Translations under genes and position numbers: made by a program
Shown: one piece after another, positions 1 to 34,106 of the stretch
How the letters are laid out: the number at the start of each line of letters is the position of its first letter
Position numbering within the stretch: position 1 is the first letter of the stretch
Source of the DNA: Lysobacterales bacterium
Lineage (GTDB): Bacteria > Pseudomonadota > Gammaproteobacteria > Xanthomonadales > Marinicellaceae
Reading direction: 5' to 3'
NCBI GenBank assembly: GCA_026988115.1
Contig: JALSLV010000110.1
Span: 1 to 34,106, forward strand
Length of the DNA: 34,106 bases
The notes under the pieces: model-generated
The model's input: only the letters and a program-made list of their open reading frames with translations
Told to the model about the DNA's origin: nothing
Database searches by the model: none

Positions 1-1500
1 ATTATGCCAACGATTCAACCCGCAGAATTGTGGCAAGAAACGGGTCGGTGGGATAAGTACGGCGCTTTATTGTTAAAAATTAAAGACCGTGCGGGTCGTG
101 ATTTTTGTTTTGGCCCCACTCATGAGGAAGTGATTACCGATTTTGCTCGTAAGGAAATAAAATCATATAAGCAATTGCCCATTACATTTTACCAAATTCA
201 AACCAAATTTCGTGATGAAATTCGTCCGCGTTTTGGCGTTATGCGTGCACGTGAGTTTTTGATGAAGGATGCTTATTCTTTTCATTTAAGCACCGATTGT
301 TTAAAAGAAACGTATGCAAATATTCACCAAGCTTACTGCAATATATTTGAACGTATTGGTTTGACTTTTCGTCCTGTTGAAGCTGACTCTGGTGAAATAG
401 GTGGCACTGGTTCGCACGAATTTCATGCTTTGGCGGATTCGGGCGAAGATGCGATTGCCTATTCTACGGAAAGTGATTATGCAGCAAATATAGAAAAGTG
501 TGAAGTTTTAGCACCAAAAACCCCACGAAAAGAAGCGACTCAAGAGTTAGCAGTTGTTGATACTCCCAATAAAAAATCCATTCAAGAAGTGGCTGACTTT
601 TTAAGTGTATCGCCGAAGAAAATAATAAAAACACTCTTGGTCGAAGGTGTTGATGGTCCAGTTGCTTTAGTGCTTCGTGGTGATCATGAGTTAAATGAAA
701 TAAAAGCAGCCAATCTTCCCCAAGTAATCAAACCCTTTGCCCTGCTTGATGATGAAGCGATTGTTAAGTTGGCTGGTTGTGATGCTGGCTCAATTGGTGT
801 TAAGGACTTAAATTGTGAAATTATTGTTGATCGAGCGGTTGTGGTCATGAGTGATTTTGTTACGGGTGCAAATGAAAATGATAAACATTTAACAGGTGTC
901 AACTGGGAGAGAGATGCCACTTACATTAGCGTGGCTGATTTACGCAATGCAAAAGCAGGTGATAAATCGCCTGACGGCAAAGGCACCATAAAAATTGCAC
1001 GTGGCATAGAAGTGGGTCATATTTTTCAATTGGGTGATGCCTATACAAAATCAATGAATGCCGTGGTTTTAAACGAACAGGGCAAAGCGCAAACCATGAT
1101 AATGGGCTGTTATGGCATTGGTGTGTCGCGTGTGGTGGCTGCTGTCATTGAACAAAGTCATGATGAAAAAGGCATAATTTGGCCGCAACAAATTGCACCA
1201 TTTACGGTGGCAATTTTGCCCATGAACATGGCAAAATCTGAGCGCGTTAAACAAGTGGCAAATGATTTATACAACGAACTAAAACAAGCGGGAGTTGCCG
1301 TCATTATTGATGACAGAAAAATTCGCCCAGGGGTTATGTTTGCGGATGCTGAATTAATTGGAACACCGCATCAAATTACCATTGGTGATCGAGCATTGGA
1401 TGACGGCGAGGTGGAATATAAATCACGCAAAGAAATGAAAAACATTCGCATTAAACAAGATGACATAGTAAGTTATATAATGGATTTACTTAATACCTAA
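1..1500 (+). CDS. proS: Prolyl-tRNA synthetase, 3' part (5' end outside window)
   Basis: Charges tRNA-Pro with proline in the cytoplasm. The frame is open from base 1, so the start lies upstream; by comparison with bacterial-type ProRS of about 570 residues, roughly 70 N-terminal residues are missing. Visible parts in order: class II motif 2 region ([17 protein letters not shown] then LMKDAYSFH), the inserted YbaK-like editing domain in the middle (around [13 protein letters not shown], with a DFVTGAN segment), motif 3 ([14 protein letters not shown]), and the C-terminal anticodon-binding domain with [18 protein letters not shown]. The presence of the editing insertion identifies the long bacterial type. 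It ends in TAA at 1498-1500. Nothing looks damaged in the visible part. The ATG at position 4 is an internal Met, not the start. Confidence 0.97.
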
Positions 1501-1564
1501 AAACTAAAAAGTCTGGGAAATTACCTTCCTGCCTTATTCGTTTTTTCTATATTTCCTGTGTGCC

Positions 1565-1619
1565 AACAAGTGTTAACAAATGTTAACAAGTCTATTTATA
1601 TAAAAAAGGCTGTTATAAT
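1565..1619 (+). promoter_or_regulatory. Putative promoter with twin TGTTAACA palindromes, upstream of the GGDEF gene
   Basis: An extended -10 (TGTTATAAT, 1611-1619) lies about 60 bases before the diguanylate cyclase start. No good -35 is present, which suits an extended -10. Upstream, a 10-base unit repeats (AACAAGTGTT 1565-1574, AACAAATGTT 1575-1584, partial 1585-1590) and creates two identical 8-base palindromes TGTTAACA at 1571-1578 and 1581-1588, one helical turn apart. That spacing suggests a protein-binding site, but the regulator is unknown. Confidence 0.45.
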
Positions 1620-1678
1620 GCTCAATCTTATAATAAAAGTATTCCAGTACTCTCAAAGGAAACCAAGGAAAAGTTCAA

Positions 1679-2539
1679 ATGGCAAAGGCTATTAATCATA
1701 AAAAAAACATAGCTTTTTTAGCAGGCGTTACTTGGCTAGTATTGGTAGCAGTAAGTTATTATCTTTTTAATCGCTTTGATAACATCAATTATTATAACCT
1801 TATTCTTGAATTTATAATTTCTTGCGTCGCTTTGTATTTGCTGTATTCCATTCAGCCGTTTAAAAAAATGGCTTTTTATAAGCCTTTGGCACTTGGTTAC
1901 TATTTACTTTTTGTCTCTTACTTTGTTGATTCAATAGACCAAATTTTCATTCACAGTATCGGTTATACGGTTGTTATGGAAAAAATAACCTTAATAGCTT
2001 CCTTTGTTTTTATATATTTTGGTACAAAAACATGGATGCAAAATTACCAGGAAATGGCTTTAACTGATGATTTGACGCAATTGCCCAATAGAAAACTTAT
2101 TAGGCAAATCATGAATAATTTAATCAAATCCTGCAAGAAGAAACCTTCTGTCTTTTCTTTGGTTATTATTGATATTGATTTTTTTAAGAAAATTAACGAC
2201 ATCCACGGGCACTATTTTGGTGACAAAATCCTGGGTGAGTTTGCACATTTAATAAATACATCCCTTAGTCAAAATGAAATAATGGGACGATGGGGAGGTG
2301 AGGAGTTTGTGTTAATTAAAAAAAATACCGATAAAAAAACAGCCCTTGTTGAGCTTGAAGAATTAAGAAAAAAAATTGAAAAACACCCTTTTATCATTGA
2401 CAATCAAACCATACAATTAACTGCCAGTTTTGGCGTTAGTGAGTATAAATGCAATCAACAGGACTTTAAGGGACTTTTTACAGAAGCCGATAAAGCCATG
2501 TACAACGCTAAAAATTCAGGAAGAAATAGAATTAGGTAA
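1679..2539 (+). CDS. Membrane-bound diguanylate cyclase (GGDEF)
   Basis: Predicted to make cyclic di-GMP from two GTP at the inner membrane. The first ~120 residues hold about four hydrophobic segments (for example FLAGVTWLVLVAVSYYLF and ITLIASFVFIYFG) with no recognisable sensory domain. The catalytic domain starts at LTDDLTQLPNRK and contains GRWGGEEFVLI, an active-type GGEEF variant. The positions where the RxxD inhibitory site should be read as Ser and Glu, so product inhibition through that site is unlikely. The start is supported by AAGGAA eight bases before the ATG (1665-1670). It sits alone between proS and the MCE operon, 46 bases before the STAS gene, so co-transcription with that operon is possible. 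The input signal is unknown. Confidence 0.92.
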   Translation: MAKAINHKKNIAFLAGVTWLVLVAVSYYLFNRFDNINYYNLILEFIISCVALYLLYSIQPFKKMAFYKPLALGYYLLFVSYFVDSIDQIFIHSIGYTVVMEKITLIASFVFIYFGTKTWMQNYQEMALTDDLTQLPNRKLIRQIMNNLIKSCKKKPSVFSLVIIDIDFFKKINDIHGHYFGDKILGEFAHLINTSLSQNEIMGRWGGEEFVLIKKNTDKKTALVELEELRKKIEKHPFIIDNQTIQLTASFGVSEYKCNQQDFKGLFTEADKAMYNAKNSGRNRIR

Positions 2540-2585
2540 TCAATTCATGATAAAATAAAAAGTTATTCTTAACTGTTGTTTAATC

Positions 2586-2888
2586 ATGGAAAATATTAGT
2601 TTTAAAAATACCACCGATGGCTGTACCATCTACGCAGCAGGTGACATTGACTTATCCAACTCTCATGAATTAAGAAAAACAATCTTAGCCGCCCTAAAAT
2701 CCAACGATACCGTTTTTGTCGATTTATCTGGTGTTAATTATATTGATTCTTCTGGCATTGCTTCTTTGGTTGAAGGTTTGCAATTTTCTAAATCCAATTC
2801 AAAGAAATTTATTCTGAGCAAGCCTAGCGCACAAGTGACAGCCATTATGGAATTAGCTCGCTTAGATCAAGTCTTTACCATCATCTAA
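2586..2888 (+). CDS. STAS-domain protein (MlaB / anti-sigma antagonist type)
   Basis: A 100-residue stand-alone STAS domain. The SpoIIAA-like signature is clear at residues 52-60 (YIDSSGIAS), with the serine that is phosphorylated in anti-sigma antagonists. It is followed after three bases by an MlaE-type permease, so its most likely role is the MlaB role: a cytoplasmic subunit that binds and controls the ATPase of an MCE lipid transporter. In E. coli the STAS gene (mlaB) is last in the operon; here it is first. A partner-switching role in stress signalling cannot be excluded from sequence, but no kinase or sigma factor gene is nearby. Confidence 0.85.
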   Translation: MENISFKNTTDGCTIYAAGDIDLSNSHELRKTILAALKSNDTVFVDLSGVNYIDSSGIASLVEGLQFSKSNSKKFILSKPSAQVTAIMELARLDQVFTII

Positions 2889-2891
2889 TTC

Positions 2892-3686
2892 ATGAAATCT
2901 GTTATCGAAAAAATTGGCTCATCAATCGTTTTAGCCATTGAACGATTAGGCTTTGCTGTTCGTTTGTTTTTTGATAGTTTTTATTGGTTGTTTTTTGGGC
3001 GAAAATATAAACAAAAACTCCGCTTAGCTCAAGTTGCTGAACAGGTGCGTGTTATTGGCTTTGATGCCTTACCCATCGTTATGGCTTTGGCTTTCGTCGT
3101 TGGTGTTATGCTCTCTATTCAATTGCTTTATGCCTTTGCCGATTTTGGTGCAGAATCCCAAGTCCTGCTTGCCATAGCAAAATCCGTTACTCGAGAATTT
3201 TCCCCTTTAATTATTGGCATTATTGTTGCTGGACGCTCAGGTGCTGCACTGGCAGCCAAGATTGGTTCGCAAGTTGTTTCACAAGAAATTGACGCATTAA
3301 GAGTCATGGGCGTTGTGCCAGTAAGGTATTTAGTTTTGCCACCTTTGTTGGGCTTGATTATTTCTATGCCGCTGTTAATTTTAATCGCTGACTTTATGGC
3401 AATTCTTGGCGGTGCTTTTTTTAGTATCGACAAACTGGATATGTCGTTAATGGCATACATGAATGAATCTTTTGATGTGCTTGCTATAAATGATATTACC
3501 CAAGGCTTGGTTAAAAGTGTGGTTTTTGGTATTATTATTGCTCTGGTTGGTGCGACAACCGGCTTTAATGTAACCGGTGGTGCCGAAGGCGTTGGTAAAG
3601 CAACAACCACAGCAGTTGTTGCCTCTATTGCCACCATTGTTGTGGCTGACATGGTATTTAGTTATTTTTTAACGCAAACATTATGA
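2892..3686 (+). CDS. mlaE: MlaE-family lipid ABC transporter permease
   Basis: Inner-membrane permease subunit of an MCE-type lipid transporter, 264 residues as usual for MlaE. Features seen: an N-terminal amphipathic stretch, then hydrophobic segments from about residue 50 on (IVMALAFVVGVMLSIQLL), the conserved family core around SVTREFSPLIIGIIVAGRSG and AAKIGSQVVSQEIDALRVMG, and C-terminal helices including TGFNVTGGAEGVGKATTTAV. The start follows the STAS stop by three bases with no strong Shine-Dalgarno, so translation is probably coupled. The 3' end overlaps the ATPase start by 4 bases (ATGA). The symbol follows family naming; orthology to the E. coli Mla system specifically is not shown, because no mlaC is present here. 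Confidence 0.93.
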   Translation: MKSVIEKIGSSIVLAIERLGFAVRLFFDSFYWLFFGRKYKQKLRLAQVAEQVRVIGFDALPIVMALAFVVGVMLSIQLLYAFADFGAESQVLLAIAKSVTREFSPLIIGIIVAGRSGAALAAKIGSQVVSQEIDALRVMGVVPVRYLVLPPLLGLIISMPLLILIADFMAILGGAFFSIDKLDMSLMAYMNESFDVLAINDITQGLVKSVVFGIIIALVGATTGFNVTGGAEGVGKATTTAVVASIATIVVADMVFSYFLTQTL

Positions 3687-4486
3687 GCACAGATTTAATA
3701 ACAATTAAAAAACTGGTAACTCATTACGGTGAGCGTAAAATCCTTGATGGCGTTGACCTAAATGTCAAAGAGGGCGAGATTCGTGTCATCATGGGTGGTT
3801 CAGGTTCGGGCAAGAGCACTTTACTTTGGCATATCATGGGTCTCTATCAAGCCACTTCAGGTTTTATATCTGTATTAGGGCACGACATGGATAAATTAAA
3901 ATTTCATGAAAAACACGAGTTGTTGCGAAAAATAGGTGTCTCTTTTCAAAATGGTGCCCTTTTTTCATCCATGACTGTTGGAGAGAATGTTGCCTTCCCC
4001 TTAACTGAGTTTACGGATTTAGATGAAAACACAATCCGCATCATTAGCCGAATGAAATTAGAAGTGGTTAATCTTGGCGGCTTTCAAAAACTCATGCCCT
4101 CGCAACTCTCTGGTGGCATGATTAAAAGAGCGGCTTTGGCACGTGCCATAGTTATGGATCCAAAGTTGCTGTTTTTTGATGAGCCATCTGCGGGACTTGA
4201 TCCTGTTGTTGCATCAGAAATTGATGACTTAATTTTAAAGCTTCGTGACGCCATGGGCATGACAATGGTTGTGGTAACTCACGAATTAGATTCTGCTTTT
4301 AAAATTGCAGATAAAATTACCGTTTTGGACCAAGGCAAAATATTATTAACAGGAACTGTTGAAGAAGTTAAAAACTCCAAAATTCAACGCGTCCAAGACC
4401 TCTTAGAAAGACGCGCGCGAAATGATACAGTTGACCCAGAGGAATACCTCAAAAGACTAACACAGGAAAATTATACAATCTCATGA
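3683..4486 (+). CDS. mlaF: MlaF-family ATP-binding protein of MCE transporter
   Basis: Cytoplasmic ATPase that powers phospholipid movement through the MlaE-type permease. All ABC motifs are present: Walker A GGSGSGKST at residues 38-46, Q-loop SFQNGALFSS, signature LSGGMIKRAALARA, Walker B LLFFDEPSAGLDP and the switch His in VVVTHELDS. The LSGGM variant of the signature is typical of the MlaF group. The C-terminal tail beyond the ATPase core (LLERRARNDTVDPEEYL) may be a contact site for STAS or permease. It overlaps both neighbours by 4 bases, which indicates a single operon and stoichiometric production. Confidence 0.94.
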   Translation: MSTDLITIKKLVTHYGERKILDGVDLNVKEGEIRVIMGGSGSGKSTLLWHIMGLYQATSGFISVLGHDMDKLKFHEKHELLRKIGVSFQNGALFSSMTVGENVAFPLTEFTDLDENTIRIISRMKLEVVNLGGFQKLMPSQLSGGMIKRAALARAIVMDPKLLFFDEPSAGLDPVVASEIDDLILKLRDAMGMTMVVVTHELDSAFKIADKITVLDQGKILLTGTVEEVKNSKIQRVQDLLERRARNDTVDPEEYLKRLTQENYTIS

Positions 4487-5427
4487 AACGAGTTTATAAC
4501 AATTATTTTTTAGTGGGTTTATTCACCCTAATTATAGGAGGACTTAGCATCTTCTTATTACTTAAGATGAGTGGCAAAAACAACGATGCCGAAATTTATT
4601 ACAGTTACTTTGATAACGTAACCGGTTTAGGTTATGGAAACCCTGTTTATTATGAAGGATACCGCGTTGGTCAAATTGAATCCATCACTCCTGAAACAAT
4701 AAATGGCTCCCTTAAATTTAAAACACAATACTCCTTAGTAGAAGGGTGGAAAGTACCTGATGACAGTGTTACAAAAATTGCGTCAACTGGTTTATTGTCC
4801 GATATGTCACTTAATATCTCAGCTGGAAAAAGCACTCATTATTTAAAACCTAACAGTGAAATCAAGGGCAGTATTGGTGACGACATAATGGCAAGTGTTA
4901 CTAAGCTTGCCTCTGAGTTTGAATCCTTAAACCAAGATAAAATAATTCCTTTATTTGATTTGGTTTACGAAAGAACCGATAATTTAACCAAAACTTTAGA
5001 TACCCAAATTCCAGAAATATTAACCTCAATTGACTCGCTTGTGAAAGACATCAATAAGCTAGTAAAATCTGCTGACGAACTTTTGGCACAAGAAAATATT
5101 GATGACATTAATAAAATCATTTCAAACCTAGAAAATGTCACCTCACAGCTCTCTGCAACAGGTGGCTGGCTAGAAACGAGTATTAACCATGTCAACCAAC
5201 TTATTTCATCAGGGGATAAAATGATTAATAACAGCGACCTTAAAGTGTCCGAATTATTGGATATTACCATTAGAATGATGAATATGTTTTCAATTAAGGC
5301 TGACACCATTAGTAATGAAATTGAAAGTGCAAGCATGAATATTAATGAGGCTACTGAAATTATTAGGAAAAACCCTTCCAATTTGATTTTCACAAAAAAA
5401 TCTAAAATAGCGGATGAAGACCAATGA
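4483..5427 (+). CDS. MCE-domain substrate-binding protein (MlaD family)
   Basis: Periplasmic, membrane-anchored lipid-binding component. One N-terminal transmembrane helix (about residues 8-28, YFLVGLFTLIIGGLSIFLLL) precedes an MCE domain (about 38-115) with the typical YYEGYRVGQIESI segment. The remaining ~180 residues are helical and rich in Leu/Ile/Asn/Ser (TSIDSLVKDINKLVKSADEL), suggesting a coiled coil that could form a tunnel across the periplasm. At 314 residues it is much longer than E. coli MlaD (183 residues), so it resembles the longer MCE proteins that work with an outer-membrane lipoprotein rather than a shuttle like MlaC. It overlaps the ATPase and the lipoprotein gene by 4 bases each. 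Confidence 0.9.
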   Translation: MKRVYNNYFLVGLFTLIIGGLSIFLLLKMSGKNNDAEIYYSYFDNVTGLGYGNPVYYEGYRVGQIESITPETINGSLKFKTQYSLVEGWKVPDDSVTKIASTGLLSDMSLNISAGKSTHYLKPNSEIKGSIGDDIMASVTKLASEFESLNQDKIIPLFDLVYERTDNLTKTLDTQIPEILTSIDSLVKDINKLVKSADELLAQENIDDINKIISNLENVTSQLSATGGWLETSINHVNQLISSGDKMINNSDLKVSELLDITIRMMNMFSIKADTISNEIESASMNINEATEIIRKNPSNLIFTKKSKIADEDQ

Positions 5428-5942
5428 AAACATTACTGTCCCTATTTTTAATTTTAATTCTTGCTTCGTGTTCCTCAAGTTCTAAGAAAATTGTGGATAA
5501 ATTGTACTATCGTTTTGGAGAACCTCTGGTAATTACAACAAATATTGACTTTGGGGTTCAAAGACCTACAGCGATGGGTATTTTGGGAAATCGACCCATG
5601 GTTGCTCAGAAAGCTGACGGAGCTTTGCTGCAACTCAATCATAATTTTTGGATAGATTCACCAAAAATATTGCTGCAAAATTACTTAATTAAGTCATTTA
5701 ATGTCTCCCCGGGAGCCCATGATAATCAATTAAAATCGACCCTCTTAAATTTTGAAAAAAAGGGAAGCACCTCAATCGTATCAATTGTATTTACACTTGT
5801 TGACAAGAACAACAACACACTTTTTCAAAAAACTTATACCCAACAGCAAGAACTACCTGAAAACACAATGGCCGCGTTCGTTAAAAGCGTGTCCCAATCT
5901 CTTGGAATAATTATTAAAATATTGGCTGAAGATTTAAAATGA
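5424..5942 (+). CDS. ABC-type transport auxiliary lipoprotein (PqiC-like)
   Basis: A 172-residue lipoprotein: the signal peptide ends in a lipobox LASC with the lipidated Cys at residue 16, followed by Ser-rich linker residues that suit outer-membrane targeting. The mature part has the alternating strands of the ABC_trans_aux/PqiC group (YYRFGEPLVI, then GILGNRPMVA and QLNHNFWID). Its position directly after an MCE gene, with a 4-base overlap, is the usual place for this family, which is thought to dock the MCE tunnel at the outer membrane. Family assignment rests on context plus the fold pattern; sequence conservation in this family is low. Confidence 0.78.
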   Translation: MKTLLSLFLILILASCSSSSKKIVDKLYYRFGEPLVITTNIDFGVQRPTAMGILGNRPMVAQKADGALLQLNHNFWIDSPKILLQNYLIKSFNVSPGAHDNQLKSTLLNFEKKGSTSIVSIVFTLVDKNNNTLFQKTYTQQQELPENTMAAFVKSVSQSLGIIIKILAEDLK

Positions 5943-6280
5943 TTACTGTAACCTCTCAACTCGCCCATGAGCTCGGACTAACCTATTGGCAAATACCCGA
6001 AAGTAACACAACCACCGTTTATCAACTCAACCATGAAGAAAAAGAATTGTTGCGTAAAATAATGCTAGCCAAAGCAATAAAATTAACTGATGACATGATA
6101 ATCGTAGAGAAAGATAACGTTGTTCAGGTAACCACGCAAACGCATCAACTTGTTTTTGATGATGTAACCCAAACTGATACGGGCAAGATTATCCATTTAG
6201 CCAAATTGAATGAAATGTTGGAAAATAATGAGTTGAAAAAGTTAACGTGGCATAAACTCAAAAATTTAAATTTTTATTGA
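5939..6280 (+). CDS. Small protein, possible HolD-like DNA polymerase III psi subunit
   Basis: A 113-residue soluble protein that starts inside the stop of the lipoprotein gene (ATGA overlap). The N-terminus carries LAHELGLTYWQI at residues 8-18, close to the LGITQW motif that marks the N-terminus of the psi subunit (HolD), which binds chi and stabilises the clamp loader. The following pattern of short strands and helices and the length (E. coli HolD is 137 residues) are compatible. Beyond this motif I see no strong support, and the operon neighbours are lipid-transport genes, so this is a tentative call. If wrong, it is an uncharacterised protein. Confidence 0.5.
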   Translation: MITVTSQLAHELGLTYWQIPESNTTTVYQLNHEEKELLRKIMLAKAIKLTDDMIIVEKDNVVQVTTQTHQLVFDDVTQTDTGKIIHLAKLNEMLENNELKKLTWHKLKNLNFY

Positions 6281-6298
6281 GGTAGATGCATGTACCTC
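6279..6298. terminator. Weak hairpin between convergent genes
   Basis: GAGGTA (6279-6284) pairs with TACCTC (6293-6298) around an 8-base loop. It covers the stop codons of the HolD-like gene and of yhgN on the other strand, so it could end transcription from both sides. There is no clean T-run directly after the stem on either strand, so intrinsic termination is doubtful. Confidence 0.3.
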
Positions 6299-6879
6299 TA
6301 TTGAGTAAGAAATGATTTTAACCCATCCAATAACATCTGTACTGCGATAGCAATTAGAACCATCCCCATTAAACGTTCAATCGCTATCATGCCTCTCTTG
6401 CCCAAATAACTTTGCATTGCTGTTGCTGAAAATAAAATTACTGCAGAGGCAAACCAAGCAATAAATAAAGCGATAGCTAACTCAGTCTTTTTTTCAGGGT
6501 GCTGACTCACCAACATAATCAGAGTCGCCATTATGGATGGTCCTGCGACCAACGGAATTGCCAAAGGAACCAATAGAGGATCTCCTTCTATTTCTTCATC
6601 ACCATATTGTTTACTTGATGGAAAGATCATTCTTAACGCAATAATAAAAAGTATTATCGCTCCAGAAATAGCAACTGCCTCTTGTCTTAAGTGTAAGGCA
6701 TCTAAAAATTCTTTACCAAAGTACAAAAACAGATACAAAATACCCAATGCGAGGATTAGTTCTCGAGCAAGAATTCTGTATCTTTTCTGGCTTTTCTCAA
6801 GATAACTTAAAAATATTGGAATATTGCCCAAAGGATCCAATATTAAAAACAACAAAATGGCAGCAGAGGTTATATCCAC
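6298..6879 (-). CDS. yhgN: MarC/YhgN family inner-membrane protein
   Basis: A 193-residue integral membrane protein with about six hydrophobic segments. It matches the YhgN branch of the MarC family along its length: the opening LFLILDPLGNIPIF, the middle AVAISGAIILFIIALRMIFP, VPLAIPLVAGPSIMATLIML, and the end IERLMGMVLIAIAVQMLLDG. The function of this family is not established; older links to antibiotic resistance for MarC were withdrawn. The gene starts three bases after the bamD stop on the same strand, so the two are probably co-transcribed. Confidence 0.9.
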   Translation of the reverse strand: MDITSAAILLFLILDPLGNIPIFLSYLEKSQKRYRILARELILALGILYLFLYFGKEFLDALHLRQEAVAISGAIILFIIALRMIFPSSKQYGDEEIEGDPLLVPLAIPLVAGPSIMATLIMLVSQHPEKKTELAIALFIAWFASAVILFSATAMQSYLGKRGMIAIERLMGMVLIAIAVQMLLDGLKSFLTQ

Positions 6880-6882
6880 TTA

Positions 6883-7716
6883 TTAATCCGCTTTCTTACC
6901 AAAAATCCACAAATCTTTAAAAGAGAACACGTTGGTTTTTAGATCTATCTCTTCTCCTTGTAAATAACTGTGATTAGGGTAGTTTTCTTGTAATACCAAC
7001 TTACTTGTTTGTGCCAATTCATCCTCACCAAGTTCCTTATAGGCAGTTGCCATTACCGCTAAGGCATCGGCAACATAGTTTGTTTTCTGAAAGGACTCAA
7101 CCACATATTTACTGCGGTTTATAGCGGCAACATAAGCTTTGCGACGAAGATAGTATTTTGCTACTTGCACTTCAAACGCCGCCAATTTGTTGCGTAAATA
7201 TACCATCCTTTTTTCTGCATCTGCCGCATATTCACTGTTTGGAAACTTTTCAACAAATGTTTTAAAAGAAACAAAGGCCTGCTTCGCGTTTTCTTGATTT
7301 CGATCTATTGAAGGATCGGGGTTAACGCGTTGCATTAAACCTCTTTCGCTTTCAAAATAGATTAAACCTTTTAAGTAATAAGCATAGTCCAAATGTTCGT
7401 GAGCAGGATAATTTTTAATAAAACGCTCAAGAGTTGACAAGGCTAATTCGGTTTCATAATTTCTATAATAGCAATAAGCCAGCTCAATAGAACCTTGCTC
7501 AGCATAACGACCAAAAGGGTATTGATTTCTTAAATTTTTATAATTTAAAATGGCGGTATCCCAAATGCCGAGTTCCATGTACTTTTTAGATTTATTATAT
7601 AGGGTTTCGGCACTAAATCGTGTCACTTCAACCGACGATTTCTTTTTATTCTTCTTACAAGCTGTAATACTAAAGATTAAAGCCAAAACAATAAATAAAG
7701 TAACTATTTTTCTCAT
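6883..7716 (-). CDS. bamD: Outer-membrane assembly lipoprotein BamD
   Basis: Essential lipoprotein of the BAM complex, which folds beta-barrel proteins into the outer membrane; it faces the periplasm and contacts BamA. The lipobox ITAC places the lipidated Cys at residue 20. The mature part consists of TPR-like helical repeats, with the family stretches FGRYAEQGSIELAYCYY, ALSTLERFIKNYPAH, YAYYLKGLIYF and KYYLRRKAYVAAINR. The length of 277 residues is slightly above the E. coli protein (245). It is divergent from rluD with 51 bases between the starts, the same arrangement as in E. coli. The short shared region must contain both promoters. Confidence 0.96.
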   Translation of the reverse strand: MRKIVTLFIVLALIFSITACKKNKKKSSVEVTRFSAETLYNKSKKYMELGIWDTAILNYKNLRNQYPFGRYAEQGSIELAYCYYRNYETELALSTLERFIKNYPAHEHLDYAYYLKGLIYFESERGLMQRVNPDPSIDRNQENAKQAFVSFKTFVEKFPNSEYAADAEKRMVYLRNKLAAFEVQVAKYYLRRKAYVAAINRSKYVVESFQKTNYVADALAVMATAYKELGEDELAQTSKLVLQENYPNHSYLQGEEIDLKTNVFSFKDLWIFGKKAD

Positions 7717-7767
7717 TTAATTTTATCCACATTCAATATAATCGACATAATACTGTAAAATACAGCG

Positions 7768-8778
7768 ATGAACCAACAAAACAACCAAATTATTGCACAA
7801 AACACCCGCGCCAATCCTGAAGATGCAGGATTAAGAATTGACCAGTATTTAACTAAAAAGTTCCCTGAATACTCAAGAGGTGCTATTCAAAAATGGATTT
7901 CAAAAGGTGAAGTGTTAATTAATTCGAAAGCCTGTAAACCTAAACAGAAACTTAAAGGATATGAATCCATTGAAATAAATGTCACAATCCAAGCCGCTAT
8001 TGAAGATAAACCGCAAAAAATTGATTTAAATATTCACTTTGAAGATGAAGATATTATTGTCATTAATAAACGTCCAGGAATGCTGGTACATCCTGGTGCT
8101 GGCAATCCAGATGGCACAATTCTCAATGGATTGTTAGCACATAATGAAACCCAAAAACTTCTGCCCAGAGCCGGAATTGTCCACCGATTAGATAAAATGA
8201 CGAGTGGCTTAATGGTTGTTGCAAAAACCAGTAATGCCTACAACTCTTTAGTTGATCAGCTAAAAAAACACACCGTTACGCGGCAATATTTCGCCATTAT
8301 TAAAGGAGTCCTAACAAAGAATAATCGCATAGACATGCCCATTGGAAGGCATAAGTCTAACCGCACTAAAATGGCTGTTTCCGTTAATGGCAAGAGAGCT
8401 GTTACCAATTTTGAAGTCATCGAAAACTATAAACACTACACCACAATCAAAGTTAACTTAGAAACAGGAAGAACTCATCAAATACGCGTTCACATGCACT
8501 ATGTCGGCTACCAACTTTTGGGAGATCCCGTTTATGGTAATCCTTTACGCGTTGAACCAAGTTTAGAGGCAGGACTTAAAGATGTAATAAGAGAGTTTCC
8601 ACGACAGGCTTTACACGCCAAGGTCTTAGCTTTTATTCACCCTCGAACAAATAAATTAGTCACTTTTAAAAGCAAATTATCACCAGATATTCTGGATTTG
8701 CTTGATGAATTAAATAATTTTGATGGCTTAGGTGGCAATGATGATGGAGATTGGGATGTTTATTACCCAGAAAACTAA
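7768..8778 (+). CDS. rluD: 23S rRNA pseudouridine synthase RluD
   Basis: Isomerises uridines of helix 69 of 23S rRNA (1911, 1915, 1917 in E. coli numbering) to pseudouridine. An S4 RNA-binding domain (about residues 21-85) is followed by the RluA-type catalytic domain. The catalytic Asp is D142 in HRLDKMTSGLMVVAK, and the later conserved LETGRTHQIRVHM is present. The length of 336 residues is normal. The gene ends with a 4-base tail-to-tail overlap with the inverted DUF11 gene; in E. coli the next gene would be pgeF on the same strand, which here lies about 1.2 kb further on. Confidence 0.95.
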   Translation: MNQQNNQIIAQNTRANPEDAGLRIDQYLTKKFPEYSRGAIQKWISKGEVLINSKACKPKQKLKGYESIEINVTIQAAIEDKPQKIDLNIHFEDEDIIVINKRPGMLVHPGAGNPDGTILNGLLAHNETQKLLPRAGIVHRLDKMTSGLMVVAKTSNAYNSLVDQLKKHTVTRQYFAIIKGVLTKNNRIDMPIGRHKSNRTKMAVSVNGKRAVTNFEVIENYKHYTTIKVNLETGRTHQIRVHMHYVGYQLLGDPVYGNPLRVEPSLEAGLKDVIREFPRQALHAKVLAFIHPRTNKLVTFKSKLSPDILDLLDELNNFDGLGGNDDGDWDVYYPEN

Positions 8779-9866
8779 CGTGATTTTCTAACGTATAAAC
8801 CAGAGGCAATAAGCAATAAGAAAAGAACACTAAGCATAAACCAATTACTTACTGGTACCGCTTGAGCCGCTGCCATGATAACCAAAGTCATCGAATTGTT
8901 GCTCAAATCACTGTCATTATCAGAAGTAACATTTACACTGGCGTTAATGTCATTCAAATCCAACACTTCAGCGGTCGTGGTGCAAATAAAGCTAGAGTTG
9001 GCAGCAACATCACCAAGGGCAATCAACTGTGCTGTAGTTGCATCTGTTGTTGAAAAACCATTATCACAACTTATATCTATAAACTGTAAACTCTCAGAAA
9101 GAGAATTTTCAACCAAAACATTAATTGCTGTATTGGCACTATTATTGGTTCCTGTTATTTCGAAAGCCAAATGATCTCCAACAAAAATACCATTATTTTT
9201 ATCTGAGTTATATTCAACAGAAATATCAGCCTCAGCAACAGCCGCAACAAATGGGCAATTGGGCGTTGTTTCTAAGTCAACTCCCCAAACTTTAAGCTTA
9301 CCTCCAGTAAAACGCGCATCAATTCCATTAGGTATATCGTCAGTCACTTCGTAAAATTGCAAAAAGAACTTATTGTCGCCTAAAGATTCTACATCAGGAT
9401 TGCCTGTGTCAGAAATATCCAACAAACTGTTTGTACTAAAAGAATACGTGCCTGAATTATTATTGCCTGCTCCAACGGCAAACTCTATTCCATTACTGCC
9501 CTGCGAAGAATCACTGAAATAGATAATGGCTTCTGAGAAATAACTTCTACCGACTGTTTGGATTACAATATTTGACGTTTCAAACCCAGTAATAAACGAG
9601 CCATTAATGCAGTTTAAAACCATGTTGTTTGCTTGATCTTTTGTATCCCAAGACTCACCTTGTGTTAAAGAAAAATCCAATTCTACAAAAGAATTGGAAG
9701 GGTGATCTACAATACTTGTTGTCTGACTTAAGTTGTTTGATGAGATAAATTCTAACGGTCCTAAACTTTGTTTTTGCGCACAAACTGACCCAACCGCACT
9801 AAATATAAGTGCTGAAAGTATTAGTTTCTTCGTTTTCAAAAGCTTAAAAGACAAGTCTCTACCCAA
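8775..9866 (-). CDS. Secreted DUF11-domain protein with C-terminal sorting-like tail
   Basis: A surface or secreted protein of unknown role. The longest frame begins with TTG at 9866, but in-frame TTG codons at 9854 and 9839 are alternatives; the one at 9839 would give a textbook signal peptide (MKTKKLILSALIFSAVGSVCA), so I favour it although no strong Shine-Dalgarno decides. No ATG start fits. The N-terminal half is unassigned and rich in Ser/Asn/Asp; about residues 212-330 form a DUF11 repeat (ADISVEYNSDKN to SDLSNNSMTL). The C-terminus is tripartite: VPVSNW, a hydrophobic helix, and a basic tail RKSR, like IPTL/PEP-CTERM sorting signals. A possible -10 (TATAAT, minus strand, 9890-9895) precedes it. 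It interrupts the usual rluD-pgeF neighbourhood. Confidence 0.82.
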   Translation of the reverse strand: MGRDLSFKLLKTKKLILSALIFSAVGSVCAQKQSLGPLEFISSNNLSQTTSIVDHPSNSFVELDFSLTQGESWDTKDQANNMVLNCINGSFITGFETSNIVIQTVGRSYFSEAIIYFSDSSQGSNGIEFAVGAGNNNSGTYSFSTNSLLDISDTGNPDVESLGDNKFFLQFYEVTDDIPNGIDARFTGGKLKVWGVDLETTPNCPFVAAVAEADISVEYNSDKNNGIFVGDHLAFEITGTNNSANTAINVLVENSLSESLQFIDISCDNGFSTTDATTAQLIALGDVAANSSFICTTTAEVLDLNDINASVNVTSDNDSDLSNNSMTLVIMAAAQAVPVSNWFMLSVLFLLLIASGLYVRKSR

Positions 9867-9953
9867 ACATTAAAGTTACAATTACAGACATTATAGTAAA
9901 ACAATGGATAAATAGGTAGTTATAATTCCGAAAAAAGCACTATAATTAAATTT

Positions 9954-10676
9954 ATGATAATTAAACCCGACATTTTTACCAATAAATCTATTGGTTCGCA
10001 ACAATCCACTCGCCTAGGTGGGGTGAGTCAAAAACCTTATGATTCCATGAATTTGGGTGTTTTTGGCAATGACAAACAAGCCAATGAAAACACTAAATTT
10101 TTTACAGGTTTGCCACATGCTCCTATTTTTATGCAACAAGTCCACTCCAATAAGGTTGTCGAATACGCTCACGTTCCAGAATCGCATGGACAAATTACTG
10201 CCGATGCATGCTTTACACGTAAAAAAAATATTGTGTGCTGCGTATTAACAGCGGACTGTCTTCCAGTGCTAATAGCAGATAAGCAAGCCAGTGTTGTTGC
10301 TGCGGTTCATTGTGGTTGGAGAAGCTTGTTTGCAAACATTCTCGAACAAACAATAACGCAATTAAATTGCGAAAATAGCGAATTGCAATGCTGGCTTGGA
10401 CCCTGTATTTCCTATAAACCCTACCGAGTTGATGCTGAGTTTAGACAAAAATTTGTTGCTAAAAATAAAGACCTTGCCCATTGCTTTTATTTGGACAAAA
10501 AGAAAAAATGGCACGCTGATTTAAAAAAAATTGCCGTTACCCAACTCAAATCACTTGGCATTACGCAAATAACCCAGTCCCCTTACTGCACTTATGACAA
10601 CAAAAACTTATTCTTTTCCTATCGTCGCGATGGAGAAACAGGGCGAATGGCATCCATGATATGGATAAAAGAATGA
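9954..10676 (+). CDS. pgeF: Purine nucleoside phosphorylase / laccase-domain protein (YfiH)
   Basis: Member of the YfiH/LACC1 family, Zn-dependent enzymes that phosphorolyse purine nucleosides and deaminate adenosine; in E. coli PgeF also corrects peptidoglycan precursors. The three metal ligands are visible as H64 (MQQVHSNKV), C102 (LTADCLPVL) and H119 (AAVHCGWRS), matching the H-C-H spacing of YfiH. WLGPCISYKPYRVD and the C-terminal FFSYRRDGETGRMASMIW are typical. The length of 240 residues is normal. TATAAT at 9941-9946 lies only 8 bases before the ATG, so either the mRNA has almost no leader or the promoter is the earlier TATAAT at 9921-9926. It overlaps the following deaminase-like gene. 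Confidence 0.93.
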   Translation: MIIKPDIFTNKSIGSQQSTRLGGVSQKPYDSMNLGVFGNDKQANENTKFFTGLPHAPIFMQQVHSNKVVEYAHVPESHGQITADACFTRKKNIVCCVLTADCLPVLIADKQASVVAAVHCGWRSLFANILEQTITQLNCENSELQCWLGPCISYKPYRVDAEFRQKFVAKNKDLAHCFYLDKKKKWHADLKKIAVTQLKSLGITQITQSPYCTYDNKNLFFSYRRDGETGRMASMIWIKE

Positions 10677-11083
10677 TGGAAATTGAGAACAAACTGTACA
10701 ATCAAGCAGTTAATTTAGTGCGGCAACGTTACCCAACTGGTTCCGGAGGTGCCGCAGCTATTGCCACAGAATCAGGAAAAATACTCACCAGTATTGCCCC
10801 TGAGGTAAAAAATGATGCTCTTTCTTTGTGTATGGAGGTTGGGGCATTACTCGAAGCGCATAAACGAGACGAAAAAGTCACTCATAGTTTATGCCTCTAT
10901 CGACAGGATGAAATGTCAGACTTCATTGTCTTAACGCCTTGTGGTATTTGCCAAGAACGCTTAGTGCATTGGGGTGGAAAAGTGCGCGTTGCTATTTCAA
11001 ACCCAGAGAACAAACTTATATTCAAATCAATAAGAGAACTGCAACCTTATCATTGGTCACAGGTCAATGGAGAAAAATTATGA
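10673..11083 (+). CDS. Cytidine/blasticidin-S deaminase-like protein
   Basis: Zn-dependent deaminase fold of the cytidine deaminase superfamily. The expected ligands are present as C57-x-E59 (LCMEVGAL) and the pair C94..C97 in TPCGICQERL (numbered from an upstream in-frame ATG at 10661); a Cys replaces the His found in some CDAs, as in small tetrameric forms. The ATG at 10673 overlaps the pgeF stop (ATGA), which I take as the start, with ATGs at 10661 and 10676 as alternatives. About 136 residues, normal for a tetrameric CDA. Coupling to pgeF suggests a joint role in nucleoside salvage or in removing damaged nucleosides; the true substrate cannot be read from sequence. Confidence 0.8.
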   Translation: MMEIENKLYNQAVNLVRQRYPTGSGGAAAIATESGKILTSIAPEVKNDALSLCMEVGALLEAHKRDEKVTHSLCLYRQDEMSDFIVLTPCGICQERLVHWGGKVRVAISNPENKLIFKSIRELQPYHWSQVNGEKL

Positions 11084-11655
11084 AACATCATATCAGACGA
11101 TTATCAGGCTCTTGCCATTGTGGAAAAATTCAATACACGGTTGATAATCAACCATTTGATGGCGATTATTGCCACTGCCGTGATTGCCAAAAAATCACTG
11201 GCTCGCCTGTTTCAGCTTGGATGGATTTTAAAGATGGGCAAGTCACTTGGGACAATGAAAAACCTAAAGAATATCATTCTTCAGCAACAATTCGTTGTGG
11301 TTTTTGTGAGCACTGTGGATCAACATTAAGTTACAGGCATAAAAAACACCCTGAATACATAACCCTAGGAGCTTGTCCGAGAATAGGAATCGTAGTGAAG
11401 GAAAGTTGGATTTAGGGCTGTTTTTCAGTTTTTTGAGAAGAATAGCACCGCTATTTGCCGAGAAAAAGCGGAAAATAGCACAAATCCAGCTTTTCTGTAA
11501 TAGATTATCTATTCTCGGACAAGCTCCTAGCCATAACGTCTTTAGATAACCCTAATTTAGTACACCCAAACTATCATATTTATACCGCATCACAAGTAAT
11601 ATGGTTACATATTGAGGATAACCTCCCAAAATACCAAAAGAGCAAAGTTAATTAA
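11080..11655 (+). pseudogene. GFA/CENP-V family protein, interrupted by a miniature element
   Basis: Begins at 11080 with an ATGA overlap on the deaminase stop and GGAG at 11069-11072. Residues 1-96 are a GFA-type Zn-binding fold (SGSCHCGKIQY, YCHCRDCQKITGSPVSAW, CEHCGSTLSY), the family of glutathione-dependent formaldehyde-activating enzymes. At codon 96 the frame runs into a palindromic insertion and stops at 11413-11415, giving a 111-residue product with an alien tail. If 162 bases (11369-11530) are removed, the frame continues through ASLDNP-like residues (AITSLDNPNLVHPNYHIYT), then VIWLHIEDNLPKY, to TAA at 11653-11655: a 137-residue protein with the expected GFA C-terminus. The insertion is therefore recent. 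Whether the shortened product works is unknown. Confidence 0.88.
11365..11530. mobile_element. MITE-like palindromic insertion with 19-22 bp terminal inverted repeats
   Basis: Ends 11365-11386 and 11509-11530 are perfect inverted repeats of 22 bases; the terminal sequence inside the flanking CTA is GGAGCTTGTCCGAGAATAG. The similarity of the two arms extends imperfectly to about 50 bases (GGATTT and the flanking A/T-rich stretches), as expected if the two ends of a larger insertion sequence were joined. There is no room for a transposase, so movement would need one in trans. The outermost CTAG is itself a palindrome, so the target duplication is either TA inside CTAG (the IS630/Tc1-mariner habit, element 11368-11527) or CTAG (as in some IS5 relatives, element 11369-11526); both restore the same empty site. 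Family not proven. Confidence 0.85.
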
Positions 11656-11669
11656 ATTTTGATTTACTC

Positions 11670-11710
11670 TTGACAACTTAACAACTACATATGTAAACTG
11701 TAAGCTTACA
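11670..11710 (+). promoter_or_regulatory. Promoter and twin BlaI-type operators
   Basis: A consensus -35 (TTGACA, 11670-11675) is followed after 16 bases by a -10-like TGTAAA (11692-11697). Two palindromes overlap or follow it: TACATATGTA (11686-11695), which fits the TACAnnTGTA operator core of BlaI/MecI repressors, and TGTAAGCTTACA (11699-11710). Both lie just before the BlaI-family gene, so autorepression of the operon is very likely. Confidence 0.82.
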
Positions 11711-11725
11711 CTATAGAGTTTTACT

Positions 11726-12097
11726 ATGAAAGTATCTGATTCTGAATTGAAATTGCTCGAGGTTTTATGGCAACAGAGTCCATTAACTGTTGGTCAAGTC
11801 ATTCAACGCGTACAAATCAACACCAAATGGCACGAAAACACAATCAAAACACTGTTGATGCGTTTGACAAAAAAACAAGCCGTGAAACGCCATAAAGATG
11901 GAAGACGCTACTTTTATCAAGCCAATGTTGAAAAAGACACCTTACTATCAGAAGAAACCCAAGGGTTTTTAGCTAAGTTTTTTGGTGGGAGAGTCTCTCC
12001 TTTTATTGCTCACTTCAATAAAACCAATAAATTATCATCTGATGAAATAAAAGAACTCGAAGCCATTTTAGCTAAAATGAAACAAGAAAATGATTAA
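11726..12097 (+). CDS. BlaI/MecI/CopY-family transcriptional repressor
   Basis: A 123-residue winged-helix repressor. The family start is clear (VSDSELKLLEVLWQQSPLT, then HENTIKTLLMRLTKKQAV and DGRRYFYQANV); the second half is the helical dimerisation region where BlaI-type repressors are cut to trigger induction. It overlaps the M56 peptidase gene by 8 bases. Two palindromic operators lie directly upstream. By analogy with BlaI-BlaR1, the membrane peptidase would inactivate this protein when it senses its signal. The regulated targets, apart from its own operon, are unknown. Confidence 0.93.
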   Translation: MKVSDSELKLLEVLWQQSPLTVGQVIQRVQINTKWHENTIKTLLMRLTKKQAVKRHKDGRRYFYQANVEKDTLLSEETQGFLAKFFGGRVSPFIAHFNKTNKLSSDEIKELEAILAKMKQEND

Positions 12098-13310
12098 CTG
12101 GCTATACCAAACAAACCTAGAAGTCAGCATAATAATCGGCATAATATTATTGATAAGAAAACCCGTGCGCGCCTTGCTCGGCTCTCATGTGGTTTATTGG
12201 TTGTGGGCAATTCCATTTATTCGCTTTGTCAGCTGGTTTAAAGCAGAAATTCCATCCACTGTTTTTGAACAAGTGAATTTTCCCAATGGAAAAATACTCA
12301 TTCGTATTTTTGACAATCCCGATACTTGGCGTTTGAGCTATTACTTTACTTTAGAAAAAATTTGGATAGGCGGTGTTGTCGCTTGGATAATACTGCGCGT
12401 ATTGGGGTGGATAAAGTTTAAAAAACACTTAAAAGCCACAAGCTCACCCATGGATATTTACCAACACGTAAATGACATAGAACCGTTAAAGAACCTCCAA
12501 AAGGTCAGTTTTTTCAACACCACCATTACTGATGCTCCATTTATTACAGGAATTTTCAAAGCTCAGATATATTTACCAGAAAATTCGTTTAAACAGCACT
12601 CTCAGCAACAAAAAATGTGCATACTAAAACACGAAATGACCCATTTGAACCGCAAAGATTTATGGGCGCAAATAGCAGCAGAAATAATGCGCACTCTCTT
12701 TTGGTTTAACCCAGTTATTCATATTGCTTACCACCTATTTAGACAAGATCAAGAGTTAGCCTGTGACCACAGCGTCCTTGCTGCATCTAATGATGAAGAA
12801 CGTTTAGAGTATGGGCGTGTTTTATTAAAAGCCATACATTCCCATGCACTGCCAACAGCTTTATCTTTTTTCAATAACCCAAAACAGAGGTTTATCATGT
12901 TAGAAAAACATAAAAATTCAACTTTCACAACAATTTTAGGCATTTCGTTATGTGCCATCATAACAGTCTTTGCATTGACTAAAGCGCCAGACTCTATTGC
13001 CAAAGAAGCAAAAAACCAACAAGGTGTCAGTTTTAAATTTAAGGACATTCCATTAAAAAACATTCTTATGCTGGTTGCTGATGGAATGCATAAGGAGGTT
13101 GTCGGTTTTCATAAACTTCCTGACATCAATATTTCTGTATCTGCAAAAAATGTCAACGCCTCAGAGTTTGAAAATTTAATTCTAAAATGCACAGGATTTA
13201 AACTGGAACCAAAAGAAGGTTATTTTGAAATCATGAACGATACAAAATCTAAAAACAACCTTAAAAATTCAAACCAATGCATTAATACACTTAATGAGAA
13301 AAAATCATGA
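12090..13310 (+). CDS. M56 (BlaR1-type) membrane metallopeptidase with C-terminal STN-like domain
   Basis: Predicted sensor-protease paired with the BlaI repressor. Hydrophobic segments lie near residues 10-25, 32-50 and 91-108, then the cytosolic Zn-protease domain with HEMTH at 181-185 and the likely third ligand E222 in QELACDHSVL, then a further membrane helix at about 280-296. The periplasmic part (about 314-382: FKFKDIPLKNILMLVADGMH ... INISVSAKNVNASEFENLIL) resembles an STN domain, the short domain of secretins and transducing TonB receptors, rather than the penicillin-binding sensor of BlaR1. So beta-lactams are an unlikely signal. The 3' end overlaps the next start by 4 bases (ATGA). 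STN assignment is by pattern and needs a profile search. Confidence 0.85.
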   Translation: MINWLYQTNLEVSIIIGIILLIRKPVRALLGSHVVYWLWAIPFIRFVSWFKAEIPSTVFEQVNFPNGKILIRIFDNPDTWRLSYYFTLEKIWIGGVVAWIILRVLGWIKFKKHLKATSSPMDIYQHVNDIEPLKNLQKVSFFNTTITDAPFITGIFKAQIYLPENSFKQHSQQQKMCILKHEMTHLNRKDLWAQIAAEIMRTLFWFNPVIHIAYHLFRQDQELACDHSVLAASNDEERLEYGRVLLKAIHSHALPTALSFFNNPKQRFIMLEKHKNSTFTTILGISLCAIITVFALTKAPDSIAKEAKNQQGVSFKFKDIPLKNILMLVADGMHKEVVGFHKLPDINISVSAKNVNASEFENLILKCTGFKLEPKEGYFEIMNDTKSKNNLKNSNQCINTLNEKKS

Positions 13311-13654
13311 AACCATTTGCCACCATAATAATTACAGTGAGCTTTTGTGTGAGTTCTATAGAGTACGAAGAAAAAAATGAGTTTGATTTTTTTAAATGCT
13401 AAATTAAATGAAGCACTTTCTTTTGTACTAGAGTTAGGGGGGGACAAGTAATTGGATATAAAAATATACCTGACAAAACAATTAAACGGCTTGATGGTAA
13501 AAATGTAAGTGTTAAAGAACTAGCACAACTCCTTTTAAAATGTGGAAAGCTGAAACTAATACCAATTAATTATTATTACAAGATTGTCGTCGATGACGAT
13601 TCTCAAATATCAAATGCTGATAATTTAATTAAAACAGGTGATATTTTCAAGTAG
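13307..13654 (+). pseudogene. Secreted STN-like protein gene with two compensating frameshifts
   Basis: Starts at 13307 inside the M56 stop. The frame opens with a signal-like KPFATIIITVSFCVSS, then stops at 13400-13402. Shifting by +1 at a run of seven T (13387-13393) gives FLNAKLNEALSFVLELGG; shifting back at a run of seven G (13437-13443) gives QVIGYKNIPDKTI and then KNVSVKELAQLLLKCG up to TAG at 13652-13654 in the original frame. The recovered protein of about 115 residues resembles the STN-like tail of the upstream M56 protein (the same 'N-V-[NS]-x-x-E-[FL]-x-x-L-[IL]-L-K-C' pattern). Both breaks are in homopolymers, so sequencing error, slippage or real decay are all possible. Confidence 0.72.
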
Positions 13655-13685
13655 TGATAAACTAAATTTTTGTTATTTTCTAAAC

Positions 13686-14363
13686 TTAAAATAAAGAATC
13701 TTGAATTAACTTTGCACAAAATTTGGACTTGCTTTGCAATAAAAAATGCGGTCCTTTTAGTTTGTGGATATTAATTTGTGGGAAAATTTGTTGGAATTTA
13801 ATTAAGCATTTTTTAGGAACTAATTGATCGTTTGTTGCTTGTAAATAAGTGACATTTAAAGCAGTGATGGGTTTATCATTCACGCCTATTATATTTATTA
13901 AATGCAAACGATTAGCCAAAACTTCTGTTTTGACTTTTTTAATGGATTTTTTAACTAAAAGAATCAGGTCATCGGTTGCATTTTTATCCAATAAAAAGGA
14001 CTTGATAATAAAATTAGGCAAGGGTAAAGAAAGCAATAAATCCATAGGCAATAGTTTTGAAAACTTCAGTAATAAGGGCTTGGGTGCTTCTAAAAAACTT
14101 GCCACAAAGACGATAGATGAAAGGTTTGGCAAATTTAATAAAGCAATATTGTAGGCAATATAACCTGAAAAAGATTCGGCAATTAAAACAAAGTCATCTT
14201 GAGGCAGTTGTTCAATGACGTGCTGTGTTAATTCGCTGTAGTTTTGCTTTTTGCCAGTTGAGTATGAAATAACTTGCGCATCAATTTCAGGTGATAGGCA
14301 ACTAATAAAAGGTTGAAATAAATCCCCTGTACCGTCTAACCCTGGAAGCAACACGAGTTTCAT
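13686..14363 (-). CDS. Alpha/beta-fold hydrolase
   Basis: A 225-residue single-domain hydrolase. The N-terminal strand and oxyanion loop (MKLVLLPGLDGTG), the nucleophile elbow IAESFSG with S64, the acid D179 (ATNDQLVP) and H206 (KGPHFLLQ) form a complete catalytic triad. No signal peptide, so it is cytoplasmic. LPGLDGTGDLF openings are found in small esterase-like members of the family; the substrate cannot be predicted. The start overlaps the stop of the DCC-family gene by 4 bases (ATGA on the minus strand), so the two form an operon. Confidence 0.85.
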   Translation of the reverse strand: MKLVLLPGLDGTGDLFQPFISCLSPEIDAQVISYSTGKKQNYSELTQHVIEQLPQDDFVLIAESFSGYIAYNIALLNLPNLSSIVFVASFLEAPKPLLLKFSKLLPMDLLLSLPLPNFIIKSFLLDKNATDDLILLVKKSIKKVKTEVLANRLHLINIIGVNDKPITALNVTYLQATNDQLVPKKCLIKFQQIFPQINIHKLKGPHFLLQSKSKFCAKLIQDSLF

Positions 14364-14806
14364 GGGCTTTTAGCCCTATTCGCAACCAAAGTTGTTGAAT
14401 CTTTAGAAATACCTCTAAATTTGTTGCGTATGCTTTGTGAAGGAATGATGCACTTTTGGCTTCTACCAAATAGAAAGTAACAGTTTCGTGCAAAAACCCG
14501 ATAAAAGAAATCTCGGATAAATACAGGAATTACCCTAAATACATTAAATACATTCCAATAACCAGATAAATCTTTTGCAATCTCTAGTGCGGCATTTGAC
14601 CAGATATAACATTTATTGTTTTTAATCAAAAGAAAAGTATCTATGCCTACATTATCAATGGCGTATTTTTTAATTAATTTTTTTGCATAGTCACATTGCA
14701 TAGGAGTGAATATAAAGACATTTCGCTTATCTCTTTTGATGATAAAATTAACTGCGCCATTACAAAAATTGCAGACTCCATCATAGATAATAATATTTTT
14801 ATCCAT
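14360..14806 (-). CDS. DCC-family (DUF393) putative thiol-disulfide oxidoreductase
   Basis: A 148-residue protein of the DCC family, named after the D-x-x-C-x-x-C motif, here YDGVCNFCNG with C12 and C15. Family members have a thioredoxin-like fold; activity is rarely tested. The rest follows the family pattern (WSNAALEIAKDLSGYW, RDFFYRVFARNCYFLFG). The C-terminal ~25 residues after KCIIPSQ are less conserved. The start lies 3 bases from a hairpin-plus-T-run that should terminate adk transcription, and no clear Shine-Dalgarno is seen, so expression may depend on read-through from adk or on a promoter I cannot identify. Confidence 0.88.
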   Translation of the reverse strand: MDKNIIIYDGVCNFCNGAVNFIIKRDKRNVFIFTPMQCDYAKKLIKKYAIDNVGIDTFLLIKNNKCYIWSNAALEIAKDLSGYWNVFNVFRVIPVFIRDFFYRVFARNCYFLFGRSQKCIIPSQSIRNKFRGISKDSTTLVANRAKSP

Positions 14807-14808
14807 CT

Positions 14809-14830
14809 AAAAAAAGAGTTTCCTCAACTC
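14809..14830 (-). terminator. Intrinsic terminator downstream of adk
   Basis: On the minus strand, GAGTT (14830-14826) pairs with AACTC (14820-14816) around a 5-base loop and is followed by seven T (14815-14809). The stem is short (5 bp), but the T-run is clean and the position, just after adk and before the DCC-family gene, is right. Confidence 0.5.
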
Positions 14831-14842
14831 CTTATGATAAGT

Positions 14843-15406
14843 TTAAAACCTTAGAACAGATAAAATGCGGTGTTGGACTTGTTCGATAGTGCCTGTTCCG
14901 AGAACCTCGCTAAGAATATCGTGTTGCTTGTAGTGCTCAACAACAGGAGCCGTCTCTTTTTCGTATATTTTTATGCGATCACGAACCACTTCTTGGGTAT
15001 CATCTGTTCTGCCTTCAATTTCAGCTCGTTTTGCGATGCGACCAACCACTTCTTCTGGGTCAACAGCGATTAAAATAGCGTGTTGAGCTGGCATATTGAT
15101 TTCTTCAAGCAATTTATCTAACATGTCCGCTTGCACTAAGTTACGGGGAAAACCATCCAAAATAAAGCCTTTTTTTGCATCGGCTTGAGCCAAACGTTGT
15201 TTCAACATACCCAAGACAATATCGTCATTGACTAACTGGCCTTTATCCATAACAATTTTAGCAGCCAAGCCGAGTTCGGTTTTATCTGCTATAGCGCCAC
15301 GAAGCAAATCGCCAGTAGAAATATGTGGAATATTAAACTCCTTTTTAAGAAGTTTTGCTTGTGTGCCTTTTCCAGAGCCAGGCGCGCCCAATAATACCAA
15401 TCTCAT
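14843..15406 (-). CDS. adk: Adenylate kinase, short-lid type
   Basis: Interconverts ATP + AMP and 2 ADP. The P-loop GAPGSGKGT is at residues 7-15, the AMP-binding region includes STGDLLRGA, and LDGFPRNLVQAD is the conserved adenylate kinase signature. The lid is short (KRAEIEGRTDDTQEVVRDR) with no zinc-binding cysteines, giving 187 residues instead of about 214; this short form is seen in xanthomonads and some other bacteria. It stands alone, followed by a probable terminator and divergent from the PPi-phosphofructokinase gene. Confidence 0.96.
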   Translation of the reverse strand: MRLVLLGAPGSGKGTQAKLLKKEFNIPHISTGDLLRGAIADKTELGLAAKIVMDKGQLVNDDIVLGMLKQRLAQADAKKGFILDGFPRNLVQADMLDKLLEEINMPAQHAILIAVDPEEVVGRIAKRAEIEGRTDDTQEVVRDRIKIYEKETAPVVEHYKQHDILSEVLGTGTIEQVQHRILSVLRF

Positions 15407-15530
15407 TTGTTGTGTCTCATGTTATATTAGAAAGTGCTTATAAAAGCCATAAGGGTGTGATAAAGTAACGCTTGCGACGATTGAAGTCAACCTTTTGACC
15501 CTAATTTAACTAATTAAAAAGAGAGAAACA

Positions 15531-16790
15531 ATGACAAAGAAAAATGCACTTTACTGCCAATCCGGAGGCGTCACTGCCGTTATTAACGCCACAGCCTGTG
15601 GTGTGATTGAAACAGCCCGAAAATATTCAGATAAAATTGGTACAGTTTATGGCGCAAAAAATGGCATTATTGGTGCGCTACGTGAAGAGTTAATTGACAC
15701 TTCTTTTGAGTCCGATGAAGATATTGCTGCCTTAAAGCACACCCCTGGCGGGGCTTTTGGTTCGTGTCGCTTTAAACTTAAAGACATCGAAAAACAACGT
15801 GCTGAGTATGAGCGTTTAATCGAAGTTTTAAAAGCACACAACATAGGCACAGTTTTTTATAATGGCGGGGGTGATTCGTCCGACACTGCTTTTAAAATAT
15901 CCAAAGTTGCCAATGAATTGGGCTATCCTGTTAATTGTATTGGTGTGCCGAAAACCATCGATAATGATTTGCCGATTACAGACACCTGTCCTGGATTTGG
16001 CACCACAGCCAAATACATCGCCACTTCAATTATGGAAGCATCACTGGATGTTGAATCGATGAGTGAATCCTCTACCAAAGTTTTTGTTATGGAAGTGATG
16101 GGTAGGCACGCGGGATGGATAGCAGCCGCCGGGGGTTTGGCTGGCAAAACACACGATGACCCGCCTCAAATCATATTGTTTCCTGAAATACCTTTTGAAA
16201 AACAAGCTTTCCTGGAACGGGTAAAATATGCAGTGGAAAACCACGGTTACTGTTCAATTATCGTCTCTGAAGGCGTTCAAGATAAAGACGGTAAGTTTTT
16301 AGCTGATGCAGGCACTGTTGATGCATTTGGTCATTCGCAATTGGGTGGAGTGGCTCCTGTTATTGCCAATATGATACGGGATGAATACGGTTACAAATAC
16401 CATTGGGCAGTGTCGGATTACTTGCAACGTTCAGCTCGTCATTTAGCATCTAAAACAGATTTTGAACAAGCCTATGCTGTAGGCGAAGCTGCTGTCAAAT
16501 TAGCCCTTGAAGGGAGAAATGGTGTGATGCCAGTCATTAAACGACTTGCCGATAAGCCCTACAAATGGGAAATTGCCACAGCAGAATTAGCGAATATGGC
16601 AAATATTGAAAAAATGTTGCCCCGCAGTTATATCACTGAAGATGGTTTTGGTATTACCGAAGAATGCCGAACTTACATGCAGCCACTTATCGAGGGCGAA
16701 GCATACCCTCCTTATATTGACGGCTTACCCAACTACATAAGATTGAAAAAAAGCATGTTAGCGAAAAAACTTGAAGCTTTTGACATTTAG
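15531..16790 (+). CDS. pfp: Pyrophosphate-dependent 6-phosphofructokinase
   Basis: Phosphorylates fructose 6-phosphate with PPi (reversible), replacing the ATP enzyme of glycolysis. Key motifs: NGGGDSSDT at residues 111-119, PKTIDNDLP at 140-148 and MGRHAGW at 190-196. The Lys in PKTIDND is the mark of PPi use (ATP enzymes have Gly). The GGD motif is followed by Ser where many PPi enzymes have a second Asp, so the active-site variant differs from the best studied ones. Length 419 residues. A purine-rich AGAGAG stretch precedes the ATG. Together with ppa in the same window, the pyrophosphate economy matters here: PPase would compete with this enzyme for PPi. Confidence 0.93.
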   Translation: MTKKNALYCQSGGVTAVINATACGVIETARKYSDKIGTVYGAKNGIIGALREELIDTSFESDEDIAALKHTPGGAFGSCRFKLKDIEKQRAEYERLIEVLKAHNIGTVFYNGGGDSSDTAFKISKVANELGYPVNCIGVPKTIDNDLPITDTCPGFGTTAKYIATSIMEASLDVESMSESSTKVFVMEVMGRHAGWIAAAGGLAGKTHDDPPQIILFPEIPFEKQAFLERVKYAVENHGYCSIIVSEGVQDKDGKFLADAGTVDAFGHSQLGGVAPVIANMIRDEYGYKYHWAVSDYLQRSARHLASKTDFEQAYAVGEAAVKLALEGRNGVMPVIKRLADKPYKWEIATAELANMANIEKMLPRSYITEDGFGITEECRTYMQPLIEGEAYPPYIDGLPNYIRLKKSMLAKKLEAFDI

Positions 16791-16854
16791 GCCTTTGCAC
16801 AACTCGTGGAACGTGTAATAAAGTTTCATAATTCTTTGCCTTTATGTTATTCTT

Positions 16855-16880
16855 AAAGGAGTTGATTAAACATGATGTAA
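16855..16880 (+). promoter_or_regulatory. Strong Shine-Dalgarno before a two-codon ORF, upstream of the FIST gene
   Basis: AAAGGAG (16855-16861) is followed 10 bases later by ATG ATG TAA (16872-16880). The FIST gene starts 12 bases after that stop, at 16893, and has no Shine-Dalgarno of its own; the in-frame TAA at 16881 rules out an earlier start. The arrangement suggests start-stop loading of ribosomes that then reinitiate at 16893. Confidence 0.4.
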
Positions 16881-16892
16881 TAATTTATAGTA

Positions 16893-18035
16893 ATGGACAA
16901 AGCTTTAAAGGCACAAATTTTAAAAACAGCCGCTGTAGAGGCTACGGAGGCTGTTTCTCAATTAAGGCAGCAACTGGCAATCAGAGAAGTCTCTGGACTT
17001 CTCTTTTTTTGTTCATCAAGTTACAATTTAAAAGAACTTTCCATTAACCTTTGTCAGGCATTTGATTTCCCTATTGTCGGGTGTACAACAGCCGGGGAAA
17101 TTTCAGATACAATGGAGTCCAATAGTATCGTTGCACTGGCATTTAATGCCAATAACTTTGCATTTCATCACCACTTGATTGAAGACTTAGCCGACTTTAA
17201 GCTTTCTGATGCAATGAAAATTGCCAATGAAATTGAAAATAGTCTTAAGTTTTCTGACGATTACGTCATTAATAAAAACTTTGGTTTTTTGTTAACCGAT
17301 GGCCTTTCTAAAGTAGAAGAAAAACTAACAGCGCTTATTTATCAAGCTCTTGGAGGCGTTAATATTTTAGGGGGTTCTGCTGCCGATGACACCTCAGAAA
17401 GAACACAGGTTTATTGTTCGGGTAAATTTTACTCTAATGCTTCTGTTTTCACTTTAATTGAAATTAAAGACTCCTTTGGTATATTTAGAATACAACATTT
17501 CATCCCAACACAAAAGGAACTCATTACGACGCAAGTGGATTTTCAGAATCGCGTCGTTAATGAAATAAATGGCATGCCTGCCGCTATTGCCTATGCTGAT
17601 GCGAACAATTTGGATGTCAATAATTTATCTCAATTAGATTTTGCTACTTATCCACTCATGTTGAATATAGCCGATCAATGGTATATACGTTCTATTGCTA
17701 GGGTTCGTGAAGATTTTAGCCTTCAGTTTCATTGTGCGATTGATTTCGGGCTGCCCTTATCTATTGGCAAAGGCGTTGATATGGTTAAAACAATTGAAAA
17801 GGAAGTGAATGAAATTCTTGAATCTTTTGATGAAATATATTTTACATTGGGTTGTGACTGCATCTTTAGAAAACTAGAAATAGTCGATAAAAACCACCAA
17901 AAGCGTATTGAGCCATTGCTAAAGAAAATTAACTTTATCGGATTTAATAGTTTTGGTGAACAATACAATGGCATTCATTTTAATCAAACAATGGTTGGTA
18001 TTACTGTTGGCAAAGCAAAAAATATCGATGCCTAA
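16893..18035 (+). CDS. FIST-domain sensor protein (NosP-like candidate)
   Basis: A 380-residue soluble protein with FIST_N and FIST_C domains over nearly its whole length. The pattern GLLFFCSSSYNL, DFPIVGCTTAGEIS, GGVNILGGSAADD and the C-terminal FNSFGEQYNGIHFNQT (the FIST_C end, F-[SN]-[TS]-x-GE) are typical. FIST proteins are sensory; one subgroup (NosP) binds heme and nitric oxide, and its genes often lie beside histidine kinases or c-di-GMP enzymes. Here the next gene is a GGDEF-EAL protein with an 8-base overlap, which supports a ligand-to-c-di-GMP circuit. Heme binding is not visible in sequence and is inference; small amino-acid-like ligands are an alternative. Confidence 0.88.
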   Translation: MDKALKAQILKTAAVEATEAVSQLRQQLAIREVSGLLFFCSSSYNLKELSINLCQAFDFPIVGCTTAGEISDTMESNSIVALAFNANNFAFHHHLIEDLADFKLSDAMKIANEIENSLKFSDDYVINKNFGFLLTDGLSKVEEKLTALIYQALGGVNILGGSAADDTSERTQVYCSGKFYSNASVFTLIEIKDSFGIFRIQHFIPTQKELITTQVDFQNRVVNEINGMPAAIAYADANNLDVNNLSQLDFATYPLMLNIADQWYIRSIARVREDFSLQFHCAIDFGLPLSIGKGVDMVKTIEKEVNEILESFDEIYFTLGCDCIFRKLEIVDKNHQKRIEPLLKKINFIGFNSFGEQYNGIHFNQTMVGITVGKAKNIDA

Positions 18036-19533
18036 ACAAACAATGCAAAATTTAAAAACTCAAGTTAAGACGCTCCAGTCCTCTTTGGAAAGGCAAAAAA
18101 AGATTTCTAATGCTTTATTAAATCGAGTTAAAAAAAACCTCAAATACCATTTGAATCCACATGAAACCTTTGAACACAATTCTATTTTACTTAATCAAAT
18201 AAAAGAAACAAAAAAAGAACTCTACAACTCCATTGAAGCAGCACAGAAAAACTCCTATCTTGCTCGACATGATACCTTGACAGGATTGTATAATCGAAAT
18301 GTATTCAACAAAAAACTCAACAGTGTTGTCAATAAAACTGGTTCACACGCCCTTTTTTTCTTAGACCTTGATCAATTTAAGGTTGTCAATGATACCGCTG
18401 GTCACCTTGCTGGTGATGAAATGATCAAACAGATAGCCGAAATTTTATTAAACACCATCGAATCACAGGGGACGCTTGCAAGGTTAGGAGGTGATGAATT
18501 TGGCTATATCATGGAGGACTGTTCTAAAGTACAAGCGAAGAATAAAGCCAAACAGTTTCTTTCCTTAATTGATAAATTTCATTTTAGATGGGATAAAAAA
18601 CTCTTTACTGTTAGTGTTAGTGTAGGATTAGTTATAATTGACCCAAAGACGAATAATAGCGTTGATGCCTTTAAGAATGCCGATATAGCCTGTTATATCG
18701 CAAAAAATGCAGGAAGAAATCAATACCATATTTATACAAAAGGACTCAGTGACGACCTTTCGAAACACAACAAAGAACTCAAGTGGTTACCAAAAATTAC
18801 TAAAGCGCTTGAGTCAAACCAATTTGAACTCTATGTTCAACCTATTAAACGCGTAAACCCATTAGCCGATCATTGCAATTATGAAATTTTAATTCGCTTA
18901 AATGATGGCAATAACATCATAAACCCAGAAACTTTTTTGCCACCTGCAGAACGGTATAACCTCATCACCAAAATCGATTGTTGGGTGATACAACATGCAT
19001 TTAATTGGTTATCTAATAACATTAAAAATTTTGACCCTCAAGTCAGGTTTTCAATAAATATTTCAGGGCACTCCTTGGGTAAGGAAAACGTCTTAAACCT
19101 AATAATTAAATCATTTGAAACATCGGTAATTACGGGGAAGAACATTTGCTTTGAAGTGACTGAAACAACAGCTATTTCAAACTTCTCTTCAGCTAATCAA
19201 TTTATCCGTAAATTAAAAAAGTATGGCTGTTTATTTTCTCTGGATGATTTTGGCAGTGGTTTATCCTCCTTAAGTTACTTGAAAAACATGAATTTTGACA
19301 TTTTAAAAGTTGATGGCTCATTTATCCGCGATTTATTAGATGACCCACTCAATGAAGAAATGGTTAAATCCATCAATAATATCGGCCACATCATGGGCAT
19401 GAAAACGATAGCGGAGTATGTTGAAAGCCAAGGCGTCTATGATAAGTTAGTCGATCTTGGATTTGATGGGTTGCAAGGCTTTTATATTGGCAAACCCGTG
19501 CCAATAGATAATTTAATCAATATTAACCCCTAA
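18028..19533 (+). CDS. Cytoplasmic GGDEF-EAL protein, partner of the FIST sensor
   Basis: Makes and/or breaks cyclic di-GMP. I take the ATG at 18028, which overlaps the FIST stop by 8 bases; an in-frame ATG at 17953 would overlap much further. From that start (501 residues): an N-terminal coiled coil of about 75 residues rich in Gln/Lys/Leu, then GGDEF with ARLGGDEFGYI at 152-162, then EAL. No RxxD inhibitory site precedes GGDEF. The EAL half keeps the catalytic set: EILIR (ExLxR), INISG, EVTETTAI, LDDFGSG, LKVDGSFI, AEYVES and LQGFYIGKP. So both activities may be retained. It has no membrane segment and no sensor domain; the coiled coil is the likely contact to the FIST protein. It overlaps tsaB tail to tail by 4 bases. 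Confidence 0.92.
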   Translation: MPKQTMQNLKTQVKTLQSSLERQKKISNALLNRVKKNLKYHLNPHETFEHNSILLNQIKETKKELYNSIEAAQKNSYLARHDTLTGLYNRNVFNKKLNSVVNKTGSHALFFLDLDQFKVVNDTAGHLAGDEMIKQIAEILLNTIESQGTLARLGGDEFGYIMEDCSKVQAKNKAKQFLSLIDKFHFRWDKKLFTVSVSVGLVIIDPKTNNSVDAFKNADIACYIAKNAGRNQYHIYTKGLSDDLSKHNKELKWLPKITKALESNQFELYVQPIKRVNPLADHCNYEILIRLNDGNNIINPETFLPPAERYNLITKIDCWVIQHAFNWLSNNIKNFDPQVRFSINISGHSLGKENVLNLIIKSFETSVITGKNICFEVTETTAISNFSSANQFIRKLKKYGCLFSLDDFGSGLSSLSYLKNMNFDILKVDGSFIRDLLDDPLNEEMVKSINNIGHIMGMKTIAEYVESQGVYDKLVDLGFDGLQGFYIGKPVPIDNLININP

Positions 19534-20186
19534 GGCTCACGTAAATAAACGGGTTCAATACCATCAATATTAACCGCGAGTTTAGTAAAATCATCCTTAA
19601 CCATGAGTAGCATATCTTTTGCTTGTGAAAAGACATTGGCCTGATAGGGCATTGGGTTATTATTTGCATGCTCTTTTAATTCTTCATAGACACTAAAACC
19701 GCTACCGATAAAATTATCAATCCCACTCAAATCAACGGCACGTGCTGCACTAACTGTTTCAGGTGTGAGTTGCCTAATCTCCTTACCATGCACTTGGTAT
19801 TTTGCCCAATACACTTCATTCATTCGGGCATCGGTCGCAACCAAGATAATTCGAGGTTGCGATGTATCCAGTTGTTGATAGGTTGCAAATGCAAGCGTTT
19901 GTAAATTGGAAACTGCCACCACAGGAATATCCAACGCTAAAGCCAACCCTTGTGTCACAGCCACCCCGATTCGTACGCCTGTAAAAGCACCAGGACCTTG
20001 TCCCACAACAATCCCGTTAATTTCACTTTTAGTTATTTTTGCCTCACCCAATAATTCATCAATAAAGGGTAAAATCAACTCCGCATGCAAGCGTGGCTGA
20101 ACCGTTGAACGATGATACATCTTGCCATCAACCCACAACGCGGCAGAACACATCTCGGTTGCTGTATCAATGGCAAGTAATATCAT
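19530..20186 (-). CDS. tsaB: tRNA threonylcarbamoyladenosine biosynthesis protein TsaB
   Basis: Non-catalytic ASKHA-fold partner of TsaD in t6A37 modification of tRNAs that read ANN codons. The N-terminus MILLAIDTATEMCSAAL, the stretch HAELILPFIDELL, and the core GIVVGQGPGAFTGVRIGVAV are diagnostic. Length 218 residues, close to the E. coli protein (231). It starts 6 bases after the ppa stop on the same strand, so ppa and tsaB are probably one transcript. Confidence 0.95.
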   Translation of the reverse strand: MILLAIDTATEMCSAALWVDGKMYHRSTVQPRLHAELILPFIDELLGEAKITKSEINGIVVGQGPGAFTGVRIGVAVTQGLALALDIPVVAVSNLQTLAFATYQQLDTSQPRIILVATDARMNEVYWAKYQVHGKEIRQLTPETVSAARAVDLSGIDNFIGSGFSVYEELKEHANNNPMPYQANVFSQAKDMLLMVKDDFTKLAVNIDGIEPVYLREP

Positions 20187-20192
20187 GTATCT

Positions 20193-20741
20193 TTAAAAGA
20201 GTGGTTTATCTTTTTCTGCTTCAAAAGCCGTTACAGAATCAAGAATTTCTTGTTTGGCTTCATCAGGACCGCCCCAGCCTTCAATTTTAACCCATTTGCC
20301 TTTTTCTAAATCTTTATAATGTTGGAAAAAATGAGCGATTTGATCAGTGATGCATTCAGGTAAATCCCTAACTGAATTAACCCCACTATAGAGGTTGGTA
20401 ACATTGCCGACAGGTACGGCAACGATTTTTGCATCTTCGCCTGCTTCATCGGTCATCTTTAATACGCCAATTGGACGGCATTTAACCACAGAACCCGGCA
20501 GTAGCGGTGTTGGCATAACCACCAAAACATCTACTGGATCGCCATCGCCACATAAAGTATGCGGAACAAATCCATAATTGCACGGATAGCGCATAGAAGT
20601 ATTAAGTACGCGATCAACAAAAATCAATCCAGAATCTTTATCCACCTCGTATTTTACTGCTTCGCCATTAACTGGTATTTCGATAACGACATTTATATCA
20701 TTTGGTACATCACTACCAACACTTACATGTTTTAAACCCAT
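20193..20741 (-). CDS. ppa: Inorganic pyrophosphatase, family I
   Basis: Hydrolyses PPi to two phosphates in the cytoplasm and so pulls biosynthesis forward. Family I motifs are present: [29 protein letters not shown] and the metal-binding signature DGDPVDVLV. Length 182 residues, normal. A possible -10 (TATAAT on the minus strand, 20774-20769) and AGGA before the ATG support the start. The pfp gene in the same window uses the same substrate as a phosphate donor, so the two compete. Confidence 0.96.
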
Positions 20742-20847
20742 GAGAGGAGTTCCTATAAAAAATCGGGAATTATACTGATATTAAGAAAAAAACAATAGCT
20801 TGCAGTGATTTATCGCTTTGAAAACCTTAAAAACAAAGAAATTAGTC

Positions 20848-20856
20848 TGTTATAAT
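20848..20856 (+). promoter_or_regulatory. Extended -10 promoter upstream of the gmd-like gene
   Basis: TGTTATAAT (TGn plus a perfect -10) lies 32 bases before the start codon. The same 12-base string CTGTTATAATGC also occurs before the diguanylate cyclase gene (1610-1621). No good -35 is visible. The gene itself lacks a Shine-Dalgarno. Confidence 0.5.
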
Positions 20857-20888
20857 GCCAATTTTAAACTATTTCACCCTTAAGCTCC

Positions 20889-21899
20889 ATGCAAACCAAA
20901 ACAGCACTAATCACAGGAATAACAGGTCAAGACGGTAGTTTATTGGCAAAACACCTTATCAATTTAGGCTATAGGATTATTGCACCAACAAGAAAAAACC
21001 CAGACAAATCCAATTTAAATAATTTAGGAATTATCGATTCATCCTTAATTGAATTCCTCATTTACAAACAATTTTCTGACTTTGAGGCAATTATAGCCCA
21101 ACATAAACCAACCGAGATTTATCATTTTGCAGCGATGAGCCACGTTGGTCAATCACACAAAAACCCAGCCGTGGTTTTTGATGTCAACTGCAATTGGACT
21201 TTGGAATTATTAGCTTCTGTCATAAAACACTCCCCTAATTCCAAGTTTTTCTTTGCTTCAAGTTGTGAAATTTACCGCAACGACTTACCCTCACCTGTTC
21301 GAGAAGAAGATGAAAAGAGACCAAACAATCCTTATGGTATTTCCAAATTATCAGCCCATCAAATGGTTGATTATTATCGGCATGTTAAAGGACTTTTTGC
21401 TTGTAACGGTATTTTATTTAACCACGAATCAGAATTACGTCCAGCTTCGTTTGTGAGCAAAAAAATATGCAGCAATGTTGCTCGCCTAGTGAAAAGTGGT
21501 GGCAAACCACTCACTCTTGGCAATATTGAAGCAAAAAAAGACTGGGGTTATGCACCCGATTACATCAAAATCATACACGAAATTATGCAGCAAAATAACG
21601 CTCAAAACTTCAATGTTTCAACCAACAAGCTGCATTCGGTAAAAGACATGGTAAATGCGGCATTTTCTGCCCTAAATTATGAGATTTCTTGGCAGGGTGA
21701 AGGAATAAAAACTCACGCCATTAACTCTGCAGGCGATACCGTGGTTAGCATAAATGAAAAATACTTTAGACCACTTGATAACCGCTTTTTACGTGGAGAC
21801 AACAGTAAAATCAAGCAATTCATGCAAAACCACACCCAAACACCTTTTACTCAATGGGTTAAGTCCATGACTCTGAGTGAATACAAGCTGTTAAATTAG
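20889..21899 (+). CDS. gmd: GDP-mannose 4,6-dehydratase-like SDR enzyme
   Basis: NAD(P)-dependent sugar-nucleotide dehydratase of the extended SDR family; GDP-mannose 4,6-dehydratase makes the precursor of deoxyhexoses such as L-fucose and D-rhamnose. Seen: the nucleotide-binding TGITGQDGSLLA (residues 9-20), EIYHFAAMSHVGQS, ASSCEIY (catalytic Ser125 in place of the usual Thr, and Glu127), and the Y149-x-x-x-K153 pair in NPYGISK. The later FNHESELRPASFVSKKI is the strongest mark for the GMD subgroup. At 336 residues it is slightly short. No reductase or epimerase partner lies next to it; other sugar genes follow after btuB. The symbol is by family resemblance and moderately sure. Confidence 0.85.
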   Translation: MQTKTALITGITGQDGSLLAKHLINLGYRIIAPTRKNPDKSNLNNLGIIDSSLIEFLIYKQFSDFEAIIAQHKPTEIYHFAAMSHVGQSHKNPAVVFDVNCNWTLELLASVIKHSPNSKFFFASSCEIYRNDLPSPVREEDEKRPNNPYGISKLSAHQMVDYYRHVKGLFACNGILFNHESELRPASFVSKKICSNVARLVKSGGKPLTLGNIEAKKDWGYAPDYIKIIHEIMQQNNAQNFNVSTNKLHSVKDMVNAAFSALNYEISWQGEGIKTHAINSAGDTVVSINEKYFRPLDNRFLRGDNSKIKQFMQNHTQTPFTQWVKSMTLSEYKLLN

Positions 21900-21992
21900 C
21901 ATTAAATTGTAACTTTTAGTCACCATTTAACGTTTTTTTCATTGAGAACACTCGACTGCATGCTTACAATGCACCCAAGTAAGACCTCAATC

Positions 21993-22150
21993 AAATAGGT
22001 GCCAAATTAATTTTTGGTGAAAAGGGAATCTGGTTAAAATCCAGAACTACCCCCGTAACGGTAATAAAGTATATTTTTAACAAAGCCACTGAAAGCAATT
22101 TTGGGAAGGCGTTAAAAGCAAGCTTTAAAGTCCGGAGACCTGCCTATTTT
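21993..22150 (+). ncRNA. Cobalamin (B12) riboswitch
   Basis: The conserved boxes appear in order: AGGTGCC (21997-22003), GGTGAAAAGGGAA (22016-22028), a pairing CTGG/CCAG arm, ACTACCCCCGTAACGGTAA (near 22045-22063), AGCCACTG (22084-22091), TGGGAAGGC (22102-22110) and the B12 box AGTCCGGAGACCTGCC (22129-22144). It lies directly before btuB. The leader between B12 box and start has a small hairpin ending at the Shine-Dalgarno, which suggests control at translation. Confidence 0.95.
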
Positions 22151-22167
22151 TTATATTAATCAACAAA

Positions 22168-22186
22168 GTCGCGGTGGGCGACGGAG
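22168..22186 (+). promoter_or_regulatory. Hairpin abutting the btuB ribosome binding site
   Basis: GTCGC (22168-22172) can pair with GCGAC (22178-22182), ending immediately before the Shine-Dalgarno GGAG (22183-22186) and ATG at 22192. It is the natural candidate for the riboswitch expression platform, either as the kissing hairpin or by stacking on the ribosome site. No T-run follows, so it is not a terminator. Confidence 0.5.
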
Positions 22187-22191
22187 AAAAA

Positions 22192-24042
22192 ATGAAAACA
22201 AACAAACTTTTGTCGTTGTCTACGGCATTATTATTCGCACTCAACTCTCATGCCGATGAAGACAAGGCGCAACTCGATGATACTGTAGTTTCCGCTTCAC
22301 GTTATGAACAATCCCAAAATGATATCATTCCATCGGTCAGTGTTATAGACCGAGAAGATATTTTAAACCTACAGGCCAACAGTATTGTTGACCTTTTAGT
22401 ACTACAGCAAGGCATAGACGTGGCTCGCTCTGGTGGAAATGGCACACAAACCAGCGTTTTTATGCGTGGCACAAATTCAAATCATGCTTTAGTCTTAATT
22501 GATGGTGTGAGAGTTTCTTCCTCCTTTACTGGAAGTTTTGCCTGGGAAAACCTACCAGTCTCACAAATCGAACGCGTTGAAATCGTCCGTGGAACACGAG
22601 TCAGTTATTACGGCTCAGATGCCATTGGCGGTGTTATCAACATTATAACTCGCAAACAAGATAATATGTATATCCGTTACACAGGTGGATCATTTGACAG
22701 CCACGATTTTGATATTGGCTATGGCAATTCGACTGATAATGGGCAATATTCCATTGTTGTTGGCAGCCAAAAAACAGATGGCTTTTCAGCCACAAACGCC
22801 AATAATGCATTTTCATACAACCCCGATAATGATGGTTATGAAAACCTGAGTTTAAATCTCAATGGCTCGCTAAACATGGCTAATGGAAAAATCAACTTTA
22901 ACTATTTAGAGACTAAATCAGACATTGATTTTGATTCCTTTTATGAAGTTGGAAACTCTGATTCAAGTCAACGCGTAATTAAATTGGCATGGCAAGGTCA
23001 AATACTCAGCGACTGGAACACAGAAGTTGCCTTAAGTCACAATAAAAACAGTTTAACAACCAAGGCGTTCTCCAATGGCTTTAACTCCGATAGAAATACG
23101 CTCGATATTTTATTAGATAAACAAATCGATACCAATCACATTGGCTTAGGCGTGAGTTACCGCCAAGAAAATTCAGAATTAGAAAACAAGCTGGTTGCCG
23201 CTTTAAATTACAGTGACTCACGAAATAACTTAGGCTTATTTGCTAATTGGCAAGGGACATTTGACAACAACATCTTATCAGTTAGTGGTCGATACGATGA
23301 CAACAATGTCTATGGAGCTGATACCTCTGCAGATGCCAGTTGGGCGTATAAATTTTCAAATTCATCACTAGTCAACTTATCTGTTGGTTCTGCTTTTCAC
23401 GCACCCAACTTAAATGAGTTGTTCTCTCCACAATACCAAACGCTTATTTTTTCACCTGAACTTGGTCAATTTGTGAGTTTTTATTCGTTTGAAGGCAACC
23501 CTAATTTAAAACCCGAAGAATCCTTAAATTATGAAATTGGTTATAAATTGCCCATTAATGAAAACCACAGCATCGCCTTTAATGCCTTTTATTACAAAAT
23601 TGACAACTTAATTGATTATCAAGGTTCAACGTTTAAACCTGTAAATGTTAATAAATCCACTATTAAAGGGCTTGAAGTCAATTATAATTTAACGGTTGAT
23701 GACATGAAAATCAACATCAATGCCACCCATCAAGATGCCAATAATGACCAAACAGATACACCCTTATTGCGCCGACCTGATAACAAAATTAATTTTAGTG
23801 TCGATAAGTTCTATAATAAATTTTCAATTGGTTCGAGTGTTCGTTATGCGTCAAAAAATTACGATTTTGGTACAGAACTCGATGGTTATACGGTGATTGA
23901 TTTACGTGCAGCGTATAAACTCAATGATAACTGGCGTATGGCATTGAAGGTTGAAAATGCCACAGATAAAGAGTATCAAGTCATTAATGGTTACAACACA
24001 TCGCCAGCAGCAGGCTATCTAACCATTGAATGGAATCAGTAA
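22192..24042 (+). CDS. btuB: TonB-dependent vitamin B12 receptor BtuB
   Basis: Outer-membrane transporter for cobalamins. The start is the ATG at 22192, six bases after GGAG; a GTG at 22174 is in frame but lies in the riboswitch leader. A signal peptide (KLLSLSTALLFALNSHA) is followed by a TonB box-like DTVVSA, the plug domain (VFMRGTNSNHALVLIDGVRV, YGSDAIGGVINIITRK) and a beta-barrel to the end (NATDKEYQVINGYNTSPAAGY). Total 616 residues, as for BtuB. The upstream cobalamin riboswitch makes the substrate assignment firm. It is monocistronic, closed by a strong terminator. Confidence 0.95.
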   Translation: MKTNKLLSLSTALLFALNSHADEDKAQLDDTVVSASRYEQSQNDIIPSVSVIDREDILNLQANSIVDLLVLQQGIDVARSGGNGTQTSVFMRGTNSNHALVLIDGVRVSSSFTGSFAWENLPVSQIERVEIVRGTRVSYYGSDAIGGVINIITRKQDNMYIRYTGGSFDSHDFDIGYGNSTDNGQYSIVVGSQKTDGFSATNANNAFSYNPDNDGYENLSLNLNGSLNMANGKINFNYLETKSDIDFDSFYEVGNSDSSQRVIKLAWQGQILSDWNTEVALSHNKNSLTTKAFSNGFNSDRNTLDILLDKQIDTNHIGLGVSYRQENSELENKLVAALNYSDSRNNLGLFANWQGTFDNNILSVSGRYDDNNVYGADTSADASWAYKFSNSSLVNLSVGSAFHAPNLNELFSPQYQTLIFSPELGQFVSFYSFEGNPNLKPEESLNYEIGYKLPINENHSIAFNAFYYKIDNLIDYQGSTFKPVNVNKSTIKGLEVNYNLTVDDMKININATHQDANNDQTDTPLLRRPDNKINFSVDKFYNKFSIGSSVRYASKNYDFGTELDGYTVIDLRAAYKLNDNWRMALKVENATDKEYQVINGYNTSPAAGYLTIEWNQ

Positions 24043-24054
24043 CATAGAAACATT

Positions 24055-24085
24055 TAAAAAAGGGTCTTGGCAGACCCTTTTTTTT
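24055..24085 (+). terminator. Intrinsic terminator after btuB
   Basis: AGGGTCT (24061-24067), loop TGGC, AGACCCT (24072-24078) form a perfect 7-bp stem; six A before and the T-run after (through 24085) extend it. A textbook Rho-independent terminator 13 bases after the btuB stop. Confidence 0.93.
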
Positions 24086-24114
24086 ATGCCTTAACATAAT
24101 TTACACAATTAAGG

Positions 24115-24150
24115 TGTTATAATTCATATTCATATTCATATTCACATTCA
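24115..24150 (+). promoter_or_regulatory. Extended -10 followed by TTCATA hexamer repeats in the leader
   Basis: TGTTATAAT (24115-24123) is an extended -10 for the glycosyltransferase gene at 24156. Starting at its last base, the hexamer TTCATA is repeated three times, then TTCACA and a partial copy (24123-24150). The repeat therefore makes up most of the expected 5' leader, and there is no Shine-Dalgarno. Changes in copy number would alter the distance between promoter and start codon. Confidence 0.5.
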
Positions 24151-24155
24151 AACAA

Positions 24156-25184
24156 ATGACCAACAAGGATATATTCATTATCATTCCTGCCTTTAATCCC
24201 GGTAAAATAATTAGCGAAGTTGTTAATAAAACACGACACTATTGCCAAAACCTAATACTAATTGATGATGGTTGTGATGCACAAAATAAACTAATACTAT
24301 CCGAATTAGAACAACTACCTGAAGTGACCCTACTCACTCACCAAGTCAATAAAGGCAAGGGCTTTGCTATCCATACTGGCATAGAATGTGCATTAAAAAA
24401 CCAAGCAAAAACCATCATTATGCTCGATAGTGATGGGCAACACAGACCAGAAGAATTGGCTAAATTTTTACAGTTTGCTCAATCAAAACCTTTTGATTTA
24501 GTCATCGGTGTACGCACAGAGATTGATAAAATGCCATTGCGCAGTAAAATAGGCAATATTTTCATGGCAAAAGTGTTTTCTGTTTTATATGGACAAAAGC
24601 TTAAGGATACGCAATCGGGTTATCGCATGCTGTCAGCGAAGTTTGCTCAATTGTTTTTAGATAACGTTGATGCTGGTCGCTATGAAACAGAAATGCAAAT
24701 GCTTATGTTTGCCGCAAAAAGTAAAATTCATATTGATCAAATCCCAATAGAAACGCGCTACTTTGATGGCAACTCCAATTCAAAATTTCGCCCCCTTGCC
24801 GATTCCTTGCGTGTACTGGGTTCTTTTGCCAAATATTCTGGAGTTGGGTTTGCTTCTTTTTTGCTTGATTATTCCGTTTTTGTCTTTCTTAGTAGTTATG
24901 TTGGCATTTACTTTTTAACGGCACATTTGAGTTCGCGCATCATTAGCGGCAGCTTTAATTTTGCTGCCAATCGAAAATATGTGTTTAACCACAAACACTC
25001 ATTGGCTAAGTCCATAGGTAAATACCTTATTGCTGTTGCCTTATCGCTGAGTCTCTCATCGGTGCTTTTGTATTTATTTGTTGATGTTGTGCACATCAAA
25101 ACAGCGGTTGCCAAAATTTTTGCAGAAGCATCCACTTTTTTACTTAACTACTTTATTCTCAAGCACTTTGTGTTTAAGAAATAA
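24156..25184 (+). CDS. GT2 glycosyltransferase fused to GtrA-like membrane domain
   Basis: Residues 1-215 are a GT-A-fold family 2 transferase of the dolichyl-/undecaprenyl-phosphate sugar synthase type: FIIIPAFNPG, NKGKGFAIHTGIECAL, DxD as D91-S-D93 in MLDSDGQH, and KDTQSGYRML. Residues ~225-342 form a GtrA-like domain with four membrane segments, ending in NYFILKHFVFKK. Such fusions load a sugar onto the lipid carrier and help move it across the inner membrane. The next gene, a many-spanning GT-C-type protein that starts within this stop codon, could use that lipid-linked sugar. The sugar and acceptor are unknown. Confidence 0.88.
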   Translation: MTNKDIFIIIPAFNPGKIISEVVNKTRHYCQNLILIDDGCDAQNKLILSELEQLPEVTLLTHQVNKGKGFAIHTGIECALKNQAKTIIMLDSDGQHRPEELAKFLQFAQSKPFDLVIGVRTEIDKMPLRSKIGNIFMAKVFSVLYGQKLKDTQSGYRMLSAKFAQLFLDNVDAGRYETEMQMLMFAAKSKIHIDQIPIETRYFDGNSNSKFRPLADSLRVLGSFAKYSGVGFASFLLDYSVFVFLSSYVGIYFLTAHLSSRIISGSFNFAANRKYVFNHKHSLAKSIGKYLIAVALSLSLSSVLLYLFVDVVHIKTAVAKIFAEASTFLLNYFILKHFVFKK

Positions 25185-27007
25185 TGGGGTTTTATCAGGC
25201 TGAACCGTTAGGTTATTTGTTTTTAATCATTGGCTTATTTTATGCTAATGGGGTGTTGCTAACAAGAAACTTTTTCTCAAGTAATTTATGGACAGAGAAA
25301 TTTTTCATCAATTCAGTGGTGGGTATTGGTTTTTGTATTCTGCTTTTGTTTTTTCTTGCTTTGTTTGGTTTGCTCACACCACTAGCGGTTATGGTTATGT
25401 TTTCTCTTGCACCCGCTTATTTGCTGTGGTCCAATGATAAAAACAAGTCCTTTTTCAATATTTCTTCCACCTATCATGGCATCATTTCGCACGCTGGCAT
25501 TAGTGCAATAGTTTTATTGTTATTGTTTGCCGATACCTATTTGGTGTTTTTTCCAGAGACCAGTTCCGATGCCATGCGTTACCATTTGCCCTATGCCCGA
25601 TTTTATGTTGAAAATCATGGTTTGGTTGTTAATGAGTTTATGCGTTACCCTATCTTTACGCACAATGTTAATTTAATTTTTTCACTTGGCTACTTGTTTG
25701 AGAACAAAAATCAAGGCGATGTATTGGCACGATTATTTAATATCTATTTTTTAACCTTATTGTTGTTGGGTTTGTATTCTTTAACGTTAAAAAACTTTGG
25801 GAAAATCACGGCATTCATTGCTTGTCTTATCCTCATAAAAATCAAAATGCTGCGTGTCATTATGGTTTCGGCCTATGTTGATATAGCTCTAGCTCTGTTT
25901 GTTTTTGCTTGCGTCTATTTTTTGTACCAATGGCAAAAAAATAAAGAAAAGCGCTGGTTATACCTTGCCGCATTTTTATTGGGCACGGCGTTAGGAACAA
26001 AATACCTCGCCCTAGTTTGGCTTGTGCCATTAACGGTGTGGGTCTTTTTTAGTGATAAAAATTTTAAACATGCCTTAACGTTTTTTCTATTATCCTTAGC
26101 ATTTGGTTGCCCTTGGTATGTCCGCAATATTCTTATATCTGGCAACCCAATCCACCCTTTTGCACAAAGTTTTTTTGGTTACTGGGTGTGGACTGCATCA
26201 GATGTGCTGGCACAAAAGAAAGAATTACTCATTGCTCATGGTGTTGATAAAAGTTTCATCAATTTACTCAAGCTTCCATGGTTATTGGGGACTGAAAAGC
26301 AATTTGTTAAAAGCCATTTAGGCTGGGCGCTTCTTGCTGGCATTCCATTTTTGGCATTAGCCTATAGAATGCCCAAATTCTTTAAGCACATGGCAATCTT
26401 TATTTTATTTGGTTTGGTTTTCTGGTTTTATACAGCGCAAATTCTGCGTTACTTTACTGCTATCTTGCCCTTTTTAGCTATTTTTGCCGCCTATCCTTTG
26501 GGTTTGGCTTTTGCTTATTTAGATAAAATTAAATGGTTAAATAACCATCGGTTAATAACGGTTGTTTCCATTGTCCTATTGGTTTATAGCAGTCACACCT
26601 TATACAAACACTTTTATTACCTCAACAAATGGAGAGCCTTACCCCAATCAGATTACCACTGGCAAAATATTTTAGATGAACGTGATAGTTATTATCCCTT
26701 TGCCAAACTCCTCAATGATAGAGGTGTTAAACGACTACTCAATATTGGCAAAACCCGTATTCATTACACCTTTGATGGATTAACCTTGGGAGATTGGTTT
26801 GGGCCAGCTAACTTTTACACCATCGCTCAATCATCAAAAAATGCCAATGACATTATTCAACATATGCACCGATTAAAGGTCAATTATTTAATTGCAGAGA
26901 AGAAACCCAAGTGGGCGAATAGAGTTAATAAATTACTAAAAGACAGTTCGCGATTCGAAGTTGTCAAAGATTCAGACTTAAGAACACTCTTTTTTCTTAA
27001 ACCTTAA
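25184..27007 (+). CDS. Polytopic GT-C-type glycosyltransferase (ArnT/PMT-like)
   Basis: A 607-residue inner-membrane protein with about a dozen hydrophobic segments over the first 470 residues and a soluble C-terminal domain of about 130 residues. D129 in the first large periplasmic loop (FPETSSDAMRYHLPYARFY) is placed like the acidic catalytic residue of GT-C enzymes, and GTKYLALVWLVPL and PWYVRNILISGNPIHPF are typical of GT39/GT83-like proteins. It starts on the last base of the previous stop (TAATG), so translation is coupled to the lipid-sugar synthase. Likely role: transfer of a lipid-linked sugar to a glycan or protein in the periplasm. Its 3' end overlaps the opposite 2OG oxygenase gene by 11 bases. 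Confidence 0.82.
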   Translation: MGFYQAEPLGYLFLIIGLFYANGVLLTRNFFSSNLWTEKFFINSVVGIGFCILLLFFLALFGLLTPLAVMVMFSLAPAYLLWSNDKNKSFFNISSTYHGIISHAGISAIVLLLLFADTYLVFFPETSSDAMRYHLPYARFYVENHGLVVNEFMRYPIFTHNVNLIFSLGYLFENKNQGDVLARLFNIYFLTLLLLGLYSLTLKNFGKITAFIACLILIKIKMLRVIMVSAYVDIALALFVFACVYFLYQWQKNKEKRWLYLAAFLLGTALGTKYLALVWLVPLTVWVFFSDKNFKHALTFFLLSLAFGCPWYVRNILISGNPIHPFAQSFFGYWVWTASDVLAQKKELLIAHGVDKSFINLLKLPWLLGTEKQFVKSHLGWALLAGIPFLALAYRMPKFFKHMAIFILFGLVFWFYTAQILRYFTAILPFLAIFAAYPLGLAFAYLDKIKWLNNHRLITVVSIVLLVYSSHTLYKHFYYLNKWRALPQSDYHWQNILDERDSYYPFAKLLNDRGVKRLLNIGKTRIHYTFDGLTLGDWFGPANFYTIAQSSKNANDIIQHMHRLKVNYLIAEKKPKWANRVNKLLKDSSRFEVVKDSDLRTLFFLKP

Positions 27008-27929
27008 AAAGTTTATGAACAAGACGTCGAAACTTATGATAAGGTCCACGCAAAATACTTTTTACTTGTCCTTTTATATCATTGGATTCTTCGGTTAATT
27101 TGGTAATATAACCATACAAGCGTTTTAGGTGTTGGTCGCGTCTTGCCAATAAGACTTTTATTTCCTGCACATCCTGAGCGGTTAGGACTCTGCCTTCTTT
27201 AATTTTATCAGGCAGATGCCGCTCCACATATATGGTTGTGTGTGGCTTAATGCCTGGCTCGGATTCTTTGGTATAATAATATAAAGCAAAGGATTTTCGC
27301 GATAGATGCTTCTTATCTTCAGGTAAATCAATGCGAGGAAACCCATGCCACGAATGGTTGTTGGTTTCAAAAATTACAGCACGATTAAACAAAGGTTCAA
27401 CACTAATTATTTCATCTTCCTGTGGCTGCAATCGTGGATTTTTATGCAATTCAATATTTCCGCCCCATGATTTATCCCATTCTTTATTGAGGTAAACAAT
27501 TAAATTCATCCGACGACGATAACCGGTAAAAGGATGGTGGGTAAAATCCACATGCGGATCTAAATCTTGCCCATCGAGATTATTGTGAGTGCCACCACCA
27601 AAATAATGGGGATCGTATTTGAGGTTTTTAATGCCAGTAAAGTCCTCAATTAACTGCAAAAAATCTTTACTTTTAACCAAATCATCTAAGTTTTTGTAGG
27701 CATCACTTATCTTAGACACGTGCTCATGCACCGCTTTTTTTCCCACAACACCGTCTTCATTGGTTGCTAATTCTTCATCAAAATCAGGAAAATCATCCAA
27801 TAGCTGCTGACAAAACTCTGATGTGAAAAAGTTTTCAATCACCACGTGTTTAAACGGTTGGTTATTAACAAATTGTTGGTTGATTTGTTGAGTTTGGCTT
27901 GTTGTCTGTTGGTTGAGTAATTTCATCAT
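26997..27929 (-). CDS. 2-oxoglutarate/Fe(II)-dependent oxygenase
   Basis: Soluble 310-residue oxygenase. The facial triad is visible: H126 and D128 in DPHVDFTHHP and H195 in NNHSWHGFPRI, with R211 (SRKSFALYYYT) as the 2-oxoglutarate anchor; the order and spacing match prolyl-4-hydroxylase-like SM-20 enzymes. The N-terminal region contains VVIENFFTSEFCQQLLDDFP, the usual opening. The C-terminal ~75 residues are basic and probably helical, beyond the core fold. Lying between glycosyltransferases and a methyltransferase, it may modify a sugar or surface polymer, but hydroxylation of a protein is equally possible. It and the methyltransferase gene are 12 bases apart on the same strand. Confidence 0.87.
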   Translation of the reverse strand: MMKLLNQQTTSQTQQINQQFVNNQPFKHVVIENFFTSEFCQQLLDDFPDFDEELATNEDGVVGKKAVHEHVSKISDAYKNLDDLVKSKDFLQLIEDFTGIKNLKYDPHYFGGGTHNNLDGQDLDPHVDFTHHPFTGYRRRMNLIVYLNKEWDKSWGGNIELHKNPRLQPQEDEIISVEPLFNRAVIFETNNHSWHGFPRIDLPEDKKHLSRKSFALYYYTKESEPGIKPHTTIYVERHLPDKIKEGRVLTAQDVQEIKVLLARRDQHLKRLYGYITKLTEESNDIKGQVKSILRGPYHKFRRLVHKLFKV

Positions 27930-27941
27930 AAACAGATTTTC

Positions 27942-28718
27942 TTAGTAGTGATGGTGCTCAAATATATCTTTATAGTTCGGCACTCTTTTTAATAAGGCGA
28001 AATAGCGTTCATCTTTTTTAACTTCATGAGGAGTAGATTTCCCCACCTCACCGATGCAGTGTTCTTTAATAATTTCAAAACCAGATCTTTTAATCAGTTG
28101 ATGCATTCCTTTTAGAGAAAAAATCCAATAATTGGTTGGGTCATTATTGAGTTCATCAGCCGCGACTAAATACCCTACTGATAAATTTTTGATTTCTGTC
28201 CCATCTGGAGCATGTGAAGCAATTCGCGTGCTTAATAAAACATAATCAGAAACTAAGCACAGCATATTCAAAAAATAAAAAGGGTTCCTTAAATGATAAA
28301 GTATTCCCATAGCAAAAGTAAAACCATACTCATTTTCTAATACAAAATTTCTATCCACATCGTGTTCTAAAATCCGAACTGTTGAGTCAAGTTTGTTTTT
28401 TAGGTAATTGCACGCTTTAAGGTCATTATAGTTGGTGACTTTTCTATCAACAACATCAACATCAAAGCCTTGACTTTCGAAATAAAAGGCAATGTCACCA
28501 TCCGCGCAACCTATATCTAAAACTCTTTTATCTTTTGCTAGTGTATCAAAAAAAGATTCTTGACCGCCCTTTAACAACTGGTCAATAATAGTTAAGTTGT
28601 TCATGCTTTTATATGGATACCAATCAAATTCAACCTTTGCCTCTTTTTTGATTCTATCCAATTTTTTTTCAAAGGTATTTGCTGCTTTTCTAAGAGGTGA
28701 TTTTCTGATGTTTATCAA
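27942..28718 (-). CDS. SAM-dependent class I methyltransferase, TTG start
   Basis: A 258-residue methyltransferase: motif I VLDIGCADGDIAFYFES, the acidic residue in VDVVDRKV, and FAMGILYHLRNPFYFL, a stretch also seen in CmoB/UbiG-like enzymes. The frame has no upstream ATG; it begins with TTG at 28718, preceded by GGAG about 10 bases upstream, and the next Met would remove the first 38 residues. It lies in an operon with the 2OG oxygenase. The substrate is unknown; the context suggests a sugar or lipid-linked glycan. Confidence 0.82.
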   Translation of the reverse strand: MINIRKSPLRKAANTFEKKLDRIKKEAKVEFDWYPYKSMNNLTIIDQLLKGGQESFFDTLAKDKRVLDIGCADGDIAFYFESQGFDVDVVDRKVTNYNDLKACNYLKNKLDSTVRILEHDVDRNFVLENEYGFTFAMGILYHLRNPFYFLNMLCLVSDYVLLSTRIASHAPDGTEIKNLSVGYLVAADELNNDPTNYWIFSLKGMHQLIKRSGFEIIKEHCIGEVGKSTPHEVKKDERYFALLKRVPNYKDIFEHHHY

Positions 28719-28824
28719 TTTTATCTATCTCCAGTTATAATTTATTATTAAATTCAGTTCTTTGTATTAAATAATATACTTTTTATGGATTATAATCCCT
28801 TTTTAATTTATTTTATTAAAATTA

Positions 28825-29397
28825 ATGATATTTAGTTCTGTTACTTTCCTATTTTACTTTTTACCTCTGTTTTTATTGTTGTATTTTGTAATGCCTTTTA
28901 AAAACACGGTTTTATTAATTGCGAGTTTGTTTTTCTATGCATGGGGTGAGGCTCAATACGTTTTATTGATGTTACTATCAATCGGTATCAACTATTCTTT
29001 TGGACTTGCTATTGATAAAACATCACTGAACAAATCAAAACAAAAGGTGTTTTTAAGCTTTGGTGTTTTAGCTAATTTGTTACTGCTTGGTTATTTTAAG
29101 TATTTTAATTTTATTTCTGCCGATTTATTCACGATTAAACTCACTGAACCGGTACATTTACCTTTAGGCATTTCATTCTTTACTTTTCAAGCTATTTCTT
29201 ATTTGGTTGATGTTTACCGCAAAGAAGCCAAGGTTGAAAAAAACATCTTTAATCTTGCTTTGTATATTTCCATGTTTCCACAGTTAATAGCCGGTCCTAT
29301 TGTTCGATTCAAGACAGTAGCAAAACAAATCCACAGTCGCCAACATACGCTTAATACCCTTTCACAAGGCATGCGGATTTTTATTATTGGCTCTTAA
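28825..29397 (+). pseudogene. AlgI-like MBOAT O-acyltransferase, 5' fragment
   Basis: Residues 1-189 match the N-terminal part of the AlgI/MBOAT family very well (FSSVTFLFYFLPLFLLLYF, LLIASLFFYAWGE, LPLGISFFTFQAISYLVDVYR, SMFPQLIAGPIVRF, SQGMRIFIIG), but the frame then stops at 29395-29397. Full-length family members have about 460-520 residues and the catalytic His lies in the missing part, so the enzyme is inactive. The break falls 5 bases before the stop codon of an inverted gene, so the loss of the 3' part and arrival of that gene are probably one event. A -10 like TATAAT is at 28791-28796. The intact gene would have moved acetyl groups to periplasmic glycan. Confidence 0.85.
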
Positions 29398-29402
29398 TTT
29401 AA

Positions 29403-30380
29403 CTAAAATGAACACGTTAATGAAGATGTTAACGGGACTTCTGTATTTCCACTTAAGGTTAAATTATTAGAATTGCCTAAGACAGATATGCTATTGCAGT
29501 TACTTGCATTTGAAGTGTTGTTATGATAGAAAAGGTTGTTGATATAGGTGCCATTGCTGTTTTCAATTTCATCATACACAGATGCCGATAATTTACTGAA
29601 GTATACCTTTGTGTTTTTGACTATGAGATTATCTGTTCCACCCACAATATCTAAACCAAATCCATTTGAATAAAATATTTTTACATTATCAAGAATAGCA
29701 TTATCACAATTAACCAAATAAAAACTTGAGGTTCCTGACTTATCATGTCTTGTTCCTGTTATAGTTAACCCACTTGAGTCATAACAGCTAACTTCTCCGT
29801 CACCAATTAAGAATCCTTGCGAACCAGCAGCTCCATTATTCCTTCCTACTATGTATCCATACCATAACTTTGTGTTTAGTGTGTGGCTAATCCAAATTGA
29901 TGGGTCAGGACCACCATTGTTTAAATCCCCATTTAATGATAGAAAATTGTTCAATAATTGAGCGTTATTACTACCATTCACTCCTATCCCTATTTTTACA
30001 TGCTGAATATTTAAGTTCCAAATAACAGGGTTATTATCAAAGTAAGATAAAATCCCGAATGTAGCTAAGTTACCTCCTGATGATTTTACGTTAAAGTTAT
30101 GAACCTGAGTATTGTCATTCATTTGAATGACAATGTTTGCTGTTGACTGAATAGTGGTCTGTAGGTTATTTACATCGCCATTAATGCCTGAAATATGTTG
30201 ACCTCTTAATAGGTGTATTGTGCTAGAGGAATTAAATATACCAGAACTTAAACACAATGTCTTATTTGAACCCAAACTAGTGAGCGAAGTCTGAATATCT
30301 TGAGAGGGATTGATACTAAGATCACAAGCTGAAAAACTTTGAATTGAATATATTAGAACAAAATAAATAATTTTTTTCAT
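29403..30380 (-). CDS. Secreted right-handed parallel beta-helix protein
   Basis: 325 residues with an N-terminal signal peptide (MKKIIYFVLIYSIQSFSA followed by Cys) and a body made of repeated short beta-strands rich in Asn, Gly, Ser (for example NPVIWNLNIQHVKIGIGVNG, NLIVKNTKVYFSKLSASVYD), as in pectate-lyase-like or periplasmic copper-binding beta-helix proteins. No catalytic set of a polysaccharide lyase is evident. The gene lies in opposite orientation between the two halves of a broken O-acetylation locus, so it is probably a newcomer. It could bind or cut a polysaccharide; that is inference. Confidence 0.78.
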   Translation of the reverse strand: MKKIIYFVLIYSIQSFSACDLSINPSQDIQTSLTSLGSNKTLCLSSGIFNSSSTIHLLRGQHISGINGDVNNLQTTIQSTANIVIQMNDNTQVHNFNVKSSGGNLATFGILSYFDNNPVIWNLNIQHVKIGIGVNGSNNAQLLNNFLSLNGDLNNGGPDPSIWISHTLNTKLWYGYIVGRNNGAAGSQGFLIGDGEVSCYDSSGLTITGTRHDKSGTSSFYLVNCDNAILDNVKIFYSNGFGLDIVGGTDNLIVKNTKVYFSKLSASVYDEIENSNGTYINNLFYHNNTSNASNCNSISVLGNSNNLTLSGNTEVPLTSSLTCSF

Positions 30381-30449
30381 GGATAACTATCTCTTTTTTA
30401 GCGGTGTATAAAATTATATTAATTTTAATGATTGTGTCAAGAAATTTAG

Positions 30450-31184
30450 ATTGAAAATTTTAATAAATCTATCATAGTTGCCACTATTCCCACAAAATCC
30501 AGAATCTATCCAGAAAATTTATTATCACCCTATGCTGAAATTTGCCAAAAAAACACAACAACATGGTTAGATAAAAGAGTCAAGGAAGTTACGGGTAGAG
30601 GCATTTATTATCCACTAGAAAAGTTCAGGCAATGGAAAAACGAATTTCAAGTTTATCTTCCTTCCTATTTTCATTGGAATGGGGAATTGCCCTACTATGT
30701 TGCTGATGATATGATGAAAAATTATTGGGCGATTGAACCGAAGTTTGAAGTCCATTCAACCCATGCCTTGGTCAAAACAGATTTAAAAAGGTTTCTTCAC
30801 GGCCTTCGTTTATGGAACACCTCTAAAAAATACAATTATAAGGAATTTAATATTAAGGAATGCCGAGGTAGAAACTGTATTAAGGATTTAAATAAGGTCT
30901 ACAAAAAAGTGGTCGGATTTCGATTTACACGAGCTAAACCAACCACTCACCGTAGATTATTGATACTTGCCGATTCATTTGGTGCTGCCATAACTGAACA
31001 TTTTATTCGTGGTTTTGATGAAGTAAATATGATAAGTATTAGCAATCTAACCTTATCTGAACAAAAGCAGTTTTATAAAACTGTTTTAAAAGACACGAAT
31101 CCAACACATTTTCTTTTGTTGTTTCATGATGGCGGATTTATCGGGCATGGAAATCGACTAAACAAACTATTAGAACTAAAATAA
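30450..31184 (+). pseudogene. AlgJ/AlgX-like SGNH acetyltransferase partner, 3' fragment
   Basis: The frame is open from just after a TAG at 30447-30449 and runs to 31184 with no good start codon near its beginning (a TTG at 30687 is internal). It opens with a piece that matches the middle of AlgJ/AlgX proteins (KSIIVATIPTKSRIYPENL), continues through FHWNGELPYYVAD, where the family has D-x-H-W and the Asp is replaced, and reaches LLILADSFGAAITEHF, the DSF (serine nucleophile) box. The N-terminal ~100 residues, including the export signal, are missing, so it cannot reach the periplasm. Its 5' loss mirrors the 3' loss of the AlgI-like gene on the other side of the beta-helix gene. Confidence 0.75.
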
Positions 31185-31186
31185 AT

Positions 31187-31215
31187 TTGACAACAGTAAG
31201 CAACAAAGCTATATT
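31187..31215 (+). promoter_or_regulatory. Consensus-like promoter before the unknown secreted-protein genes
   Basis: TTGACA (31187-31192), a 17-base spacer, and TATATT (31210-31215). It lies right after the AlgX-like fragment and about 190 bases before the next gene, so the leader would be long. The rest of 31216-31402 shows no gene; TGACAATGTCA (31266-31276) is a small palindrome there. Confidence 0.5.
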
Positions 31216-31402
31216 TACACTAAGATAAATGAACCACTAAAAAAACAGTCCAACAGACTATAGCCTGACAATGTCATTATAATTATAAAAATTTATCCTT
31301 GTTTTGAACAAAGGTCTATCGGCATTATTCAAAGGCACTAAAAACTGTTTATGTTTTTTTCTTGATTGAATTTAGACTTCAATTTATGAATAGGAAATTT
31401 AT

Positions 31403-32233
31403 ATGGGAACACATGCAAAATACCATAAAAGGGTACTGACCTCTAAAACCACAGCATTGTTAACAATACTTATTCCCCTTGTCACATTTTCTAAGATAAG
31501 CCATTTAGAATCTAGTATAAAAGTATTACAATCCAACACCTCTTCAATTTCCAAAATTATGCTTAAAGGTAGATGTTTATTAGATCTAAAGGTGTTACAT
31601 TTTCTAAGTAACGGTGTTGGTTTTAAAAAACAGGGTTTATTGGAATGGGTAAGATACTATAATGATTTATTTAAACCGTTGAATGGCACCAACCATACAA
31701 CTAAAAGTTTTAATACTGATAAACTTTCTTTAGAGAAAAATAAAACTGAAATAGATACAAATTTATTAAAAAAACTAAAAAAACAAATGATTTCTCCATT
31801 AACCTATTTTATTTATCAAATGTATGAAAATAGTCAAAAATGTAATGGCGAATACAATGAATTAAAAACTGTATGTATGGGGTTCCCAGAATACGATAAA
31901 GACAATAGGACCCTAACATTTAGCTATCTAAGTGAATACCGTGAAATTAATGATAATACAAATATAAAAAAAATAGCGGTTAAAGCAATAAAAAATTTAA
32001 CAAGAGAACTTGGACTTGATGGTAATACTAAGGGGATGATTCAATCCATTTTAAAGGCTTATGGAATACCAATAACAGTTGAAAAAAACAATCTTTTCCT
32101 AAACAATAAACCAATTTGTATTAAAATTTTATTACGCGTTGGCTTTGATATTAAGCTCTATTCATATTTTGGTTTGAGAGATTGTAATGCGGAAATAAAG
32201 GTAATAAAAAAACAAAAAGCATATGTGCTTTAA
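31403..32233 (+). CDS. Unrecognised secreted or membrane-anchored protein sharing a motif with the downstream protease
   Basis: 276 residues, no family recognised. Residues about 14-30 are hydrophobic after a basic start, so a signal peptide or anchor is likely. Residues 63-93 carry KVLHFLSNGVGF, then GLLEWVRYYNDLFK, which matches residues 120-150 of the V8-like protease gene at 32862 (15 of 31 identical by eye: G-x-G-F-x3-GL-x-E-x-VR-x-YND). The remainder is Lys/Asn/Ile-rich with no visible catalytic motif; five Cys (in CNGEYNELKTVC and later) suggest disulfides outside the cytoplasm. AGGAAA precedes the ATG, and the same leader ATAGGAAATTT precedes the gene at 32862. It overlaps the next gene by 11 bases. 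Confidence 0.6.
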   Translation: MGTHAKYHKRVLTSKTTALLTILIPLVTFSKISHLESSIKVLQSNTSSISKIMLKGRCLLDLKVLHFLSNGVGFKKQGLLEWVRYYNDLFKPLNGTNHTTKSFNTDKLSLEKNKTEIDTNLLKKLKKQMISPLTYFIYQMYENSQKCNGEYNELKTVCMGFPEYDKDNRTLTFSYLSEYREINDNTNIKKIAVKAIKNLTRELGLDGNTKGMIQSILKAYGIPITVEKNNLFLNNKPICIKILLRVGFDIKLYSYFGLRDCNAEIKVIKKQKAYVL

Positions 32234-32726
32234 TACAATAAAAAAAAGATCATATAAGTGCATATTAATAAGCTTATTTATATTATATCCTCTTTTTCTT
32301 TTGGGAGCAGATGAAAATAAATATAAATATGAATCTCAGATGTCAGTGTTGAAATTTTATTTAATTAGGCTTTACGATATTGAAAAGTGTGAAGCTACAA
32401 AAAATTTCTATTCTAAAAAATATAATTGGTGTTTAAGAGAGTTTCCCAAAGTTAACAAATCAAACATTGAGCTGCATTTTATTATCAATGAAAATAGCTC
32501 ATTAACTGCAAATCTTATTAAATCATCAACTGCTGAAATGAAGAAATTGAAACTAAAGAATATTAATAATTTTATAAACGATTATCCACATTTTATTGGT
32601 TTTTATTCTGACCCCAATAATAATCAAGAGAGAATAGAAGAAGATCTAGTTGAGTTAATGGATTTGTATCTTCACTATTGTGTAGGTGATAAATGCTATA
32701 TAAAAAAGCATAAAATCAATTTGTAA
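32223..32726 (+). CDS. Unrecognised small exported protein
   Basis: 167 residues with an N-terminal hydrophobic segment after a basic start (KKRSYKCILISLFILYPLFLLGA), so probably exported. The mature part has four or more Cys (CEATKNFYSKKYNWC, YCVGDKC). The stretch NIELHFIINENSSLTANLIK followed by SST recalls the first strands of TonB/AgmX-type C-terminal domains, a weak resemblance by eye. No Shine-Dalgarno is clear; the start lies in the end of the previous gene, which suggests co-translation. Base composition is even more AT-rich than in the housekeeping genes, as for its neighbours on both sides. Confidence 0.5.
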   Translation: MCFNTIKKRSYKCILISLFILYPLFLLGADENKYKYESQMSVLKFYLIRLYDIEKCEATKNFYSKKYNWCLREFPKVNKSNIELHFIINENSSLTANLIKSSTAEMKKLKLKNINNFINDYPHFIGFYSDPNNNQERIEEDLVELMDLYLHYCVGDKCYIKKHKINL

Positions 32727-32861
32727 ATACTATCGAAATTACTTTAGATGAACTCTTTAAATTAAGGCATTGTAGGTTTTATGTTTACGAATTTCAGCCA
32801 AAAATTAAAACCATATTTTCCCAAAATAAAAGTATGTAACCTTTACTATAGGAAATTTTAA

Positions 32862-34004
32862 ATGAAAACTAAATGTATATTGACCGTTTCTATTTCATTA
32901 ATGCTATTTAGCATTGGTGCTCAAACTAAAAATATTGAAATTACCAATGAAGAAGAAAATATACTATTTGATGCGTTGAGACCAAAAACTCGTTCATGGG
33001 ATCAGTTAAATGAACTAATGCTACAGGTCATGGATGATGCAACAATCAATGAAGTTATTGATTGTTCTTTTATTCATGAAAGTTCTTCTCCAACTGAAAA
33101 CTCAAATCAGAATATACTCTATCATGATTATTCTTGGAATATTTATGAGTCAGATTACGGTAGTACTTGTATTGAATTAATTAAACCAAATATTGGATTC
33201 TTGAGCGATGAACAATCCAAAGCTTTGCTTTTAGCAAGTAAAGGTTTTGGCTTCGAAAGACTAGGTTTGTGGGAGGAAGTTAGAATATACAATGATTTTA
33301 TCAAATCTATTACTCCTATTTGTGAACCTAGTACCTATGAAAATAAGAATTCAAGAGCAGGAAGTCAAAACTTAATCTATACAAATGAGAAATTAAAAGA
33401 TCAAAAGATAATACCAACTTCAAAATATATTTTCCCGGTAAAAAAAGAAGATACTCGAAAAACATCAAAGAATAAAAACTATAAATTTGGGAATAAAATA
33501 CATTTAGAAAAAGATAGTTGCTATATGGATATTAATAAAAGAAACAAAAGCTCATCACTTAAAACAGGTATAGATGGTTTGATAGGTACTGATGATAGAC
33601 TTATTTATCCTGATGCAAATTTAAGTTATATGGTGTATTTAGAACAAAAAGCGATTACTTCAACTACTTGTAAAAATTCAGGAACAGGTTTTTATCTTAA
33701 CCCTTATTCTATTGTTACTGCAGGGCATATGCTTTACTGGAAAAAATGCCAAGTTATTAAGTTTGAAGCCCGAATGGTCGATCCAAGCAATCCAGACAAT
33801 CCAGTAGAATATAGATTTTTTATAAAGACACCTAAATTAAACAAACTTAATATATCAGCAAGATGGAAAACTTTAAATAATGATCCAAATCATCATATGC
33901 CTTTAAATGATGTTAAAGAAGATTATGCGGTTTTAAAACTAGAAACCCCAAATTTCCGACCATTTTTTCCTAATTATACAATTAAGAGCCATATTCATAA
34001 CTAA
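32862..34004 (+). CDS. V8-like (trypsin-fold) serine protease, reading frame ends before the catalytic Ser
   Basis: Starts at an ATG preceded by ATAGGAAATTT; signal peptide MKTKCILTVSISLMLFSIGAQ. Residues 30-230 are an unassigned N-terminal region with the motif shared with the gene at 31403 (residues 120-150). Residues ~236-370 are a V8-like protease: GLIGTDDRLIYP opening, GTGFYLNPYSIVTAGH with catalytic H289, and DYAVLKL with D354. The frame then ends after NYTIKSHIHN, where a normal protein would continue for another ~80-100 residues with GDSGG. No GDSGG occurs before the window edge in any frame I could read. So it is truncated or broken, probably by an event at about 34000; the cause may lie beyond the window. 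Confidence 0.72.
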   Translation: MKTKCILTVSISLMLFSIGAQTKNIEITNEEENILFDALRPKTRSWDQLNELMLQVMDDATINEVIDCSFIHESSSPTENSNQNILYHDYSWNIYESDYGSTCIELIKPNIGFLSDEQSKALLLASKGFGFERLGLWEEVRIYNDFIKSITPICEPSTYENKNSRAGSQNLIYTNEKLKDQKIIPTSKYIFPVKKEDTRKTSKNKNYKFGNKIHLEKDSCYMDINKRNKSSSLKTGIDGLIGTDDRLIYPDANLSYMVYLEQKAITSTTCKNSGTGFYLNPYSIVTAGHMLYWKKCQVIKFEARMVDPSNPDNPVEYRFFIKTPKLNKLNISARWKTLNNDPNHHMPLNDVKEDYAVLKLETPNFRPFFPNYTIKSHIHN

Positions 34005-34106
34005 TTCTGAACTTGGTTAATATATCCACACTTTCAGCCATTTGCGATTTTTTTCAATAATCCAGCTTTAAAAATCATCAGCGCATGGAAAACCTCTATT
34101 TTGGGT
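34005..34106. other. Window edge, no supportable gene
   Basis: 102 bases after the truncated protease. On the minus strand a 23-codon open stretch runs from the window edge to a TGA near 34036-34038 (reading ...IEVFHALMIFKAGLLKKIA...), which could be the end of a gene or insertion sequence outside the window. Too short to name. Confidence 0.3.

Follow-up and report, generated by a model that had tools for sequence, protein, structure and literature searches.

A miniature element with IS1182-type ends and a fold conserved on one strand, inserted at CTAG within a GFA gene of a Lysobacterales bacterium

Introduction

Correia elements (CREE) and RUP are palindromic miniature inverted-repeat transposable elements (MITEs) of roughly 100–160 bp that can fold when transcribed. 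Their ends differ from those of the element described here, and they duplicate TA and have a narrow host range. According to the available part of its description, MITEPye1 of Paracoccus yeei is a non-autonomous element with IS1182-family-like ends of 18 bp and direct repeats at its borders, and it is predicted to fold into long stem-loops; in all these respects it resembles the present element (PMC11578231). Unlike the present element, MITEPye1 appears in that text as coming from one species, with no covariation across taxa, and the likeness is one of description. MITEPsy1, as presented in an excerpt of PMC3189936, is likewise short (100 nt), holds no gene, duplicates CTAG or YTAA and can interrupt genes. 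In contrast to the present element, it has ISPsy2-like ends (tabulated as 'IS5?'), another sequence and, with a hint of wider homologues in the same excerpt, a restricted distribution.

Among autonomous insertion sequences (ISs), ISPse1 of Paracoccus is tabulated as "IS1182, 1653, 16/16, 4" in the available part of PMC3281130, the 4 being taken here as the direct-repeat length. For the IS1182 family, to which IS1272 belongs, it has been proposed that stem-loops or palindromes are dealt with as DNA structures; IS1272 differs from the present element in that it is autonomous and, according to the same excerpt, replaces target stem-loops without target duplication (PMC5678879). The MITEs of Thiomargarita, with a 10-bp repeat or TATAG on their flanks (excerpt of PMC4853749), and MITEAba12, which is mostly 113 bp long with 9-bp duplications (excerpt of PMC6382973), were also considered and were set aside.

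In this study, a 158-bp element lying in a GFA gene was analyzed together with its relatives. No published description of it was found by end sequence or topic among openly licensed PMC papers, and as far as these searches reach, both its breadth and its one-strand fold, conserved through paired changes, are new.

Results

Insertion in the GFA gene

The window is a stretch of 34,106 nucleotides from a Lysobacterales bacterium (assembly GCA_026988115.1, contig JALSLV010000110.1). The 5' part of a GFA gene, comprising the 95 codons before the insertion, is located at positions 11080–11364 on the + strand, and its translation matched PF04828 in Pfam (E = 6e-21). It is followed by a left CTAG copy (11365–11368), the element proper of 158 bp (11369–11526, folded sense strand +), a right CTAG copy (11527–11530) and the 3' part of the GFA gene (11531–11655, + strand), which the insertion severed from its start. 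The left terminal inverted repeat GAGCTTGTCCGAGAATAG (11369–11386, +) and the right one (11509–11526, −) extend to 11365–11386 and 11509–11530 when CTAG is included, and they are perfect over these 22 bases, as was claimed in a preliminary description made from the window alone. The arms of the whole 166-base palindrome (11365–11530) are 80% complementary across 49 bases.

Translation of the GFA frame continues into the element and meets a stop at 11415, after 111 codons. When 11364 was joined to 11527, with 162 bases omitted, a frame of 137 codons ending in YITLAITSLDNPNLVHPNYHIYTASQVIWLHIEDNLPKYQKSKVN and a stop codon was obtained. When this rejoined reading was aligned with intact GFA proteins from two other genomes of the genus, no gaps were needed, and the identities were 52% (131 residues) and 51% (130 residues). 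The rejoining proposed in the preliminary description is thereby borne out, and so is its view of a non-autonomous inverted-repeat element, since the 158 bp hold no transposase gene and the GFA frame stops within them. That the omitted length is frame-neutral is an accident of this copy; elsewhere, paired ends mostly bound 156–161 bp (41 of 68 loci listed with a pair). A second GFA-like frame of 135 codons in the window's genome is 61% identical. In genome G004, the GFA gene is interrupted by the identical insertion at the same position; therefore, the insertion is older than the split of the two genomes. A regulatory pair is encoded downstream in the window (11726–13310), namely a penicillinase repressor (PF03965) and, after it, a BlaR1-type M56 peptidase (PF05569).

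Copies and unfilled sites

Thirteen copies covering at least 158 of the 166 query bases with at least 76% identity (L001–L011, L013 and L014) were found in the window's genome, along with related copies and many fragments, as the preliminary description would have it. Its readable empty site was recovered at the protein level for GFA and at the DNA level for other insertions. At the insertion of L009, all 12 of the sister sequences fetched were uninterrupted, with CTAG (nine) or TTAG (three) at the insertion point, and at that of L002, all seven were uninterrupted (CTAG in five, CTAA in two). Unfilled sites were also seen at greater divergence, with CTAG (L218 compared with L014) and TTAG (L228 compared with L005), and the comparison of L229 with L016 was ambiguous. 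The host sequences of L009 and L002 are themselves repeated in their own genome. These hosts represent two further repeat families with matched parts of about 125–150 bp (query positions 1123–1268 and 37–162), each present in several copies of about 88–97% identity.

Most of the full copies listed have CTAG on both sides, as does the element in the window, in agreement with the preliminary description, and the rest have CCAG, CTAA, TTAG and similar sequences on one side. CTAG was most likely a pre-existing target that now stands on both sides. The first base of the element is G and its last is C, so that duplication of the 4-base CTAG and of the 2-base TA are indistinguishable in such a target; the preliminary description likewise noted that CTAG duplication gives the same empty site. 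The element is short, has terminal inverted repeats (18 bp, or 22 bp with CTAG) and unfilled sister sites, and occurs in several copies in the genome, these being the features that define a MITE. It has a history of mobility and is a genuine mobile element. Among the copies inspected, the border CTAGG was often CCAGG on one side; very-short-patch repair, acting on CTAGG to give CCAGG, could presumably produce such one-sided borders.

A related type that shares the core and has GTGCCTGACCGAGAAAG ends was observed in the window's own genome (L016, L018, L019 and L022), in G002 (L062) and in G006 (L061). Some of its members have longer border repeats, namely TAATTA, TAACTA and TACATA (6 bp) and TATTGTA (7 bp), the last of which is fitted by the unfilled site L235; L022 and L061 have only TA at their borders. 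At the site of L016, no more than about 40 bp of the element is left in the sequence L217 (G004:C192), where the two ends remain after an internal deletion.

Fold of the interior

As single-stranded DNA, the 166 bases had a folding energy of −45.2 kcal/mol, compared with −14.4 ± 2.75 kcal/mol for 200 shuffled sequences (z = −11.2). Fifty-eight copies were reduced to 39 by removal of near-duplicates, and 37 of these were aligned with plain MAFFT (alignment A1); L079 and L098 were omitted as too divergent. RNAalifold predicted 57 pairs on A1, 46 of which showed two-sided changes, and five apical pairs were added by hand to give a 62-pair structure. Across the 37 sequences and 62 pairs, 93.0% of cells were paired and 49 pairs had two-sided changes. 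The corresponding numbers of pairs in the controls were 28.2 ± 2.5 for shuffles and 25–35 for versions slid along the alignment, although the derivation of the structure from A1 itself favours it over the slid versions. Covarying pairs, the mark of a structured RNA, were thus present in an alignment built without structure.

Two further sets were aligned to the covariance model: A2, consisting of 24 copies from the genus (8 of its 24 rows repeat rows of A1), and A3, with 34 rows, one of which (L246) repeats L087 of A1. In A3, which thus leans towards the model, 94.9% of cells were paired and 49 pairs had two-sided changes, against 28.7 ± 2.4 in shuffles and 19–27 in slid versions. Two end types, TGTCCGAGAATAG and TGTCGGACTTAGG or variants of them, occur on one core in A3 and switch on both arms together (11 versus 23 rows, columns 14 and 168).

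Several parts of the interior are conserved as well. An internal loop by the terminal stem has its 5' strand at 11391–11401 (+; family consensus in A1, CGTAGCGAGGG) and its 3' strand at 11495–11503 (+; consensus in A1, CCGCAGTAG). The apical part at 11432–11466 (+; family consensus TTTGAGGCGAATAG-n-CTATTTAACGAAAA) comprises a small hairpin and a facing internal loop, as seen from A1 and the pair counts. The mismatched loops, CGTAGCGAGGG facing CCGCAGTAG and TTTGAGGCG facing TTAACGA, persist in most rows.

A search of the element in 14 loci against Rfam gave no match at the gathering threshold, and the best weak match in the window was far below its cut-off. Near one copy of the element, in Endozoicomonas acroporae, positions 5786–5914 (−) of L094 matched the molybdenum/tungsten riboswitch RF01055 of Rfam with 48.9 bits.

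Strand specificity

The covariance model R1 gave 166.4 bits for the + strand of the element versus 97.3 bits for the − strand. With the orientation of A1 set by sequence motifs and not by energy, the sense RNA folded lower than the antisense in all rows of every set (37/37 in A1, 24/24 in A2 and 34/34 in A3). With DNA parameters, the sense strand was lower in 37/37, 24/24 and 33/34 rows, respectively, by a smaller margin. In pairs obtained from folding either strand, G-U and A-C occupied 72 and 25 cells, respectively.

States, not cells, were then counted at pairs with a Watson-Crick consensus, a state being called shared when present in at least two rows; the rows are related, and no tree correction was applied. 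Shared G-U and A-C states numbered 25 and 6 in A1, 13 and 2 in A2, and 19 and 4 in A3, and once-only states numbered 21 and 21, 11 and 11, and 18 and 11, respectively. The contrast between shared and once-only states gave Fisher p values of 0.013 (A1), 0.035 (A2) and 0.13 (A3, not significant), and in A3 the once-only states are also tilted towards G-U, as the shared ones are. Since rows are related and A2 repeats rows of A1, these strand counts are indications. Among the changes seen once in the genus set, transitions away from a Watson-Crick pair whose other base was unchanged gave seven G-U and seven A-C, 15 transversions broke a pair, and 10 bases pair with a partner that has also changed. 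From the last number, it follows that the once-only changes are not all recent and fold-blind. The simplest reading of these data is that private, recent changes mostly ignore the fold and that the lineages that spread on kept it on one strand. The pairs are conserved in a strand-specific manner. Neither this fold nor the reach of the family could be seen from one window.

Search for a transposase with matching ends

An origin from IS630 had been proposed in the preliminary description. One IS630-type (DDE_3) transposase, L054, was found in the window's genome, and its ends are of another sequence. These ends are of the kind CGGAATAATACCGC, and L054 adjoins a tandem run of TGTTTTAT-like units. 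Nor did the search suggested there for an autonomous transposase with the same ends succeed in the window's genome (G000, a draft of 121 contigs), in which two IS1182-type transposases used as queries gave no match. The partner may possibly have been lost or left unassembled in this draft. Among the IS1182-type genes of the genus, retrieved via DUF772, the two with visible inverted repeats (L186 and L189) have TGTGAAAGTATTC-type ends instead.

When lone element ends in the window's genome and in a collection of genome contigs were followed for an adjoining transposase (7 + 21 loci), only L158, from a Neomarinimicrobiota bin, had one, an IS1182 gene beside a lone TGTCCGAGAATAG end; its right end was looked for and was not found. 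In the one-contig genome G181, 43 ends with at most one mismatch were detected, no pair of which lay 1–2 kb apart. A scan with the end pattern gave at least 106 loci. Among the matches listed, 68 have the opposite end within 3.5 kb; the shortest end-to-end distance in these 68 was 156–161 bp in 41, 108 bp in 6 and 139 bp in 5, and none had its only partner end at IS length.

On a plasmid of Mesorhizobium sp. AR07 (L276), the order CTAG, CAGCCTGTCGGACTTAG, transposase, ATCAGTCCGACAGGCTG, CTAG was found, and the transposase was assigned to IS1182 with 353 bits against a cut-off of 270 (NCBIfam). The class was searched with this transposase and a second one, and 32 distinct IS1182-type places, the plasmid included, were examined. 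Twelve of them (L276–L281, L283, L285, L286, L288, L299 and L319) are, like the element, bounded by CTAG and by inverted repeats beginning with (G/C)AG, and GTC(C/G)G stands at the same place in the ends of 9 of these 12; the other 20 places have no CTAG with (G/C)AG ends. Unlike the element, the 12 ISs are about 1.5–1.8 kb long, hold a transposase gene and gave no match to the folded element better than E = 0.45. Three more places were looked at less fully; L158 and L282 have one such end each and L284 has none. In L281, the CTAG-bounded element lies within a longer palindrome, ccgggCTAG ... CTAGcccgg, which is in line with a possible preference of the IS1182 family for palindromic targets.

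Among the CTAG-bounded ISs, L283 (genome G169) has the end type of the window: 1817 bp between two CTAG copies, with the ends GAGGCTGTCCGAGAACA ... TTCTCGGACAGCCTC, the former being of the same type as the left repeat of the element. Its transposase of 512 aa was assigned to IS1182 with 384 bits (cut-off 270) and is 67% identical over 493 aa to that of L158. The transposases located between matching ends are above the IS1182 cut-off and below the IS5 cut-offs of NCBIfam. By its end sequence and target, the element is a MITE of the IS1182 kind, and an IS1182 transposase probably moved this copy in trans.

A partner with such ends is rare. A CTAG-bounded IS1182 element was seen in 2 (G150 and G169) of the 66 gammaproteobacterial genomes that carry the miniature element, and four sampled genomes with CTAG-bounded IS1182 (G195, G209, G258 and G328, placed in the sample by their handles) are not among these 66 carriers. 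The folded interior was not found inside an IS at any of 42 loci (best E = 0.45).

Gene context and host range

Of 101 copies (of which L087 and L246 are one and the same), 96 were not spanned by an ORF of at least 90 codons as judged with a crude caller. No orientation bias relative to neighbouring genes was observed (45:40 and 47:41), which speaks against a cis RNA role, and a rough look at the orientation along G181, taken from end sequences and independently of the replication origin, revealed no bias either. In 25 flanks, counted from those listed, a neighbouring frame ends exactly on the border TAG. As the target copy restores the stop codon, insertion at TAG leaves the protein whole. 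Gene-breaking insertions such as that in GFA seem to be a minority.

With R1 at an E value of 1e-5 or better, the element was found in 66 of 274 sampled gammaproteobacterial genomes, at most 10 candidates being scored per genome. The named carriers include Endozoicomonas, Methylomonas, Sedimenticola, Salinisphaera, Desulforhopalus and Desulfocapsa, with Endozoicomonas acroporae (L094 and L172) and Desulforhopalus vacuolatus (L149) as cultured ones. Some bins of other phyla also carry it, and bins of Mariprofundaceae and of Fermentibacteria are among the carriers, with mis-assigned contigs being possible for bins. Among 72,556 plasmid records, one (Pseudomonas sp. MPC6) contained the element. 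A phage collection gave no match to the element. In viral contigs, one stretch matched the end pattern, and a scan with the neighbouring repressor protein found nothing.

Discussion

The explanation that we favour, and hold to be likely, is that the element is an IS1182-mobilised MITE that inserts at CTAG and whose interior fold, on one strand, is needed for its spread. IS1182-family transposases would act in trans on the element ends and insert them into CTAG, so that CTAG ends up on both sides of the inserted element. One strand, + in the window, maintains a defined fold with conserved internal loops, in which stem letters change in pairs. This fold, as RNA or as single-stranded DNA, is probably required for spreading, and resident copies would then decay largely regardless of it.

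An ordinary MITE with a passive spacer as its interior, in which paired changes arise from arm-by-arm DNA repair (template switching) without selection, would account for the long imperfect palindrome, for the unbiased orientation relative to genes and for the balance of once-only G-U and A-C in A1 and A2. However, the conserved mismatched loops, still seen in most rows, would be lost if one arm were repaired from the other, and such repair would make Watson-Crick pairs with no one-strand excess of shared G-U over A-C; we therefore regard this account as unlikely. The very strong covariation on one strand could also belong to a structured RNA gene or regulator in the service of the host, repeated by chance and maintained by selection wherever it stands. 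The inverted repeats, the flanking CTAG copies and the unfilled sites are at odds with such a role, as are the lack of orientation bias to genes and, in the genus set, the equal once-only transitions (seven G-U and seven A-C) together with the 15 transversions that broke pairs, and this origin appears very improbable.

As for the mobilising family, IS630 elements favour CTAG targets, and an IS630/Tc1-mariner MITE that duplicates TA within CTAG would explain why TA lies inside the target, why the two borders of some copies differ (CTAG with CTAA, or TTAG with CTAA), and why TTAG or CTAA stands at some of the unfilled sister sites, as TA duplication would allow. Against this stand the other ends of the one IS630 in the window's genome, which is the genome that the search covered, and the IS1182 transposases carried by CTAG-bounded elements with this end type, so that an IS630 origin is very unlikely. 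A derivation from the IS5 family, with duplication of CTAG/YTAR, is suggested by MITEPsy1 of Pseudomonas syringae, which inserts after CTAG or YTAA, duplicates it on insertion and is linked to ISPsy2 in the available part of its report; the ends of MITEPsy1 given there, GGAAGGTCTGAAAAAGCC, differ from those found here (PMC3189936). The transposases between matching ends, moreover, pass the IS1182 cut-off and stay under the IS5 cut-offs in NCBIfam, and we consider an IS5 derivation, which was searched for by the end-pattern scans, very unlikely.

Within an IS1182-dependent spread, the element might also be one in which the fold, of a short structured RNA or of a single-stranded DNA hairpin whose internal loops are fixed, is the cargo, the IS1182-type ends are exchangeable jackets and the one-strand fold is required for its own spread, like a bacterial SINE. 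This is a possibility that we raise tentatively and would on balance not expect to hold. If true, the element would be a parasite of a parasite, present in roughly one in four of the gammaproteobacterial genomes sampled and only here and there outside them.

Bacterial MITEs are usually viewed as worn-down transposon ends confined to a few related species. The present family shows one design with ends that match different IS1182 elements, and a one-strand fold kept through dozens of paired substitutions. The covariance model can be used to annotate many copies that at present stand as intergenic repeats without explanation. Should mobility require the fold, the family would offer a testable case of a DDE transposon system relying on a structured single strand.
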